Under the pieces are notes generated by a model. That model saw only the letters and a program-made list of their open reading frames with translations. It searched no databases and had not been told where the DNA came from. Shown here in pieces: positions 1-64,000 of a stretch of 64,000 bases of DNA. Both the position numbers and the translations under genes were made by a program. This stretch comes from Halostagnicola larsenii XH-48. Lineage in GTDB: Archaea; Halobacteriota; Halobacteria; Halobacteriales; Natrialbaceae. The DNA lies in NCBI RefSeq assembly GCF_000517625.1, contig NZ_CP007055.1, positions 372,001 through 436,000 of the forward strand, written 5' to 3'. How positions within the stretch are numbered: the stretch's first letter is position 1; each line of letters starts with the position of its first letter.

Positions 1-834
1 GGTGCGCGTTTCCGATCCGGCGACGGCGTCGGTCACGTCCTGGATCAGTCCCTCCACGCGCTCGAGCGTGTACTCGAGCTCCTCGGTCCGGCGCTCGGCC
101 TCGAGTTCGGCTTCTTTGCGTGCGGTGATGTCGTTCTGGAACCCGACGTAGTTGGTGAGTTCTCCCCGGTCGTCGTAGACGGGTGCGATCGTGACCTCGT
201 TCCAGAACTCGGAGCCGTCCTTGCGGTAGTTCTTGAGTTCGACGGTCACCGGCCGTTCGTCGTCGATCGCGGCTCGCATTTCTCCCACGGCGTCTGGATC
301 CGAATCCGGTCCCTGCAGAATTCTGCAGTTCTCTCCGACGATATCCTCGAACCCGTAGCCGGTGAGTTCCCGATAGGTGTCGTTGATGTAGACCAACGGA
401 TTGTCCTCGAGCGACGGATCGGAAATCGTCACGCCGACCGGCGCTTCGTTGACCGCGCGAGCTTTGACGGCCCTGTCGCTTGCGGGGCTGTCGGTTCCTG
501 CCGGTCGACTGAAGACGATCGTCGCACCGTCGACAGCCCGATGGACGCGCGCGTCGTAGTCCATGTGCTCGAGTTCGACCGTTCGGGCCGTCCCGACCGT
601 CGTCTCGTCGATCTCTTCGCCGAGCGTGCCCCAGGTGTCCCCGAACTCTGCGTCCCCACGCTCGCCGTTCGCATCGTCCGAAAGGCCGAATTCGTCGCGA
701 GCGGCTTCGTTCGCATAAACGATCGCCCCGTCTCTGACCAGCACCACCGGATCGACGACGTGCTCGAGCGCCGCCGGCGCGTTCGATGCCGGATCGGCGT
801 CCCCCTCGGTCAATTCGGTGTCGATCGTATCCAT
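1..834 (-). CDS. LOV/PAS-domain sensor of the Bat type, C-terminus beyond window
   Basis: Partial gene: 278 residues from ATG 834, still open at base 1. A first, degenerate PAS-like region covers about residues 20-110. A second PAS domain (about 125-240) carries the LOV signature GENCRILQG with the flavin-adduct cysteine at residue 170, the paired asparagines in KNYRKDG and FWNE, and the flip glutamine in GFQND (about 233). In known LOV proteins these residues bind flavin and form a blue-light adduct. The final residues (LERVEGLIQDVTDAV) match the linker that joins PAS to GAF and HTH-10 domains in haloarchaeal Bat-like activators, so a DNA-binding C-terminus is likely but unseen. A histidine kinase C-terminus is the alternative. 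A palindrome lies just upstream of the start. Confidence 0.85.
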   Translation of the reverse strand, partial: MDTIDTELTEGDADPASNAPAALEHVVDPVVLVRDGAIVYANEAARDEFGLSDDANGERGDAEFGDTWGTLGEEIDETTVGTARTVELEHMDYDARVHRAVDGATIVFSRPAGTDSPASDRAVKARAVNEAPVGVTISDPSLEDNPLVYINDTYRELTGYGFEDIVGENCRILQGPDSDPDAVGEMRAAIDDERPVTVELKNYRKDGSEFWNEVTIAPVYDDRGELTNYVGFQNDITARKEAELEAERRTEELEYTLERVEGLIQDVTDAVAGSETRT

Positions 835-835
835 A

Positions 836-851
836 CCCTACGGACGTAGGG
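836..851. promoter_or_regulatory. Perfect palindrome upstream of the LOV/PAS gene
   Basis: CCCTACG-GA-CGTAGGG: 7-bp perfect arms around a 2-bp centre, ending 2 bp before the start codon of the leftward sensor gene. The position between the expected promoter and the start suggests an operator, possibly autoregulatory. A short mRNA hairpin hiding the start region is the alternative. The function is inferred from position only. Confidence 0.5.
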
Positions 852-906
852 AAATCCTATGAAGGTGTTGTGGCCCCGCGAACGGACTCGGAACGAGCAC
901 CCCGAA

Positions 907-914
907 TGTTATTA
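907..914 (+). promoter_or_regulatory. Probable TATA box for the zinc finger gene
   Basis: TGTTATTA lies about 24-30 bases before ATG 938. This is the spacing expected for a leaderless haloarchaeal transcript. Confidence 0.4.
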
Positions 915-937
915 CCAACCGCGACCTATGGTAACAC

Positions 938-1132
938 ATGTCTGCCCAACAGCGACGATTCCCATTCGACCGGCTTCGACAGAAGTTCGACGAGACCGAA
1001 CGGCGGTGCCGTCAGTGCGGATTCGTCGACGACGACGGCGGATGGCGCGTCCGGACCAGCGGTGATCGAGTCACCTACCAACACGTTTGTCCATCCTGTG
1101 ATGCCATTGAAACGCGGGAACTTCGGCTGTAA
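938..1132 (+). CDS. Small zinc finger protein (HVO_0649-like)
   Basis: A 64-residue protein with a basic, Arg/Phe-rich N-terminus and two CxxC knuckles (CRQC at about 24-27 and CPSC at about 51-54), forming one zinc ribbon. Small single-ribbon proteins of this type are very common in haloarchaea, where they are linked to growth, motility and biofilm phenotypes, but I cannot assign a specific role. ATG 938 is chosen because a TATA-like element sits about 27 bases upstream, consistent with a leaderless transcript. It diverges from the LOV/PAS gene, so the roughly 100-bp intergenic region probably serves both. Confidence 0.75.
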   Translation: MSAQQRRFPFDRLRQKFDETERRCRQCGFVDDDGGWRVRTSGDRVTYQHVCPSCDAIETRELRL

Positions 1133-1318
1133 CGCCGGTCTGTGACGCCGCCGTCTCGTCCTAGCCCTGCGTCTCCCCTGGCCCCTGCCTCTTTCCCGTC
1201 GAACGCGATCGATCTCACTTCTCGTGGCGTAACCGAAGTTGAGGCGTTCCGTTCCAGCTAGCGATACCGGCTGCGCGGCAACGAAGGCGCTTTAGGCGTC
1301 CGACCGCTTGTCTCGACA

Positions 1319-2398
1319 ATGAGTACTCCCACGCCCGAGGTCTACGAGCAGGGCAAGGGCATGGACGCCCACAATCAGGTGATGCGGGAGATCCGCTCCG
1401 AGAAGGAAGCGAGTTACGACCCGCACGAACCGACCCGCGTCTGGCTCGACGAGGACAACACGCCCGACGGCGTCAAAACGAGCCTGACGATCATCCTGAA
1501 CACCGGCGGCTGTCGCTGGGCCCGCGCCGGCGGCTGTACGATGTGTGGCTACGTCGCCGAGAGCGTCGACGGCGGGAGCGTCCCCCACGACGCCCTGATG
1601 GACCAGATCGACGTCTGTCTCGAGCACGAAACTGCGAACGCCGACGAACCCGCCGACCTCATCAAGATCTACACCTCCGGGTCGTTCCTCGACGAGCGCG
1701 AGGTCGGGGCCGAAACCCGCAGCGCCATCGCCGAGACCTTCGGCGACCGCGACCGCATCGTCCTCGAGTCCCTGCCGGATTTCGTCGACCGCGAGAAACT
1801 CACGGACTTCACCGACGAAGGGCTCCAGACCGACATCGCGATCGGCCTCGAGACCGCCACGGATCGGGTTCGCCACGACTGCGTGAACAAGTACTTCGAC
1901 TTCGCGGATTTCGAGGACGCCTGCGCCACCGCGGCCGACGTCGAGAACGCGGGAATCAAGGCCTACCTGCTGATGAAACCGCCGTTCCTCGCAGAACCCG
2001 AGGCCGTCGAGGACATGATCTCCTCGATCGAACGCTGCGCCGACGTGCCGGGCTGTCACACCATCTCGATGAACCCGTGTAACGTCCAGCGCTACACGAT
2101 GGTCGACCAACTCCACTTCAGGGACGGCTACCGACCGCCGTGGCTCTGGTCGGTCGCACACGTCCTCGAGGAAACCGCCGATGTCGACGCCATCGTCGTC
2201 TCGGACCCCGTCGGGCACGGCTCCGACCGCGGCGCACACAACTGCAAAGAGTGCGACGATCTGGTCCAGAAGGCAATCAAAGATTTCGACCTCCGGCAGG
2301 ACCCCTCCGTCTTCGAGCAGGTTAGCTGCGAGTGCGAAGCGACCTGGGACGCCGTGATGGACCTCGAGAGAGGGTACAATCAGCCGCTGACGCGGTAA
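1319..2398 (+). CDS. raSEA: Archaeosine biosynthesis radical SAM protein RaSEA
   Basis: A 359-residue radical SAM enzyme. The iron-sulfur cluster cysteines are C65, C73 and C76, spaced CX7CX2C (GGCRWARAGGCTMCGY), which is the unusual spacing of the RaSEA/Elp3-like group. RaSEA acts with ArcS to turn preQ0-derived lysine-modified G15 of tRNA into archaeosine, a D-loop base that stabilises archaeal tRNA. The C-terminal part carries further cysteines (HNCKECDD, SCECEATW) conserved in the family. The length fits the haloarchaeal orthologues. ArcS/TgtA is not next to it in this window. It stands alone, with a convergent catalase gene downstream. Confidence 0.9.
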   Translation: MSTPTPEVYEQGKGMDAHNQVMREIRSEKEASYDPHEPTRVWLDEDNTPDGVKTSLTIILNTGGCRWARAGGCTMCGYVAESVDGGSVPHDALMDQIDVCLEHETANADEPADLIKIYTSGSFLDEREVGAETRSAIAETFGDRDRIVLESLPDFVDREKLTDFTDEGLQTDIAIGLETATDRVRHDCVNKYFDFADFEDACATAADVENAGIKAYLLMKPPFLAEPEAVEDMISSIERCADVPGCHTISMNPCNVQRYTMVDQLHFRDGYRPPWLWSVAHVLEETADVDAIVVSDPVGHGSDRGAHNCKECDDLVQKAIKDFDLRQDPSVFEQVSCECEATWDAVMDLERGYNQPLTR

Positions 2399-2417
2399 CG
2401 GCTCGACGGCTGCACAC

Positions 2418-4727
2418 CTAGGCGCGCACTTCTTTCGAATCTCGATCCCAGTGGCGGTGCGCTGCGATCGCGTCGACGAACGCCTCGGCGGCCGCCTCGA
2501 GGTCGTCCCCGTCGGACTCCATCACGACCCCCTGTTCGGAGACGACGCCCTCCTTGGCGTTCGCCACGTCGATTCCCGGCAACTCGACGGCCTCGAGCAG
2601 TTCGGTTCCCCCGCCGACGGCGGCGATCGGTTTCTTGTGCTTGAACAGCTCCGCGACGAAGTGTTTTGCAGTCCCTTGCTCGACGAGCGCGTCGACGCTT
2701 CCTTCGCCGCCGGGGACGTAGACCGCGTCGTACAGCACCGACTCGGTCGTCCCGTGGCTCTCGTCGGCGTCGACCGTATCGCCGTTTGCCGCCTCGACGT
2801 CGCCGAGGAGTTTCGAGACGATCTCGACGCGCGCGCCCTCGTCCTCGAGCGTCGATCGGATCGCCTCGAGGTGGTCGGCGTCGTACCCGTCGTCGACGAG
2901 CACGGCTACCTTCCGCGTTTCGATCGTATCGGGCGTCCGGTTCACCATGCTTAGCGAGGGGTCTTCGTCGTCGTGGTCAGGCATCTCGTCGCCGGGTTCT
3001 TCGGGCGGTTCGACGCCGATCCCTTCCGCGACCCGCGTGGCGAACTCGTGGTCGACGTTGTTGAAGAGGTCGTAGACGGTCCGCTTGCGGATCTCCATGC
3101 GATCGACCTTCCCGAGTTCGAAGTGGGCGGCTTCGACGATGTTCTGTTTTTCCGTTTCGGTCATGCTGTTCCAGAACAGCCGCGCCTGCGAGAAGTGCTC
3201 CTCGAAGCTCTCGGATCGGTTGCGGATCTTTTGCCCGTCGATTTTCTCGGCGAAGTGTTCGTAGCCCCCCTCTTCCTCGGGAACTTCCTCGGGATAGTCG
3301 TCGCCGATCGAGTTCGGTTTGTACGACGCCTTGCCCTGGTTGATCTCCTGGCGCATGAACCCGGCCCGTTGGTTGTTGTGCCGTTCGGCGACCGGCCGGT
3401 TGATCGGAATCTCGTCCCAGTTGGCGCCGTTGAAGCGGTTGAGTTGGGTGTCCTGGTAGGAGAAGAGCCGACCCTGCAAGAGCGGGTCGTTCGTGAAGTC
3501 GATCCCCGGAACGACGTTGCCGGGGTGGAACGCGACCTGTTCGACCTCGGCGAAGAAGTTGTCCGGTCGCTCGTTCAAGACCATCTTCCCGATCGGCCTG
3601 ACCGGGACCTCGGTTTCGGGGATGATCTTCGTCGGATCGAGCAGGTCGAAATCGAACCGGTCGGCCTCGTCCTCCTCGACGATCTGGACGCCGAATTCCC
3701 ACTCGAGTTCGTAGCCCTCGTCGATGACCTCGTAGAGCCCCTCGCGGTTGAAGTCGGGGTTCTTGCCCGCGATTTTCTGGGTTTCGTCCCAGACGAGCTG
3801 GTTCGTGCCGAGTTTCGGTTCCCAGTGGAACTTGACGAAGACCGACTCGCCGTCGTCGTTGACGAACCGGAACGTGTGGACGCCAAAGCCCTGCATCATC
3901 CGGAAGGATCGGGGGAGCGCCCGCCCGGAAAGCAGCCACATGAGCATGTGCGTGATTTCGGGCTTCAGCGAGGCGAAGTCCCAGAAGGTGTCGTGGGCGG
4001 AGGCGGCCTGCGGAATCGCGTCGTCGGGCTCGGGCTTGATCGCGTGGACCAGGTCGGGGAACTCCATCGCGTCCTGAATGAAAAAGACCGGCATGTTGTT
4101 CCCGACCAGATCCCAGTTGCCCTCCTCGGTGTAGAACTTGGTCGCGAAGCCGCGTACGTCCCGTACCGTGTCCGCGGAGCCTCGAGAGCCGACGACCGTC
4201 GAGAACCGGGTGAACACCGGCGTCTTCTGGTCGGAATCTTGCAGGAACGACGCTTTCGTCAGCTCGGAGATGTCGTCGTACTCGCCCAGATCGGGATCCT
4301 CGTAGGGCTGATAGTACCCGTGAGCGCCCGTGCCGCGGGCGTGGACGACCCGCTCGGGGATCGACTCGTGGTCGAACTGGGTCATTTTCTCCCGGAAGTG
4401 AAAGTCCTCCATGATCGTCGGCCCGCGCTCGCCCGCCTTGAGCGAGTTGTCGGTGTCCGTGATCTTGACGCCGTGATCGGAGGTCAGCTGTTCGCCCTCC
4501 TGGTTCTCCCGGACCTCCTCGAGCTGGTCCTGCTTGCTCTCCCCGTCGATTTCGCCGCCAGCGTCGTCGCTCGTTCCGGTCTGTCCCGACCCCGTCTCGT
4601 CGTCGGAACCGCCGTCGGTCATCTCCGTTGGGCTCGACTCGTCGGCCGGTTCTTCCCGGCCCGATTCGGTCTCGGTCGCGTTCGATGGCTCCGCCTCGGT
4701 ATCGTCGTTCGAATCGTGTTCTGACAT
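2418..4727 (-). CDS. katE: Large-subunit monofunctional catalase (HPII/KatE type)
   Basis: A 769-residue heme catalase that disproportionates hydrogen peroxide. After an acidic, low-complexity N-terminal tail (about 1-90) comes the catalase core, with the distal histidine in RVVHARGTGAHGYY (H129) and the proximal heme-ligand region RLFSYQDTQLNRF. The C-terminal 150 residues form the flavodoxin/class-I-glutaminase-like domain of clade 2 large catalases (KVAVLVDDGYDADHL, then VYVPGGEGS and AAVGGGTELL). The start at 4727 (MSEHDSND) is preferred over 4754 because the acidic tail begins there. A TATA-like TTTATACC near 4827-4834 implies a leader of about 70-80 bases. It is transcribed alone and is expected to respond to oxidative stress. 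Confidence 0.95.
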   Translation of the reverse strand: MSEHDSNDDTEAEPSNATETESGREEPADESSPTEMTDGGSDDETGSGQTGTSDDAGGEIDGESKQDQLEEVRENQEGEQLTSDHGVKITDTDNSLKAGERGPTIMEDFHFREKMTQFDHESIPERVVHARGTGAHGYYQPYEDPDLGEYDDISELTKASFLQDSDQKTPVFTRFSTVVGSRGSADTVRDVRGFATKFYTEEGNWDLVGNNMPVFFIQDAMEFPDLVHAIKPEPDDAIPQAASAHDTFWDFASLKPEITHMLMWLLSGRALPRSFRMMQGFGVHTFRFVNDDGESVFVKFHWEPKLGTNQLVWDETQKIAGKNPDFNREGLYEVIDEGYELEWEFGVQIVEEDEADRFDFDLLDPTKIIPETEVPVRPIGKMVLNERPDNFFAEVEQVAFHPGNVVPGIDFTNDPLLQGRLFSYQDTQLNRFNGANWDEIPINRPVAERHNNQRAGFMRQEINQGKASYKPNSIGDDYPEEVPEEEGGYEHFAEKIDGQKIRNRSESFEEHFSQARLFWNSMTETEKQNIVEAAHFELGKVDRMEIRKRTVYDLFNNVDHEFATRVAEGIGVEPPEEPGDEMPDHDDEDPSLSMVNRTPDTIETRKVAVLVDDGYDADHLEAIRSTLEDEGARVEIVSKLLGDVEAANGDTVDADESHGTTESVLYDAVYVPGGEGSVDALVEQGTAKHFVAELFKHKKPIAAVGGGTELLEAVELPGIDVANAKEGVVSEQGVVMESDGDDLEAAAEAFVDAIAAHRHWDRDSKEVRA

Positions 4728-4942
4728 GATAGTGCTCCCTCGAGATGCGGTCACGGGTTCGCGGTCCGTCGACTGTCGACGGCGGTCTCTCCGTGCCCGT
4801 GTTATCTAGCGGGCCATAACCAGCGGTATAAACGCTCGGCACTCCCTTGCAAGCCACGGCCGAGCGGTCGGCGAATCGGCTTCACCGCTGGCGGTCAGTT
4901 ACCGTCCGGTCGCCGAAAAAAGAGCGGTCGTCTCGGAGCCAA

Positions 4943-5623
4943 TCAGGCGCTCTCGAGTCCCCGAAGCACGCCCTGGCCGTCGGTGCCGCCGACGTCGGGA
5001 AGCGTGACGCGTTCGGGGTGGGGCATCAACACCGCCACGGAGTCCCGCTCGCCGAGCACGCCCGCGACGTTGTGTTTCGATCCGTTGGGGTTGGCGTCCT
5101 CGGTCAGCTCGCCGGTTTCGTCGCAGTACCGAAAGAGGACGCGATCCTCGGCCTCGAGTTCCTCGAGTCGCTCGTCGTCGACCTCGTAACGGCCCTCGCC
5201 GTGGGCGATCGGGATCTCGAGTACGTCACCCTCGTCGTAGGCCGCGGTCCAGGGGGTGTCGTCGCGCTCGACGCGGAGATAGACGTGTTCGCACTGAAAG
5301 CGCGCGCTCTCGTTGGTCGTGAACGCGCCCTCGGTGAGCCCCGACTCGCAGCCGACCTGCGCGCCGTTACAGACGCCCAGCACGGGAACGCCGTCGGCGG
5401 CGGCCTCGCGGATCTCGTCCATGATCGGTGACCGGGCCGCCATTGCGCCGGCCCGGAGGTAGTCGCCGTAGGAGAAGCCGCCGGGGAGGACGATTCCCGA
5501 GGTGTCGGCCGGGAGGCCGTCCTCGTGCCAGACGATCTCGGCGTCGATATCGAGGTGAGCGAGTGCGCGTTCGGCGTCTCGGTCGCAGTTCGAGCCGCCG
5601 AACCTGATGATTGAAACAGTCAT
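4943..5623 (-). CDS. purQ: Phosphoribosylformylglycinamidine synthase subunit PurQ
   Basis: A 226-residue glutaminase subunit of FGAM synthase, which delivers ammonia from glutamine to the PurL subunit in step four of purine synthesis. It is a class I glutamine amidotransferase with the nucleophile in GVCNGAQ (C85) and the catalytic His/Glu in MPHPERV (H202, E204). The oxyanion strand PGGFSYGDY is also present. It lies 7 bp downstream of purS on the same strand, so the two are almost certainly one operon. purL is not in this window. The start MTVSIIRFGG at 5623 fits the family N-terminus exactly. Confidence 0.96.
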   Translation of the reverse strand: MTVSIIRFGGSNCDRDAERALAHLDIDAEIVWHEDGLPADTSGIVLPGGFSYGDYLRAGAMAARSPIMDEIREAAADGVPVLGVCNGAQVGCESGLTEGAFTTNESARFQCEHVYLRVERDDTPWTAAYDEGDVLEIPIAHGEGRYEVDDERLEELEAEDRVLFRYCDETGELTEDANPNGSKHNVAGVLGERDSVAVLMPHPERVTLPDVGGTDGQGVLRGLESA

Positions 5624-5630
5624 GGTCGAT

Positions 5631-5885
5631 TCACTCCCGTTCGGCCACGTCGATGTCGTAGTCGTGGATCGTCGGGTTCGCGAGCAGCCGTTCGGCCATC
5701 TCCTCGACCTCCGCTTCGGCGTCGCCCGCGCTCTCGGCCTCGAGGTCAATCTCGTAGCGGTCGGTCGAACGCAGCGCCTCGAGATCGAAACCGAGCCGCT
5801 CGAGCGAGCGTTTTGTGGTCTCGGCCTCGGGATCGAGGACGCCGTGTTTGAGACGAACCGTCACCGTCGCGGTGTAGGCAGTCAT
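5631..5885 (-). CDS. purS: Phosphoribosylformylglycinamidine synthase subunit PurS
   Basis: An 84-residue small subunit that links PurQ and PurL in the archaeal and Gram-positive type FGAM synthase. It shows the family pattern TATVTVRLKHGVLDPEA near the N-terminus, followed by the KRSLERLGFD helix and a C-terminal MAERLLANPTIHDY. The start at 5885 gives the expected length. It is the first gene of a purS-purQ operon and diverges from purU, with about 195 bp between the two starts, which makes shared purine control plausible. Confidence 0.95.
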   Translation of the reverse strand: MTAYTATVTVRLKHGVLDPEAETTKRSLERLGFDLEALRSTDRYEIDLEAESAGDAEAEVEEMAERLLANPTIHDYDIDVAERE

Positions 5886-6081
5886 TACCTGAATCCCCGT
5901 AACCGTGCTCAAAAACCCTTTCGGGTTTGGCCTGTGATACACGTTCGTGGATATTGTCGCTCGCCCTGGGTCACGTGCGATCGGCCGACACTACTTTGAC
6001 CCCGAAAGACAGGGCTTTTCACGATACGTCGCATGAGACGGTACTGATGTTTCGAGATTCGCTCGAGCGGAGGTGGCAGCG

Positions 6082-7029
6082 ATGACGACCGACGTAACTG
6101 AAATCACGGTCGTTGGGGACGACGATACCGGGCTGATCGCCCGAGTGACGAGCCTCCTCTTCGAGCGCGGGATCAATATCGAAGACCTCGATCAGGCGGT
6201 CAGAGACGGCGTTTTTCGAATGTACCTCGCCGTCGATACGAGCGAGATGGTCTGTACGAAGGACACGCTTCGAGAGGACTTGGCCGAGCTGGGGACCGAT
6301 CTCGACCTGGACGTGCAGGTCCGATTCCCCGCCGACCGGGATAACCAGCAGATCGCCGTCCTCGTGACCAAAGAGAGCCACTGCCTTGAGGCGCTGTTCG
6401 AGGCGTGGGCCAACGACGAACTGGGGGCCGACATCGGCGTCGTCATCGGGAACCACGACGACCTCGAGCCGCTGGCCGATCACTACGACGTGCCGTTTCA
6501 CGACATCGGCACCGAATCCGGCCAGCAGGACGAGGAGCGACTCCTCGAGTTGCTCGCGGAGTACGACGCCGACCTGATCGTCCTCGCGCGGTACATGCGG
6601 ATCCTCAGCCCGAACGTCGTCTTCCGGTACGAGGATCGCATCATCAACGTCCACCCCTCTCTGCTCCCGGCGTTCCCCGGCGCGGAGGCCTACCGGCAGG
6701 CCGTCGAGGAGGGCGTCCGCGTCGCGGGCGTCACCGCCCACTACGTCACGACCGACCTCGATCAGGGGCCGGTGATCACCCAGCGCGCCTTCGACGTGCC
6801 CGACGACGCCGATCTGGACGAGATGAAACGCCGCGGCCAGCCGCTCGAGGCAGACGCTTTGCTCGAGGCCGTGCGCCTGCACCTGAACGGGGACGTCTCG
6901 GTCCACCGCGGTCGGACGACGGTCAGAGAAGACGGCGACGACTACCAGCTCGGACTGCCCGAGGAAGTCGACGACTTCGTGCCGGACCGTCCGATCGACG
7001 GGATCGGAAGCGTCGTCGCCGACGAGTAA
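6082..7029 (+). CDS. purU: Formyltetrahydrofolate deformylase-like protein PurU
   Basis: A 315-residue protein with an N-terminal ACT domain (about 5-85) and a C-terminal formyltransferase fold. The catalytic triad of the family is visible: N189 and H191 in INVHPSLLPAFPG and D227 in TDLDQGP. PurU hydrolyses 10-formyl-THF to formate and THF. Because it sits divergently from purS-purQ, a role in one-carbon supply to purine synthesis (or as a PurN-like transformylase) is a reasonable inference. ATG 6082 is chosen over GTG 6073 because GGAGGTG at 6069-6075 works as a Shine-Dalgarno with a 6-base spacer, and GTG 6073 lies inside it. Confidence 0.85.
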   Translation: MTTDVTEITVVGDDDTGLIARVTSLLFERGINIEDLDQAVRDGVFRMYLAVDTSEMVCTKDTLREDLAELGTDLDLDVQVRFPADRDNQQIAVLVTKESHCLEALFEAWANDELGADIGVVIGNHDDLEPLADHYDVPFHDIGTESGQQDEERLLELLAEYDADLIVLARYMRILSPNVVFRYEDRIINVHPSLLPAFPGAEAYRQAVEEGVRVAGVTAHYVTTDLDQGPVITQRAFDVPDDADLDEMKRRGQPLEADALLEAVRLHLNGDVSVHRGRTTVREDGDDYQLGLPEEVDDFVPDRPIDGIGSVVADE

Positions 7030-7130
7030 CGGTTCGCAGAACTGGTCATTTTGTTTCTATGGATGAGAGGGGAGCTCCGTTGCTGGTAAGTACAGGGATT
7101 TATTGCATCAATAGCTGAACTACCGGTCAC

Positions 7131-7526
7131 TTATTCGGGCCCGATAATCTCAACTTTAATTCCTTCTGGATCTTCACAGTAGAGGGCATAGTAGCCGCCA
7201 GCATATGGGTGCTGGTCTTCATACAGAACTCGAGAGTCTGCCCGTTTACGGATGTCCGTAGTCAATTCATCGACTTGTTCACGAGATTCGGCGTGAAACG
7301 CGAGGTGATTCAGGCCAGACGCCAATCGGTCAAACGGATGGTCGGAGTTGTCTGCCTCTGTGACCACAATGTAGGTCGGACCGTTACTCCACTCGTTTTT
7401 TCGTTCGTAGCCGAGTTTGTCCAGAAACCATCCCCAAAAGTCGATCGACGTCGCTAAATCAGCGGTGCAGAGTTCGACGTGGTGTAGATTGCCAGCGTGG
7501 TCAGGGTCTGCGTGATCGTAACCCAT
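7131..7526 (-). CDS. VOC family (glyoxalase/dioxygenase-fold) protein
   Basis: A 131-residue vicinal-oxygen-chelate protein. It has the first beta-alpha-beta module with NLHHVELCTADLATSIDFW, the second with GLNHLAFHAESREQVDEL, and a closing CEDPEGIKVEIIGPE whose glutamate usually binds the metal. The histidines in LHHVEL and NHLAF complete the likely metal site. The substrate cannot be told. The start at 7526 (MGYDHADP) is used; upstream in-frame codons would add nine residues. The gene and its flanks (about 7040-7750) are clearly more AT-rich than their neighbours, which suggests recent acquisition. Confidence 0.8.
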   Translation of the reverse strand: MGYDHADPDHAGNLHHVELCTADLATSIDFWGWFLDKLGYERKNEWSNGPTYIVVTEADNSDHPFDRLASGLNHLAFHAESREQVDELTTDIRKRADSRVLYEDQHPYAGGYYALYCEDPEGIKVEIIGPE

Positions 7527-7752
7527 AGATACCAAACTACGCGAAACCATCAAAAAATCATCTACTGGAGGCGATCAATTTGCATCTGTGGAGTACAACT
7601 TTTCTATTGTGGCAGATATTTGGAAACACTTCAAATATACCTGCTATATCGGATCGATACCAGTAGAACAACACCTTCGTCGCTCCGAAACGTCCGTTTC
7701 ACTTCCCTAGACCACTATCCGCCCCGACGATCCGTTCGAGAATTTCGGGTGT

Positions 7753-7911
7753 TCAGGATTGCCACTCCTCGAGACAGTCGTCATCACAGAAATTGCTGTA
7801 GGCCGCTTCGTCATCCTCGAGGTTCGTCACGACTCTCCTGTTCGGACTCGCCTCGATCGGGTCGCCGCAGTTGTCACACCGTGGTCCGTCGTCGTCCGGT
7901 GAATCAGTCAT
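7753..7911 (-). CDS. Small zinc-binding protein (haloarchaeal DUF7576-like)
   Basis: A 52-residue acidic protein with a CDNC knuckle near residue 12 and a second cysteine pair in NFCDDDCLEEW near the C-terminus, together a treble-clef-like zinc site. The pattern CDNCGDPIEAS...FCxxxCLxxW is common in short haloarchaeal proteins. The function is unknown. The start at 7911 begins an Asp-rich N-terminus; longer versions would run into a non-acidic stretch. The shortness makes it easy to miss in annotation. Confidence 0.65.
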   Translation of the reverse strand: MTDSPDDDGPRCDNCGDPIEASPNRRVVTNLEDDEAAYSNFCDDDCLEEWQS

Positions 7912-8159
7912 TAGCGATACGTGGGCCGAAACGCACTTGAACGAACCTGTTGGGTCAGTATTGGCCACCCGAGAGAGAATCGACAAGTGAGCGTCTATTA
8001 GAGCTGTTCCGCCGTTTATCGCGTTCTGTCTCGAGCGAAGGTTCGAGACTCGAGTCTCGACGTGTGCCTCGAGCGGCGTTCGCGGGCTCGAGGCCGTCGC
8101 GACGCGATAGCCGGACGACGGTCCCGCTTATTAGCTCGGAAACCGTAGCTTGGTACGTT

Positions 8160-9467
8160 ATGGCACATCAAGAGGTCCAACAGGAGCTATTCGTCGATCA
8201 GTACACGCTTGGGCTGGTCGGCCCCGATCAGGAGTGGGCCGGCACCGTCGCCGACGGTGGAACGATCGAGACCTACACGCCGCCGGGCTGTTGGGGGCCG
8301 ATGATCACGCCGGACTTTCGGGGCGGCCACGAGGTCACGCGGCCGATCCGGGTCGAGGGCGCGACAGTCGGCGACGCCATCGCGCTGCGGATTCGGGACG
8401 TGTCGGTAACCAGCATGGCGACGAGCACCGGGTCGATGGCCGAACGGGAGGGCGCCTTCGGCGACGATCCGTTCGTCGACCACCGCTGTCCCGAGTGCGG
8501 CACGAAGTGGCCCGAGAGCGTCGTCGAGGGGACCGGCGAGGACGCGATCAAGTGCGTCGAGTGCGGCGCGAACGCCTCCTCGTTCGGCTTCGAGTACGGC
8601 TACACCGTCGCGTTCGACGACGACCACGAGGTCGGCATCACGCTGGACGGCGACGCAGCCCACGAACTCGCGACGGACGCCGCGAACGTGATGGACATCC
8701 CCGAGAACTCGAGACAGCACCCGATCTTGCTCTACGAGCCGGACGAGATGCCGGGCACGCTCGGTCGGCTTCGCCCGTTCATCGGCAACGTCGGGACGAC
8801 GCCGCCCGTGACGCTCCCCGATTCGCACAACGCGGGCGACTTCGGTCAGTTCCTCGTCGGCGCAGAGCACGACTACGGTGTCGAGACCCAGGAGGACCTC
8901 GAGGCCCGCACCGACGGCCACATGGACGTGCCGGAGGTACGGGCCGGCGCGACGCTCATCTGCCCGGTCAAGATCGACGGTGGCGGCGTCTACGTCGGCG
9001 ATCTCCACGCGAATCAAGGCGACGGCGAACTCTCCTTGCACACGACGGACGTCAGCGGAACGGTGCGGATGGACGTCGAGGTGATCGAGGGCCTCGAACT
9101 CGACGGCCCGCTCCTCCTCCCGAACGAGGCGGATCTGCCGTTTATCAGCCGGCCGTACAGCGACGAGGAACGAGAATCCGGCCGGGAACTCGCCGCCGAT
9201 CACAGCGTCGACCTCGAGGAGGATATGGGCCCGATTCAGGTGATCGGCAGCGGCGAGACTGTCAACGACGCGACCCAGAACGCCTTCGATCGGGCGTCCT
9301 CGCTCCTCGAGATGAGCGAGGGCGAGGTTCGTTCGCGGTGTACGTTCACCGGCGGCGTCCAGATCGGTCGGCTCCCCGGCGTCGTCCAGCTCGACCTGCT
9401 CGCGCCGATGGCCGTGCTCGAGGATCGCGGTATCGCACACCTCGTTCGCGAGCAGTACGACCTCTAG
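8160..9467 (+). CDS. Acetamidase/formamidase family protein with a zinc ribbon insert
   Basis: A 435-residue amide hydrolase family member (FmdA/AmdA fold). Family hallmarks are the opening PPGCWGPMITPDF, the GHEVTRPIRVEGATVGDA strand, LPDSHNAGDFGQFLVG, and the acidic VYVGDLHANQGDGE that in formamidases contributes to the active site. Between about residues 110 and 135 there is a four-cysteine zinc ribbon (CPEC and CVEC). It is expected to release ammonia from short-chain amides in the cytosol; the substrate is not readable. ATG 8160 matches the conserved N-terminus. No partner gene or amide transporter is adjacent. Confidence 0.88.
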   Translation: MAHQEVQQELFVDQYTLGLVGPDQEWAGTVADGGTIETYTPPGCWGPMITPDFRGGHEVTRPIRVEGATVGDAIALRIRDVSVTSMATSTGSMAEREGAFGDDPFVDHRCPECGTKWPESVVEGTGEDAIKCVECGANASSFGFEYGYTVAFDDDHEVGITLDGDAAHELATDAANVMDIPENSRQHPILLYEPDEMPGTLGRLRPFIGNVGTTPPVTLPDSHNAGDFGQFLVGAEHDYGVETQEDLEARTDGHMDVPEVRAGATLICPVKIDGGGVYVGDLHANQGDGELSLHTTDVSGTVRMDVEVIEGLELDGPLLLPNEADLPFISRPYSDEERESGRELAADHSVDLEEDMGPIQVIGSGETVNDATQNAFDRASSLLEMSEGEVRSRCTFTGGVQIGRLPGVVQLDLLAPMAVLEDRGIAHLVREQYDL

Positions 9468-9516
9468 GCCGTCTGCTCGGCCGCAAGGAGCACACCGATC
9501 GCAGCCAAACGGACGG

Positions 9517-9840
9517 TTAGAACGAGACCTGTTCGTCCTCTCGAGTCTCGCCGAGTGCGGGCGGGGTCCTGTCGGAGTAGAACTTCCGCCCGATCGCCCT
9601 GCTGTCGACCATGTTGAAGATCGCCTGGCGCGCTTCAGCGGGCGAATTGTAGGTTTCGTTCGACATCGCACCCAGCAGTTCCTCGAGCGATTCCGAGCCG
9701 TCCGGAAGCTCGAGCGCGTACTCGCCGTAGGTGTCGACGAGTTCCTCGTTCGTCGCGGGATAGCCGTGATCGGCGAGCTTCCCTTCGAGGTCGCCGAATT
9801 CGATACCGAGTTCGCGGGTAGGACTGTATGAGTTGCTCAT
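9517..9840 (-). CDS. DUF5789 family protein
   Basis: A 107-residue haloarchaeal protein of unknown role. The recognisable core is a C-terminal segment with LPDGSESLEELLG, ETYNSPAEARQAIFNMV and the end region IGRKFYSDR, resembling the DUF5789/DUF2795-like helical fold. The start at 9840 (MSNSYSPTRELGIEF) is the usual one. It is convergent with the acetamidase gene, with about 50 bp between stops, and has no operon partner. Confidence 0.75.
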   Translation of the reverse strand: MSNSYSPTRELGIEFGDLEGKLADHGYPATNEELVDTYGEYALELPDGSESLEELLGAMSNETYNSPAEARQAIFNMVDSRAIGRKFYSDRTPPALGETREDEQVSF

Positions 9841-10043
9841 CGTTTCGACCGGCACCACCTCCCACGGGCAGCGGTAAACAACCGTGGGGTGCGCATGACG
9901 GCATCGGGGCGATACCACGCTCTCCTGGGTGGGTTTCGAACGTTATCGGAGAAACTGCGACAGTTCGTCTCGAGACCGTGCGACTAGATCGATCGTCACT
10001 TCGGCGAAGAGCGACCGGTAGTCGGATAGGGGAGTACTCCGCT

Positions 10044-10256
10044 TTAGTCGGTCGATTCGGCGGTTTCGGCGGCCGCGCTCGATTGGGTCGCCGATTGAGT
10101 GGACGACTCTGCGGACGGGGGCGTCAACGTGAACGTGAGAAGGAGCATGACTCCGACGAAGAGCGCCAGCGCAACGCTCGCGAGCGCGGTCACTCCAATG
10201 GTCAGGTCGAACGGAACGATGCTAGCTGTCACGGCAGCGGAACTCTCGAGGGACAT
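10044..10256 (-). CDS. Small single-span membrane protein
   Basis: A 70-residue protein: a short N-terminus, one strong transmembrane helix (about 15-43, FDLTIGVTALASVALALFVG), then a Ser/Thr/Ala-rich tail ending in AETAESTD. No family is recognised. The start at 10256 (MSLESS) is the first ATG giving a short cytoplasmic N-terminus. The acidic, polar tail and the clean hydrophobic core support a real gene. Confidence 0.55.
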   Translation of the reverse strand: MSLESSAAVTASIVPFDLTIGVTALASVALALFVGVMLLLTFTLTPPSAESSTQSATQSSAAAETAESTD

Positions 10257-10427
10257 GAACTGGTGTCTAGTGGCCGTTTGGAGTCGCGTAATATGAGCGT
10301 TACTTTTTTCGATTTCGCGCCGATACAATGTGGGTTGCTAGCGTCTAGCAGCTTTTGAGCAGTCCCCGTTCGACCCGATCGAGCGAGTCACTGCTCGTCC
10401 CGTTTCGCAGCCACGACGGAAACCCGG

Positions 10428-11300
10428 TCAACCGATCCGCTGACACCGTTCTACTGTTCCATCACCATCGATAACGACCGCGAGTCCCGTTTCGTCAAGA
10501 GAGATGGTGATTTCGGCCGTCCCGTTCTCGAGCAGTTCCACTTCGCTCACCCTCGAGAGAGCCGTCGATCCGCGCTGCATCGCGAGCGGGGTGAGATCGT
10601 GGTCGTCGTACAGCGCGATGACGGCCGGGACGGAACCGAGCAAACTCGGTATCGGAACCGGATAGGACATCCAGCACGCCTCGCAGGCGACCGTGGCATA
10701 GACCGTCTCGAGTTGGAGGTACAGTTCCGGGATCGTCTCCCGCGGAAACGAGATCGTGGCCGGTCCCCAGCAGTACGGACAGACCCCGCGACGAATCGAT
10801 TCGATATCGGCCGCGTGTCGCCGGAGTGCGAGTTCCACGAGCGTCTCGAGTGACTGGTGGCTGGCGGCGACTGGCGGGACCGGATAGCCGAGCGTAGTCC
10901 CATGATCGGGGCAGGCGAGCAACAGCAGGTGCTCGTCGTGGCGGGCGACCATCGGCTGATCACAGTGAGGACAGCGTTCGTCAGTGACGCTCTCGCACAC
11001 CGCGGTCTCACCGTCGTACGTTCCCGATCGAATCGCGGTAACAACATAGAGCGCGGCGATCGTCGGCCGGTACTGCTCGTTTTCCTTGACAATGAACTCG
11101 TCTTGCAACTTCTGGAGATGGTAGTTGAACCGGCTCGTGTCGTCGACGCCGACTCGATCGCAGAGCTTCGAAAACGAGAGCCAACCGGCCGACCACGCCG
11201 CTTCGTAGTGATCGGCGAGTTCGAACAGAATCTCGAGTCGCGTTTCGTCACCGAGGGCCGCGTACGCGTCGTCCGGAACGGTCCAATTCGGGTCGGTCAT
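10428..11300 (-). CDS. ArsR-like winged-helix regulator with zinc-knuckle C-terminal domain
   Basis: A 290-residue transcription factor. Residues about 10-85 are a winged helix (LGDETRLEILFELADHYE, then a recognition region ending FNYHLQKLQDEFIVK). The rest is a haloarchaeal effector region (DUF7351-like) with three cysteine knuckles: CPHC, CPYC and CEAC. The ligand is unknown; zinc binding is likely from the knuckles. The start at 11300 (MTDPNWTVPDDAYAALGDE) fits the family. It diverges from the CPBP protease gene with 98 bp between the starts, and an inverted repeat lies between them, so it may regulate itself and the protease. Confidence 0.8.
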   Translation of the reverse strand: MTDPNWTVPDDAYAALGDETRLEILFELADHYEAAWSAGWLSFSKLCDRVGVDDTSRFNYHLQKLQDEFIVKENEQYRPTIAALYVVTAIRSGTYDGETAVCESVTDERCPHCDQPMVARHDEHLLLLACPDHGTTLGYPVPPVAASHQSLETLVELALRRHAADIESIRRGVCPYCWGPATISFPRETIPELYLQLETVYATVACEACWMSYPVPIPSLLGSVPAVIALYDDHDLTPLAMQRGSTALSRVSEVELLENGTAEITISLDETGLAVVIDGDGTVERCQRIG

Positions 11301-11363
11301 GCGTCTGCGATCGGTCGCGACTCGGATAGCTATTCCGGACATGACATACTATCGACTTAAAAT

Positions 11364-11392
11364 CCGTTCAGAGAATACATATCTGCGAACGG
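11364..11392. promoter_or_regulatory. Inverted repeat between the ArsR-like gene and the CPBP protease gene
   Basis: CCGTTC (11364-11369) and GAACGG (11387-11392) are 6-bp perfect arms separated by 17 bp that include AATACATAT, a plausible TATA element for the rightward gene. The divergent geometry with a regulator gene makes this an operator candidate. Confidence 0.35.
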
Positions 11393-11398
11393 TTCGAC

Positions 11399-12160
11399 AT
11401 GTCCGCTATGGTCGAAACGACAAGCCAGACCGACGCGCTCGAGTCCCCCGTCGAGCGAACGTCTCGAGGCCGTGCGTTGGCAATCGTCGCGCTTCTCGGC
11501 ATCGCTGCGGTTATTTCGAACATCGCCACCAGCTTCCTCGCCGTGCAGGTACAGCCCAGCGAGGAGTGGATAACGTTCGCGCTCAGTCTGCTCGCGATTG
11601 AGGGTTCGTTTCTCGTCGTCGGCGTGGGATACATGTGGTATCGGCCAGCCGTCGACATCCCGATTCGGCCCCCGAACCGGTACGACTGGGGTATCGCTAT
11701 CGCGGGCGTCGCTGCCGGGCTCGTTGCCGTGACGCTCTCGTTTGCCAGTACTGATGCATTGATACCCGCCGTCGAGGTGCTGCCAGGATTCACGGAGTAC
11801 GCGGGGTACGACTCCTCGTCGGCGACCGTACTGGTCCTCGGTGCGGTGCTGTCGCTGCTCGTCGTCGGTCCCGTCGAGGAGTTCCTGTTTCGCGGCGTGA
11901 TTCAGGGGCGTCTGCGAGCGGCGTTCGGACCGGCCGCGGCCATCGGACTGGCCGGATTCGTGTTCTCGTTTTTCCACCTGTATCCGATCCTCCTGCTCGG
12001 ACCGTCGGCCGCGGTCATCGTTCACGTAACCATCTACTACACTGTGATGGGCGCGATCTTCGGCGTGACCTACGAACGAACGAACACGCTCGTAGTCCCC
12101 GCGTTCGTTCACGGCGCGTTCAACGCGGTTTTGTTCCTCGGCTCGATGGCCTTTGTATAG
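11399..12160 (+). CDS. CPBP family intramembrane glutamic endopeptidase
   Basis: A 253-residue multi-pass membrane protease of the CAAX/Abi (CPBP) family. The active-site glutamates are in VEEFLFRG (E160, E161, with R165). The second motif is FSFFHLYP and the third HGAFNAVL, each supplying a membrane-embedded histidine or asparagine. About seven hydrophobic helices are visible. In archaea these proteins are of unknown substrate, with roles proposed in prenylated-protein processing or bacteriocin immunity. It diverges from an ArsR-like regulator. Confidence 0.88.
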   Translation: MSAMVETTSQTDALESPVERTSRGRALAIVALLGIAAVISNIATSFLAVQVQPSEEWITFALSLLAIEGSFLVVGVGYMWYRPAVDIPIRPPNRYDWGIAIAGVAAGLVAVTLSFASTDALIPAVEVLPGFTEYAGYDSSSATVLVLGAVLSLLVVGPVEEFLFRGVIQGRLRAAFGPAAAIGLAGFVFSFFHLYPILLLGPSAAVIVHVTIYYTVMGAIFGVTYERTNTLVVPAFVHGAFNAVLFLGSMAFV

Positions 12161-12364
12161 GACGTTACACCGCCTTTGACACTCCCAAACGGCGAATCCA
12201 CTGTGTTTTTGCGCCGCGCCCTCTTTCCGCCCGATAGAACCAGTCCCGGCTATCAGCGGTGACCTTACGACCGAAAAACGCTCCTGTTGCTATTTCTGGA
12301 TCCGGGTCCTATCCGTCTGGTCAAGAAGTGAGTCCGTTCGCCGTCGTCTCGTCGAAATCAGCCG

Positions 12365-13384
12365 TTACAGCCGACTGACCGCGCCGATCGCACTCGAGAG
12401 CGGCGGTGCGTCGAAGAGATTTAGCCCGGTGTAGGCGTTGGTACCGGCACAGTAGAGGTCTCGGGCCGTCTCGATCATGTCTTCATCGAGCGGTTCCGGA
12501 TCCCGCTCGCACAGCGACTTCCAGTCAGCGATATCGCGGCGCTCGGCTTCGGCTTTCGCGTGTTTGACCGACTCGACCCACTCGGGCTGGGTCCGTTTGT
12601 GGTACTGTCGGAGGACTTCCTTCGATAACTGGGTGCCCTCGTGGCTGAACCGGTTTTCGTCGAACGTGCCGACCACGTCGGCGACCCGAATCTCGCCGTC
12701 GAAGGTGAGACACTCGATCTTGCCGTCCTGGTGGACCAGATCGGCCCCGGTCGCCTGCTCGGTGATGATCTCGTTGACCTCGCGTGCGATCGACTCGAGG
12801 TCAGTGATCGAAGCCTCACCGGCGATGTAATCCGCTTCTTCGCGGTCGAGGTACCGGTCGCCTTCCTCGTACTTCGTCGAAAACTCGACGATCGGATTCT
12901 CGAGGTCGACCGGCTCGTCGGGCCAGCTCGAGAACTCGAGGCCGTGGTCTGCCGGTTCGGTCCGCCGGCGGAGACTCGAGCCGACCGGGACCGTGTTCCG
13001 GAAGACGATCTCGAGGGGGATCAGGTAGTTCGAGCCCGCCTCGGCGTGGTACGACTCGTAGTCGTACTCTCTCCCCTCGTTCGGGAGGTCAGGTACTTGC
13101 GTCAGATCGATCTCCATCTCCCAGGGCGGACGCGAGGCGTCCGCGAGCGGGATCACCTCGCCGTCCTCGCTGACGCCGCGATAGTGGGTCGGAACGCCCG
13201 CCCGCTCGAGCAGTTCGAAGTTGAACGCGCCCATCGTACAGAGCGTCGCCCCCTTCTGTGGGATCTGGTCGGGCATTTTGCCCCAGTCGAACACCGAGTA
13301 ATCGTCGGTGAAGACGAACGCGCCGCGGCCGAGCGAGTCGGCCGTCGCCGGTTCCTCGATGCGAAACTCCTTGACGCTCGTCAT
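12365..13384 (-). CDS. purC: Phosphoribosylaminoimidazolesuccinocarboxamide synthase
   Basis: A 339-residue SAICAR synthetase, which joins CAIR and aspartate with ATP in purine synthesis. It starts with [24 protein letters not shown], the haloarchaeal version of the glycine-rich nucleotide loop, and continues with the substrate-binding region [20 protein letters not shown] and the [21 protein letters not shown] strand pair. It is longer than bacterial PurC (about 240 residues), as usual for haloarchaea. The start at 13384 ([13 protein letters not shown]) is the family start. It is not linked to the other pur genes of the window and is divergent from cofH. Confidence 0.93.
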
Positions 13385-13620
13385 TCGTGGCACCTCGCCG
13401 AGTAGCCCCCGCGGTTCATACTCGAGTTGCCGTGTCCCCATCGTAAGAAGTTTTCAGTATTCCTCGCGGTCCCGCTCCGTCGGGCACGCTCGTGACGGCC
13501 CCACTAGCAAACTGTTCGGTTCGGTCGTTTACATCCCCGTCAGACCCGCCGCTCGGAGATAGCGGCGACTCCAATCACGTTCCACCACGTTTTTGGCGCT
13601 GTAACGGGTTCGTTGCCACG

Positions 13621-14994
13621 ATGGAGCGACCGGTGACCGAGGCGGACCTCGAATTCGAGCACGTTCCCGAGACCGATCAGTCGTTCGAGAACGCCCTCGA
13701 GAAAGCACGGGATGGGCAACGACTCACCGTCGACGACGGTATCGAACTGTTGACCACGGGAACGAACACCGAGGGGATCGACCGGCGACGGAAAGAACTG
13801 GTCCTCGAGGCTGCAGACCGCCGGCGCGCAGAGGTCGTCGGCGAGGAGGTCACGTTCATCGCGAACCTGAACAACAACGTGACGACGGCCTGTAACGTCG
13901 GCTGTCTGTTCTGTAACTTCAAGGACGCCGCCCACACCTTCGAATCGGACGCGGAGATGGAGAGCCAGGGCTTTACCAAAACCCCGGCCGAGTCTCGAGA
14001 GATCGTCAGCAACGCGGTCGATCGGGGTATCTACGAGGTCACGTCTGTTTCCGGGCTACACCCCGCGTTCGCACTCGACGACGAACACCTAGAAATCCTC
14101 GAGGCGACCGAAAACCGCAAGGCGGTCAACTTCAAGCCGCCCGAGCGGTACGACACCGACCCCGGAACCTACACCGAACAGATGGCGGCGATGAGCGTCG
14201 ACGGTGTCCACGTCCACTCGATGACGCCCGAGGAGGCCTACCACGCCCGGCGCGGCACCGACTGGTCCTACCGGGAGGTCTACAGCCGACTTCGAGACGC
14301 CGGCCTCGATACCGTCCCCGGAACCGCGGCCGAAATCCTCGTCGAGGAGGTCCGGGAGGTGATCTGCCCCGGCAAGATCAGCACCGACGGCTGGCTCGAG
14401 GCGATGGAGGCGGCCGCCGACGCCGGTCACGGCCTCACCTCGACGATCATGTACGGCCACGTCGAGAACGAGGCCCACCGGGTCATGCACCTAAAACGCA
14501 TCCGCGACCTCCAAGAGCGCGTCGACGGCGCGATCGCCGAGTTCGTCCCGCTATCCTTTATCCACCAGAACACGCCGCTTTACGAACACGACGTCGTCTC
14601 CGGCGGCGCGAGCACCGACGAGGACGAACTGCTGATCGCCGTCTCGAGGCTCTTCCTCGACAACATCGACCACATCCAGTCCTCGTGGGTGAAATACGGC
14701 GACCAGCAGGGACTGAAGATGCTCTCCTGTGGCGCGGACGATTTCATGGGAACGATCCTCTCCGAGGAGATCACCAAACGCGCCGGCGGCGAGTACGGCG
14801 AGTTCCGCTCGGTCGAGGACTACGTCGACCTCATCACCTCGATCGGACGCGTCCCCGTCGAGCGCTCGACGGACTACGAAAAGCGCCGCGTCGTCGACCC
14901 CGACGACCCGCCGTTCGGTCCGCAACTGGGGCCGAAAGCTGACGGCACGCCGCTGCTCGCTCGAGGCGACGATACCGTTCCCGCCGACGACTGA
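13621..14994 (+). CDS. cofH: FO synthase subunit CofH
   Basis: A 457-residue radical SAM enzyme (5-amino-6-(D-ribitylamino)uracil:tyrosine hydroxyphenyl transferase), one half of the synthase for FO, the deazaflavin chromophore of coenzyme F420. The cluster cysteines are C91, C95 and C98 in CNVGCLFC. Downstream SAM-fold signatures include YEVTSVSGLHP and STIMYGHVE, and the C-terminal half carries LSCGADDFMGT. cofG and cofC lie about 6-8 kb further on, on the opposite strand, so the F420 genes are grouped but not one operon. ATG 13621 fits the family start; a longer version from 13492 reads into non-conserved sequence. Confidence 0.94.
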   Translation: MERPVTEADLEFEHVPETDQSFENALEKARDGQRLTVDDGIELLTTGTNTEGIDRRRKELVLEAADRRRAEVVGEEVTFIANLNNNVTTACNVGCLFCNFKDAAHTFESDAEMESQGFTKTPAESREIVSNAVDRGIYEVTSVSGLHPAFALDDEHLEILEATENRKAVNFKPPERYDTDPGTYTEQMAAMSVDGVHVHSMTPEEAYHARRGTDWSYREVYSRLRDAGLDTVPGTAAEILVEEVREVICPGKISTDGWLEAMEAAADAGHGLTSTIMYGHVENEAHRVMHLKRIRDLQERVDGAIAEFVPLSFIHQNTPLYEHDVVSGGASTDEDELLIAVSRLFLDNIDHIQSSWVKYGDQQGLKMLSCGADDFMGTILSEEITKRAGGEYGEFRSVEDYVDLITSIGRVPVERSTDYEKRRVVDPDDPPFGPQLGPKADGTPLLARGDDTVPADD

Positions 14995-15085
14995 TACGTT
15001 TCCCGCGTGACGCTCGATCGATGCGATACTCCTCTCTCCTGAGAATCGGATTCCGACACCCGTTTGCCGTCTTCGCGGTCTCCGC

Positions 15086-15733
15086 TCACCCTGAGTAGCT
15101 AAACTCGAGCACGTCGCCCTCTTCGATGCCCCGTTCTGTGGTCCACTCGTAGTTGACCTCGAGGACGAACTGGCCGTAGCCCGGATACCCCTGTTCGGAG
15201 CCGTCCTCGTTCGGGCCGGGCTTTGGCGCGTGGTGAATCCCCGTGATGACGCCCTCGCTGTCGGCGTAGATGATGTCGATGCCGAAGGACATGTCGGGCA
15301 TGATGAATCGAAGGTCCTGCTCGGAGCTGTTGATGAAGATCATGCCCCGATCCTCGGGCAACTCCTCGGTGTCGCTGAGGCCGATCGTTTGCAGTTCGGA
15401 CGTGTCGGCGACCGCAGCCGTCACCTCCCCGAGTTCCTCGCCGTCGAGGGTCATCACGCTGACCTCGGTCTCGTCGTAATCGGCGTGGACCTCCGAGAAG
15501 TCGCCATCGCTCGAGTTCTCGTCCTCGTCGCTCTCGTTTTGCTCGTCTCCGCCGTCGCCCGCGCCCGAATCGTCGTCGCCACCAGACTCGTCGGTACTCG
15601 CGCTCGAGTCGTCGTCCGCCGGATCGCTTTCGTCGTCGGATTCGGTACAGCCGGCGAGACTGGCCCCGACGCCGACTGCGAGGCCTGTCAGGAGAGTTCG
15701 TCGATTCGACGTCGGTGATCGAGGAGGGGTCAT
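15086..15733 (-). CDS. DUF192 domain lipoprotein, Tat-exported
   Basis: A 215-residue exported protein. The N-terminus has a twin-arginine motif and a lipobox (NRRTLLTGLAVGVGASLAGC), so it should be a Tat lipoprotein anchored by the cysteine at about residue 29. A long Asp/Ser/Glu linker follows (about 30-85). The C-terminal DUF192 domain includes TIGLSDTEELPEDRGMIF, the hydrophobic FIMPDMSFGIDIIY strand and the closing GIEEGDVLEFSY. DUF192 has no established biochemical role. It is convergent with cofH. Confidence 0.85.
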   Translation of the reverse strand: MTPPRSPTSNRRTLLTGLAVGVGASLAGCTESDDESDPADDDSSASTDESGGDDDSGAGDGGDEQNESDEDENSSDGDFSEVHADYDETEVSVMTLDGEELGEVTAAVADTSELQTIGLSDTEELPEDRGMIFINSSEQDLRFIMPDMSFGIDIIYADSEGVITGIHHAPKPGPNEDGSEQGYPGYGQFVLEVNYEWTTERGIEEGDVLEFSYSG

Positions 15734-15846
15734 CTACTGAGTTTCTGACCACGGAGACACTGATAAATATTTGTCAACGCTCACGCGTACGTGTACATTT
15801 CCCTCGAGCGCGCCGCTCCTATCGGAGCCGTTCGACACCTCGACGG

Positions 15847-16848
15847 TCAGTTTTCGCCAGTCTGGTGGTCGACACTCTCGGTATCGTCGACCCTCGCCGC
15901 TATGTCGAACTTGACCCCGGTTAGCTCCTCGGAGACGGTCCAGAGTTTCCGTGCGGTCTCGCGGTCGTAAGACTGCTCGGCCGAGCGCTGGCGTTCGGGC
16001 GCGCCGCGCATGTTCATGAATCCGCCCGGGCCGTAGTACTCCCCGCCCTGCACGTCGCTCGCCGTCGCCGCGTACAGCGTCGACAGCGCGCCCTTGGCCG
16101 CCGACTGGGCGAGCACGGCGTTCGAAACATCCATCAGGAGCTTTCGCGCCCGCGAGCCGCTCATCTCGGGTGCGCGAGCCTGAAGCGAGGTGTCGGCGTA
16201 GCCCGGGTGGACCCCCACGCTCAGCGCGTTCGAGGGAGTCGACTCGAGTCGCCGATCGAGTTCGTAGGCAAAGAGCAGGTTCGCCAGCTTCGACTGGGCG
16301 TAGGCGTCGTACCGGTTGTACTCCGCTTCGCCCTGGAGGTCGTCGAAGTCGATCTCGCCGCGCTCGTGGAGGCCGCTCGAGACGGTCACGATGCGGGCGT
16401 CGGTCGCGAGGCGATCGAACAGGACGGCGGTGAGCGCGAAGTGTCCGAGGTGGTTGACGCCGAACTGCATCTCGTACCCTTGTGCCGTCTCTCGCCGCGG
16501 AATCGCCATCACGCCCGCGTTGTTCACCAGCACGTCGATTTCGCCACTCGACGAATCGCCGTCGCGGTCGACCGCCTCGTCGAATCGCTCGGGGAACGCT
16601 CGAACCGACTCGAGGTCCGCGAGATCCAGTTCCGCGACGACGAGTTCGCCGTCGGCGTCGGGATCGATGTCGTCCAGGATCTCCGCGGCGGCCGACTCGC
16701 CGCGGTCGACGCTCCGACAGGCCATGACGACCGTCGCGCCGCGGTCGGCGAGCACTCGAGTCGCTTCGAAGCCGATGCCGCTGTTCGCGCCGGTGACGAC
16801 GACGGTTCGCCCCGACTGGTCCGGAACGTCGGCCGCGGTCCAGCTCAT
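15847..16848 (-). CDS. Short-chain dehydrogenase/reductase (retinol dehydrogenase-like)
   Basis: A 333-residue classical SDR. It has the cofactor loop TGANSGIG (19-26), an arginine after the second strand (ACRS) that favours NADPH, the structural NNAG motif and the catalytic tyrosine and lysine in YAQSKLANLLFAYELDRRL. The C-terminal region with GGEYYGPGGFMNMRG is typical of the retinol dehydrogenase/protochlorophyllide-reductase-like branch. The substrate is unknown. It has a free-standing promoter and sits between the DUF192 lipoprotein and the ABC operon. Confidence 0.88.
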   Translation of the reverse strand: MSWTAADVPDQSGRTVVVTGANSGIGFEATRVLADRGATVVMACRSVDRGESAAAEILDDIDPDADGELVVAELDLADLESVRAFPERFDEAVDRDGDSSSGEIDVLVNNAGVMAIPRRETAQGYEMQFGVNHLGHFALTAVLFDRLATDARIVTVSSGLHERGEIDFDDLQGEAEYNRYDAYAQSKLANLLFAYELDRRLESTPSNALSVGVHPGYADTSLQARAPEMSGSRARKLLMDVSNAVLAQSAAKGALSTLYAATASDVQGGEYYGPGGFMNMRGAPERQRSAEQSYDRETARKLWTVSEELTGVKFDIAARVDDTESVDHQTGEN

Positions 16849-16976
16849 ACCCCTGCTACGGACTACAGCCGTTTGATAGCTCGGGTGGCGGCGGCCGCCG
16901 CCGACTCCCGCGTCGGCGACGCTGCGTTTCGAAACCGGGGCACTCCGTCTCTATTGTCCTCGAGACGTCATCCCAG

Positions 16977-18248
16977 TCAGGCCTCGAGATGTTTGATCCG
17001 CGCGTACCGACCGGCTCGCCAGCCGGCGACGAGCGCGACGACCGTTCCGACGACGGCGGCGAGGACGAACCCGACGAGGTAGACCTCGAGGGGCGTCCGA
17101 AGGAGCCGTTCGAAGCCGATAACATCGGTCACGATCCGGTTCAGCCCCGCTGCAAGCGCCGGCGTAGCGGCGAGGCCGACGACCCCGCCGAGCAGTCCGA
17201 TGACGAGCCCCTGCGCGCCGATCGTTCCCGCGAGGACCCACCTCGAGAGGCCGATCGCCCGCAGTGCCGCCAGTTCCTCGCGCTGCTGGGAGGCGACGAG
17301 TGCGAACAGGTTCACGGTCAGGACGACGCCGCCGACGACGGCGAGGCCGACCAGCGTTAGCCCGCTTGCAAGGACGAGCGGCCGCTTCTCGGCCATCGCG
17401 CCGATCTGTTCGTTGCTCGCCCGAACGTCGTACTCCGGGTACGCCGTGTCGATATCGGCCGCAACCGCCTGCGGGTCCTCTCCCGACGCGGCGTCCGCGG
17501 TGACGAACGTCGCCCGGTCGGTCCCGGACGTGCCGGCGACCGCCAGCAGATCGGGGAGCGGAACGGCCGCCGTTTCCGATCCCAGATACTGCGAGTAGTA
17601 CCCGGAGGTGCCGACGACGGTGAACTCGTACTCCGGCGCGGACTGCCTGCTGGTACCGAGATAGACTGTATCGCCCGGCGATGCGTCGAGCCGATCGGCC
17701 GTCGCCGGATCGAGGACGACCTCCTCGGTCGTCGGCTCGCCCTCGGTCATGGCTTGCTCGGCCGCTTCCTCCTCGATTTCGAACCCGCCGCCGTCCCGAA
17801 AGTCGAACCCCGAATGCGTCTGCGGGACGCCGACCGCGGACGTTCGGTCCAACTCCTCGGGATCCGTCCCGATGTAGACCTCGTACATCGCGATCGGGGA
17901 GGCGGAACTCACGTCGTCGCGCTCCTCGAGGTCGGCCGTCACCTGGTGTGCGCCGCCGATGGGGTTCGACGTTCCGCTCGCGGCGGGATCGATCGGGTCG
18001 CTCGAGACCCAGATGTCGCGGTTGGCGTTCTCGAGGCCGTCCTCGCCGATGGCGACGACGCCGACGCCGAGACTCGCAAGCAGCGTCACCGAGAGGACGA
18101 CGAGCGCCACCGCGAGCACGGAGAGGACGGTTCGCCTGGGAGAGCGACGAATCTGGGCGAACGCGACGCCGACGACGGCGCTCGCTCGAGCGCTCATCCG
18201 TCGAAGACCGCCCACCGCACCCAGCGCCGCCCCGATCCGCCGAATCAT
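16977..18248 (-). CDS. ABC transporter permease, FtsX/MacB type (subunit 2)
   Basis: A 423-residue permease with one N-terminal transmembrane helix (about 40-70, VLSVLAVALVVLSVTLLASL), a large extracytoplasmic MacB-PCD-like domain (about 75-305) and a C-terminal FtsX core of three helices (LTLVGLAVVGGVVLTVNLF, QGLVIGLLGGVVGLA, and VYLVGFVLAAVVGTVVALVAG). Its start codon overlaps the stop of the upstream permease gene by 4 bp (ATGA), so translation is coupled. With its partner and the ATPase it forms a type VII ABC exporter or mechanotransmitter; the substrate is unknown. Confidence 0.88.
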   Translation of the reverse strand: MIRRIGAALGAVGGLRRMSARASAVVGVAFAQIRRSPRRTVLSVLAVALVVLSVTLLASLGVGVVAIGEDGLENANRDIWVSSDPIDPAASGTSNPIGGAHQVTADLEERDDVSSASPIAMYEVYIGTDPEELDRTSAVGVPQTHSGFDFRDGGGFEIEEEAAEQAMTEGEPTTEEVVLDPATADRLDASPGDTVYLGTSRQSAPEYEFTVVGTSGYYSQYLGSETAAVPLPDLLAVAGTSGTDRATFVTADAASGEDPQAVAADIDTAYPEYDVRASNEQIGAMAEKRPLVLASGLTLVGLAVVGGVVLTVNLFALVASQQREELAALRAIGLSRWVLAGTIGAQGLVIGLLGGVVGLAATPALAAGLNRIVTDVIGFERLLRTPLEVYLVGFVLAAVVGTVVALVAGWRAGRYARIKHLEA

Positions 18249-19525
18249 CGCCCCACCTCCGTCAAGACCGAGGTTCTGGCTGCGATCACGAGCGGGTACG
18301 GGACCGCGAGCACGCCGGCGACGAGCGCGACTGCGAGCGCGTACGGGACGAACACCGGGTGCGCCATCGCCACGCTACCAGAGGCGACGGTTGCCCCGGC
18401 GACCGCGTTGATCGCGAGGATTCCGAGCGCGCCGAGGACGATCCCGATCACGGCACCACACAGGGTTGCGACCACCGTCGTGGTGGCGACGACGACCAGT
18501 CGACCCGACAGCGAGATTCCGACCGTCTGCAGGACGGCGAGCGTTCGACGATCCTGATCGACGGCCATCCCCATCGTCGTCGCGACGAACGACGCACAGA
18601 TCGTCACGCCGATCAGCAAGGCGATTGCGCTCGTCGCGAACGCCAGCCCGTCGTCGAACAGCGCCGACGGATCTCCGCCACTGGTGGACTCGACGGATGC
18701 ACCCGGATAGACGTCTTCAGCCGCCGATTCCGCCGCCGCGGGCTCGCCCCACACGAGGATCCGATCCGCGAGCTGGTCGTCGCCGCTGCCGGCGAACGTC
18801 TGTAACTCGCTCAGGTGGACCAGCGCGACCGGCGCGTCGCCCTCGCCCGCCGCTCCGGTGTCGTCGACCGCGGAAACGGTCAGCGATGGTACGTCCATAT
18901 CGGACTGCCCGCTCGAGACGGTCCGTTCGTCGCCTTCCGAGGCGTCCAGCCGATCCGCCGCGCTGGGCGAGAGCACGAGCTGTCGTTCCGTCGGCCCCGC
19001 GTAGGACCCGTCGTCGTAGTGAGAATCCCCCGACTCGAGGCCGGTAGTCGAGAGGCCCGCAACGGTCCGGGAGGTGTCGTCCGGTACGACTCCCACGAGG
19101 AGGATGGTCCGTGTGTCACCGTCGGGTGACTCGAACTTCGTCGGCTCGACGAGCACCGGCGAGGCGTGTTCGACTCCGTCTTCCGAGCGGATTTCAGCCG
19201 CTCGCTCGTTCGCCTCGCCGAGGCGCGAACTCTCGACGCCGTCGACGGCCGAGAGCGAACCGCTTCCCTCCGGTGCGATTTCCGCGTCCGCGTCGTCCGC
19301 CTGCATCGCTCCGTCGTCGGCAACCGCCAGCGCGATACCGCTGATACACAGGAGCAAGGCGATCGTGAGCGCGACGACCACGACCGCCATACGGATCCGA
19401 CTCGAGTTGATTCGGGTCGGTCGGTGCCAGAGCCTGGCGATCGACACGCCGACGATGCCGCGCCAGCGGTGCCGTCGCTTCCCGCGGGCAGCGTCGATCA
19501 CCGACTCGCCGTTCTCATCGTTCAT
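18245..19525 (-). CDS. ABC transporter permease, FtsX/MacB type (subunit 1)
   Basis: A 426-residue permease with the same layout as the downstream one: an N-terminal helix (MAVVVVALTIALLLCISGIAL, about 46-68), a long extracytoplasmic domain rich in Asp/Glu/Ser, and three C-terminal helices beginning with IALLIGVTICASFVATTMG. The start overlaps the end of the ATPase gene by 11 bp, and the stop overlaps the next permease by 4 bp, so the three genes are one tightly coupled operon. The two permeases are probably a heterodimer. Confidence 0.87.
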   Translation of the reverse strand: MNDENGESVIDAARGKRRHRWRGIVGVSIARLWHRPTRINSSRIRMAVVVVALTIALLLCISGIALAVADDGAMQADDADAEIAPEGSGSLSAVDGVESSRLGEANERAAEIRSEDGVEHASPVLVEPTKFESPDGDTRTILLVGVVPDDTSRTVAGLSTTGLESGDSHYDDGSYAGPTERQLVLSPSAADRLDASEGDERTVSSGQSDMDVPSLTVSAVDDTGAAGEGDAPVALVHLSELQTFAGSGDDQLADRILVWGEPAAAESAAEDVYPGASVESTSGGDPSALFDDGLAFATSAIALLIGVTICASFVATTMGMAVDQDRRTLAVLQTVGISLSGRLVVVATTTVVATLCGAVIGIVLGALGILAINAVAGATVASGSVAMAHPVFVPYALAVALVAGVLAVPYPLVIAARTSVLTEVGR

Positions 19526-20285
19526 CCTCGATCACCGCCCCGTCCCGGAGCGTCACGACCCGGTCGGCGACGGCGAGCGTCGCGGCGTCGTGAGAGGCGA
19601 CGACGACGGCGCGGTCGCGCCCGACGTTCGTCAATAGTTCGAGCACGCTCGCGCCGGTTTCCGTATCGAGTTCGCCCGTCGGTTCGTCGGCGACGAGGAT
19701 GTCGGGATCCGTCGACAGCGCCCGTGCGATCGCGACGCGCTGTCGCTCGCCGCCGCTGAGTTCCCCGGGCAGGTGCGTGGTCCGGTCCTCGAGGCCGACG
19801 TCCGTCAGCAGGTCAGTTGCACGCTCTCGACGCGCCGATTTCGGGAGGCCCGCCTGCACGAGCGGTAACGCGACGTTCGCGCGGGCCGAGAGCGACTCCA
19901 GCAGGTGAAAGCGCTGAAAGACGATCCCGACGTGGCGGCGACGGGCCTTCGTCCGCCCCCGATCGGACAGCGACGTGAGGTCGGTTCCAAGCACGGAGAC
20001 GGTGCCGGCGGTGGGAACCAGCAGTCCCGCAACCGCGTGAAGAATCGTCGACTTGCCGCTGCCGCTCGGCCCCTCGAGCCCGAGCACCTCGCCCCGCTCC
20101 ACGTCGATGGAAACCTCGCGAAGCGCGGTCACCGCCTGCTCGGAACGCGACCGAAATCGGCCGGTCGTCGAGCCGTACTCGTGACTGACGTTCTCGAGGC
20201 GGACGGCCGGGACCGACTCGTCCTCGGCCGTCGCCTCGGCTCCCCTCGAACTCGAGCGCCGGAGTGATCGGTTGCGAATCCTCAC
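19515..20285 (-). CDS. ABC transporter ATP-binding protein (MacB/LolD type)
   Basis: A 256-residue ATPase with Walker A GPSGSGKST (about 72-80), Q-loop FQRFHLL, signature LSGGERQR (about 176-183), Walker B ILVADEP and a switch histidine in VVASHD. The LolD/MacB subfamily fits the FtsX-type permeases directly downstream. The start is a GTG at 20285; an upstream ATG at 20317 is out of frame. The first 25 residues before VRLENVSHEYG are basic and poorly conserved, so the true start could lie slightly inside. First gene of the ABC operon. Confidence 0.92.
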   Translation of the reverse strand: MRIRNRSLRRSSSRGAEATAEDESVPAVRLENVSHEYGSTTGRFRSRSEQAVTALREVSIDVERGEVLGLEGPSGSGKSTILHAVAGLLVPTAGTVSVLGTDLTSLSDRGRTKARRRHVGIVFQRFHLLESLSARANVALPLVQAGLPKSARRERATDLLTDVGLEDRTTHLPGELSGGERQRVAIARALSTDPDILVADEPTGELDTETGASVLELLTNVGRDRAVVVASHDAATLAVADRVVTLRDGAVIEDER

Positions 20286-20756
20286 GGAGTACTCCGGCGG
20301 ACGGGATCCGGGCCCATTGTTTCAGTCTCGCTTCCCGGAGACAGGCGGCGATTTCGAATCAACTGCGCGTCAGGAACGCAGATGGCTCCGTAGCGTCGTT
20401 ACAATCGCTCGAGACGGGCGTACCCTCCGAACGTTTCGATTTTGAAACAGACCGGTCGTCGTCGGACCGAATGTGCCGACGAGACCGCCGGCCGAAGCCA
20501 GTTCGGTCCAGTCTTGGGTCTCGTGTTCGGTTCCCCTTCGGCCGTGAAACGGACTCGTACAGTCGCGTTGGGTCGCCGCTTGCGTGCGGTTTCGAGCGCA
20601 CCGTCTCCGTCCGTGTATGTCTCGATTACACGAGCCCGATAATCGATCGGACGGGTTACGCGTCGCCAACAGGTGCGGCGTCAATCAGAGCGCAGTGAGC
20701 CGAACAAAAATAGCGCGGTCAGTCGGACAAAGGGGGGGCGCGTATCGGCTCGGACC
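20286..20756. other. Intergenic region between the ABC operon and cofG
   Basis: About 470 bp without a convincing gene. Short frames exist on both strands but have basic, Arg/Ser-rich translations unlike haloarchaeal proteins. It should contain the promoter of the leftward ABC operon. I see no conserved repeat or RNA gene in it. Confidence 0.5.
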
Positions 20757-21905
20757 TCACGGCGTTCCGTCCCGAAGCACCGACCGGTATCGCGTTCCCG
20801 CTTCGTCGTCGGCCTCTATCGCGTCCCGAATCGACGGCGAAATCCAGGCACCCTCCTCGGCACCCGCCGCGGGCGCGCCGTCGAACTCGGGCGTGCGAAG
20901 CGCCGGCTCGAGGAATCGCTCGTACACCGGGAGCCGTTCGCGGAGGGGAACGCCGGCCTCCGATGCGATATCCTCGAGTTCGCGCAGGGCGGGCCAGGCG
21001 TAGTCGGGATTGATGTGGTCGTCCGTGATCGGCGAAACCCCGCCCAGATCGTCGACGCCGCAGTCGAGGAGGTCGCGGGCGGGTGCGAGATTCGGCGGGA
21101 CCTGCACCGAAATCTCTTCGGGAAGCGCGACTCGCACCATCGCGGTCACCCGGCGCATCGTCTCGAGGTCCGGCGTGTTGCCCGACCACCGCTCGTTTCG
21201 CGAGACCGGCTGAACGATCACCTCCTGAACGTGATCGTAGCGTTCGTGCATCTCGCGGATTGCGAGCAGGCTTTCGGCCCGGTCCGCCCACGATTCGCCG
21301 ATCCCGACGAGGATTCCGGTCGTAAACGCCACGTCGAGTTCGCCCGCCGTCCGGATCGTTCGGAGGCGCTGGCCCGGGCTCTTCCGGCGCGGCCCCGCGT
21401 GGGCGTCGACGTCGGCCGTCGTCTCGAGCATCACACCCATGCTCGCGTTCACGTCCGCGACGGCTTCCATCTGCTCGCGCGTCTGGTCGCCGGGATTCGA
21501 GTGCGGGAGCAGTCCCTCCTCGAGGGCGACCTCGCAGGCCTCGCGCAGGTACGTGTGAATCGAGTCGTGGCCCCACTCTGCGAGTTGGTCGTGGATCTCC
21601 GTGTAGCGCTCGTCGGGGTCGTCGCCGAACGTGAAAAGCGCCTCCGTACAGCCGGCGTCGGCGCCGGTTCGGCAGATCTCTCGGACCTCCTCGAGCGAGA
21701 GCAGCGAGGCGTTCCCGGGGCCGTCGAAGTAGGTGCAGTACGTACAGGTGTAGCGACACGCCGTGGTCAGCGGAACGAACACGTTCCTGGCGAAACTGAG
21801 TTCCGGCGCTGGCCCGACGTCCTCGGGGGTGACGCCGCACAGTCGATCGACCGCCTCGTCGTCGATCGACAGCGAGATATCGTAGTCGCTCGCGCCGGGG
21901 ATCAT
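20757..21905 (-). CDS. cofG: FO synthase subunit CofG
   Basis: A 382-residue radical SAM enzyme, 7,8-didemethyl-8-hydroxy-5-deazariboflavin synthase, which closes the FO ring from the product of CofH. The cluster cysteines are C50, C54 and C57 in CRYTCTYC. Other family landmarks are EALFTFGDDPDERY, SMGVMLETTADVDAHAG and FTTGILVGIGES. The start at 21905 (MIPGASDYDI) gives the normal length. cofC lies 103 bp upstream on the same strand, so the two are probably cotranscribed. Confidence 0.94.
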   Translation of the reverse strand: MIPGASDYDISLSIDDEAVDRLCGVTPEDVGPAPELSFARNVFVPLTTACRYTCTYCTYFDGPGNASLLSLEEVREICRTGADAGCTEALFTFGDDPDERYTEIHDQLAEWGHDSIHTYLREACEVALEEGLLPHSNPGDQTREQMEAVADVNASMGVMLETTADVDAHAGPRRKSPGQRLRTIRTAGELDVAFTTGILVGIGESWADRAESLLAIREMHERYDHVQEVIVQPVSRNERWSGNTPDLETMRRVTAMVRVALPEEISVQVPPNLAPARDLLDCGVDDLGGVSPITDDHINPDYAWPALRELEDIASEAGVPLRERLPVYERFLEPALRTPEFDGAPAAGAEEGAWISPSIRDAIEADDEAGTRYRSVLRDGTP

Positions 21906-22008
21906 TCTATCTCGATCTGTCGTCGCTCGGCACATAAGCGCTTCACTTCGACCCGATTTCGGGGGAGATATCGTCGATTCGAGACCGCGATCGGCAGGGT
22001 CTCACGAC

Positions 22009-22659
22009 TCAGGGTTCGACAGAGCGGACGACCTCGAGTCGTCCCTCTGTCGAATCGAGCTCGAAGCCGAACTCCCGCAGGCAGTCGGCGGTTCGTCCCG
22101 TTCCGTGAGCGAGCACCTCGACCAGATCCGCCGGCTCGTCGATGTCGGCCCCCAGCCGGAACGAATCGACCGTCTCGAGGGTTGCGCCGATATCGTCTGC
22201 GATCCGGCGGTGGTCGAGAAAGGAACCGCCGTGGTAGTCGACCCGGAACTCGGGATGGCGAACGACGAGCGCGTTCGTCCCGACGCCGCGACCCGGCGCG
22301 ATGACGACATCTGCGTTGGGAGCAAAGAGCCGCTCGAGCGCCTCGGGCGTCGTCAGTGCTAAATCGGCCATGACGACGGCGACGGCTGCAGACCCGCTGG
22401 ATTTCACTTCCGTCGATCGCGTTCGAGACCGCACGACGGCGTTGACCGCCTCCGTCAGCGGTCGCCGATCGACGGTGACCGGCGCGTCGATTTCGAGCGG
22501 TTCCGTCGAGAGCACCGTCGGCTCTCGGCCCGTCTCCCGAACGGCCTCGAGTACGTCCTCGAGCATGACTCGAGCGAGCGTCGAGCGTTCCGTTTCGGAC
22601 AGCACCGGCTTGAGACGGGTTTTTGGCGCGTCCGGAGCGTACGGAACGACGACGTGCAT
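22009..22659 (-). CDS. cofC: 2-phospho-L-lactate guanylyltransferase CofC
   Basis: A 216-residue nucleotidyltransferase that activates 2-phospho-L-lactate with GTP for attachment to FO in F420 synthesis. The N-terminus shows the nucleotide-sugar-transferase-like start VVVPYAPDAPKTRLKPVLS, with the lysine/arginine pair that binds the GTP phosphates. VVMADLALTTPEAL is the metal-binding strand and VVIAPGRGVGTNALVVR the conserved glycine-rich segment. It lies upstream of cofG on the same strand. CofD and CofE are not in the window. Confidence 0.92.
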   Translation of the reverse strand: MHVVVPYAPDAPKTRLKPVLSETERSTLARVMLEDVLEAVRETGREPTVLSTEPLEIDAPVTVDRRPLTEAVNAVVRSRTRSTEVKSSGSAAVAVVMADLALTTPEALERLFAPNADVVIAPGRGVGTNALVVRHPEFRVDYHGGSFLDHRRIADDIGATLETVDSFRLGADIDEPADLVEVLAHGTGRTADCLREFGFELDSTEGRLEVVRSVEP

Positions 22660-22777
22660 CTCTCGATTCTTGGCAGTACGCGCTCAAAAATACGTCGAAC
22701 CCACCGGAACGCAGCTTCGGCTCTCACCGGCCGGCGTGACCACCCACGATCACGTCGACGGAGCGTTCGACACCGAA

Positions 22778-22837
22778 CGGCCACCGTCCCCCGGGCGGTG
22801 GCCGCTCGAGACGACCGGCGCAGCGGTTCCGCGCCGG
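22778..22837. repeat. Two adjacent strong hairpins downstream of cetZ
   Basis: First hairpin: CGGCCACCG (22778-22786) and CGGTGGCCG (22796-22804), 9-bp perfect stem with a 9-base loop. Second: CCGGCGC (22815-22821) and GCGCCGG (22831-22837), 7-bp stem. Both lie between the end of cetZ and the start of cofC, with no T-run following, so they are not classical terminators. An RNA structure that stabilises the cetZ 3' end or blocks readthrough into cofC is possible. Confidence 0.4.
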
Positions 22838-22859
22838 TGCGCCGTTCTCGGCACCTCGC

Positions 22860-24041
22860 CTAGAACAGCGGCTCGAGTTCGTCCTCGTCGTCTTCGACGA
22901 GCTCCTCGAGGTTTTCGTCGCTTTCTTCTTGAATGTCGTCCATGTTGTCCTGTGCTTCGATCGCGACCTGCTGGAGGCGCTTGATCCGCGGAACGTTCGT
23001 CACGCCCGAGAGCAAGATCGCCGCTGAGACTTCCGGCTCGCCTCGCGGGAAGTCACCGCCACGAACCTCCATACTGCCGGTTTCCTCCTCGAGCCACTTC
23101 CGACCGCGTTCGATACCCTTCCGATTCAGGTACTTCGAGGGACCGGAGAGGACGAGCAGCGCGCGCTCGGTCCCTTCGATCTCACACGGCAGGGTGAGTC
23201 GACCGAGCGCCGCTTTTCGAACGAGGCTCGTGATTCGATTGGTGGTGTTGGCCGCGTCGAGGCCGTCGCCGCCACCGCCGTCGCCGCCGGTAAACCGCGA
23301 GAGCAGGCCGCCGCTCGTGTTGAGCTCGACCTCCTCTGAGGCGTAGCCGACGGTCGAAACGCCGCCGCCGGAGAGCGTGTTGATAATCTCCGAGGAGTCG
23401 ACGACGCTCTCTGCGACTTCTTGACCGTCGCCGACCTCGCCGGCCCCGAAGAGGATGCCGAATCGCCTGACGATCTCTTCGTTGATCTGCTCGTACCCGC
23501 CTTCGACCGATTCGCCGGTCTGTCGCCACGAGTCGTTGTCGAAGACCAGCAGGTTGTCGACTTCGCGGACGAACGTCTGGAACGACCGTGCGGCGTTGAG
23601 GGTGTAGATGCCCCCTTCGTCCGTCCCCGGCAGGACGCCGAGTCCGTAGACCGGAATGGTGTAGATTCGCTTGAGGTGTTTCGCCAGGACCGGCGCGCCA
23701 CCGGAACCGGTGCCGCCGCCCATGCCCGAGACGACCAGAAACGCGTCGACCTCGTGGGTCGGAATCGCATCGATCGCGTTCTGGACCTCGTCGATGTCTT
23801 CCTCGGCGATTTCCGCGCCGAGCTCGTTGTCCGCACCCACGCCGTGACCCTTTACTCGGGCCTGGCCGATGAGTACTCGATTCTCCTCTGGTATCCGGTC
23901 CAATCCGATAAGATCCGCTTTCGCGGAGTTAACAGCGATCGCCGCGCGGACGATTCCGCTGTTGGTTCGATCGTCGTAATCGAGGAATCGATCGACGATC
24001 TTGCCACCGGCCTGTCCGAATCCGATCATCGCAAGCTTCAT
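22860..24041 (-). CDS. cetZ: Tubulin-like protein CetZ
   Basis: A 393-residue FtsZ/tubulin superfamily GTPase of the archaeal CetZ family, which controls cell shape and motile rod formation in haloarchaea rather than division itself. The N-terminus MKLAMIGFGQAGGKIVDRFL is characteristic. The tubulin signature GGGTGSGGAP (about 108-117) binds the GTP phosphates, and PVYGLGVLPGTDEGG and the T7-like DLIGLDRIPEENR region follow the family. The acidic tail (EELVEDDEDELEPLF) is typical. The TATA-like element at 24084-24093 gives a leader of roughly 20 bases. It is monocistronic. Confidence 0.93.
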   Translation of the reverse strand: MKLAMIGFGQAGGKIVDRFLDYDDRTNSGIVRAAIAVNSAKADLIGLDRIPEENRVLIGQARVKGHGVGADNELGAEIAEEDIDEVQNAIDAIPTHEVDAFLVVSGMGGGTGSGGAPVLAKHLKRIYTIPVYGLGVLPGTDEGGIYTLNAARSFQTFVREVDNLLVFDNDSWRQTGESVEGGYEQINEEIVRRFGILFGAGEVGDGQEVAESVVDSSEIINTLSGGGVSTVGYASEEVELNTSGGLLSRFTGGDGGGGDGLDAANTTNRITSLVRKAALGRLTLPCEIEGTERALLVLSGPSKYLNRKGIERGRKWLEEETGSMEVRGGDFPRGEPEVSAAILLSGVTNVPRIKRLQQVAIEAQDNMDDIQEESDENLEELVEDDEDELEPLF

Positions 24042-24083
24042 AGTTGATTAGGGGGCTCCGTGAATTGAAACCAGAGCAATCAG

Positions 24084-24093
24084 GGATATAAAG
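24084..24093 (-). promoter_or_regulatory. Probable cetZ promoter (TATA box)
   Basis: Read leftward this is CTTTATATCC. It lies about 45-50 bases before the cetZ start codon, so transcription should begin about 20 bases upstream of the ATG. The whole 24042-24280 interval is AT-rich and holds no gene. Confidence 0.45.
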
Positions 24094-24280
24094 CTTGTGT
24101 TGGTGTGACTTTCAGGATATCGAGAAAATAGCGAAAACCGACGGACGGAGCCAGGGTTCAACGAAATTATTGCAAAGATAAAACAATTATTCCGCCGTAT
24201 CTGCCGACTATTTATATTAATCTTTGGGCAGCATACAATGTTAACAAATAGCATGACCCGGTCGCAATCTGCGAGTTGAG

Positions 24281-25198
24281 TCACGCGTTCGGCACGCGCC
24301 GGGTCGACTCGACCCCCTCGAGGCCGAGGTGCGCCGAAAGCGTCGTCAGGTCCCCGTCTTCGACGCCGAACGCCGAGACGTCGTTTTCCGAGACGGTGTT
24401 GTCGATCTCGAGTGATCGAGCCTGATCGGGACCGAACGGGACGAACGGAACGGGACCGACCGCCGAGAGGCCGACCTTCGCCAGCGCTGCCGGGATCGGC
24501 AGGACCGTCACCGACTTGCCCTCGGCCTCGTAGGCGAGTTCGGTCACGTCCGCGAGGCTCAGCACCTCCGGGCCGCCGATCTCGTAGGTTTCTCCGACAT
24601 GGCGCTCGTCCTCGAGGGTGTCGGCCAGCATCGGAGCGAGGTCGCCGACCCAGACCGGTTGGAATCGCGTTCTCCCGCCGTCCGGAAGGGCGGTCACGTA
24701 CGGCGTCGTCAGGGTCTTCGTGAATTCGACGAACTCCGCCCCGTCGCCGAAGACGACCGAGGGGCGGACGATCGTCCACTCGAGGGACGACTCGCGGACG
24801 ACTTCCTCGGCGCGACCCTTTGCCCGCAGGAACGCCGTTTCGGCGTGGGGATGGGCACTGAGCGCACTCATCTGGACGAACCGCTCGGTATCTCCTTCCT
24901 CCGCCGCGCGAACGAGGTTGCGCGTGCCCTCGAGGTGGACGCTCTCGTGGCTTTTGTCGCCGCGCGGCTGAAAGAGCGGCGAGAGGGAGACGAGGTTGAC
25001 GACCGCGTCGTGGGTGGCGACGGTCTCCGCGATGGAATCGTACGCACCCACGTCGCCGATCGCGATATCGACATCGGCGGGGAGCGATTCGCCGTCCGGC
25101 GTTCTCGACAGCGCCGTCACTTCGTGGCCGCGACCTGCCAGTTCCGCACACAGGATCGATCCGATAAAGCCGGTTCCGCCGGCGACGAGGACGTTCAT
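24281..25198 (-). CDS. NDUFA9-like NAD(P)-binding atypical SDR
   Basis: A 305-residue extended/atypical short-chain dehydrogenase related to complex I subunit NDUFA9 and NmrA-like proteins. The nucleotide loop is GGTGFIGSIL at 7-16, followed by the YDSIAETVATHDAVVNLVS strand, the FVQMSALSAHP region in place of the classical catalytic serine, and WTIVRPSVVFGDG. A YxxxK motif is not obvious (FLRAKGRAEE), which fits the non-catalytic atypical group. The start at 25198 (MNVLVAGGTGF) is clear. It diverges from tmk. Confidence 0.88.
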   Translation of the reverse strand: MNVLVAGGTGFIGSILCAELAGRGHEVTALSRTPDGESLPADVDIAIGDVGAYDSIAETVATHDAVVNLVSLSPLFQPRGDKSHESVHLEGTRNLVRAAEEGDTERFVQMSALSAHPHAETAFLRAKGRAEEVVRESSLEWTIVRPSVVFGDGAEFVEFTKTLTTPYVTALPDGGRTRFQPVWVGDLAPMLADTLEDERHVGETYEIGGPEVLSLADVTELAYEAEGKSVTVLPIPAALAKVGLSAVGPVPFVPFGPDQARSLEIDNTVSENDVSAFGVEDGDLTTLSAHLGLEGVESTRRVPNA

Positions 25199-25347
25199 AC
25201 GCGATATGTGGGCTCGAGTGAATAAAAATCGGTTGCCTACGCGTGCGTCCGATACCGACAACGCGTCGCTGGTCGCGAACTCGGCGGGTCCGTACCCGCG
25301 AACGGTAATTCGACAGATTGTAGTACTCACCGCCGCGAACTCCGGGC

Positions 25348-25965
25348 ATGCTCGTCACGCTCGAGGGACTGGACGGCAGCGGGAAAACGACCGTCTGGGA
25401 GGCCCTCCACGAGGTCTACCCCGACGCGACGTTCACCCGCGAACCGACCTCGGGGCCGACGGGGTCGTGGTACGGCGACGCCGTCTACCGCTCGATCGAG
25501 GACGACGACGCGGACTCGCTGGCCGAACTGTTTCTCTACACCGCAGACCACGCGGATCACCTCTCTCGAGTGATCGAACCGGCCCTCGAGCGCGGCGACC
25601 TCGTGATCTCGGATCGCTACTCCGACTCCCGGTACGCCTATCAGGGGGCGACCCTCGAGGGCGAGATCGACCGCCCGCTCGAGTACATCGTGGACATCCA
25701 CGAGGCGTTCTCGATCGATCCCGACCTAACGATCTACCTGGATCTCGACGCCGAAACCGCCGCCGCCCGCTCGGGATCGACGAACAAGTTCGAGCGCGCC
25801 GAGTATCTCGAGTCGGTCCGGGAAAACTACGAGCGGCTCATCGAGCAGGACTCGGACCGATTCGTTCGCGTCGATGCAACCCAGCCGCCGGAGGTCGTTC
25901 TCGAGCGGGTTAAACGCGTTCTCGAGCAGGCGCTCGAACGGGAAGACTCAGATCCGACGCGTTAA
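25348..25965 (+). CDS. tmk: Thymidylate kinase
   Basis: A 205-residue dTMP kinase that phosphorylates dTMP to dTDP for DNA synthesis. It has the P-loop GLDGSGKTT (7-15), the DRY-type motif [14 protein letters not shown] that binds dTMP, and a short lid region with [11 protein letters not shown]. The start at 25348 ([15 protein letters not shown]) leaves no extra N-terminus. A short AT-rich gap separates it from the divergent NDUFA9-like gene. No operon partner follows. Confidence 0.94.
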
Positions 25966-26017
25966 TCGACTGAGAATAGCTGGCGAAATCAGTTCGTTGG
26001 CTTCGAGACACGCTGCG

Positions 26018-26797
26018 TTAGCGAGTGCCGTTTCGATCGGCAAACCCCGTCCCGTCCCATCCGTTGTTCCTCGAGCGGACCCATCTCTCGAGCTTCCAGG
26101 CCAGTACCGACAGGAGTGCGGCTGGACCGAGCAGCAGGAGTCCCATTCCGCTGATCTCGGCCATGTAGAAGGCGTGTCCGTAGAGAACGTACGGGACGAT
26201 GAGCACGAACGGACCGAGCGGCGTGACGAATCCTCCCTGACACACCGCACGCAGCGGGATTGCGGCGGCTGCAGTCGCGAAGAACAACACGATCAGTGCC
26301 GTTCCCGGCCCGCCGAAGAAGAATCCGAGTACGCTCGCTGGCACGCCAACAAGTCCCGCCGCTGTCGCAATCACGACGCGACGGGATTCGGGAATACGCG
26401 GCAGGTTTCGAAGCCCTCCGGTTCCGAGAGCGTACCCCCGACGGAGTACGAACTCGACGACGCCGGCGAACAAAACGAGGCCGACCGTGACGCCAGTGAT
26501 CGTCGACATAACGTACATGTCGAATAGATTCTGCGCGCCTGCGGTCGACAGTTCGGCGATACCGACACCTGCAAACAGCGCGACCACTCCACCTGCGGGC
26601 GCGAGCAATCGAGTGTGTGCACTCACCAGTACCGGGACTGCAACTTGGACGAACGCGAACAGGGAGAAGACGCCGACCCAGATGGGCGTGTCGATCGTCG
26701 TGTACTCGAGAACCTCGAACAGCGCGAGCAGCGCGGCGACGTGAACGATCCCACTGAGGACGGACACTGTGACCGAAAAGCGGCTCGGGTGGTTCAT
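26018..26797 (-). CDS. Uncharacterised multi-pass membrane protein
   Basis: A 259-residue protein with about seven to eight hydrophobic helices, the clearest being VSVLSGIVHVAALLALFEVL, WVGVFSLFAFVQVAVPVLV, GVTVGLVLFAGVVEFVLRRG, VVIATAAGLVGVPASVLGFF and GMGLLLLGPAALLSVLAWKLE. It has no recognised motif. The C-terminus is basic and should be cytoplasmic. ATG 26797 is preferred because the helix starts soon after; 26809 would add only four residues. It is convergent with tmk. Confidence 0.7.
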   Translation of the reverse strand: MNHPSRFSVTVSVLSGIVHVAALLALFEVLEYTTIDTPIWVGVFSLFAFVQVAVPVLVSAHTRLLAPAGGVVALFAGVGIAELSTAGAQNLFDMYVMSTITGVTVGLVLFAGVVEFVLRRGYALGTGGLRNLPRIPESRRVVIATAAGLVGVPASVLGFFFGGPGTALIVLFFATAAAAIPLRAVCQGGFVTPLGPFVLIVPYVLYGHAFYMAEISGMGLLLLGPAALLSVLAWKLERWVRSRNNGWDGTGFADRNGTR

Positions 26798-27175
26798 GTG
26801 TCTTAGCACCCTTTCCTATCGCCTACCAGCGAATCGCTGCTCTCGGGCGTGTTTTGGCCGGGGCTCGAGTCACGTAGCTGTCTGCCTCGAGCATCTGAAC
26901 ACCCCCGAGACCGGGGGAATTCTGCGTAGCCAAAACACAACGGAACAGATTCTGTGGAGGTATTATCGGACAGTTGCAAACGGGGTCACCTACCGCTTCA
27001 TTTCGTTCCGTTGTTATCTTTCTTTGGTAATAATATCTCCCTCCGAGAAATGTCACGAAGAGTGAAACTGCTCGATGGAACCAAAAAGTGCGCTTCTCGT
27101 CCTTTTTAGAGATCCGTATTGGAGGCAAACGTCCGCTGGCGTCGAAACCACACTCCGAAGCGAAACGGTTGTTTG
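26798..27175. other. AT-rich intergenic region with a C5G hairpin, possible mobile-element remnant
   Basis: About 380 bp with no convincing gene. It contains a 6-bp stem hairpin, CCCCCG (26902-26907)-AGAC-CGGGGG (26912-26917), directly followed by GAATTCTGCG. Hairpins of this kind next to GAATT are found at the ends of haloarchaeal IS200/IS605-type elements, but no tnpA or tnpB fragment is visible here. From about 26990 to 27110 the sequence is AT-rich. Confidence 0.35.
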
Positions 27176-27406
27176 CTAATCCATCGCAATGTAGGTCTGC
27201 GTGTCCTCGACGCCGTTGATTCCCTGTATCTGCGTCGCCGCGATTTCCTTTACCGCCGCGGGCGTCTCGACCCTGGCTTTGGCGATGATATCCACGTCGC
27301 CGGCGACGATGTGGGCCGAGTCGACGCCCTCGAGTCCTTCGATGCTGTCCCGTAGCCGATCCGCCTCGCCCGTGTTCGCTTTGACCATGATATATGCTGT
27401 AACCAT
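27176..27406 (-). CDS. Stand-alone RAM/Lrp-AsnC ligand-binding domain protein
   Basis: A 76-residue protein consisting only of the effector (RAM/SIAM) domain of Lrp/AsnC regulators, with no HTH. Its pattern is TAYIMVKANTGEADRL, then AHIVAGDVDIIAKARV and the closing GVEDTQTYIAMD. Such domains bind amino acids or other small ligands and oligomerise. Its ATG overlaps the TGA of the trkA gene by 1 bp, so the two are translationally coupled and this domain probably modulates, or is co-expressed with, the TrkA-type protein. A second, similar protein is at 29139-29369. Confidence 0.85.
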   Translation of the reverse strand: MVTAYIMVKANTGEADRLRDSIEGLEGVDSAHIVAGDVDIIAKARVETPAAVKEIAATQIQGINGVEDTQTYIAMD

Positions 27407-28140
27407 CAGTTCGTACCTCCAGTGTTGGCTTCGGTGTCTTCGACCGTCGTTTCCGCTTCGATCTCCGCGCCGGTCCGGCCCGCCGTCTCGCCGACGACGA
27501 TCTGTCGAACGTCGCTCAGCACCGCAAAGTCCGCGAGCACGACCAGTCGATCGCCCGACTCGAGCGATTCGTCGGCCGTCGGGATCTCGAGGTCGCCGTC
27601 GATCTTCCCGAACGCGAGGACGGTCGCATCCGCGGGGAGTTGCAGTTCGCTGATCGTGTAGCCGTTGATCGGGGCCTCGTCGGTGATCGTCAGTTCGACG
27701 ACCTGCAGGTGCTGGGCGATGTCGGCGATGGCTCGGATCGTGCCGCCCAGCAGGGCGTTTTTCGCGCCCATCGCGCCGAGGCGTTCGGGGTAGATCACCT
27801 CGTCGACGACGTCGGCGTACTTTCGGTAGATCTCCTCGCGGTACTCCTCGTCGATCCGCAGGACGGTCCGACAGCCGTAGTGGTCGGCGATCAGACACGC
27901 CGAGAAGTTCGTGTTCAGATCGCCCGTCAGCGCGCCGACCGCGTCGGCGTCCTCGACTCTCGCTTGCTCGAGCAGCGTTTCCTGCGAGCCGTCGCCGTCG
28001 ACGACCGTAAATCCCTGATTGCGCGCTCGCTTGGCCGTGGCCTCGTCTCGTTCGATCAGCGTCACATCGTGGCCTTCTTCGTGCAAGACGCGGGCGGTGC
28101 GCAAGCCGACCCGTCCAGCCCCGATTAGTACGAACCGCAT
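27406..28140 (-). CDS. trkA: TrkA-type potassium uptake regulator (RCK_N plus TrkA_C)
   Basis: A 244-residue cytosolic gating subunit. The N-terminal RCK domain has the Rossmann loop GAGRVGLRTARVL (about 7-19) and the acidic end of strand two (LIERDE), with VVDGDGSQETLLEQA typical of NAD(H)-binding KTN domains. A C-terminal TrkA_C domain follows (ELTITDEAPINGYTISELQL, DRLVVLAD). It should control a Trk/Ktr channel, none of which is in the window. The last 40 residues are acidic. The next gene, a RAM protein, overlaps its stop. Confidence 0.9.
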   Translation of the reverse strand: MRFVLIGAGRVGLRTARVLHEEGHDVTLIERDEATAKRARNQGFTVVDGDGSQETLLEQARVEDADAVGALTGDLNTNFSACLIADHYGCRTVLRIDEEYREEIYRKYADVVDEVIYPERLGAMGAKNALLGGTIRAIADIAQHLQVVELTITDEAPINGYTISELQLPADATVLAFGKIDGDLEIPTADESLESGDRLVVLADFAVLSDVRQIVVGETAGRTGAEIEAETTVEDTEANTGGTN

Positions 28141-28190
28141 GGAGTGGGATACGCCCGCCCCCGTGAATAAGTTTGCCCTGCGTTAGCGAA

Positions 28191-28295
28191 TCACTTGGTA
28201 GTCGAGACCTCGAGATAGTTCGCCCGTTTCAGCGGTGAGTAGCGGTGCACGCCTGCTCGAATCGCGTTGTTGAGATACGAAAAAGTATGAAACAT
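28191..28295 (-). CDS. Possible 34-residue small protein or gene remnant
   Basis: A 34-codon frame with ATG at 28295, composition like a coding fragment (aromatic, Arg/Lys/Asn mixture; central AGVHRYSPLKRANYLEV). I do not recognise the family. It could be the C-terminal end of a lost gene, since it begins with FSYLNNAIRAG and ends cleanly at TGA. It is next to the toxin-antitoxin locus on the opposite strand. Confidence 0.25.
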   Translation of the reverse strand: MFHTFSYLNNAIRAGVHRYSPLKRANYLEVSTTK

Positions 28296-28369
28296 AACTA
28301 GTATCCTGGTAGATGGCGATAGCGATGGGAGTAGCCTACCAGAGCAACAATAAGCATATTACATTCAAT

Positions 28370-28385
28370 TACGTACCGTTACGTA
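28370..28385. promoter_or_regulatory. Candidate operator TACGTA-N4-TACGTA at the antitoxin start
   Basis: Two perfect palindromic hexamers TACGTA (28370-28375 and 28380-28385) separated by CCGT; the last base is the first base of the antitoxin ATG. A TATA-like CATATTA sits at about 28356-28362, roughly 25 bases before the start. The gene it controls encodes a winged-helix protein of an antitoxin pair, so autorepression through this site is a natural expectation. Confidence 0.5.
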
Positions 28386-28759
28386 TGCCAGTCGACTTCG
28401 AGCAGTACCGCCCGACGGATCTTCCCGACGAGAATACGAACGGGCGAGCGATCCTCGAGTTCCTCGCCGCACGCCCCGAAACCGGCTATCGAGCCGGTGA
28501 GCTCGCGACGGAGCTGGACATCCCCCGCGGCAGCGTCGGAACGACCTTGAGCCGGCTCGAGAGTCGAGGACTCGTCCGCCACAAAGGGGAGTACTGGGCC
28601 ATCAACCCCACAGCGTACGACACACACACGGCGAGCGTCGTTGGCCTCCAGACGGTTGCCGAACAGTTCGAAGGCGACTACTACGACGACAACTCGGACT
28701 GGGATAGCGATCTCGAGGATCTAAACGAGCAGGCGAACGACTCTCCCGAGGAGAAGTGA
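28385..28759 (+). CDS. Winged-helix antitoxin of a MazF-type pair
   Basis: A 124-residue protein. Residues about 20-75 form a winged helix (AILEFLAARPETGYRAGELATE, then GSVGTTLSRLESRGLVRHKG), and the C-terminus is strongly acidic (DYYDDNSDWDSDLEDL), a common antitoxin feature. The TGA overlaps the following toxin start (ATG at 28759), the classic toxin-antitoxin layout. The start at 28385 (MPVDFEQYRP) is supported by the operator and TATA placement; GTG/ATG codons further upstream lie in non-coding-like sequence. It is intact, although its toxin is broken. Confidence 0.75.
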   Translation: MPVDFEQYRPTDLPDENTNGRAILEFLAARPETGYRAGELATELDIPRGSVGTTLSRLESRGLVRHKGEYWAINPTAYDTHTASVVGLQTVAEQFEGDYYDDNSDWDSDLEDLNEQANDSPEEK

Positions 28760-29079
28760 TGTACGATCGGGGCGTTATCATCGTCGCTGCGGATCCCTAC
28801 GGAAATACACCACGTCGCCCGTATCTAATCATTAGCGACGAAACCCATCCATTTGCTGGTCGCCAGTATATCGCGCTCGGGATTACGGCCGCCGAATACG
28901 CCGATGCCCGATCCCTCGAGGGCGCATTCGAAGCTGGGACGCTCGAGCGAGAATCGTTCGTCTCACCCTAGGCTGTCGTTTCGTTACGGGATCGCGACAT
29001 CGACCGGGCAGTCGCTCGCGTTTCCGAGGACTTCCTGTATACTGTTATTGACGATCTGATCACGTACGTTTCGCTGTAG
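28759..29079 (+). pseudogene. PemK/MazF family toxin interrupted by an in-frame TAG
   Basis: The frame from ATG 28759 begins with the PemK/MazF fold: MYDRGVIIVAADPYG, then RRPYLIISDETHPFAGRQY, LGITAAEYADARS and RESFVSP. It then hits TAG at 28969-28971. The same frame continues without a shift as AVVSLRDRDIDRAVARVSED and ends at TAG 29077-29079, a total of 106 codons. In family members I know, a tryptophan sits exactly here (VxPWxVxSL), so the stop looks like TGG to TAG. The N-terminal 70 residues alone lack the C-terminal strand and helix. Functional readthrough is possible but unsupported. Confidence 0.75.
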
Positions 29080-29138
29080 CGCCACGCTCGATTTCGGGAA
29101 AGGTTTTAGTCGTGCCAGAGTGTACCACACCTCGAGCA

Positions 29139-29369
29139 ATGGTCCACGCCTTCATCATGGTGAAGACGGCCGCCGGGAAATCCGAGCGCCTGCTCGAGGA
29201 CATCAGAGCGCTCGAGCAGGTCGCGGAGGCCCACATCGTCGCCGGCACCTACGACATCATCGCCGAAGTCGACGTTCCCGACGTCTACGACGTGTTACAG
29301 ACGGCCTCCTCGGACGTGCAGGGGCTCGAGGGTGTGGCCGACACGAAGACGTACATCGGGATGGACTAA
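29139..29369 (+). CDS. Stand-alone RAM/Lrp-AsnC ligand-binding domain protein (second copy)
   Basis: A 76-residue RAM domain protein, a paralogue of the one next to trkA: it shares AFIMVKTAAG against AYIMVKANTG, AHIVAGTYDIIAEV against AHIVAGDVDIIAKA, and ends VADTKTYIGMD. It has no HTH. A small-ligand sensor is likely; the target is not shown. It is a free-standing gene, preceded by about 60 bp after the broken toxin and followed by a large inverted repeat. ATG 29139 is chosen because MVHAFIMV aligns with its paralogue. Confidence 0.82.
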   Translation: MVHAFIMVKTAAGKSERLLEDIRALEQVAEAHIVAGTYDIIAEVDVPDVYDVLQTASSDVQGLEGVADTKTYIGMD

Positions 29370-29373
29370 AGAA

Positions 29374-29445
29374 CAAACTTTTACTCTGCGCTCTGGCACG
29401 CTGTGCGGCATCGCCGCCAGCGTGCCGTCGCTCGGTAAAACTTTG
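29374..29445. repeat. Large imperfect inverted repeat (extended hairpin), intergenic
   Basis: Outer arms CAAACTTTTAC (29374-29384) and GTAAAACTTTG (29435-29445) match at 10 of 11 positions. Inner arms are GGCACGCTG (29395-29403) and CAGCGTGCC (29418-29426), perfect, continued by GCGGC-ATC-GCCGC (29405-29417), with one unpaired T. The following roughly 130 bp, rich in CGGCC and CGCGG, carry no gene. The structure and low coding potential suggest a dispersed haloarchaeal repeat or a MITE-like element; the rest of the genome is needed to tell. No open reading frame inside is supported. Confidence 0.6.
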
Positions 29446-29617
29446 ATGAAAAGCACTCCTCCCTCGCCGGTGGGTCGGTCGTCGGCCCGCTCGGCCGCGC
29501 CGCGGCCTCGCGGCTCGAAGCGGGTGGAACTGCCTGCCCTCCCCCGGGTCGTGCGACTCTTGTAGTACTCGAGTCGCACTCTCGGCCACGGCGTTTGGAC
29601 CGCAAAATACCGCTCCG

Positions 29618-30160
29618 TTACATCGGCATGCCGCCACTGTTTCCGTTCCCCTCTGTCGCCTGTTGGCCCTGGCTCTGGGCGTTCTCGAGCAACGTTGCAG
29701 CCTCGCCCTCGTACTCGTAGCCGGGGACGATTCCCTGGGCGTAGGTTCCTTCGACGTACTCGAGCAGCGTTTTGGCGTCCTCGACTCCCTCCGCGGCGTC
29801 CCAGGCGACGTACTCGAGGATCACGCGGACTTCGTCGGGGTCGCGCTCGAGAACGGGTTCCTCGTGGGTGCTCGTGTGAGCGAGCGAGAAAGTATCCTCG
29901 AGTCGCCGCTCGAGGGTTTCGAACCAGCCGTCCTCGACGACTTGCTCGACGGTAGGGCCGGTATCGGCGGCGGCAGCCGAAAGCGTCGGCAGCGCGATCG
30001 TAATGTGGAACTCGCCGTCTCGGTTTCCCTCACCCTCCTCGGCCGTGACGGTCGTCTCGAAGACGGTCGTTTCGAGGTCGTAGCCTGTGTTATCCCCTCG
30101 CGGCGCGAACGCGTCGTGGGACTCGAGTTCGCGCTCGACGGCGGCGGGCTGGTCGGTCAT
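29618..30160 (-). CDS. DUF5813 family protein
   Basis: A 180-residue acidic haloarchaeal protein. Recognisable segments are GYDLETTVFETTVTAEE, ITIALPTLSAAA, RRLEDTFSLAH and VRVILEYVAWDAAEGVEDA. The C-terminus is a Gln/Gly/Asn-rich tail ending GGMPM. No catalytic motif and no signal peptide are seen, so it is presumably cytosolic. The function is unknown. It stands alone between the inverted repeat region and a 190-bp gap. Confidence 0.78.
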   Translation of the reverse strand: MTDQPAAVERELESHDAFAPRGDNTGYDLETTVFETTVTAEEGEGNRDGEFHITIALPTLSAAAADTGPTVEQVVEDGWFETLERRLEDTFSLAHTSTHEEPVLERDPDEVRVILEYVAWDAAEGVEDAKTLLEYVEGTYAQGIVPGYEYEGEAATLLENAQSQGQQATEGNGNSGGMPM

Positions 30161-30349
30161 TACCCGGACAAGGGCCGGGTCGAAAAAGGGTGTTACGCTG
30201 GCGCGTCGGTCGGTGCCGGCCGGTTGGCTTCACAGTCACACGATCCGAACTGTTTAGCGTCGTTTCGGACCGTTTCTGACCGGAAAAGACGCGTTTCTCG
30301 AGGCGAACGCGCTCCATAACTACAACCGATGTTGTTATCTGTCGGTGTC

Positions 30350-30514
30350 ATGAGTCTTGATAGATCCGAGGCGGAACGCCGTCGGTTCGCACGGCTGCTC
30401 GGCATCGACGGCGGCGCTGGCTCCGGATTACCCATCGGTTCGCGGACCAAAAACGAGATGCAGGGGAGCGATACGGCCGTTTCGAACGCGGAACGCAACG
30501 CCGAGGAAGTTTAG
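30350..30514 (+). CDS. Possible small hypothetical protein
   Basis: A 54-codon frame from ATG 30350 with a charged N-terminus (SLDRSEAERRRFARLLGID) and a polar tail. Its stop overlaps by 4 bp the stop of the convergent DUF7522 gene. Composition is compatible with a haloarchaeal small protein, but there is no recognisable family, so it may be spurious. A short inverted repeat ACAAC-CGAT-GTTGT lies at 30322-30335 just upstream. Confidence 0.4.
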   Translation: MSLDRSEAERRRFARLLGIDGGAGSGLPIGSRTKNEMQGSDTAVSNAERNAEEV

Positions 30515-30900
30515 TCGAGTGCCCGTTCTTCGAGGTACGTATTCAGCGCGGTCGCGACCTCTTCGAAGTCCTTGAGTGTCAGTCCGTCGGTGGTGACCAG
30601 CACGCCTTCGCGGTCGTTGGTCACCCTGATGAGAAAGCCGTTGTCGAAGACGCGGATCGTGTAGTTGTAATCGCCGAGTTCGGATCCCTCGTAGGCGGTC
30701 TGGGCGGTCGTGAAGCCGCGCCATTCGTGACCGATGAACGTCGAGAGGTCCGCGTCGCGCTCGAGGTCGTCGCGGAGGTAGAGTTGCTCGTAGTCGTCTC
30801 TCGTGAAGTAGGTGACCGAACGCAAGCTATCGCCGATGGCTGTCCGGGCAGTCGTGACGATCTGGTTCGACGTGTCGGACGTGAGTAGCCCTGTGGCCAT
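30511..30900 (-). CDS. DUF7522 family protein
   Basis: A 129-residue haloarchaeal protein. It starts with a helical region (IVTTARTAIGDSLRSVTYFTRDDYEQLYLRDD is split over residues 10-40), followed by an alternating beta region (YNYTIRVFDNGFLIRV, REGVLVTTDGL) and a closing helix. The TRDDYEQLYLRDDL and GFLIRV segments are characteristic of this family. No known function. The start at 30900 (MATGLLTSDTSNQ) is used in preference to 30933. It is transcribed alone. Confidence 0.7.
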   Translation of the reverse strand: MATGLLTSDTSNQIVTTARTAIGDSLRSVTYFTRDDYEQLYLRDDLERDADLSTFIGHEWRGFTTAQTAYEGSELGDYNYTIRVFDNGFLIRVTNDREGVLVTTDGLTLKDFEEVATALNTYLEERALD

Positions 30901-31005
30901 ACCGGAGGGCTGGTTCTCCGGGACCTTAATCACGGTGGCTTTCCGCGGCCGGTGTGATCTGCCCGGTTCGGGACACTTGGGCGGTTCAAACGCGACTTCG
31001 GACCG

Positions 31006-32292
31006 TTAGGCTTGTTCGATCGCCTGCTCGAGGTCCGCGATCACGTCCTCGACGTCTTCGATCCCGACCGAGAGCCGGACGAGGTCGTCGGTGACGCCGC
31101 CGGACAGTTTCTCCTCCTCGGTGAGTTGCTGGTGGGTCGTACTCGCCGGGTGGATGATCAGCGTCTTCGCGTCGCCGACGTTCGCCAGCAGGCTCGTCAG
31201 ATCCACTTCGTTACAGACGGTCTCGGCCGCGTCGTAGCCGCCCTCGAGTCCGAACGTTATCATGCCGCCGTAGCCGCCCTCGAGGTATTTCTCGGCGTTT
31301 TCGTGGGTCTCGTGGCTCTCGAGACCAGGATAGTTGACCCAGGAAATCTTGTCGTGGTCCGCTAAGTACTCCGCGACGAGCTGGGCGTTCTCGGAGTGTT
31401 TTTCCATTCGCAGGGGAAGCGACTCGAGTTTCTGGAGCGTGACCCATGCGTCGAACGGCGACTGCTGGTTGCCCAGATCGCGCAATCCACGAGTGCGCGC
31501 AGCGATCGCGAACGCTTGGTCGCCAAACGTCTCGTGGAAGTTGATCCCGTGGTAGGCCGGGTTCGGCTCCGTGAGTTCGGGGTAGTCGCCCTCGTCCCAG
31601 GGGAAACTGCCGCCGTCGACGAGGATCCCGCCGACCGTCGACCCGGAGCCGGTGAGCCACTTCGTCGTCGAGTTCCAGACCAGGTCCGCGCCGTGCTCGA
31701 GCGGTCGACAGAGGTGGGGCGTGGCGAAGGTGTTGTCGACGAACAGCGGCACGTCGTTTTCGTGTGCGATCTCTGCGACCCGTTCGATGTCGGGCGTGAC
31801 GAGCGCCGGATTCCCGATCGTCTCTAAGTGAACGAACGCGGTGTCGTCGTCGATGGCCTCCTCGTAGGCGTCGTAATCGAGCGTGTCGACGAACTTCGTC
31901 TCGATGCCGCGCTTTGCGACGGTGTGCGTGAGGTACGTGTAGGTCCCGCCGTACAGCGCCGACGCGGAGACGATGTTGTCGCCGACCTCGGCGAGGATGA
32001 ACGTTGCGAGGTCGAAGGCGGCCATCCCGGATGCCGTCGCGAGCGCGCCGGTACCCCCCTCGAGCGCCGCGATGCGTTCTTCTAACATCGCGTTCGTCGG
32101 ATTCATGATCCGCGAGTAGATGTTGCCGAACTCCTCGAGTCCGAACAGGTTCGCGGCGTGTTCGGTGTCCTCGAAAACGTAGGATGTCGTTTGATAGATC
32201 GGCGGTGCTCTGGCTCCCGTGGTCGGATCCGGCTCCTGACCCGCGTGGACGCTGTTCGTTGCGAAACGGTGGTCGGATTGCTCGTTGCTCAT
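31006..32292 (-). CDS. metY: O-acetylhomoserine sulfhydrylase (Cys/Met metabolism PLP enzyme)
   Basis: A 428-residue PLP-dependent enzyme of the Cys/Met gamma-elimination family. It has the N-terminal [18 protein letters not shown], the PLP-phosphate loop [11 protein letters not shown], the [20 protein letters not shown] segment, [13 protein letters not shown] and the Schiff-base lysine K211 in [16 protein letters not shown]. This branch makes homocysteine from O-acetylhomoserine and sulfide, or cysteine in related enzymes. The start at 32292 ([18 protein letters not shown]) is clear; longer starts are not acidic. metX (homoserine acetyltransferase) is not adjacent, so the direct partner is elsewhere. 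A small membrane protein gene lies upstream. Confidence 0.9.
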
Positions 32293-32458
32293 ACGCGAAT
32301 ACAGTTGTGAGGGTCTGTTGTAAAGGTATACGTCGATCGACGGATACTCGGCCGGAAGGTCCAAGGAAGCCGAATTCGCTCGAGCAGATTCGTCGTCCTG
32401 TGCTGTAAGCTGGCGTTTGGACGAATCGAGAAACGCGTCTCCGGTTGGATCCCGCGAG

Positions 32459-32629
32459 TTACAACAGCCCCATCGCAAAGAGGCCGGTGAGCGGATCTCG
32501 AAGCAGTATAAGTAGCGCGCCTGCGGCCACGACGATGATAATCCAGGCGAACATGATGTACATCGCTTTGCGGATGAAATCTTCGTCTTCATCCACCATG
32601 AGTGAGTTCTGTGATTCCTGATTGCTCAT
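32459..32629 (-). CDS. Small single-span membrane protein (56 residues)
   Basis: A complete 56-residue frame with ATG at 32629: an acidic N-terminus (MVDEDEDFIRKAMY), one transmembrane helix (AWIIIVVAAGALLILL) and a short end with RDPLTGLFAMGLL. The composition is convincing for a haloarchaeal small membrane protein. It is 166 bp upstream of the sulfhydrylase gene on the same strand and could be cotranscribed. The family is not known to me. Confidence 0.65.
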   Translation of the reverse strand: MSNQESQNSLMVDEDEDFIRKAMYIMFAWIIIVVAAGALLILLRDPLTGLFAMGLL

Positions 32630-32764
32630 GCAGGTCGATTTCGCCTCCGTTACTATAATATTACGTGTGATCAGTCACTCGTGATGTTTGTCATCATATA
32701 TCAACATGGCCAATCATGAATTCGATCGGAGCGCCTTTCATCGTTCGGTTCCCGCAACTCGAGC

Positions 32765-33232
32765 ATGGAAACGACTCGTCACTTTACCGTGACGCTCTAC
32801 GTGGTTAACGACGGGGCGACGGCGCTTCACACGCACGAACGGCTCGGGAAACGGATTCCTCCCGGCGGGCACGTCGACCGCGACGAACTGCCACACGAGG
32901 CGGCGATCCGGGAGTGTCGCGAGGAAACCGGTCTCGAGCCGTCGATCCGTCGGATGCAAGAGCCACTCGAGGGCGGTGCCGGCCGGAGCCTCCCGCAGCC
33001 CCGTCGGCAGATGCTCTACGACGTCAACGTCCACGACGGCGTCGTCGGCCACCAGCACATCGATCACGTCTACTTCGGCTCCGTCTCGAGTCGGGAGATC
33101 GAACCGGAACCGGGCGAAGCCGGCGCTGACGCGTGGGCGTGGTACACTCCCGACGAACTCAGGGCGAGCGACCTCGAGGCGGACGTGATCGAACTCGGCT
33201 GTGCGGCGATCGACGCGGTCGGCCAGCGCTGA
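32765..33232 (+). CDS. NUDIX hydrolase
   Basis: A 155-residue Nudix protein. The Nudix box is complete: G35-x5-E41-x7-R49-E50-C51-R52-E53-E54-T55-G56-L57. The domain opens with RHFTVTLYVVNDGATALHTH and includes GKRIPPGGH, which precedes the box. It hydrolyses a nucleoside diphosphate linked to another moiety; the substrate is not readable. It is convergent with gpmI, with a 48-bp gap between the stops. The start at 32765 is preceded by about 130 bp of AT-rich sequence. Confidence 0.92.
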   Translation: METTRHFTVTLYVVNDGATALHTHERLGKRIPPGGHVDRDELPHEAAIRECREETGLEPSIRRMQEPLEGGAGRSLPQPRRQMLYDVNVHDGVVGHQHIDHVYFGSVSSREIEPEPGEAGADAWAWYTPDELRASDLEADVIELGCAAIDAVGQR

Positions 33233-33280
33233 GGACGGATCGGCGGGGCCGCTGAGAGCGGCCCGATCCCTCGAGGCGAA

Positions 33281-34798
33281 CTATTCGAGCAAGCTCTCGC
33301 CGGTCATCTCCGGGGGCTGGTCGAGGCCGATCAACTCGATCATCGTCGGGGAGATGTCCGCGAGGGTCCCTCCATCGCGAACCTGTCGGTCGTCGTTGGT
33401 GCCGTCGGAGGCAACGTACACGAACGGCACGAGGTTGTACGTGTGTGCGGTGTGCGGTCGTTCCTCGGTCCCCATATCATCGGCGTTGCCGTGATCGGCG
33501 GTAATCAGGACGTGCGCGCCGTGGTCCTCGAGGGTTTCGACGAGCCGTCCGAGTTCGGTATCGACGGCCTCGACCGCTTCGACGGCGGCGCGGTAGTCGC
33601 CGGTGTGGCCAACCATGTCCGGATTGGCGTAGTTGAGAACGAGCACGTCCGGATCCTCGCGTCGAATCGTCTCGATCGCGGTGTCGGTCAGCTCGGGGGC
33701 GCTCATCTCCGGTTGCTGGTCGTAGGTCGGGACGTCCGGGCTCTTGACGATCTCCCGGCGTTCGCCGTCGAATTCGACCTCGCGACCCCCGTTCAGGAAG
33801 TAGGTGACGTGGGCGTACTTCTCGGATTCGGCCATGCGAAGCTGACTCATTCCCGCATCGGCGAGCACCTCGCCCAATACCTGTTCGGGCTGGTTCGGCG
33901 GGAACGCGATGGGGTGGTCGAACGTCTCGTCGTACTCGGTCATCGTCACCAGTTCGATTTCGGGGGGGCTCGTCTCGAACTCCCACACGGGTCGAATATC
34001 GGCGAGCATCCGCGTGAGCTGGCGCGCGCGGTCGGATCGGAAGTTGAACCAGACCACCGAATCGCCGTCCTCGAGCGCCGGCGCACCCGAAACGAGCGTC
34101 GGCTCGACGAACTCGTCGGTTTTCCCGCGGTCGTAGGCCGATTCGACGGCGTCGACCGCCGAGTCGGCTTCGTATTCCGCCTCGCGGGAGACGATGGCGT
34201 CGTAGGCGCGTTTCGTCCGCTCCCAGTTCTGGTCGCGATCCATCGCGTAGTACCGGCCCGAAACCGTCGCCACGTCGCCCGTTCCGTGGGTGTCGATGGC
34301 CTCCTCGAGCGCTGTCAGATACCCTTTGCCGCCGGTCGGGGACGTATCCCGACCGTCGGTGATCGCGTGGGTGACGGCCTCGACGTCGCGGTCCGCGGCG
34401 AGTTCGATCAGCGCGTGGAGGTGTTCCTGATCGGAGTGGACCCCGCCGTCGCTGACGAGGCCGAGAAAGTGGACGCGCCCGTCGTTCTCGCGGGCGTGGT
34501 CGAACGCCTCGTTGATCGCGTCGTTCTTCCGGAACGAGCCATCCTCGATGGCGTCCGAGATCCGGGTGTACTCCTGATAGACGACCCGGCCCGCGCCGAT
34601 GTTGAGGTGGCCGACCTCGCTGTTTCCCATCTGTCCGTCCGGCAGGCCGACGCGCCGGCCGGCGACCTCGAGACTGCCCGACGCGCCTGTTCTCGAGAGC
34701 CGATCGAAGACCGGCGTGTGGGCCGCCTCGACTGCGTTTCGTCCGCCGTCATCATCACCGAGTCCCCAGCCGTCGAGGACGATCAGTGCCGCGTTCAT
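33281..34798 (-). CDS. gpmI: 2,3-bisphosphoglycerate-independent phosphoglycerate mutase
   Basis: A 505-residue glycolytic/gluconeogenic enzyme interconverting 3- and 2-phosphoglycerate through a phosphoserine intermediate. It has the metal-binding LIVLDGWG at the N-terminus, the nucleophile S60 in MGNSEVGHLNIG, the HAITDGRDTSP substrate loop, and the C-terminal LNYANPDMVGHTGD and ITADHGNADDM motifs of the alkaline phosphatase superfamily. The length is normal for GpmI. The start at 34798 (MNAALIVLDGWGLG) is preferred to the one at 34810. Confidence 0.96.
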   Translation of the reverse strand: MNAALIVLDGWGLGDDDGGRNAVEAAHTPVFDRLSRTGASGSLEVAGRRVGLPDGQMGNSEVGHLNIGAGRVVYQEYTRISDAIEDGSFRKNDAINEAFDHARENDGRVHFLGLVSDGGVHSDQEHLHALIELAADRDVEAVTHAITDGRDTSPTGGKGYLTALEEAIDTHGTGDVATVSGRYYAMDRDQNWERTKRAYDAIVSREAEYEADSAVDAVESAYDRGKTDEFVEPTLVSGAPALEDGDSVVWFNFRSDRARQLTRMLADIRPVWEFETSPPEIELVTMTEYDETFDHPIAFPPNQPEQVLGEVLADAGMSQLRMAESEKYAHVTYFLNGGREVEFDGERREIVKSPDVPTYDQQPEMSAPELTDTAIETIRREDPDVLVLNYANPDMVGHTGDYRAAVEAVEAVDTELGRLVETLEDHGAHVLITADHGNADDMGTEERPHTAHTYNLVPFVYVASDGTNDDRQVRDGGTLADISPTMIELIGLDQPPEMTGESLLE

Positions 34799-34949
34799 GT
34801 GCGAGTCCAACGGGTCCCGCCGTATCTAGCTGTCGCTCACGTCGAGCGGTTAGTCGCTCGAGCGTGAAGTAACTCCGAGGAGTTACCGAAACCACGCTGG
34901 TCAAACTACGGGCGGTGACGCGGTCGAAGTCCGCCTCGAGGTCCGCAGC

Positions 34950-35120
34950 GTGTCACTCGTCGTGACGAGTACGGGCGTTTGGGTCACTCACGAAGAGCCG
35001 TTAGCCCGTCCCGACTGCCCCGAGTGTGGACTCCCAATCACCGCGGTCGTCCAACTCGTCCCAGAGTGTCACAACGCGTACCCCTGTGGCTGTCGGGTTG
35101 CAGAGGATCTACTCGAGTAG
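34950..35120 (+). CDS. Candidate small zinc-binding protein with GTG start
   Basis: A 56-residue frame from GTG 34950 (or 52 from GTG 34962) that looks coding: CPECGLPITAVVQLVPECH, then NAYPCGCRVAEDLLE. Two cysteine groups (CPEC and CGC) could bind zinc, and the ending resembles small haloarchaeal zinc finger proteins with a PCGC motif. No ATG exists in the frame. It sits in the 500-bp gap between gpmI and the HTH-10 regulator, whose other part (35121-35297) shows nothing I can support. Confidence 0.4.
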   Translation: MSLVVTSTGVWVTHEEPLARPDCPECGLPITAVVQLVPECHNAYPCGCRVAEDLLE

Positions 35121-35297
35121 AGAGGGTTCCTCGAGTACGACTCGAGCCATAGACCGTTGGGGCTTTGCCAATCGTCGCCGCGGTGAGTACACCTGTCGAA
35201 CGGATCGGCCTTGGATGCACATCAATTGGCGAACCGTTTGCGACCTAGGCTCTAGCAACCCGAGAAATCTTCCTGTTGGAAAGATAAGTGCCAGGTG

Positions 35298-35948
35298 ATG
35301 GCAACAGAGGCGACGTTCACCATTCCGGCCGACCAGTTTCCCCTCGGGACAGTCTTCGAGCAACTACCGGGCGTTACGGTCAGACTGGAGCGTATCGTCC
35401 CGAGTACCGACGTGGTGATCCCCTACTTCTGGGTTCGAGGAAGTCATTCTGACGACGTCGTTGCGGCGTTTTCCGACCATCCTGGGGTGCAGGATATCGA
35501 GCTAATCGATTCCGTCGAGGACGAGTATCTCCTGCGCGCCGAGTGGGCTGCGGACTACGCAGGGGTGCTCAGCGCGCTGACCGAGACGGGAGTCCCCCTG
35601 ATCGAAGCGATCGGGACGGACACGGAGTGGACGTTTGAGATCCGTGGTGACGAACGAAGCGATATCGCCGGGTTCCAGCGGCGCTGTCGCGAACATGACA
35701 TTCCGATCACCCTCACGGCGCTCCACGCCCTGACGCCGGTCGAGACAGCGTCCGAGTCGGCACTCACCGAAGAGCAACAAGAAGCGTTGGTTCTCGCGTA
35801 CGAATGCGGGTACTTCAACTCGCCACGTGAGGTGACGATGGACGAACTCGGCGACGAACTCGGCATCTCACAGCAAGCAATCGCCTCACGGCTCCGACGA
35901 GGGACGCGTAGAGTCCTCGGTAACACCCTCTCTGCGTTGGACGCCTGA
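35298..35948 (+). CDS. HTH-10 (Bat-type) transcriptional regulator
   Basis: A 216-residue haloarchaeal regulator. The N-terminal 150 residues form the bacterio-opsin-activator-like sensing region (VIPYFWVRGSHSDDVVAAF, VQDIELIDSVEDEYLLRAEW). The C-terminal HTH-10 domain is typical: LTEEQQEALVLAYECGYF, PREVTMDELGDELGISQQA and ASRLRRGTRRVL. Both ATG 35298 and GTG 35295 are possible; ATG is chosen. It is followed by a DUF7344 gene and a HalOD1 gene, all rightward, as a small signalling group. A related gene is cut by the window end at 63632. Confidence 0.85.
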   Translation: MATEATFTIPADQFPLGTVFEQLPGVTVRLERIVPSTDVVIPYFWVRGSHSDDVVAAFSDHPGVQDIELIDSVEDEYLLRAEWAADYAGVLSALTETGVPLIEAIGTDTEWTFEIRGDERSDIAGFQRRCREHDIPITLTALHALTPVETASESALTEEQQEALVLAYECGYFNSPREVTMDELGDELGISQQAIASRLRRGTRRVLGNTLSALDA

Positions 35949-36053
35949 GCTCGCAACTATAAAAGGCGGTTGTATAGACAAAAGGAAGTCTCACTTAGAA
36001 CAGTCCCTTTAGAATTATATGTACCTGTGTTCCCGAAATCCGATTCACTAACT

Positions 36054-36374
36054 ATGAACCAAGGGGGAAACGCCCTCCTGTCTGCGCTTGCCAACCGATA
36101 CTCTCGCTCCGTTATCGCGTACTTCAGAAACACGACCGAAGATCACACCTCAGTTGATGACATTGCTGCCGTACTCGCCCGACGTGACCACGCAGACGAG
36201 ACACAGATTGGGATACGGCTCCACCACGTCGTACTCCCCAAACTGGACGCCGTTGGGATCGTTGACTACGACTCGCGGACGAAAACGGTCCGATATCACG
36301 GTCATTCGCAACTCGAACACCTCGAGGAGTCTCTCTTCGAGTTTGGTTCCAAAGTATCACGGAGAAGCGAATAG
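36054..36374 (+). CDS. DUF7344 (winged-helix-like) protein
   Basis: A 106-residue protein with the DUF7344 pattern: ALANRYSRSVIAYFR near the N-terminus, then IGIRLHHVVLPKLDAVGIVDYD and a C-terminal helix LEHLEESLFEFGSK. These proteins are winged-helix-like regulators very abundant in haloarchaea. The start at 36054 (MNQGGNALLSAL) is chosen; TATA-like ATTATATG at about 36014-36021 lies upstream. The next gene (HalOD1) begins 3 bp after its stop, so they are one transcription unit. Confidence 0.8.
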   Translation: MNQGGNALLSALANRYSRSVIAYFRNTTEDHTSVDDIAAVLARRDHADETQIGIRLHHVVLPKLDAVGIVDYDSRTKTVRYHGHSQLEHLEESLFEFGSKVSRRSE

Positions 36375-36377
36375 CAG

Positions 36378-36671
36378 ATGATACAAGAAGAGCGCGAGCA
36401 AGCAACGACGGTCCGGGAATCGTATACGCCCGACCAAGACCGCTCGGTAACCGAGGCGGTACTCGATGCCATTGAAGAATGTAAGGGCGAAGACCTCCTG
36501 CGGACTGATTTCGTCCTCTACGAGGACATCAATCCCGAGGCCCTCGATTCTCTCTTTCGCCACGACGCACAGCCGCGCACAACCGTGACGTTCGATACCG
36601 ATAGTGTCACGGTTGAACTCTGGGGGGATGACGGCGTCGAGATCCGCGTCACGGACCGATCAGTCGAGTGA
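36378..36671 (+). CDS. HalOD1 output domain protein
   Basis: A 97-residue stand-alone HalOD1 domain: SVTEAVLDAIEECKGEDLL, a middle YEDINPEALDSLFRH, and the C-terminal beta strands TVTFDTDSVTVELWGDDGVEIRV split by turns. HalOD1 was described as an output domain of archaeal signal transduction, often alone. It follows the DUF7344 gene by 3 bp, so co-expression is certain and a shared pathway likely. No DNA-binding region is visible. Confidence 0.85.
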   Translation: MIQEEREQATTVRESYTPDQDRSVTEAVLDAIEECKGEDLLRTDFVLYEDINPEALDSLFRHDAQPRTTVTFDTDSVTVELWGDDGVEIRVTDRSVE

Positions 36672-36785
36672 GCGTTTGAGACTGCGCCAGAACACGCTCT
36701 GAATATTGTATTGGAAGACGATTGCTATCGTGATGCCTTCTTCCGCTGTAGTTACCTAAATCAAGACTACATATCAAAAATAGAG

Positions 36786-37040
36786 CTATTCGTGTTCGTA
36801 CTTCGCGCCGCAGTCGCCACAGACGGTGCCGTGGCCGGGCCTACTTCGCTGGGCGAACACCGCACCGCAGTCGGTGCAGATCATAAAGAGTCGGTGCTCG
36901 GGCGGGACGCCCGCCTCGAACTCCATGCGTACCCAGGCGTCGGGGTTTTCCTCGTCGCGGATGGTCACACCGTTTTCCGTTCGGTGCCAGTTGATCGGCG
37001 GTGTCTCCGAGTCGGCGGTCCGAATTCCTCGCTTGGACAT
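36786..37040 (-). CDS. Small zinc ribbon protein
   Basis: An 84-residue protein with a single zinc ribbon: CTDCGAVFAQRSRPGH and then CGDCGAKYEH near the C-terminus. Upstream is an N-terminal segment with NWHRTENGVTIRDEENPDAW, which resembles the ribbon-preceding region of several haloarchaeal proteins of unknown function. Either ATG 37040 (84 residues) or ATG 37070 (94 residues) could be the start; an AT-rich AAATAATTA element about 20 bases before the latter keeps both open. It diverges from nurA. Confidence 0.75.
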   Translation of the reverse strand: MSKRGIRTADSETPPINWHRTENGVTIRDEENPDAWVRMEFEAGVPPEHRLFMICTDCGAVFAQRSRPGHGTVCGDCGAKYEHE

Positions 37041-37217
37041 CGGGTATTCGGAGGGTCGACGCCCAATCATATACGTTTTCTGATAATTATTTACCCGGTC
37101 TCGAGTGAACCGCTCGAGCGCGCCGGGAGTTGTCGCGGCGGACTGGTTCGATGGAGGGGGTAACTGAGGGTCGAACCGATCGCGGGATTTTTGCGGGTGG
37201 GGTCGGTGGAGTCGGTC

Positions 37218-38507
37218 ATGACGCTCGATCCGGTCCACTTCGACGGCATCGCGCGACTCGCGCGGCGGATCGACCACGGTGCCGACGAGCGGGACCACCG
37301 GGAGTTCGCCGAGACCGTCTGGGAGTCGTTTCTTGACCCCCTCGCGTACAACGGCCGAACGATCTTAGAGCCGATCGGCGAGCGGCGAAAGCGGCTCGTC
37401 GACTGCGAGGACGTCGCGCTCTGCGAGCGGTCGTTTCCGACCCAACACGGCCTCGACGCCGGGACGATCAACCCGACGACGTTCAAAAACGGGCTCGTTA
37501 TCGACATCGCACAGGCCGCGATGAGCACGACCCCGAGCGACCTCGACGTCCACCGCTCGAGAACCGTGGTCGCGACGGTCCACTCGAACGACGAGACGAT
37601 GACCGTCGACGATCGCTGGGACACCTTCGACGGCGGCTACAGTCGATCGCGCGCCGTGAAGGTACCGCCGCTGCCCCGGTTCGCCGAGGGGGTCGTTCAC
37701 GCGCTCGCGCTGTATCTCGCCGAGAGCGAACACGCCCGCGAACACGCCGAGGACGTCTCCGACCTGCTCGTTCTCGACGGCCCGCTGTACCCCCGCGGGT
37801 TACTCCGATGGGCCGATCAGCACCCCGATCTCGCGGAGTTCCTCCTCGAGGATCCGCGCCCGACGACGGTCCTCGAGAACTACGTTCGGCTGGTCGAGCG
37901 CTTCCTCGAGCGGGACGTTCCACTGATCGGATTCGTCAAGAACCCCGCGACGCGCGTCATAACACGGACGCTCAAACAGAAGAAGCGAACGGAGGGGGAC
38001 GTGGGAATCGACGTTCCCTGGGCCGACGACTCCGCGATGTTCACGCGGATCTTAGAGCGCGGGGAGTACGTCGACGGTGTCGACGACGAGCGCTGGGAGC
38101 GAGACACGTCGTCGCTGACCTACACTAACTGGTTCCGGTCTCGAGGCGGCGTCGATCGGCCGCTGTCGGTCGACGGAGACGCACTCGGCGTCGAGCGAAA
38201 GCGCGCGCTCGAGAACTACGAGGTGACGTTTTTCGTCCTCTACGATCCGCGCGACGACCTGCTCTATCGGATCGAAGCACCCTACGCGTTCACCCGCGAT
38301 CCGGACCTTCGCGAACGGCTGACGATGCACGTGCTCCAAAACGTGGCAATCGCCCACGGCCCGCCGACGATAATCGACAAGGCGGACGAACTGGCCCGGA
38401 TCAGCAACGCGGAGAAACGGTCGCTCCGCGAGAGTTTAGAAGACAGCTTCGATACGACGCGAGATCGAACCTACGACGATCACCGCTGGGGCGAGGATCT
38501 GGTCTGA
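37218..38507 (+). CDS. nurA: DNA double-strand break repair nuclease NurA
   Basis: A 429-residue NurA-family nuclease that works with the HerA translocase in DNA end resection with Mre11-Rad50. Candidate metal-binding aspartates are D96 in NGLVIDIAQAAM and D187 in LLVLDGPLYPRG, followed by the C-terminal APYAFTRDPDLRE and QNVAIAHGPP regions. ATG 37218 (MTLDPVHFDGI) is preferred over a longer version. The herA homologue is at 43192-45087 in the same orientation but not adjacent, with the exported proteins in between, which is common in haloarchaea. Confidence 0.9.
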   Translation: MTLDPVHFDGIARLARRIDHGADERDHREFAETVWESFLDPLAYNGRTILEPIGERRKRLVDCEDVALCERSFPTQHGLDAGTINPTTFKNGLVIDIAQAAMSTTPSDLDVHRSRTVVATVHSNDETMTVDDRWDTFDGGYSRSRAVKVPPLPRFAEGVVHALALYLAESEHAREHAEDVSDLLVLDGPLYPRGLLRWADQHPDLAEFLLEDPRPTTVLENYVRLVERFLERDVPLIGFVKNPATRVITRTLKQKKRTEGDVGIDVPWADDSAMFTRILERGEYVDGVDDERWERDTSSLTYTNWFRSRGGVDRPLSVDGDALGVERKRALENYEVTFFVLYDPRDDLLYRIEAPYAFTRDPDLRERLTMHVLQNVAIAHGPPTIIDKADELARISNAEKRSLRESLEDSFDTTRDRTYDDHRWGEDLV

Positions 38508-38648
38508 ATCCGTCGCGGGTAGAGTGCAGTTCTACTCGAGGTCGTTGTAAGGAGCGGTTGGCCTGGGACACACGCTATTGCTACGAGAACGTGTGCATAT
38601 ATACACCAATATAGCTCATTCCTGTGTAGGTTGTTTGAACACTAGGGG

Positions 38649-38674
38649 TTTATTAGACAATACTTCCGAAGTAT
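38649..38674 (+). promoter_or_regulatory. TATA box and palindrome upstream of the 5'-nucleotidase gene
   Basis: TTTATTA at 38649-38655 lies about 28 bases before ATG 38681, as for a leaderless transcript. Directly downstream, ATACTTC-C-GAAGTAT (38660-38674) is a perfect 7-bp palindrome between the TATA box and the start. A repressor site is the natural reading; a phosphate-responsive one would fit the gene product, but that is inference. Confidence 0.45.
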
Positions 38675-38680
38675 CCGATC

Positions 38681-40963
38681 ATGTGCGAACATTCACGAAC
38701 TCGAACTAATTCTCGAGACGGACGCGGCGACGCCGACGGCCAGAGCCGCCGTCGATTCCTCGGGGCGACCGCGGGGGCGGCGATGGCCGGTCTCGTCTCG
38801 AGCGGTGCGAGCACGACCGTCGGTGCCGACGAGGGCGACGAGACGGTAACGATCGTCCACGATACGCACTTTCACGGCCGGTTTCGAGATGCCGAGTCGG
38901 ACGAACTGAACATCGCCCGCTACTACACCGTCGTTCAGGAGGCCCTCGAGGAGGGAGACAACGCCTTGTTCCTGGGAAACGGCGACGACCTCGCGCCGTC
39001 GCTGCTCGGCCTCGAGTACCAGGGCGAGCACGTGATCGAGGCGCTGAACTACATGGACATCGACGCCGTCGGCGTCGGGAACCACGAGTACGACTTCGGC
39101 GCGGACGTTGCGACCGACCGGTTCGAAGAGAGCGAGTTTCCGTGGGTCGTCGCGAACTTACTCGACGACGAGGGCGAACCCGTACCGGGAACCGAGCGTT
39201 GGACGACCGTCGAAGCCGGCGGGCTCACGGTCGGCGTCTTCGGACTCGTCTCGGAGACCTTCCACTCGCTGACGGACTACCCCGAGGAGTGGCAGGTGTT
39301 GGGGTACGTCGAAGGCTCCCAGGAGGCGGTCGACGCGCTTCGCGACGAGGGGTGTGACATCGTCGTTCTCGCGTCGCACGTTTCGACGGGCGTCCACTAC
39401 ATGCTCGCGGCCGAGGTCGACGGTCTCGACGCCATCGTCGGGTCGCATTCGGGGGTCGTCCTCGAGGAACCCGCCGTCGAGGACGGGACGATCATCAGCG
39501 AGTTCGGCGACGAGTTCGACCACGTCGGCTCGATCACGCTCGACGCCGAGGGGGACTTACTCGAGTGGCAACGAACCACGCTTCTCCCCGAAGGTGCCGA
39601 TCCCCCATCGGGGGTCGAGGAATCCGAGCAACTCAGCGCGCGCAGCGTCGCCGATATCGCAGAAGATCGGACGCTCGCGGAGCTGACAACCGAGTGGACC
39701 GCCCAGCTCGAGGCGGAACTCGGCCAGACGGCCTTCGAAAGCGAGGTCGAACTCAACGCGACGACCGACAACTACGCGATCGAGACCAATTGGGGGAACC
39801 TGATGACCGACGCGATGCGAACGGTCGGGGAAACGGACGATATCGACGTCGATATCGCCGCCCAGAACGGCGGTGGAATTCGGAGCGGTTCGACGTACGG
39901 GCCCGGCGAGATCCCGGGAACGGCGGTCATGAACATCCTTCCGTTCCCGAACACGATCCAGGTCGTCGAGGTGACCGGCCAGGAAGTCGTCGACTACCTC
40001 GAGGAGGCGATCCGTCCGCATCCCGACGAAGACTTCGGCGCGCAGCCGGCGATTCAGGTCTCGGGCGTCTCCTACGAGTGGTCCGGACACGAAGACGACG
40101 TCTGGGTCGACAACGTCTTCGTCGGCGGCGAACCGATCGAACTCGACGAAACCTACGCGCTCGCACACAACGACTACTCGATCGGCAACTCGTCGACGCT
40201 CTCGGAAGCCGACCTCCTCCTCGAGACCGGCCAGTTCCAAGGGCCCTACGTGCTCGAGCAACTCGAGGCCAAAACGGAGCCGGTCGCCCCCGAGCGGGAG
40301 AACCGGATGATCCGCGTCGACGAGGCGGTCGGATCGGCGGCGGTCGACGACGGTGACGACGGTGACGACGGCGAGGAGATCACGCTCACCGCGGACGTAC
40401 CGGACGGAGCCGAGGAGATCGAGCTCGACTCGTTCCGCCTCGTGATCCGGACTGGCGACGACGTCGAGGCCGACTCGGCGACCGTGGCGGACGATGTCGT
40501 CGACGTGACCTTCGACGCGGATGCCGTGATCGACCTCCTCGAGGGTGTCGACGAGCCGGTCGCGCGGTTGTTCGGACGGTACACGCCGGATCAGGAGTAC
40601 TGGGACTACGGCTTCGACGTCCCGACCTCGGACGGATACGACCACTTCAAACTCAAAGCGGACGTGAGTGCGTCGGCGGTGCTCGGCGACGGCCCCGACG
40701 GGGATACCGATGGAGGCGGTGACGACTCCGACGGCGACGGCTCGGATCAGGATGACTCGGACGGCGAAAACGATGGGGACGCGGCCGACGAAGGTGATGA
40801 TGGTACGAACCGCGAAGATGGCGACGATTCGGACGAAGACAGCGTCCCGGGATTCGGCCCTGCGGCGGCGATAGTCGGCGGTGCCGGCGGCGCGTACCTC
40901 GCCGCTCGAAATCGATCGGGCGGCGACGGACGTGTTGACAGCGAACGAGGGGACGACGAATAG
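38681..40963 (+). CDS. Exported 5'-nucleotidase/metallophosphoesterase with PGF-CTERM
   Basis: A 760-residue surface enzyme. A Tat signal (SRRRFLGATAGAAMAG, about 22-37) is followed by a calcineurin-like domain with DTHFHGRF (61-68), GNGDDLAPS (99-107), GNHEYDFG (133-140), ASHVSTGVHY and VGSHSG, then the 5'-nucleotidase C-terminal domain (TNWGNLMTDAMR, AAQNGGGIRSG, NILPFPNTIQ). A beta-rich extra domain, an Asp/Gly/Ser linker and a PGF-CTERM (SVPGFGPAAAIVGGAGGAYL, then AARNR) close it. PGF-CTERM proteins are processed by archaeosortase A and lipid-anchored. It likely dephosphorylates nucleotides for phosphate or nucleoside uptake. It is followed by another PGF-CTERM protein. Confidence 0.93.
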   Translation: MCEHSRTRTNSRDGRGDADGQSRRRFLGATAGAAMAGLVSSGASTTVGADEGDETVTIVHDTHFHGRFRDAESDELNIARYYTVVQEALEEGDNALFLGNGDDLAPSLLGLEYQGEHVIEALNYMDIDAVGVGNHEYDFGADVATDRFEESEFPWVVANLLDDEGEPVPGTERWTTVEAGGLTVGVFGLVSETFHSLTDYPEEWQVLGYVEGSQEAVDALRDEGCDIVVLASHVSTGVHYMLAAEVDGLDAIVGSHSGVVLEEPAVEDGTIISEFGDEFDHVGSITLDAEGDLLEWQRTTLLPEGADPPSGVEESEQLSARSVADIAEDRTLAELTTEWTAQLEAELGQTAFESEVELNATTDNYAIETNWGNLMTDAMRTVGETDDIDVDIAAQNGGGIRSGSTYGPGEIPGTAVMNILPFPNTIQVVEVTGQEVVDYLEEAIRPHPDEDFGAQPAIQVSGVSYEWSGHEDDVWVDNVFVGGEPIELDETYALAHNDYSIGNSSTLSEADLLLETGQFQGPYVLEQLEAKTEPVAPERENRMIRVDEAVGSAAVDDGDDGDDGEEITLTADVPDGAEEIELDSFRLVIRTGDDVEADSATVADDVVDVTFDADAVIDLLEGVDEPVARLFGRYTPDQEYWDYGFDVPTSDGYDHFKLKADVSASAVLGDGPDGDTDGGGDDSDGDGSDQDDSDGENDGDAADEGDDGTNREDGDDSDEDSVPGFGPAAAIVGGAGGAYLAARNRSGGDGRVDSERGDDE

Positions 40964-41121
40964 ATCGTCGCGAACCTGACGAAATCGGACAGAGCGAAGA
41001 CGACAAGGCGACGGACGTGTAACGAACCACTGACTGCCCGACGGACTCGAGAAGTTGCCAATTCCAGCCGCTCAGTCCGCCTCCAAAGACTCCCACAGGA
41101 AATGGGAAACACCGACAGACA

Positions 41122-41883
41122 ATGGTAGACGACCGCACTCGAACCGACCACCTCCGACGCGTCGCGCTCGCGCTCGTGATCGTCCTCGCCGCGGCCGGAT
41201 TCGCCGTCGGCGCGGTCGCCGGGGCCGATCAACTCGCCGTGCTGACGCCGACGCCCCACAGCGTCGACGCTGCCCCCGGCGAGGAGTTCACCGTCAACGT
41301 CGCCATGGTAACCGACGGCGGCTACGGCGGCGAGGGCGTCGAATCCGTCGACTTCGTCGCCCAGTACCATCCGGAGTACCTCGAGATCACGGACATCGAA
41401 ACCGGGCCGTGGCTCGAGCAGGGCGAGGATACGAAGATCCGAAGCGAGCAGACAATCGCCCACGAGAACGGGACCGCTATCCTCGAGCAGTGGCGAGACC
41501 CTGTCGCGGGCGGAGCGACCGGCAACGACCGACTCGCGACGGTCACCGTCGAAGTAGCCGAAGACGCGCCGCCGGGCGAGGCCGAAATCGACTTCACGGA
41601 AACGAACGTCGCCCTCGAGCGATCGTATCCGCTACAGGTCCACGGGCAGAACGTCTCGGTAACGATCGACGGCGAGAACGAGCCCCTCGGATCGTTCGAT
41701 CACCCGGAACCCGACCCGGACGAACTCGAGTCGACGCAGGCGAGCGATGACGGACAAAACGGCGGTGGGGCGTCGACAGATGACGCCGACGACTCAACCC
41801 CCGGCTTCGGCGGGTTCGCCGTGATCGCCGCCGCGATCGCCGGTCTCGTCGTCGTGTTTCTGTCGACTCGCGGCCGCCGGTAG
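41122..41883 (+). CDS. Cohesin-domain surface protein with PGF-CTERM
   Basis: A 253-residue exported protein. A Sec-type signal (VALALVIVLAAAGFAVGAVAG) precedes a cohesin-like beta-sandwich domain (about 38-180) with EEFTVNVAMVTDGGYGGEG, VESVDFVAQYHPEYLEI and ATVTVEVAEDAPPGEAEIDF. An Asp/Glu/Ser linker (about 190-225) and a PGF-CTERM (STPGFGGFAVIAAAIAGLVV) follow. Cohesins bind dockerins in cellulosomes; in haloarchaea they are found on surface proteins with unknown partners. No dockerin is seen in this window. It follows the nucleotidase by about 160 bp, same direction. Confidence 0.85.
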   Translation: MVDDRTRTDHLRRVALALVIVLAAAGFAVGAVAGADQLAVLTPTPHSVDAAPGEEFTVNVAMVTDGGYGGEGVESVDFVAQYHPEYLEITDIETGPWLEQGEDTKIRSEQTIAHENGTAILEQWRDPVAGGATGNDRLATVTVEVAEDAPPGEAEIDFTETNVALERSYPLQVHGQNVSVTIDGENEPLGSFDHPEPDPDELESTQASDDGQNGGGASTDDADDSTPGFGGFAVIAAAIAGLVVVFLSTRGRR

Positions 41884-41889
41884 ATCGAC

Positions 41890-42234
41890 CTATATCTCCG
41901 GTTCCGGTTCGCTCTTTTCGACCTCGAGGGAGACCTCGCTTTCGGCGACGCCTATGCGGGCGAACTGGGTACGGACGTGTTCTTTAGCCGCCTCGAGGGC
42001 TTGCTCTCGAGTGTCGAATCCCCGAGGCATCGGCGATTCGAAGGCGACGTTGACTTCTCGATCGTTGATGAGCTGGGTCGTCCCGCCGCTGTCGACCTCG
42101 TAGAATTCGTCGCAGACCCAGACGTACGCGGCAGCTTCGTCGGGGGCCCCCCGAAACGACGGCGCCTGTTCGCCGCGTTCGTAGAGCGTTCCCGTCAGTT
42201 CGGTACCGCCGGCGCGACCGCGTACCAGCAACAT
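41890..42234 (-). CDS. DUF7113 family protein
   Basis: A 114-residue acidic haloarchaeal protein. It begins MLLVRGRAGGTELTGTLYERG, continues with AAAYVWVCDEFYEVDSG, and ends with an acidic helix (REQALEAAKEHVRTQFARIG) and a short tail. The function is unknown. The stop is 6 bp from the stop of the convergent cohesin protein gene. The start at 42234 is chosen; a longer version from 42312 would add a less plausible N-terminus. Confidence 0.7.
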   Translation of the reverse strand: MLLVRGRAGGTELTGTLYERGEQAPSFRGAPDEAAAYVWVCDEFYEVDSGGTTQLINDREVNVAFESPMPRGFDTREQALEAAKEHVRTQFARIGVAESEVSLEVEKSEPEPEI

Positions 42235-42367
42235 GAACCGATATACGGCCCGAAGATCCAAAAAGGCGTGGAGTTGCGAACCGACACCGTTGACCGGTGT
42301 AACCCGTGGCAACCCTCCTGGAACTCTGTCCTCTTCTTGATGTTTGATTGATGTTTCTCACCCAAAT

Positions 42368-42389
42368 CGTTTTGGAAACGGGCTTATAC
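42368..42389 (+). promoter_or_regulatory. Inverted repeat and TATA box before the tandem DUF7344 gene
   Basis: CGTTT (42368-42372) and AAACG (42376-42380) form a 5-bp inverted repeat just before CTTATAC (42383-42389), which is about 28 bases from ATG 42414. The close arrangement of repeat and TATA box suggests a regulated promoter. Confidence 0.4.
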
Positions 42390-42413
42390 CCATTGGGCGG
42401 GTGTGTCGTCGTA

Positions 42414-43031
42414 ATGAGCTCGGATGCCAACTTCGGCGACAGCAGACGAAACCCGTTGTCCGAAATCCCGCCGGAGTGCTATGCTGTTCTTCGGCACCCG
42501 CGACGCCTCCGTATACTCGAGATTCTGGGAGGCTTCGATCGCGGCGTACCGCTTGCTGAACTGGTAACTGAGATTCGAATCCGGAGCGGGTCCACCGGGC
42601 CGGACCAGCCGACTGAAGCCGATATCCGAACCAGTCTCGTCCATGCCCACCTCCCGAAGCTGGCCGACTACGGCGTTATCGAGTGGGACGGAGAGACCGC
42701 GTCGGTCGGTTCGAACGCGCCGATTCCACCGATGAACGTGGCGGCACTCCTCGAGGCGTGTTCGAGCACGGATGAGAAACTGCTCGAAACCATCGTCCAT
42801 CCGGTTCGACTGCCGGCCCTTCGAGTACTCCAAGAACGCGGCCGAGCGTGTTCGATCGACGTCCTCGCGTCCCAGCTGGCGGCCCTCGGGGGCGGCGCTC
42901 TCTCCGATAAGGAGACAGCAACCATCGCGCTTCATCACTCGCATCTCCCCGCACTTGCGGACATCGGCGTGCTCGAGTACGAAGACGGGTGGGTACAGAC
43001 GACGACAGAATCGATTCCGACGATGCACTGA
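42414..43031 (+). CDS. Tandem DUF7344 protein
   Basis: A 205-residue protein made of two DUF7344 (winged-helix-like) modules. Module one (about 20-115) has YAVLRHPRRLRILEILGG and ends LPKLADYGVIEWDGE; module two (about 120-200) has IVHPVRLPALRVLQERG and ends LPALADIGVLEYEDG. The matching HxHLPxLADxGVxE blocks show an internal duplication. Such modules usually bind DNA or mediate dimerisation. The start at 42414 (MSSDANFGDS) is supported by a TATA box 28 bases upstream. Stand-alone; herA lies downstream. Confidence 0.82.
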   Translation: MSSDANFGDSRRNPLSEIPPECYAVLRHPRRLRILEILGGFDRGVPLAELVTEIRIRSGSTGPDQPTEADIRTSLVHAHLPKLADYGVIEWDGETASVGSNAPIPPMNVAALLEACSSTDEKLLETIVHPVRLPALRVLQERGRACSIDVLASQLAALGGGALSDKETATIALHHSHLPALADIGVLEYEDGWVQTTTESIPTMH

Positions 43032-43191
43032 TCGCGGACCGGTCGATACCACCCGTCGGTCCACTGTCGTCCGCTCGTTTCGCTTTTTCGACCACGTAAC
43101 TCCAGCCCCCCGTTTTGTTCGACCGTTCTCGAGAATCGAGTTCGGCAATCGTCTCGGTATTTCTTTGAGGGATGAATAAGATATCGTGTAT

Positions 43192-45087
43192 ATGAGCGAT
43201 CTGGGCGATTTCACTGACCACACCGTCGACGGCGGCGGCAATTCCGGCGGGACGACGGATTCGGCCAGCGATCCGACGGGTGACGGCGGGACACAGGACG
43301 GGGCCGCCCTCGAGGACGAGTTCGAGGTTCCGGCGGTCGACCCGCAAGGCGAAGACGTCGGAATCGGGACCGTCTGCGTTTCGCAGGGGCTTCGAATCGC
43401 CGAGGACGAAGACGAGACGACGCTCCGAGCCTACATTACGCGGGGGAACCGTTCGGATGTCAGAATCGGAACGTACCTGCTCGCGCCCTATCCGGAGGAG
43501 ACGGGGGCCGTCCCGGGCTCGAACGCTGGAGGCGGCGGGCCACGGGGAACGACAGCGGGCGAAGAGACGCTGTTCTGTCGGATCTCCGGTCTCGAGTACG
43601 CCCAGCAGTACCACGCCGACGACGCAACGGAGATTCACGCGCGGCGGGCGATGCGTCAGGACGGGATCGACGAAGCCGATTTCAAGTTCATCGCCTCGCT
43701 CGAGCCGGTCGCGGTGTTATACGAGGACGATGGGGATCTCAAGCGCCGGATGACTGATCGGGTTCCCAAACCCCAAACGGTAATTCGGACGGCCGACGAC
43801 ACCGAGGAGATCAAAACGGGGCTGAAGATCCCCGAGGACGGGGTCTTTCTGGGTCATCTCTCGGTCGGCGGCGAGAAGGTTCGGACGGCCGCTTCGCCGC
43901 CGACGATCGATTACCCGCTGAAAGACGACTACGAGGCGGGCGACCCGCTCGTCTTTCGGCACTCGCTGGTCGCCGGCGGGACGGGATCGGGGAAAACCCA
44001 CGCCGCGAAGAACGTCCTCCGGCAGTACCTCGCCGAGGATCGGACCTACCCGATGGACGACGGTCGCGAGGTCCAGCCCGCAGTTATCCAGTTCGACCCG
44101 CAGGACGAGTACGCCCAGATGCACGACGACAACCCCGAACTGGACGACGAGTTCGCGCGAGGACTCGAGCGCGAAGGAATCGCCTACGGCGGGGTCGAGG
44201 AGACCACCGCGTTCGTGCCGAAAGTCGGGGACTCCTCGTACGCGGCTGGCCATCACCGCGCCGAACAGGTCGAGTTCACGATTCCGTTCTCGATGGTCCA
44301 CGAGAATCCGTGGCTGGTCGCCGGCAGCGGCCTCAACGACAACCAGTACGGCGCGCTCACGAGCGTCTTGCTCCCGCGTTTTCGAGATCAGTACGGCCAC
44401 GACGGTACGTACCGGGAGTTCACGACGTTCCTCGACGATCCGGCGCTTCGGGAGGAACTCGACGAGTCCGGTCGGGTCCACGAGGCGACCTTCGACGCCG
44501 TCCGCCGGCGCGTCCTCGGCTTCGGCCACGTCTTCGATCAGGACGCCCGGCCGATCACCGACCTGATCCACGAGTTCGTCCGCCCCGGCGGGCTCTCGGT
44601 CGTCCCGACCTACCACATCAACGACTCGAGGGCGACCGAAGCCGTCGTCCTCGCGCTCTCGAGTCTGGTTATCGATCAGAAACTCTCGAACGATCCGACC
44701 TACGATCGGATCAAGGAGACGCCGCTGATTCTGGGGATGGACGAGGCCCACAACTTCCTCACTGACGCCGACAGCGTGCAGGCGGGGAAGGTCATCCGCA
44801 AGTTCACCGAGGCGGCAAAGCAGGGCCGGAAGGAACGGCTCGGCCTCTTTCTCATCACGCAGGACCCACAGGACATCGACGACGCGGTCTTCAAACAGAT
44901 CAACACGACCGTCGTCCTCAACTTAGGCGACGAGGACGCCATCAAGAGCGTGAACATCCCGAGCAACCTCGAGTCGAAAGTCCCCTACATGGAGAAAGGC
45001 CAGATGGTCGTCTACTCGCCGGATAATTCGGAGCCGGTCGAACTAATCGGACTCTCGAAGTGTCTCACGAGACACGGACGGGATTGA
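43192..45087 (+). CDS. herA: HerA-type DNA translocase ATPase
   Basis: A 631-residue hexameric ATPase of the HerA/FtsK family that drives DNA end resection together with NurA. An acidic N-terminal segment precedes a HAS-like barrel (about 50-240), then Walker A GGTGSGKTH (262-270), AVIQFDPQDEY, Walker B LILGMDEAHNFL and sensor LFLITQDPQDID, with the arginine finger region SKVPYMEKGQM near the C-terminus. The TATA-like AATAAGATAT about 20 bases upstream supports ATG 43192. The length fits haloarchaeal HerA-like proteins. nurA is 4.7 kb upstream, same strand. Confidence 0.92.
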   Translation: MSDLGDFTDHTVDGGGNSGGTTDSASDPTGDGGTQDGAALEDEFEVPAVDPQGEDVGIGTVCVSQGLRIAEDEDETTLRAYITRGNRSDVRIGTYLLAPYPEETGAVPGSNAGGGGPRGTTAGEETLFCRISGLEYAQQYHADDATEIHARRAMRQDGIDEADFKFIASLEPVAVLYEDDGDLKRRMTDRVPKPQTVIRTADDTEEIKTGLKIPEDGVFLGHLSVGGEKVRTAASPPTIDYPLKDDYEAGDPLVFRHSLVAGGTGSGKTHAAKNVLRQYLAEDRTYPMDDGREVQPAVIQFDPQDEYAQMHDDNPELDDEFARGLEREGIAYGGVEETTAFVPKVGDSSYAAGHHRAEQVEFTIPFSMVHENPWLVAGSGLNDNQYGALTSVLLPRFRDQYGHDGTYREFTTFLDDPALREELDESGRVHEATFDAVRRRVLGFGHVFDQDARPITDLIHEFVRPGGLSVVPTYHINDSRATEAVVLALSSLVIDQKLSNDPTYDRIKETPLILGMDEAHNFLTDADSVQAGKVIRKFTEAAKQGRKERLGLFLITQDPQDIDDAVFKQINTTVVLNLGDEDAIKSVNIPSNLESKVPYMEKGQMVVYSPDNSEPVELIGLSKCLTRHGRD

Positions 45088-45160
45088 TCGTCACCGCTCG
45101 AGACGACTGTTCGAGCGTGGTACCGCAACGGGAGGACGAAACAGGCTCGAGAACGTCCGA

Positions 45161-45766
45161 TCAACAGAAGTTCTGCGTGGCAAACACCTTATCGTCGTCG
45201 GTGATGTGGATGCCGATTCCCTGATTCTCCCAGTGGTCGGCGAGGAGGTTCTCCCGGTGACCCTGTGAATTCATCCATTGTTCGGCGATACCGTAGCCGA
45301 GTTCCCGCTCGTCTTCGTAGTGTACGATGGTCCCGTCGCCCGTATTGACCGGCGTATCGTACCACGTCTGTGCGATGTTCTCGCCGCCGGTGTACCCGTT
45401 CACGCTGCAGTCGTATCCCGCATCCGCGTACCTGTCAGTGAACGCGTTTCCCTCCGGATCGACGTGGGAGAAGTAGCCGCGCTCGGCCATATCTCCGCTG
45501 TGGTCCTGTGCGATGTCACGGAGTTCGGTGTCGAACTCGAGTTCGTCTGCGCCGTCTGCAGTGCGTTCCTCGTTTACCGCCTCGTGGACGTACTGCTCGA
45601 CGGCCGTTATATTGATCTCGCCGCTGTCGCTGATATCCGACTCTTCCGTTCCGTCCGCGGCCGCACTCGAGGCGGGTACTGCGGCCGCGGTACCGATCAG
45701 ACTCAGGACGAGCATCGTCGTGACTGCCGTGATAACTATCGATTTTGTGGGTCGTTTCATCCGCAT
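45161..45766 (-). CDS. Exported CAP/SCP domain protein
   Basis: A 201-residue secreted protein. A Sec-type signal (SIVITAVTTMLVLSLIGTAAA, about 8-28) and a Ser/Asp-rich stretch precede a CAP domain with VHEAVNEERTADGADEL, AQDHSGDMAERGYFSHV, GGENIAQTW and EQWMNSQGHRENLL. The conserved CAP histidines and glutamate are present. CAP proteins are extracellular with no agreed activity in archaea. The N-terminus could begin at 45766 or 45760; two residues differ. It stands alone and is convergent with herA. Confidence 0.85.
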   Translation of the reverse strand: MRMKRPTKSIVITAVTTMLVLSLIGTAAAVPASSAAADGTEESDISDSGEINITAVEQYVHEAVNEERTADGADELEFDTELRDIAQDHSGDMAERGYFSHVDPEGNAFTDRYADAGYDCSVNGYTGGENIAQTWYDTPVNTGDGTIVHYEDERELGYGIAEQWMNSQGHRENLLADHWENQGIGIHITDDDKVFATQNFC

Positions 45767-45933
45767 TGTAACTCAATAGTGACTGTAATAACAATGGTGG
45801 ATAAAATGCATGAAAAGAGCGTCACGATAGTGACCGTCCGATACCGGACTGAGCGTTCGAGCCATCGGTTCCTTGTGGCTCCGAAGAGAACGGCCGTTTC
45901 GAAACACGACCCCGGCGCGGTCAAGGCGACCAA

Positions 45934-46563
45934 CTAGCTCGATCCGAGGAGTGTTCGCTCGAAAAATCTCCCGACCTCGCTCGCGATTTCGTCGTGTTTC
46001 CCGAGAAGGAAGTGATCGCCCGCGAGCGCGGTCGTCTCATCGCCGCGCTCGCCCGCGAGTTCGACGATCGGTTCCCAGTCGACGGTGGTGTCGCGCTCGC
46101 CGTAGAGTACGCAAAGCGGGGACTCGAGGCTGCCCATCGCCTCAAGCGCGTCGAGGTCGTCGGCGAGTCGTGCGGTGGGTGCGAGAACGGCGACGGCGTC
46201 GGGACTCGGATCCACGTCCGCCGGGGCGAGCAGCGCCAGCGTCGCGCCGAAACTGTAGCCGAAGACGCCGACTCGGTCGTAGCGTTCGCCCGCCCAGCGG
46301 ATCGCGTTTCGCACGTCTTCGCGCTCGCCGTACCCCTCGTCCCAGCGGCCGTAATCGAAGCGCAGACAGGCGATTCCCGCCTCGAGAAGCGCCTCGCTCA
46401 CCGCGACGAGCCGTTGATCGCTCCGGGAGCCGCCCTGCTGGGGATGGGGCGGACAGGCGACGACAACGGCGTCAGAACTTCCCTCGCCTGCACTTTCGTC
46501 GGTCCGGGGCTCCTCGAGCGTTCCGCGAACGTCGCGACCGCCGGGTACCAGAACGTCGCTCAT
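45934..46563 (-). CDS. Alpha/beta hydrolase (dienelactone hydrolase-like)
   Basis: A 209-residue alpha/beta hydrolase. The nucleophile elbow is GYSFGATLALL, with the oxyanion-region strand VVVACPPHPQQGGSRSDQR typical of the COG2945-type hydrolases, and the late histidine in LAGDHFLLGKHDE. Asp in YGERDTTVDWEP completes the triad. The substrate is unknown. Its ATG overlaps by 4 bp the end of a decayed upstream hydrolase gene, showing that the two were once an operon. Confidence 0.82.
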   Translation of the reverse strand: MSDVLVPGGRDVRGTLEEPRTDESAGEGSSDAVVVACPPHPQQGGSRSDQRLVAVSEALLEAGIACLRFDYGRWDEGYGEREDVRNAIRWAGERYDRVGVFGYSFGATLALLAPADVDPSPDAVAVLAPTARLADDLDALEAMGSLESPLCVLYGERDTTVDWEPIVELAGERGDETTALAGDHFLLGKHDEIASEVGRFFERTLLGSS

Positions 46564-46771
46564 ACGGGCCGATCGATCCGGCGGGCAATCAATACTGGCC
46601 TCCGCTCTTCGAGGAACGCCCGGAGTTTCGCGAGCGCTCGGTCGGGTCGTCGCGGAACACGCAGTGGCCCGCGCCCGCGACGTGGACGAGCGCCCCGTCG
46701 GCGAGGTGGGACGCGACCCGCGCGTTTCGGCCCGATTCTACCCGCTCGCGACCGAGCGTTGGTTTCGACGT
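46560..46771 (-). pseudogene. C-terminal remnant of an alpha/beta hydrolase, frameshifted
   Basis: Reading leftward, one frame gives GRERVESGRNARVASHL, then ADGALVHVAGAGHCVFRDDPTE, which is the C-terminal histidine strand region of an alpha/beta hydrolase. The frame then shifts: the next frame continues ALAKLRAFLEERRPVLIARR and ends at a TGA that overlaps (ATGA) the next hydrolase start. A single-base deletion near 46640 explains the shift. Everything upstream of about 46771 is missing, since a TGA and then the divergent pspA promoter follow. Only about the last third of the gene's end survives. Confidence 0.6.
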
Positions 46772-46827
46772 TCACGGTCTGTTATCGAAGTGATGTTTTT
46801 AAGGGTGACGAGCGATAGCTAGGGAGT

Positions 46828-47664
46828 ATGGGCATCCTCTCTCGGACCTCGTACGTCATCCGGTCGAAAATCAACTCGGTGCTCAACCGAGCCGAGGACC
46901 CGACCGAAACGCTCGATTATTCCTACGAGCAAATGCGCGACCAACTCCAGGACGTCAAGCGGGGGATCGCGGATCTGACGACGCAGAAAAAGCGCCTCGA
47001 GATGCAGAAACGTCGGCTCGAGGAGAACGTCGAGAAACACAACGAACAGGCTCGAACGGCGGTCCAGCAGGATCGCGAAGACCTCGCTCGACGCGCTCTC
47101 GAGAAGAAAAAGACGAAGATGAACCAGATCGAGGACCTAGAGCGGCAGGTCTCGGAACTCCAGAGCCAGCAAGACCGCCTCATCGAGCAAAAGGACGAAC
47201 TCCAGAACCGGATCGAGGAGTTCCGAACCAAAAAGGAGACGATGAAAGCGCGCTACGAGGCCGCCGAAGCGAGCTCGACGGTCTCGGAGGCGATGACGGC
47301 CACCGGCGAGGAGTTCGAGGACGTCGGACGCGCGATCGAACGCGCCGAAGAACAGACCGAAGATATGGAGGCCCGTTCGGCCGCCATGGACGAACTCCAC
47401 GAAACGGGTGCCTTCGACGACGTGCTCTCCGATAAGGACAACATCGACCGCGAACTCGAGGAGCTCTCGACCGACAGCGGCGTCGAGGCGGAACTCGAGA
47501 CGCTCAAATCCGACGTCGGTACCGACGACGCCGAGACGGACGCGGAACCCGACGAGGACCTCGCAGCCGAGGTCGACGAGGAGGAGATCGAAGACCTCGA
47601 GTCGGAGGTCCCCGACGAAGAAGTCGAGGCCGAACTCGCCGAGCTACAGGACGAAGAGAACTAG
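46828..47664 (+). CDS. PspA/IM30 family protein
   Basis: A 278-residue coiled-coil protein of the phage-shock/IM30/Vipp1 family, which coats and repairs membranes under stress. The start MGILSRTSYVIRSKINSVLN is typical, followed by PTETLDYSYEQMRDQLQDVK and a long Glu/Lys/Gln/Arg coiled coil (about 40-150). The C-terminal 80 residues form an acidic tail (EEEIEDLESEVPDEEVEAEL). In haloarchaea, PspA is upregulated under salt and membrane stress. It diverges from the decayed hydrolase. Confidence 0.9.
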   Translation: MGILSRTSYVIRSKINSVLNRAEDPTETLDYSYEQMRDQLQDVKRGIADLTTQKKRLEMQKRRLEENVEKHNEQARTAVQQDREDLARRALEKKKTKMNQIEDLERQVSELQSQQDRLIEQKDELQNRIEEFRTKKETMKARYEAAEASSTVSEAMTATGEEFEDVGRAIERAEEQTEDMEARSAAMDELHETGAFDDVLSDKDNIDRELEELSTDSGVEAELETLKSDVGTDDAETDAEPDEDLAAEVDEEEIEDLESEVPDEEVEAELAELQDEEN

Positions 47665-47769
47665 ACCTAGTCGACCTCGGCCGCGAGGTCCCGCGACGGC
47701 TGCCGGCGCTCGAGTCGGCCATACTTTTCGCGGTTTTCATCCAGTACAACGAGTATCGAACTCGTCAGT

Positions 47770-48264
47770 TTACGCCGGCGTGCCGAGGACGGCGATGTCG
47801 TAGTCGGCGATATCGGCGGGCGGCTTGAGCAGAATGACCAGAAACGACCACGAGTCCCCGCCGCTGAGGTCCCCGGTCGTATCGAAGTATTGGCCGATCT
47901 GGCTCCCGTTTTCGTTGTAGATGCGGACCCGAACTTCGGCGAGTTGGACCCGGTCGGCCCCGTCGTTCTCGACGACCCCCTGTACGGTCGAGCCGAGGTA
48001 GCCGTCCTCGAAGACGAACTCGTGGTCGACGAGCTCGACCGAGTCGAGCGGCGTTACTCCGTCGGTGCTCTCCACTTCGGCGGCGTCCGCTGCGGCGGAC
48101 ATCTCCACCGGCGTCCGCGATTCGCCGTCGATTTCGCCGATCTCGCCGGCCTCGTACTCGGGTTCGTTCCCGATGTCAGCGCCGCTGCATCCGGCCAGGC
48201 TGGCGATGGTCGTCACTCCAAGTGTCGTGAGAACCGCACGTCGACTCCGTCGCTCCGTAGCCAT
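47770..48264 (-). CDS. FxLYD domain lipoprotein, Tat-exported
   Basis: A 164-residue exported protein. RRSRRAVLTTLGVTTIASLAGC is split over residues 5-26: twin-arginine followed by a lipobox. The FxLYD domain (about 85-160) begins VELVDHEFVFEDGYLGSTV and continues with VQGVVENDGADRVQLAEVRV and DTTGDLSGGDSWSFLV. FxLYD domains sit in secreted or cell-wall-associated proteins with no established activity. It is convergent with pspA. Confidence 0.85.
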   Translation of the reverse strand: MATERRSRRAVLTTLGVTTIASLAGCSGADIGNEPEYEAGEIGEIDGESRTPVEMSAAADAAEVESTDGVTPLDSVELVDHEFVFEDGYLGSTVQGVVENDGADRVQLAEVRVRIYNENGSQIGQYFDTTGDLSGGDSWSFLVILLKPPADIADYDIAVLGTPA

Positions 48265-48478
48265 CAGACCGCTCGACCCCGACTGATCGCTCCCCGCCGT
48301 CGGCTCGTTTGCTCGATTCGATCGCCGCGACCGTGTCGCGCTCGCTGCGGTTCCCGGAATCGTCTACCGTCACCGATCATATCCAAACGGATGCGATGGA
48401 TCCATTTGAGTGTGGGGCCTGAATGGAACAGTCGACTCGGAGCGCTCCTCGAGTCGCTCCCGATATGCAACGTCGGCC

Positions 48479-48486
48479 ATTATTAT
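48479..48486 (+). promoter_or_regulatory. Probable TATA box of the first triplicated membrane gene
   Basis: ATTATTAT lies about 26 bases before ATG 48509. It is flanked by GGCC on both sides (48475-48478 and 48488-48491), giving a short symmetrical element that may help control expression. Confidence 0.4.
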
Positions 48487-48508
48487 CGGCCGGGGTGAAC
48501 GTCCGACT

Positions 48509-49564
48509 ATGGGATCTTCCGAGCGGAACGAATCTCTCGAGTCTTCCGGAACCGAGATCGGTGATCGGACGGGTCCCCTAGCGCGGGTCCGAGAGTGGAT
48601 TCTGGTCGAGGGAGACCGTCTGCTCATTACGATCTTGCTTTCGAGTGTGACGTTTTTCCTCTTGCTCGCGTTGAACGAACTCGAATTCATCGCGTTCGTC
48701 AACAGCGGGTCGATGACGCGACTGGCCAGCGGGATGATCGCGGGGACGTTCTCGCTCGTCACGCTCGTCGTCTCGATCAACCAGCTCATCCTCTCCCAGG
48801 AGTTCGCCACCGCCGGAGAAGTCCGCGACGAACTCGACGGCGTCATGGATTTTCGTCACGACCTCGAGGAGCGAACCGGGGTTCCGGCGAGCCCCGCGGC
48901 ACCGACGAGGATCCTCGAGGTGCTCGTCGAAGCGGTCCGCCGACGAGCAGACGAGCTAGCCGAGGCGGTCGCCGGTCACGAGGATGCCGCGTTCGAAGCC
49001 CGAGTCAATCGGTACGTAGCCAGCGTCCGTGAGAGCACCGACCGGCTCGATGACACGCTCGAGCACACGTCGTCCAACACGTTCAACGCGGTTTCTGCGT
49101 CGCTCCAATACGATAACGGCCGACAGGTGTACGTCGCGAGAACCCTCCGTGGCCGGTACGCAGACGAGCTATCGGACGAGCAACGCGAGGCCGTCGACGA
49201 ACTGATCGGCACGCTCCAGCTGTTCGACGTCGCCCAGGAACACTTCAAGACGACTTACCTTCAGCGAGAGCTGACCCGGTTTTCGCAGTTGACGATCTAC
49301 TCGGGGTTTCCAGCGATCCTGTCGGCGATCATCGTCGCTCTCGTCTACGCCGACTTCGGCGGTGCGAGCATCAACGTCGCGTCCCTTCCGGTCGTCGTCA
49401 GCGCGCTCATCACGGTGGTGATCTCGCCGCTCGCGCTTTTGGTTTCGTACATTCTTCGAACCGCGACCGTGGCGCGCCGGTCGGCGTCGGTCGGACCGAT
49501 GTTGCCCCAGAAAGATCCCGACGACGGATCGTTCGAGGGATCGCTCGAGGAGGGCCAGGAGTGA
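48509..49564 (+). CDS. Uncharacterised four-helix membrane protein, tandem paralogue 1
   Basis: A 351-residue membrane protein, first of three tandem paralogues. Layout: a polar N-terminus (about 1-35), helix LLITILLSSVTFFLLLALN, a second helix ending in the conserved VVSINQLILSQE, a large middle domain (about 115-255), then EHFKTTYLQREL leading into helix IYSGFPAILSAIIVALVY and a last helix ISPLALLVSYILR with RTATVARRSASVGP. The middle domain should lie on one side of the membrane. The IN-SQE and AREHFKT-Y-Q-EL blocks are shared by the three genes. I do not recognise the family. Confidence 0.8.
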   Translation: MGSSERNESLESSGTEIGDRTGPLARVREWILVEGDRLLITILLSSVTFFLLLALNELEFIAFVNSGSMTRLASGMIAGTFSLVTLVVSINQLILSQEFATAGEVRDELDGVMDFRHDLEERTGVPASPAAPTRILEVLVEAVRRRADELAEAVAGHEDAAFEARVNRYVASVRESTDRLDDTLEHTSSNTFNAVSASLQYDNGRQVYVARTLRGRYADELSDEQREAVDELIGTLQLFDVAQEHFKTTYLQRELTRFSQLTIYSGFPAILSAIIVALVYADFGGASINVASLPVVVSALITVVISPLALLVSYILRTATVARRSASVGPMLPQKDPDDGSFEGSLEEGQE

Positions 49565-49640
49565 TGGCCGGACGCCCCGAGATTGCGGTACGACGGTTCT
49601 CGAGCCTTCGGTCGCTTCCACGGGTGGGTTTGCACGCGCT

Positions 49641-50657
49641 ATGAGTCGCGACGAAACCATCGACGAGGAGGTGGCTCGAAGCGATCTGGTCCACGAGCGG
49701 CTTCGCGAATCGCCGATCAAGCGGTGGGTCGTCCTCGACGGGAACCGGTACGTCCTCAGCGCGGTATTCTCGACTGTCGTCTTTCTCAGCTGCGCCGCCA
49801 TCGGTTTCGCCGGGTACGTTCCAGTCACCGACTCCGAGGCCGCGACGACCCTCGTCGCGGCCATCGTCGGCGGAACGCTGCCGTTCATCACGATCGTCCT
49901 CGCGATCAATCAGCTCGTTCTCTCGCAGGAACTCGGCTGGCCGGGCGACCTGCGGGAACGTTTCGACGCGATGGTCTCGTTCCGTCGGGAGGTCGAAACG
50001 GTGACCGAAACGACGGTCAGCCCGGCGGCCCCCGCCGATTTCCTGCAACTGATCGTGGCGTCGGTCGTCGACCACGCCGAAACGCTCGAGTCGACCGCGG
50101 ACACCATAGACGACCCGGAACTCGCCGCGCTTCTCGAGCGGTTCGCCGACGCGGTCACCGCGGAGGGGGAGATCGTTACCGACGCACTGGAAACGGCGAA
50201 CTTCGGGACGTTCGACGCGCTCTCGTCGATCCTCGGTCACTTCAACGGCGCTCACCTCTACGCCGCTCGGACGATCCGAGAAGAGCACGGCTCCGACCTT
50301 CCCGAAACGGGCGCCGACGCGCTCGAGATCCTCGTGGAACTGCTCGGATATCTCGCCGTCGCCAGACAGTCGTTCAAGACGCTGTACATGCAATACGAAC
50401 TCGCCCACCTCTCGAAGCTCCTGTTGGTCGTCGGATTTCCAACGTTGCTCGGGGGTGGCATCTTTCTGATGACCTACGGCTCGATCGTCGACGCAGTCGG
50501 CAATTCAGCCGTGCTCGTAATCGTCGTCAGTACCGTCGTCACGGTCGTGTTCCTCCCGTTTATCGTCCTGCTGGTGTACACGTTCAGAATCGCCTCGATC
50601 GCGAGTCGGACGGCCGACTTCGGCCCGTTCGTCCCGCGAGTCGATTTCGAGGAGTGA
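49641..50657 (+). CDS. Uncharacterised four-helix membrane protein, tandem paralogue 2
   Basis: A 338-residue paralogue of its neighbours, with the same four-helix layout: helix VLSAVFSTVVFLSCAAIGFA, the second helix ending in VLAINQLVLSQE, a middle domain with VSPAAPADFLQLIVASVVD and AARTIREEHG, then ARQSFKTLYMQYEL before VVGFPTLLGGGIFLMTY and the last helix with YTFRIASIASRTADFGP. It begins 76 bp after paralogue 1. The N-terminus (MSRDETIDEEVARSDL) is acidic and probably cytoplasmic. No enzymatic motif is seen. Confidence 0.8.
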   Translation: MSRDETIDEEVARSDLVHERLRESPIKRWVVLDGNRYVLSAVFSTVVFLSCAAIGFAGYVPVTDSEAATTLVAAIVGGTLPFITIVLAINQLVLSQELGWPGDLRERFDAMVSFRREVETVTETTVSPAAPADFLQLIVASVVDHAETLESTADTIDDPELAALLERFADAVTAEGEIVTDALETANFGTFDALSSILGHFNGAHLYAARTIREEHGSDLPETGADALEILVELLGYLAVARQSFKTLYMQYELAHLSKLLLVVGFPTLLGGGIFLMTYGSIVDAVGNSAVLVIVVSTVVTVVFLPFIVLLVYTFRIASIASRTADFGPFVPRVDFEE

Positions 50658-50768
50658 TCCGACCTGTCGACTCCATTGTCGGCGACGAAAGGCGACTGGG
50701 TCGGCTGTCTCGTGCAGCACCGTATCAGTACCTATTTCCACGGCGTCGTTGACTGCCCGAACACACTG

Positions 50769-51806
50769 ATGAGCGACGAGGATTCGCAGCCCAGTGATAC
50801 GATGGCCGAGCGAAGCGTCGACTCGACGTGGAAACACGAACTCCTGTTGAACGCGAATCGATGGCTCGTTACTGCGGGGCTCATGCTGTTCGTCTTCGTC
50901 GGCCTGCTCGCAGTGAGCCAGTTCAGCCCCGTGTCGCTCCGGACGCTTATCCAGAGTACGGATCCCGTCGAGACGCTGTTTCAGGCGCTGGTAACCGCCC
51001 TGATCACCGGCGTCACGCTCGTCGTGACGATCAACTCGCTGGTTCTCTCACAGGAACTCGGGGCCGTCGAGGACCAACGCGAGCGCCTCAAGGGGGCGAT
51101 GGAGTTTCGCAAAGACGTCGAGTCGTCGATCGACGCGCCGGTGAGTCCGCCGGAACCGTCGTCGTTCATGCAGGCGATCATCACCGCTTCCGAAAAGCGC
51201 GCCGAGGACTTCCGAAGCGCCGTCTCCGACAGTCAGGACGAGGACCTTATCGACCGCGTCGACGACTTCGTCAGGAACCTGACGACCCACGCCGATGCCG
51301 TCCGGGACGACCTCGAGGACGCGCAGTTCGGCGCCTACTCCGTCGTGAAGTCGGCGCTCGATTACAACTACTCGTGGAAAATCTTCCGCGCGCGCCGGAT
51401 CAAGCAATCCCACGCCGATTCGTTCACCGACGACGCGCAGGATGCCTACGACGACCTGCTCGAGTCGCTGAAGCTGTTCGGGCTCGCACGCGAGCACTTC
51501 AAGACGCTTTACTTCCAGTGGGAACTCATCAACCTCTCTCGGGCGATGATGTACGTCGCGGTCCCGGCATTGGTCGTCACCGTCTCGATGTTGCTCTTTT
51601 TCGATGCAGGCGTCGCTACCGGTGCCGTCCTGGGTATCGACGTCCTCGTGTGGATCGTCGCCGCGGCGACGACGGTCGCCGTCACGCCGTTCCTGCTCTT
51701 GATCGCGTTTATTCTCCGGATCGCGACGATGGCTAAACGCACGCTCGCGATCGGCCCGTTCATCCTCCGAGAGTCCGGACGCGGCGAGGACATCGACTGG
51801 GAGTGA
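50769..51806 (+). CDS. Uncharacterised four-helix membrane protein, tandem paralogue 3
   Basis: A 345-residue paralogue. Helices: WLVTAGLMLFVFVGLLAVSQ, the second ending VVTINSLVLSQELG, then a middle domain with VSPPEPSSFMQAIITASEKR and RARRIKQSHAD, then AREHFKTLYFQWEL and helix MYVAVPALVVTVSMLLF, and the last helix with LIAFILRIATMAKRTLAIGP. It starts 111 bp after paralogue 2, and a CTATTTCC element about 30-35 bases upstream may be its own promoter. It shares all the block motifs with paralogues 1 and 2. Confidence 0.8.
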   Translation: MSDEDSQPSDTMAERSVDSTWKHELLLNANRWLVTAGLMLFVFVGLLAVSQFSPVSLRTLIQSTDPVETLFQALVTALITGVTLVVTINSLVLSQELGAVEDQRERLKGAMEFRKDVESSIDAPVSPPEPSSFMQAIITASEKRAEDFRSAVSDSQDEDLIDRVDDFVRNLTTHADAVRDDLEDAQFGAYSVVKSALDYNYSWKIFRARRIKQSHADSFTDDAQDAYDDLLESLKLFGLAREHFKTLYFQWELINLSRAMMYVAVPALVVTVSMLLFFDAGVATGAVLGIDVLVWIVAAATTVAVTPFLLLIAFILRIATMAKRTLAIGPFILRESGRGEDIDWE

Positions 51807-51961
51807 GGCGATCTGCGGCGTCGCGGTCGCCTCGTGGACTCGGCTCGTCTCGAGGCGCTCGAGGGCGAACGCGCCGTCTCCGACAGCTAACTGCTCTCTT
51901 GCAGGAGCAGGGGCCGGTTTTAGTTGGACATTCGGCGTCGTTCGCTACCGTGACTGGTACA

Positions 51962-52030
51962 ATGTATAACACGATCGTGGACGAACTCGTCGAACCGAAC
52001 GCCGCCGAACGCGGCGGGAGCGAACGATGA
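51962..52030 (+). CDS. Possible 22-residue leader ORF overlapping the alcohol dehydrogenase gene
   Basis: ATG 51962 opens a 22-codon frame ([20 protein letters not shown], then ER) whose TGA overlaps the ATG of the next gene as ATGA. The acidic, balanced composition resembles coding sequence, and the overlap would couple translation. It may be a regulatory leader, a small protein, or chance. Confidence 0.3.
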
Positions 52031-53196
52031 ACGCGCTGGTCTGGCACGACGAAAAGGACGTGCGCTTAGAGGAGGTGCCAAAGCCCGAACTCGCCAACCC
52101 GACCGATGCGATAATCGAGGTCACGGCCACCGCCATCTGCGGGTCGGATCTCCACCTCTACAACGGCTACATGCCCGGCATGCGCGAGGGCGACGTGCTC
52201 GGCCACGAGCCGATGGGCGAAGTGATCGAGGTCGGGAGCGAGGTCGAGACCCTCGAGGTCGGCGACCGCGTGGTCGTGCCGTTTACGATTAGCTGTGGCT
52301 CGTGTTGGTTCTGCGGGCGAGAGTTGTACTCGCTCTGTGACAACACGAATCCGAACGCCGAACTGATCAGCGAGACGATGGGGCACTCGCCCGCAGGCCT
52401 GCTCGGCTACTCCCACCTGCTGGGCGGCTACGCCGGCGGGCAGGCCGAGTACCTGCGGGTGCCCTACGCCGACGTCGGTCCGATCACGGTCGACTCCGAC
52501 GTGCCGGACGAGGAGGTCCTCTTTCTCTCGGATATCTTCCCGACGGGATACATGGCCGCCGAAAACGCCGATATCGAAGACGGCGACACGGTGGCGATCT
52601 GGGGGTGTGGACCGGTCGGCCAGTTCGCCATCCAGAGCGCGTGGCTGTTCGGCGCGAATCAGGTGATCGCGATCGATCGCGTGCCCGAACGCCTCGAGAT
52701 GGCGAGCGATCACGGCGACGCCGAAACGATCAACTTCGAGCACGAGGACGTCTACGACCGACTCATGGCGATGACCGGCGGCCGCGGCCCCGATGGGTGC
52801 ATCGACGCGGTCGGAACGGAGGCCCACGGAATGGGAGTGGCCGGCGTCGCCGATCAGGTAAAACAGGAGATCGGCCTCGAGGACGACCGGCCCCACGCTC
52901 TCCGGCAGGCGATCAAGTGCTGTCGAAAAGGCGGGACGCTCTCCGTCCCCGGCGTCTACATCGGCGAGTCGGACAACGTCCCGTTCGGGCCGCTGATGAA
53001 CAAGGCGATCACGGTCAAAACCGGGCAGACGCACGTCCAGCGCTATCTCGACCCGCTCATGGGGATGATCGAGGACGGCGAGATCGACCCCTCGTTCGTC
53101 ATCACCCATCAGGTAGGGCTCGAGGAGGGTCCGGAGATGTACGAGACATTCAACAACAAAGAAGACGGCTGTATCAAGGCGGTACTGACCCCGTGA
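52027..53196 (+). CDS. Zinc-dependent alcohol dehydrogenase
   Basis: A 389-residue medium-chain dehydrogenase. Catalytic zinc ligands: C38 in [12 protein letters not shown]60 and E61 in GHEPMGEV. The structural zinc site has C90, C93, C96 and C104 ([16 protein letters not shown]). The nucleotide-binding loop is [16 protein letters not shown]. This branch (class III-like, glutathione-independent formaldehyde dehydrogenase type) oxidises alcohols or aldehydes with NAD; the substrate is not known. Its ATG overlaps a 22-codon upstream frame, so a coupled leader is possible. Confidence 0.9.
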
Positions 53197-53208
53197 GTAT
53201 TGAGCGGC

Positions 53209-54255
53209 TCAGGAAGATCGAACAGCGCCTGTCCCCGGCCGCTCGAGTCCCGCTAAATCGATTTCGCCGCCGGGCATCGGGACGCCGTCGTAGGGGTCCT
53301 CGGCGAGCAGGAGCGAGCCGTCGAGGTCGGCGTAGTCGAGCAACGGCGCGAGGTGAGCGGCCGGCGCGATCGAGGCGTTCGACTCGGTCATGCAGCCGGC
53401 CAGCACCTCGAGACCGTGCGCTCGAGCGGTGTGGATGAGCCGGATCGCCTCGCGGAGTCCGCCGCATTTGGCGAGTTTCAGGTTCACGATGTCACAGCGG
53501 TCGGCAATTTTCGGCACGTCGGCACTGACCAGACACGACTCGTCGGCTGCGATCGGGAGCCTCGAGCGTTCGTACACGTACTTCAGGCCCTCGGGGTTCT
53601 CGGCCGGAACCGGCTGTTCGACGAACTCGAGACCGTAGGGAGCGAGCCGGTCGATCCGTTCGACGGCCTCTTTGGGCGTCCAGGCCTCGTTCGCGTCGAC
53701 GAACAGTCGCACGTTCGGGGCCGCCTCGCGAACCGTGCGAACGATCTCCTCGTCCCTGTCGGTGCCGAGTTTGACTTTGAGCGTACCGAATCCGCGCTCT
53801 CTAGCCGCTTCGGTTTTCTCCCGCATCGTCTGTGTCTCGTCGATACCGATCGTATAGGAACTCTCGAGCGTCTCGGTCGGGTCGAGTCCCCAATATTGAT
53901 ACAACGGAATCCCGAGTCGCTTGGTCGCGAGGTCGTGTAGCGCGATGCTCACCGCGGTTCTCGCCGCGGGATTGCCCCGGATCGACTCGCGCATGCGGCG
54001 TTCGATCTGCTCGATTCGATGAACGTTGCCAACCGCCTCGACGATCTCGAGGAGATCCGGCAGCACCGCCTCGACGGTCGCCGCCGTTTCGCCGTAGTGT
54101 CTCGTCGGGGCCGCGCCGCCGATACCGACGAGGCCGTCGGCGTCTTCGATTCGGACGAAAACGACCTCGGTGTCGGTCGCCGTCCCGCGGGCGATCGAGA
54201 ACGGCTGCTCGAGCGCGAGCGTGCGGCGTTCGATTTCGGTCGCAAATTCGCTCAT
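53209..54255 (-). CDS. dgcA: Enolase-superfamily racemase, DgcA-like (annotated dipeptide epimerase)
   Basis: A 348-residue enolase-superfamily enzyme of the muconate-lactonising/dipeptide-epimerase group. The acid/base lysine is in GTLKVKLG, metal ligands in FVDANEAW, EFVEQPV and IAADESC, and the second lysine in LKLAKCGG. The neighbouring DUF1611 gene overlaps it by 4 bp. This pair matches the D-glutamate catabolic pathway reported for marine proteobacteria and haloarchaea, in which DgcA racemises N-acetyl-D-glutamate made by DgcN. The direct alternative, L-Ala-D/L-Glu epimerase, cannot be ruled out from sequence alone. Confidence 0.85.
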   Translation of the reverse strand: MSEFATEIERRTLALEQPFSIARGTATDTEVVFVRIEDADGLVGIGGAAPTRHYGETAATVEAVLPDLLEIVEAVGNVHRIEQIERRMRESIRGNPAARTAVSIALHDLATKRLGIPLYQYWGLDPTETLESSYTIGIDETQTMREKTEAARERGFGTLKVKLGTDRDEEIVRTVREAAPNVRLFVDANEAWTPKEAVERIDRLAPYGLEFVEQPVPAENPEGLKYVYERSRLPIAADESCLVSADVPKIADRCDIVNLKLAKCGGLREAIRLIHTARAHGLEVLAGCMTESNASIAPAAHLAPLLDYADLDGSLLLAEDPYDGVPMPGGEIDLAGLERPGTGAVRSS

Positions 54256-55268
54256 AGGATCGCCTCGAGGATCGGATCCGAGCCGAACCGGATGACGTCC
54301 GACGCGGGCGCCCCGAGTTCGGCTTCGTAGGCCTCGAGTTCGCGGCGGGCGACCGCCTCGTCGTCGATTCCCGCGGTGTTGAGCGCGCCCGCGGCGACGG
54401 ACGCCTCCTGAACCGGCGTCGCGAGCCCCTCGTAGAGATCGACGTAGGTCGAAATCGGCGGGAGAGAGAAGGACTCGTAGCCGTGGATTGCTTCCCGCCC
54501 GGCGTCGTGACAGAGCACGAGTCGGTCGGCCATCGCGCCGTGGAGGATGCCACACGTCACCGCGGAGTAGGCTGGGTGGACGATCGATCCCTGCCCCTCG
54601 ACGAAGAGGTAGTCGTGCTCGTCGCCCTTTTCGACGATCATCTCCTCGACGGCACCCGCGGTGAAGTCGCTGACGACGCGGTCGACGGGATTCCCCCAGC
54701 CCTCGATCATGATCCCGGTCTGGCCGGTCGGGATCACCGCGGCGTCGTGTCCGGCCTCGCGGGCTGCGCGGGCCAGTTCCATCGAGACCGTCATCTTGCC
54801 GACCGAGCAGTCGGTTCCGACCGTCAGGATCACGTCGGCGTCGACGTCGGCCGCTGTCCCCTCGCTGACCGTCAGATCGGCCGGGGGCTTGCGCACGTCC
54901 CGTAGCTCGCAGTCGTTCTCGGTCGCGAGCGCCGCAAACTCCTCGTCGTCTGCGAGGAAGTAGTGCAACCCCGAGATCACGTCGCAGCCGCGCTCGAGCG
55001 CGGTTCGAACGTCGTCGCGCCAGCTTTCCTCGAACGCTCCGCCGATGGGGGAGATGCCGATCACCAGCGCGTCGACTGGTTCGTCGATGGCAGCCATCTG
55101 CGAGCCGATCGGCGCGTCCTGTACGTCGCTGACGAAGTCGGACACTCGAGCACCCGCGTTGTCGCGGTCGAGGACCGCAACGATGTCGTCGTCGCTGTAC
55201 CGAAGGATTCCGAGCGCGGTTTTGGCGCGGTGGGGAAATTTCTCGTGGGCGAGGATCGCGATACGCAT
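54252..55268 (-). CDS. dgcN: DUF1611 protein, DgcN-like D-glutamate N-acetyltransferase
   Basis: A 338-residue DUF1611 protein. An N-terminal Rossmann-like part (MRIAILAHEKFPHRAKTALG) is followed by a P-loop-like motif GTDCSVGKMT (151-160), VIPTGQTGIMIEGWG and the EGQGSIVHPAYSAVT segment. DUF1611 proteins were shown in recent work to act as D-glutamate N-acetyltransferases (DgcN) upstream of DgcA. The 4-bp overlap (ATGA) with the following enolase-superfamily gene shows the pair is translated together. The deacetylase that would finish the pathway is not adjacent. Confidence 0.85.
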   Translation of the reverse strand: MRIAILAHEKFPHRAKTALGILRYSDDDIVAVLDRDNAGARVSDFVSDVQDAPIGSQMAAIDEPVDALVIGISPIGGAFEESWRDDVRTALERGCDVISGLHYFLADDEEFAALATENDCELRDVRKPPADLTVSEGTAADVDADVILTVGTDCSVGKMTVSMELARAAREAGHDAAVIPTGQTGIMIEGWGNPVDRVVSDFTAGAVEEMIVEKGDEHDYLFVEGQGSIVHPAYSAVTCGILHGAMADRLVLCHDAGREAIHGYESFSLPPISTYVDLYEGLATPVQEASVAAGALNTAGIDDEAVARRELEAYEAELGAPASDVIRFGSDPILEAIL

Positions 55269-55395
55269 ACGGAGAGTATGGCCAGACGGCCACTTAACGG
55301 TGGACCTCCCGGCGAGAGAGGCGACGGAACGAGACGAAACTGGACGGCGCAGAGTACATCCTGCTCGATCGCTCAGAACACGCCCAGCTAGTCGT

Positions 55396-56337
55396 TCAGA
55401 ACACGCCGAGTTCGGTCGTCCAGAACGATCGGTGGGCGTCCTCGAGGGCGGGTTTCGGGTCGCCGGTCGCGTCGACGGCGGCGCTTTCTTTCGGTTCGAA
55501 CTCGCCCTCCTCGGCGAGGGTCTCGAGAACCCCGCGCTGGCCGACGAGATAGAGGCGATCGGTGTCGAACTCGGCGAGGGCCCGGTGACAGCGCTCGAGG
55601 TGGTCGTCGATCTGGTCGTCGCGGATCCGCTCGAACCGGGCCTGGGAGAAGCCGCCTTTCGAGTGGCTCCCTTTCACGTCGCTCTCGAAGCCCTTGTAGT
55701 CGACCCGTTCACCGTCCTCGTAGACGCCGATGGCGAACAGGTCTGCACGAACCAGCGCGAGCGTGTAGGTCCCGGTCGGGAGGAACCACTCGCGCTCGAG
55801 TTCGAATCGATCGCTCCAGGTCGCCTCGAGGTCCCGTTCCGGGCGGACGGGCGGCTCGAGTCGGACCGAGACGAGTCCGGCGTCGTCGAAGCAGACGAGA
55901 CACGGGTCGCCGGTTCGGACGAGCGACGTCCGCTCGCCGAGGACGTCCTCGACCTGTCGGTAGCGCTCGGCGTCTTCGCGGCCGTCCGCCTCACGTTGCG
56001 GGTCGAGAAAGACGGTGCACGCACCCTCCGGGCCCGTCCGAACGGACGTGAGCCGGTCGAGAACCTCCTCGAGGCGCGCGCCGCGAAGGCGCTCTTTGCG
56101 GCGAAACTCGACCCCGTCGTCGCTTCTCGCTCCGTCCACGCGCTCGAGTTCGCCCTCTAACTGTGCGATGCGGTCCTCGAGACGGTTCTGGCGCTCTTCG
56201 GCCTCCTGTTTCGCGGTGACGGCGGCGGCTTTCCGCTCGGATTCGGCCTCGTAGCGCTGGCGTAGTCGCTCGGCTTCGTCCTCGAGTTCGTCGATCCGGT
56301 CTTTCAGCGACGCGCGACCGAGCAACTGGTCGATCAT
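55396..56337 (-). CDS. Vms1/ANKZF1-like peptidyl-tRNA hydrolase (VLRF1 domain)
   Basis: A 313-residue protein with an N-terminal coiled coil (about 10-70) and a VLRF1 domain. The release motif GGFSQ lies at residues 228-232, within SHSKGGFSQARFERIRD, and takes the place of the GGQ of release factors. Vms1/ANKZF1 cleaves stalled peptidyl-tRNA on the large ribosomal subunit; archaeal members should act in ribosome rescue. CAFD-type strands with DPCLVCFDDAGLVSVRLE and RLYLVGQRGVLETL are also present. The start at 56337 is used. It is followed (upstream in gene order) by DUF5802. Confidence 0.88.
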   Translation of the reverse strand: MIDQLLGRASLKDRIDELEDEAERLRQRYEAESERKAAAVTAKQEAEERQNRLEDRIAQLEGELERVDGARSDDGVEFRRKERLRGARLEEVLDRLTSVRTGPEGACTVFLDPQREADGREDAERYRQVEDVLGERTSLVRTGDPCLVCFDDAGLVSVRLEPPVRPERDLEATWSDRFELEREWFLPTGTYTLALVRADLFAIGVYEDGERVDYKGFESDVKGSHSKGGFSQARFERIRDDQIDDHLERCHRALAEFDTDRLYLVGQRGVLETLAEEGEFEPKESAAVDATGDPKPALEDAHRSFWTTELGVF

Positions 56338-56365
56338 CGAGAAAAAGCGCGAACCGGGGCCACTT

Positions 56366-56749
56366 TTAGGTTCCGGCGTCGGGATACTCGTCCGCCGGCC
56401 CCGTCGGCGGCCACGCGCCGGCAAACTCGAGCAACTGCTGGGCGCGTTCGCGCCGGGCGAGGAACACCTCCTTCAGCGACGGCGGGTTCGTGATCTGGGT
56501 CCGCTCGAGGACGGATTCCGGGACCGCAAGCGTATTTTCCGGGACGCCGTCGTCGCCGTGCACCGGGAAGTGTCCCGACTCGAGTTTCATCACGAGCGGC
56601 GCGTCGAGTCGTTCGATTCCCTCCCCGGATGTATACACCGCGTCGTTGATTCGTTCGTGCTGGTCGCTGTGCATGAACGCTTGCTCCTCGTCCGTCGGCG
56701 TCACGTACAACCGTCCGAGATAGTAGCTCCGCGAGAACACCTCAAACAT
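56366..56749 (-). CDS. DUF5802 family protein
   Basis: A 127-residue haloarchaeal protein. Typical pieces are MFEVFSRSYYLGRLYVTP, HSDQHERINDAVYTSG, LVMKLESGHFPVHGDD and PSLKEVFLARRERAQQLLEF. The function is unknown. The gene stops 28 bp before the start of the Vms1-like gene, same strand, so a common transcript is likely and a role in translation quality control is possible but unproven. The start at 56749 is the family start. Confidence 0.8.
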   Translation of the reverse strand: MFEVFSRSYYLGRLYVTPTDEEQAFMHSDQHERINDAVYTSGEGIERLDAPLVMKLESGHFPVHGDDGVPENTLAVPESVLERTQITNPPSLKEVFLARRERAQQLLEFAGAWPPTGPADEYPDAGT

Positions 56750-56993
56750 GACATTCGATACCAAGGGACGAGCCCTGATAACTATTCTGCAGATACAGTT
56801 ATGGCGAGTGCTTTTCGATCGGACGTTCGGAGCGAACGTGACTCGTTTTCGACGACTGACCATCCCCAAAAACCAGTTACTCACACACAGCGGTTTTTGA
56901 ACGTTCAAACCGGATCTGAGCGACGAATACATTCAGTTAAACGATCAGAACGAAGGTTTCCTTTTTTACGGAGTTCGTTCGGATAGAGAGCTA

Positions 56994-58136
56994 ATGACTG
57001 CGACTCGTGGCATCAGTATCGTGGTGCTTGTTGCCGTCGTTGGTCTCACGATCGCGCCGCTTGCAACCGCCGGATTCTCGGCTCCGCTTGTCGAGTCCGC
57101 CGGTGCCGACATTAGCGATCAGAGCGGTGGGAGCGGCGGACAACCGTCCGCAAACGAAGCGGATCGTACCGGAGCGGCCGACAACGGTACCTCACCGAAA
57201 ACGGACCTCTCCACGTTCATCCAATCGAACGCCGCTGAAACCGAGGCTGCGGTCGATATCGGGCTGTTCAACGCTAGCTACGACAGCGCTGATACCGAGT
57301 TGCGCAAATCGATCCTCAGCCACCGAACGGACGCGATCGAGGACCGGACCGCCGAACTCGAGGCCCAAAAGGAGACGCTGCAAGCGAACGAGGGTGAAAT
57401 GAGCGAAGCAGCCTACGACGCCCGAATGACGCGGCTTACGATTCAGATCAACGCTCTCGAGAAATCGATCGAGACGGTCGAACAGCGCGCGGTCGATACC
57501 GGTTTCAACACCACCGGACTCGAGGAACTTCGTTCAAACGCGGCAGCCCTTGGCGGTCCAAACGTTTCGGCGGTCGCGCAGGGACTGGCAGGGATCGATC
57601 TCTCCGATACGTTCTCGACGGGCATCCAGGAACGAGTGAACGAATCGACGCCCGATATGCCCGAGATCGATACGGGGAACGGTACTGACCGACCTGAACT
57701 GTCGGCCGGCAATCTGTCGAATGGTACGTTGAACGCCACTGACGTGACCGACGAGGCGATAAACGCCACGAACGGATCAAACCTGATCGAGGGAGCAACA
57801 AACGGCACGTCCGTGCTCGATCCAACGGTGGACGAAAACAGCGCCGAGAGCGATGAGGGTGGAACTGAGAACGAGAATGCCACCGAGGATGCAGGCGACC
57901 TCGATGGGATCATCTCGGACTCGATCGGCGATATCGGAAGCGACGATTCCGAAGTCGACGGCGGAGAACCCAGTGAGTCGAACGAGAGCGACTCAGACGG
58001 GAGCGGGTCAGATGAACCCGCATCAGACGACGGCGGATCGGACGGCAACGAGTCGGACGGAAGCGAAACCGACGAGGATGGCCTCGATGGACTCATTTCG
58101 GGCGACCTCGAGACCGAACCCACCCCGGCTCGCTGA
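56994..58136 (+). CDS. Secreted, sequon-rich protein paired with an ArsR regulator
   Basis: A 380-residue exported protein. A Sec signal (ISIVVLVAVVGLTIAPLATA) is followed by a helical part (about 75-175, with EDRTAELEAQKETLQANEG and RLTIQINALEKSIETVEQRA), then a long low-complexity tail of Asn-Gly-Thr, Ser, Asp and Glu with several N-glycosylation sequons (NGT, NAT, NES). No C-terminal anchor is obvious, so it may be released or bound by the coiled region. It precedes an ArsR-like regulator by about 150 bp, same strand; in haloarchaea such pairs (DUF7096-like plus HTH) recur. The function is unknown. Confidence 0.75.
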   Translation: MTATRGISIVVLVAVVGLTIAPLATAGFSAPLVESAGADISDQSGGSGGQPSANEADRTGAADNGTSPKTDLSTFIQSNAAETEAAVDIGLFNASYDSADTELRKSILSHRTDAIEDRTAELEAQKETLQANEGEMSEAAYDARMTRLTIQINALEKSIETVEQRAVDTGFNTTGLEELRSNAAALGGPNVSAVAQGLAGIDLSDTFSTGIQERVNESTPDMPEIDTGNGTDRPELSAGNLSNGTLNATDVTDEAINATNGSNLIEGATNGTSVLDPTVDENSAESDEGGTENENATEDAGDLDGIISDSIGDIGSDDSEVDGGEPSESNESDSDGSGSDEPASDDGGSDGNESDGSETDEDGLDGLISGDLETEPTPAR

Positions 58137-58284
58137 GACCGGAGCCGACAGTCGTGTCCCGATAGCTTCACTCGAGCGTTCCGACTGAAACACCATCCGG
58201 AGTTGGCATTGGTCCGGTTTTCAAACGCCCATCGTGCGACGAAAGCAGACACGCTTTTCAGCGACCATCGTCTAGACTCCTCCG

Positions 58285-58947
58285 ATGGACTCCGCCGCGT
58301 TGCTCGATTTGCTGGGAAACGAAAATCGGAGGCGTATCCTCCGACTATTGGCCCGCAAACCGTGCTACGTCACCGAAATATCGGAGTACCTCGGTGTGAG
58401 TCCCAAGGCGGTCATCGAACACCTCCGGAAGTTAGACGAGGCCGGACTGGTCGAGAGTCGAGTCGACGACCAGCGACGGAAGTACTTCCACATCGCCCGA
58501 AACGTTCGACTCGAGGTGAACGTCTCTCCGTACGGGTTCGCCAGCAAGAGCGCGTATCCGGCGAACAACAGTGTCGACATCACCACCTGCCGACACCTCT
58601 CGGTGGATCTCGCCTCCGAGTCGGGTGACGAACTCGAGGAGCTACTGGCGACGCTCGAGCGCCTCGAAACCCTCGAAAACGAACTGTCGCTGGCCCAGCG
58701 GTGGGTTCAGGGACAGCTCTGTGAAACGCTCGATCAGGTGTCGGAAGTCGTCGGCACCGGTCCGGAGAGCCGAATCTACGCCGATCTCCTCGCGAGCGTT
58801 CGCGGCGAACCTAAATCGGTCACCGAGCTCGCGGCAGACATCGACGCTCACCGGGATATCGTCGCCGACTTACTCGAGAATATGGCCGACAAGGGGGTCG
58901 TCCAGCGAACGGAGCGGGGATGGGAGCTTTCGACCGATAGCCGGTAG
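58285..58947 (+). CDS. ArsR-like winged-helix regulator
   Basis: A 220-residue regulator with an N-terminal winged helix (LLDLLGNENRRRILRLLARK, VTEISEYLGVSPKAVIEHL, KLDEAGLVESRVDD, about 5-75) and a C-terminal second winged-helix-like region (about 165-215, SVTELAADIDAHRDIVADLL). The middle holds LERLETLENELSLAQRW, a likely dimerisation helix. Effector unknown. It follows a secreted sequon-rich protein, an association seen repeatedly in haloarchaea, so it may control cell-surface genes. Confidence 0.88.
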   Translation: MDSAALLDLLGNENRRRILRLLARKPCYVTEISEYLGVSPKAVIEHLRKLDEAGLVESRVDDQRRKYFHIARNVRLEVNVSPYGFASKSAYPANNSVDITTCRHLSVDLASESGDELEELLATLERLETLENELSLAQRWVQGQLCETLDQVSEVVGTGPESRIYADLLASVRGEPKSVTELAADIDAHRDIVADLLENMADKGVVQRTERGWELSTDSR

Positions 58948-58989
58948 CCGACGCGTGTCATTTCCTCCAGTGGGCTACCGGTTACCGCC

Positions 58990-59652
58990 TCAATCGATAT
59001 CCTTCGAGAGCCCCTTCTTCAGGTCGCGTCCGAAGTAGTAGCCGACGAGGCAGGCGAGCGCGCCCGTGGTGGTTCCGACCGCGAGCACGCCCTGTGTGAA
59101 CCCGATCGAAACGAGGATCGCGAAGTTGAACATCGCCGCGATGATCCCGACGGAGGCGCCCGCCGCGGCCATCTCGAGGTACCTGCGTTTGGACGCGATT
59201 AGTCCGACCAGAAACGCCGTGGCGAACATGCCGATCATCCGACCGGCGAACGGCAAGACGGTGCTGCCGGCGATCACTCCCGCGCCGATGACCAGTACGA
59301 GAGCGAGGTACGCCTTCGGCGAGAAGTAGTTGGTCGGGGACAGCCGCGACAGCGAGAACAGCGACGTAACCGACGACAGTCTGGATCCGCTCGACGCCGA
59401 GTCGGATTCGGACTCGGGATCGACGGCGGCGTCGTCCGAGCCGAACGACGGCCACCTCGAGCCGGATTCGGCCGCCTCCTCTGCAGGCCCGTCGGATTCG
59501 AACTCGCCGGATTGGGTCGATCGATCGTCGCGACGAGCGCTCGAACTCGACGAACCGGACGACCCCGAAAGCAGGTCATCGGTCTCCTCTAGGAGTTCGT
59601 CGGTGGACTTCGGGTCTCGGCTCGTCGTCACCTCGTCCGAGCGATCACTCAT
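58990..59652 (-). CDS. Membrane protein with disordered acidic N-terminus
   Basis: A 220-residue protein. Residues about 1-100 are a Ser/Asp/Glu/Gly-rich disordered region (TDELLEETDDLLSGSSG). The C-terminal half has four helices: AYLALVLVIGAGVIAGSTVL, MIGMFATAFLVGLIASK, AAAGASVGIIAAMFNFAILV and GVLAVGTTTGALACLVGYYF, ending in the basic RDLKKGLSKDID. The function is unknown. The start at 59652 (MSDRSDEVTTSRD) is acidic as expected. It is convergent with the ArsR-like gene. Confidence 0.72.
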   Translation of the reverse strand: MSDRSDEVTTSRDPKSTDELLEETDDLLSGSSGSSSSSARRDDRSTQSGEFESDGPAEEAAESGSRWPSFGSDDAAVDPESESDSASSGSRLSSVTSLFSLSRLSPTNYFSPKAYLALVLVIGAGVIAGSTVLPFAGRMIGMFATAFLVGLIASKRRYLEMAAAGASVGIIAAMFNFAILVSIGFTQGVLAVGTTTGALACLVGYYFGRDLKKGLSKDID

Positions 59653-59836
59653 GTGCGAATACTGGCCGGCCGACACCATGGGCCTTTCCCTGTCTCCCTC
59701 GGCCGCAGTCGCCCGATCATCGAGAGACGCCGTCGACCAGACAGCGCTCTCGAGTCTAATCACAGTTGTTGTGTAGACGAACGACGCGATTCTCGCTGGC
59801 GCGCTTTTTTGGCGCTCCGCGTCGTGTACTCGCTCG

Positions 59837-60034
59837 ATGGACGCGGATCTGATCGGTCTCGGAATCCTCGCAACCGTGGGCGGGCTCGCGCTCGCGTACA
59901 TTGCGCGATACCTGTATCCGCGTCTCGACGCCCCGAAGGACTCGCTGGCCTCGCTGCGCTTTCTCACGGCCCTCATCGTCGGCATCCTGCTGGTACTCGG
60001 GTTCGGTCTGATTCTCCTCGGAGCGCTCGGTTGA
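59837..60034 (+). CDS. Small two-helix membrane protein
   Basis: A 65-residue protein with two helices: LIGLGILATVGGLALAYIAR and FLTALIVGILLVLGFGLILL, joined by YPRLDAPKDSLASL. No family is recognised. It lies 63 bp before gatD on the same strand and may share its transcript. Confidence 0.65.
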   Translation: MDADLIGLGILATVGGLALAYIARYLYPRLDAPKDSLASLRFLTALIVGILLVLGFGLILLGALG

Positions 60035-60097
60035 GGGGTGCCGACTCGACGCGTTCGAAAGCGTGGCTTCAAGTCCGAGCGGCTGCAATCACCGGCC

Positions 60098-61348
60098 ATG
60101 AATCCAGGCGATCGCATCCGAGTCGATTCGGACGACCGCACGTACGACGGCGTGTTGCTCCCCTCGAGCACCGACGACCACCTCGTCGTGAAACTCGAGG
60201 GCGGGTACAACGTCGGGATCGAGCGCGACGGGACCGATATCGAGGTTCTCGCCGAGGGCGTCTACGAGATCGACGGCGCGCAAGACGGCGACGAGGGGGA
60301 GGCCTCGACGGTCGAGTTCGACGACGACCTGCCGACGATTTCGCTCATCTCGACGGGCGGCACCATCGCCTCGACGGTCGACTACCGAACGGGCGCGGTG
60401 ACGGCCCAGTTCGACGCCGAGGACGTGCTCCGGGCGGTGCCGGACCTCGCCGGGCGGGCAAACTACCGCGGCCGCGTCGTCGCGAACATCCTCTCGGAGA
60501 ATATGGAGCCGCCGATCTGGCAGGACCTCGCACGGACGGTCCGCGACGAGATCGAGGCCGGAGCCGACGGCGTCGTCGTCATGCACGGCACCGACACGAT
60601 GCAGTACTCGGCCTCGGCGCTCGCGTTCATGCTCGAGACGCCCGTTCCAATCGTCTTCACGGGCAGCCAGCGCTCGGCCGACCGGCCATCTTCGGACAAC
60701 GTGATGAACGCCGTTTCGGCCGTCGAGGCAGCCAAGAGCGACTGCGCGGAGGTGCTCGTCTGCATGCACGCGAGCGAGTCCGATACGACCTGCGCGCTCC
60801 ACCGCGGCACCCGCGTCCGCAAGAATCACACCTCGCGCAGAGACGCGTTCGAAACCGTCGGCGCGGCGCCGCTTGGCACCGTCGACTACGAGAGCGAGGA
60901 CGTGACCTTCCACCGAGCACACCAGGAACGCGACGCGGTCGACCTCGAGCTATCGCCCGCCCTCGAGACCGACGTGGAACTCGTGAAGTTCACGCCCGGC
61001 ATGGACCCTGCCTTCCTCGAGATCGCCGAGGGCTCTGCGGGACTGATCATCGAGGGAACCGGTCTCGGACACGTCCACACCGACCTCATCCCGAAAATCG
61101 AGGAACTGATCGAGGACGGCACGACGGTCGTGATGACCAGCCAGTGTCTCGAGGGCCGGGTCTGCGACCGGGTCTACGACACCGGCCGCGACCTGCTCGA
61201 GGCGGGCGTCCTCGAGGGCGAGGACACCCTGCCGGGCACCGCGAAGGTCAAGCTGATGTGGGCGCTCGAGAACAGCGAGAACGTCGACGAAGCAATGGGA
61301 ACGTCGCTTGCGGGCGAGATTCAGGAGCGCTCTGTCCCCTGGGAGTAG
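60098..61348 (+). CDS. gatD: Glu-tRNA(Gln) amidotransferase subunit GatD
   Basis: A 416-residue subunit of the archaeal GatDE amidotransferase. It is an L-asparaginase-type amidohydrolase that supplies ammonia to GatE, which amidates Glu-tRNA(Gln). An N-terminal barrel-like domain (about 1-75) precedes the asparaginase core: LISTGGTIASTVDYRTGAV with the first catalytic threonine, VVMHGTDTMQYSASALAFML with the second threonine and aspartate, and the lysine in RVRKNHTSRRDAF. The length is typical. gatE is not in this window. The start at 60098 (MNPGDRIRVDSDD) is clear. Confidence 0.96.
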   Translation: MNPGDRIRVDSDDRTYDGVLLPSSTDDHLVVKLEGGYNVGIERDGTDIEVLAEGVYEIDGAQDGDEGEASTVEFDDDLPTISLISTGGTIASTVDYRTGAVTAQFDAEDVLRAVPDLAGRANYRGRVVANILSENMEPPIWQDLARTVRDEIEAGADGVVVMHGTDTMQYSASALAFMLETPVPIVFTGSQRSADRPSSDNVMNAVSAVEAAKSDCAEVLVCMHASESDTTCALHRGTRVRKNHTSRRDAFETVGAAPLGTVDYESEDVTFHRAHQERDAVDLELSPALETDVELVKFTPGMDPAFLEIAEGSAGLIIEGTGLGHVHTDLIPKIEELIEDGTTVVMTSQCLEGRVCDRVYDTGRDLLEAGVLEGEDTLPGTAKVKLMWALENSENVDEAMGTSLAGEIQERSVPWE

Positions 61349-61548
61349 CGAGGCGTTTCACCGGTTCCGGCGGCGTTTCGACCCGACGACGGCCGGTATC
61401 AGGTGCTCGACTCGCGTAGCTGTACCTTCCGCCCGTAGAGGAGCATCCAGAACCCGAGCATGACAGTCGCAAAGCGCATCAGTTTCATGTCGTTCGTTTC
61501 CGTCGGCGGCTGGTACGACTGGTCCACCGCCTGGTAGTACGACCCCTC

Positions 61549-62076
61549 TTATTCGACGATTCGATACGCTTCCCAGACTTCGATCGGCTCGTCGGTCACA
61601 GTCTGGCCCAACTCGATCGATTCGACGGCGGCATCGTCGCTGTCGATCCGGCCTTCGCTTACGACGCTCTCCTCGATGAACTCTTCTTCCGTGACCGGCT
61701 CGTGTGTGAGCGTTACCGTGCCGTTGCCGTCGTGGGTTGTCACTGGCCGAACCATCCCGTCTCCCAGCATATAGATCGTGTCGCTCTCTCGAGTGCCAGC
61801 ATCGATATCCTCCTCGAACTCGTCTACGTCCATTACCAGATCCTCGGCGTCGACCATATGCTCGAGCGTACAGCCCCTGGCTTCGAAGTCCGTGAAACAC
61901 TCCCTGACGTTCGGTGCCTGATGGGCGACGCTCCGTGGAAGTTCATCGGAGGGCACCTCTTCGACCTCGTATTCGTAGGACAAATCGGTCGTGACCGGAC
62001 CGTGGAGAATCGGTCCGACGATCAGGAGGGAGCCGATGACCATCAACAGGACGGCATACTGGAGTCGAGAAGGCAT
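61549..62076 (-). CDS. Membrane-anchored protein ending at an in-frame TAA
   Basis: A 175-residue protein with one N-terminal helix (LQYAVLLMVIGSLLIVGPIL, about 5-24) and an extracytoplasmic domain with DLSYEYEVEEVPSDEL and TVTLTHEPVTEEEF. It stops at TAA 61549-61551. The same frame then continues 49 codons (EGSYYQAVDQSYQPPTETND, then MKLMRFATVMLGFWMLLYGR) to TGA 61399-61401, adding a second helix. A tyrosine would fit at the stop (IVEYEGSYYQ). So this is either a truncated gene or one with readthrough. No family is recognised. Confidence 0.6.
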   Translation of the reverse strand: MPSRLQYAVLLMVIGSLLIVGPILHGPVTTDLSYEYEVEEVPSDELPRSVAHQAPNVRECFTDFEARGCTLEHMVDAEDLVMDVDEFEEDIDAGTRESDTIYMLGDGMVRPVTTHDGNGTVTLTHEPVTEEEFIEESVVSEGRIDSDDAAVESIELGQTVTDEPIEVWEAYRIVE

Positions 62077-62221
62077 TGGCTGAACATGTGAACGCCCCTG
62101 AATGTATCTTCTGATCGCCGCTTATCGCACGACCGTTGATCGGCTCTGCCTTCCGGGTCGCTCTGCGTCGTGCGAAGCGCTTTCATATCGCTCCAGCCAA
62201 TTGCCTAGCGTTCGATCGACG

Positions 62222-63181
62222 ATGACAACAGGTTCAGACGCCGATGCCGTGGAAATCCGCCGCGCGACCCACGACGATTACGAGGACGTGGCCGCGTTCA
62301 CCGGCCGGATCTGGGCGAACCGGGGCGGCGATTACATCCCCGACGTCTACCACGACTGGCTCGAGGACGACGACGAGACGGGAAAGAAGACGTTCCTCGC
62401 CGAACTCGAGGGCGACGTGGCCGGCATCGTTCAGGGGGTCATGCTCTCGCCCGAGGAGGCCTGGTTTCAGGGCATGCGCGTCAATCCCGCCTACCAGCGC
62501 CGGGGCGTCAGCCAGCGGCTCAACGAGGCGTCCTTCGAGTGGGCTCGCCGGCGGGGCGCGACGATCGGTCGCGTGATGGTCTTCTCGTGGAACTCGCCGT
62601 CGCTCGGGGCGGCCCGAAAGAGCGGCTTCGAACCGATCACGGAGTTTCGCTTCGCCACCCCCGAACCCGACGCGGACGCGTCCGGGCCGCTATCGGTCTC
62701 GAGCGATCCCGCCGACGCGTGGCGCTTCTGGCACGAAAGCGACGCCCGCGATCACCTCCGCGGGCTCGGGATGGCGCTCGAGCAAAGCTGGGCGCTCAGG
62801 GAACTCACGCGCGAGGACTTCTCGAGGGTCGCCGATGAAACGGCGCTGTTCGTGGTCGAGGGCGGCGAATCCGCCGACGGCTTCGCGACGCGCGACCGGA
62901 ACGGTGCCCGCGCGATTGCCTATCGAACGCGAACCATGGAGCCACCCGACGACGGCGAAGAGACGACCCTCGCCGAGTACGGCGTCGGAGCTTGGGCGGA
63001 TGTCGACGCGGCGCGGTCGCTGTTCGCGGCCATCGCTCGAGACGCCGCGGCGATCGGAGCCGACGAGACTCGAGTGTTGATCCCCGAAACGGCCGAATAC
63101 GTTAGCGACGCCTCCTACGCCGGCGTTGGCGTCGCGGACGAGCCCGATTTCGTTCTGGGGATCGACCTGAGCGGCGCTTGA
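62222..63181 (+). CDS. GNAT family N-acetyltransferase
   Basis: A 319-residue acetyltransferase-fold protein. The GNAT core is about residues 10-150: VEIRRATHDDYEDVAAF, FLAELEGDVAGIVQGVM, FQGMRVNPAYQRRGVSQRL (acetyl-CoA loop) and ARKSGFEP. The C-terminal half (about 165-315) looks like a second, degenerate GNAT-like region with VFVVEGGESADGFATRD-like strands. Substrate unknown. ATG 62222 is chosen since the preceding frame from 62102 reads unlike haloarchaeal protein. Confidence 0.85.
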   Translation: MTTGSDADAVEIRRATHDDYEDVAAFTGRIWANRGGDYIPDVYHDWLEDDDETGKKTFLAELEGDVAGIVQGVMLSPEEAWFQGMRVNPAYQRRGVSQRLNEASFEWARRRGATIGRVMVFSWNSPSLGAARKSGFEPITEFRFATPEPDADASGPLSVSSDPADAWRFWHESDARDHLRGLGMALEQSWALRELTREDFSRVADETALFVVEGGESADGFATRDRNGARAIAYRTRTMEPPDDGEETTLAEYGVGAWADVDAARSLFAAIARDAAAIGADETRVLIPETAEYVSDASYAGVGVADEPDFVLGIDLSGA

Positions 63182-63235
63182 TATCCGTGGCCACACAGAG
63201 CGTCTGACTCGACTACTGCTGGAGAATCGAGCCGC

Positions 63236-63511
63236 CTATCCGCCGCTGACGGGCGGAAACAGCGCCAGTTCGTCGCCCGCTTCCAGGTCCGTCTCGAGGC
63301 CCTCCTCCTGTGTCAGGACGTTCGTTCCGTTGCGGAGGATGTTGATCTGCGATCGCAACTCGCCGTCTTCGAGCACCCGATCCTCGAGCGCCGGTCGATC
63401 CGCGAGCAGCGCCTCGAGGGCGTCTTCGACCGTCGCACCGTCCTCGACGTCGACGGAGACGTGTTTGTCACCCGCCAGTTCGGCGAGGTCGGCGAACAGC
63501 TTCCAGTTCAT
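63236..63511 (-). CDS. Ubiquitin-like small modifier protein (SAMP/MoaD type)
   Basis: A 91-residue beta-grasp protein. The fold opens with MNWKLFADLAELAGDKHVSV, continues with VEDALEALLADRPALEDRV and ends with the exposed FPPVSGG. The C-terminal diglycine is what lets SAMPs be adenylated by UbaA and joined to lysines, and MoaD-like members deliver sulfur in molybdopterin synthesis. SAMP1 has this architecture and length. The start at 63511 is the family start. No moaE or ubaA is next to it. Confidence 0.85.
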   Translation of the reverse strand: MNWKLFADLAELAGDKHVSVDVEDGATVEDALEALLADRPALEDRVLEDGELRSQINILRNGTNVLTQEEGLETDLEAGDELALFPPVSGG

Positions 63512-63631
63512 GTGCGGCCGTATCAGCGCCGCGGGCAAGTAGCTACCGCTCTCAGGAGTGTCGGACCGTCTGTCGATGACTCCGTGATTTTCCGGCCGCG
63601 AACTTATTCCGCTCAGTCCCATATCCGGGTT

Positions 63632-64000
63632 ATGAGCGTTATTGCGGAGTTTTCGGTCAGATCGGAGGATTTCGCGTTACACGGTGCGCTCACCGCAGCT
63701 CCGAACATGATCGTCGAAATCGAGCGAATCGTTGCAACACAGAAAGACCGGGTGATGCCCTACTTTTGGGTCAGCGGCGGCGACCAATCCGAATTCGAAA
63801 CCGCGTTCCGCGACGACGATTCCGTACAGAATATCACCGCCGTCGACGACGTGGAGGACGCCAAACTCTATCGCACCGAGTGGACCGAGAACATCCAGGC
63901 GGTCGTCTTCGCGTACGTCGAAATCGGCGCAACGATCCTTCAGGCTACCGGACGCGGCGAACGGTGGGAACTACGGATGCGCTTTGACGACCGTGATACG
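63632..64000 (+). CDS. HTH-10 (Bat-type) regulator, C-terminus beyond window
   Basis: Partial gene: 123 residues from ATG 63632, open at the window end. The sensing region is the same type as in the regulator at 35298 (VMPYFWVSGGDQSEFETAF against VIPYFWVRGSHSDDVVAAF; DDVEDAKLYRTEW against DSVEDEYLLRAEW). The HTH-10 domain expected at the C-terminus is unseen. A TATA-like CTTATTCC at about 63603-63610 lies about 25 bases upstream, so the transcript is probably leaderless. Confidence 0.82.
   Translation, partial: MSVIAEFSVRSEDFALHGALTAAPNMIVEIERIVATQKDRVMPYFWVSGGDQSEFETAFRDDDSVQNITAVDDVEDAKLYRTEWTENIQAVVFAYVEIGATILQATGRGERWELRMRFDDRDT

Follow-up and report, generated by a model that had tools for sequence, protein, structure and literature searches.

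Do three neighboring genes for related membrane proteins, lying a short distance behind the only pspA gene of a haloarchaeal genome, belong to a described family, and could their products work with PspA? PspA, a relative of ESCRT-III, is one of the oldest proteins of membrane repair. The genes lie within a window of 64,000 nucleotides (C1:372001-436000) taken from a genome of 4.13 Mb, the closest named relatives of which are Halostagnicola at about 71–86% identity.

In Bacillus subtilis the arrival of PspA at the membrane depends on the integral membrane proteins YdjG/H together with the SPFH protein YdjI (PMC8581546). The archaeal Psp networks are described as largely unknown by Popp et al. 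2022 (PMC9239133), and work cited in that paper reports that the PspA of Haloferax volcanii responds to salinity. The same authors describe Hvo_2637, a transmembrane protein encoded downstream of H. volcanii pspA, for which they give only weak matches to bPH_4 and EphA2_TM and define no family (PMC9239133). The words haloarchaea and Halobacteria are absent from the main text of Ravi et al. 2024 (PMC11237479). Our literature search, which covered main texts available without subscription, returned no published description of the family analyzed here.

Three tandem genes with a common layout

The three genes, P0001, P0002 and P0003, are consecutive intact open reading frames separated by gaps of 76 bp and 111 bp (Table 1). 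The encoded proteins align from end to end with a pairwise identity of approximately 30% and have a common layout, in which two transmembrane (TM) helices are followed by a helical domain of about 150 residues and then by two further TM helices. AlphaFold models were obtained for P0003 (pLDDT 83.6, pTM 0.76) and P0001 (pLDDT 77.9, pTM 0.71), and both give the same order of helices: TM1, a long TM2, three long and then two short helices, a helix of 57–65 residues that runs into TM3, and finally TM4. The coordinates, the full-length alignment and the two models therefore agree with the preliminary description of three rightward genes sharing one layout, and the gap lengths given there are also correct.

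Table 1. Genes and candidate upstream elements of the locus, in window coordinates
Feature	Position	Strand	Basis or remark
Alpha/beta-hydrolase-like gene	45934..46563	-	Divergent from pspA; present in 38/75 loci
pspA (PspA/IM30 family)	46828..47664	+	PF04012, E=2.2e-32; only copy in the genome; proposed partner
Putative lipoprotein gene, signal ...RRAVLTTLGVTTIASLAGC	47770..48264	-	No Pfam match; neighborhood survey
TATA-like element ATTATTAT	48479..48486	+	30 nt 5' of P0001 start; ATTATT core kept in Halostagnicola
P0001, first family gene	48509..49564	+	351 aa, 4 TM; ORF call, paralogue alignment, tree, model
P0002, second family gene	49641..50657	+	338 aa, 4 TM; ORF call, paralogue alignment, tree
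CTATTTCC element, TATTTCC-type	50732..50744	+	About 35–40 nt 5' of P0003 start
P0003, third family gene	50769..51806	+	345 aa, 4 TM; ORF call, alignment, tree, model

The three sequence blocks noticed earlier (INQLxLSQE, FKTxYxQxEL and RxAxxAxRxxxxGP) are present in all three proteins and rank near the top for conservation in an alignment of 104 homologues, where much of the conservation falls on the last part of TM2 and on the stretches preceding TM3 and following TM4. Eight positions of this alignment are invariant (R31, V85, E96, P130, K245, Y248, P307 and R317, in P0003 numbering). The TM helices are almost free of charged residues, with the invariant P307 lying within TM4 and the charged residues R31, E96, K245, E252, R317 and R324 at the membrane boundaries, while positive charges flank the TM pairs on their N- and C-terminal sides. 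Relative to Halostagnicola the dN/dS values are approximately 0.23 for P0001, 0.15 for P0002 and 0.14 for P0003, so all three genes are kept by purifying selection.

It had been suggested that each gene could have a promoter of its own. This is plausible for P0001 and P0003, which have conserved AT-rich elements about 30–40 nt upstream. The element at ATTATTAT would serve P0001, and the CTATTTCC element, which is conserved in P0003 orthologues while the remaining intergenic DNA is not, is a plausible candidate promoter for P0003 alone. No such element is visible upstream of P0002, and this gene may be transcribed together with P0001.

Comparison with known families

None of the three proteins matches a Pfam, NCBIfam or PADLOC family above the cut-off or a PDB sequence, and the 104 family members have no match in Pfam, NCBIfam or the PDB sequences that would explain them. 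Weak Pfam lines, such as those to YtxH and apolipoprotein, were rejected as scattered helix matches. With no PADLOC families for any of the three, a role in anti-phage defense is without support from that source. The domains of known PSP partners (PspB, PspC, LiaI-LiaF-TM and Toastrack) were also sought in Pfam and NCBIfam and none was found above the cut-off; P0002 gave one line below the threshold for LiaI-LiaF-TM_PspC (E=6.9, 6.9 bits against a cut-off of 27). Neither the P0003 nor the P0001 model had a match at E<=0.001 when searched against the PDB with Foldseek, and a search of one of them against viral models gave none either. Judged from these comparisons, the family consists of predicted four-helix membrane proteins that are unnamed and undescribed so far, in keeping with the earlier view of uncharacterized paralogues. 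Their placement in a well-described family of known function, which the preliminary description had kept in view, did not follow from the profile and database searches.

Distribution and relationships of the copies

Members of the family occur almost only in haloarchaea. When 295 genomes of the phylum were sampled evenly, 44 of the 53 belonging to the same order had 1–7 copies each, and outside the order there was a single other match, in one low-GC archaeon. A genome scan confirmed 257 relatives, nearly all of them Halobacteria by name, from which 75 distinct loci were kept, and among 72,556 plasmid records 65 contain a match, those among the matches listed being haloarchaeal. One close member (L110, G020 C2:322042-323064, E=2e-136), which belongs to an archaeon of 38% GC outside the haloarchaeal order, was probably acquired by horizontal transfer. 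A small transposase-like gene is located about 2 kb from it.

The source genome contains five intact copies and one that is split; this sixth copy (C5:93756-94663; L006, L007) is frameshifted and spans two frames. At least two intact copies occur within a few kb of each other in about 8 of 14 Natrialbaceae genomes, in a sample drawn without regard to similarity to P0001. Tandem copies are therefore common in Natrialbaceae, and the earlier concern that they might be a rare accident of one strain did not come true. At the same tandem locus four Natrialbaceae have a further paralogue in the opposite orientation, on the - strand (L014:7117-8184, L019:7094-8191, L031:7051-8103 and L042:7051-8979).

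A FastTree phylogeny, which carried long-branch warnings, separates the three genes into different clades. The P0001 clade is divergent and comprises 39 rows, all from Natrialbaceae, while the large P0003 clade includes the single pspA-adjacent copies of other haloarchaeal families. P0002 falls in a third, sparse clade shared with Halostagnicola A-GB9-2, Haloterrigena salina, Haladaptatus and archaeon QS_4_70_19, and most Natrialbaceae tandems have a middle gene of another clade. By its placement in the tree P0003 comes closest to the single pspA-operon genes found elsewhere and looks like the core copy, with P0001 and P0002 as divergent extras and an occupant of the middle slot that varies.

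Linkage to pspA and to DUF4177

In the haloarchaeal sample, which was drawn without regard to pspA, this gene is usually present once per genome. Of the 42 genomes that contain both, 27 have their nearest family gene no more than 5 kb from pspA, compared with 0.29 expected by random placement; since the genomes are related, the Poisson value for this linkage overstates their independence. The family thus shares with PSP components the property of being encoded together with a gene of the PspA/IM30 family (PF04012 match). In 23 of the 27 linked genomes the family gene is downstream and on the same strand, and linkage is seen in six of seven taxonomic families. The preliminary description proposed the three genes as a candidate undescribed system. 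The family is indeed undescribed, but the proposed gene set was too narrow, since the upstream pspA had been left unconnected and should be included.

The arrangement differs between lineages. The family gene follows pspA directly, with a gap of 19–102 bp, in Halegenticoccus, Halogeometricum, Haloprofundus, Halorientalis, Halospeciosus, Halarchaeum and Halorarius, which together cover the Haloferacaceae, Haloarculaceae, Natronomonadaceae and Halobacteriaceae, while in Halorussus (Haladaptataceae) the gap is 884 bp. The family genes of Natrialbaceae begin approximately 0.4–3 kb after pspA, often with a small lipoprotein-like gene between them on the other strand. This gene is present at 30 of the 39 Natrialbaceae loci, that of the window among them, and its usual place is after pspA and ahead of the first family gene. 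Across all loci pspA is the commonest neighbor of the family (51/75), and the pair stays together while the gene 3' of it varies (clusters 14, 13, 11 or 6).

The association is not complete. Within the sampled order, pspA occurs with no family gene in eight genomes and a family gene with no pspA in two, so the two are separable. In 15 of the 42 genomes that contain both, they are distant from each other or on separate contigs, and most of these genomes belong to a single genus of one family. A hydrolase gene upstream and MLE and DUF1611 genes downstream also recur near pspA, which suggests that part of the linkage may be older, inherited synteny, and there are genomes that retain the pspA region but have the family gene elsewhere. 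Further upstream in the window are genes for a HerA-like ATPase (43186-45087), which recurs at 17 of 39 Natrialbaceae loci, and for a secreted CAP-domain protein (45161-45766).

A second context involves DUF4177. The two other intact copies of the source genome (C1:2501514-2502727 and C2:361591-362789; L004 and L005) each lie directly behind a DUF4177 gene, and the genome has no further DUF4177 gene at E<=0.01. The same pair occurs on Haladaptatus plasmids, and in the search table DUF4177 is listed under the match in Halomontanus, Natronorubrum, Natronosalvus and Natrarchaeobaculum. Taking these pairs together with the pspA pairs, the family is stably paired with at least two kinds of gene.

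A possible membrane partner of PspA

Because the family sits right behind pspA across haloarchaea, its members are probably the missing membrane partners of PspA, and we give roughly even chances to the specific reading that they act as membrane anchors or sensors for the ESCRT-III-like PspA of haloarchaea. This reading is supported by the proximity to pspA, the same-strand adjacency and the constancy of the pair despite a varying downstream gene, as well as by a predicted membrane span with a large polar helical domain, which would suit an anchor for a peripheral protein. The bacterial precedent of YdjG/H with YdjI (PMC8581546) and the salinity response of H. volcanii PspA point the same way, while the separability of the genes, the unlinked genomes, the synteny of the hydrolase, MLE and DUF1611 genes and the DUF4177-paired copies count against it.

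As a partner of PspA, the family protein would sit as an oligomer in the plasma membrane with its N and C termini and the helical domain toward the cytoplasm, as the positive charges flanking the TM pairs suggest. The TM bundle may sense changes in tension, lipid or ion gradient, and the cytoplasmic domain would hold or release PspA, allowing it to coat and seal a membrane that is stressed osmotically or otherwise. The role of ancestral, general partner would fall to P0003, and P0001 and P0002 would be diverged copies that tune the response. A broader proposal, which we put forward only tentatively, is a haloarchaeal PspA stress system in which a dedicated family of four-TM receptors anchors and regulates PspA, with expansion in Natrialbaceae to two to four diverged tandem receptors by pspA and a parallel branch in which PspA is exchanged for a DUF4177 protein.

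The linkage to pspA could also be ancestral regional synteny with no shared function, the family having an unrelated job in the membrane and duplicating and moving freely, plasmids included. The recurrence of the hydrolase, MLE and DUF1611 genes in the same region, the genomes in which only the pspA region stays in place, and the many copies on megaplasmids (the 65 plasmid records), some paired with DUF4177, fit this explanation. We nevertheless regard it as unlikely, as co-directional adjacency at 19–102 bp in four families, with varied neighbors downstream, is more than loose synteny usually gives. It is also unlikely, in our estimate, that the proteins instead form oligomeric channels or pores that pass, for instance, ions or osmolytes and are gated by the central helical bundle; the linkage to pspA would then reflect shared induction by osmotic stress with no direct contact. 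Such a role would agree with the succession of two TM helices, a domain and two TM helices, with the long helices that enter the membrane from the domain, and with the invariant proline of TM4 and the charged residues at the membrane boundary. Bestrophins also have four TM helices and a cytoplasmic helical part, in a broadly similar order. The near absence of charged residues from the TM helices speaks against a channel, as does the lack of a PDB match at E<=0.001 for either model, the bestrophin KpBest appearing in the P0001 list only at rank 23 (probability 0.10, TM-score 0.12). Neither bestrophin (PF01062) nor bestrophin-like (PF14023) proteins gave a Pfam or fold match to the family, and a search for both in 120 genomes of the phylum found neither, the control genomes giving no match either.

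An origin as a distant branch of DUF2254, with a helical domain inserted between TM2 and TM3, appears highly improbable. A faint likeness to DUF2254 at the second helix had been noted in the preliminary description, and hhalign aligned the two at TM2 only, over 27–28 columns (P 4e-4 to 1e-3; reversed control 0.14–0.5). The TM1–TM2 spacing is similar, and with the middle domain cut out the alignment grew to 110 columns (P 9e-4; reversed control 0.19). A match spanning the full protein was rejected, as the 110 columns are reached only after this excision. The hhalign probability is however just 20–37%, PF10011 (cut-off 28.8 bits) appears neither in the matches of the three proteins nor among the families most often matched by the 104 members, and the whole genome contains zero matches to it at E<=0.01. 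DUF2254 proteins also have their four TM helices together in one block, followed by a large C-terminal soluble domain of another kind. The faint local match at TM2 therefore leaves membership unsupported, and since DUF2254 is without a known function, kinship would leave the job of the family unexplained.

Returning to the reading of the family as a PspA partner, its members resemble PspB/PspC of Proteobacteria, YdjG/YdjH of Bacillus, PspM/PspN of Actinobacteria and LiaI/LiaF in being pspA-adjacent integral membrane proteins with a plausible role as anchor or sensor. They have no significant match to these proteins, from which they differ in TM layout, in the large helical middle domain, and in being haloarchaeal and often present in tandem copies. 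If the family is a conserved haloarchaeal partner it would add one more lineage-specific, unrelated membrane protein to the PspA core, with a mechanism that could be tested in a relative amenable to genetics, for example Haloferax volcanii. By its published description Hvo_2637 of that species may well be a member of the family, being likewise the transmembrane product of a pspA-operon gene in a haloarchaeon.
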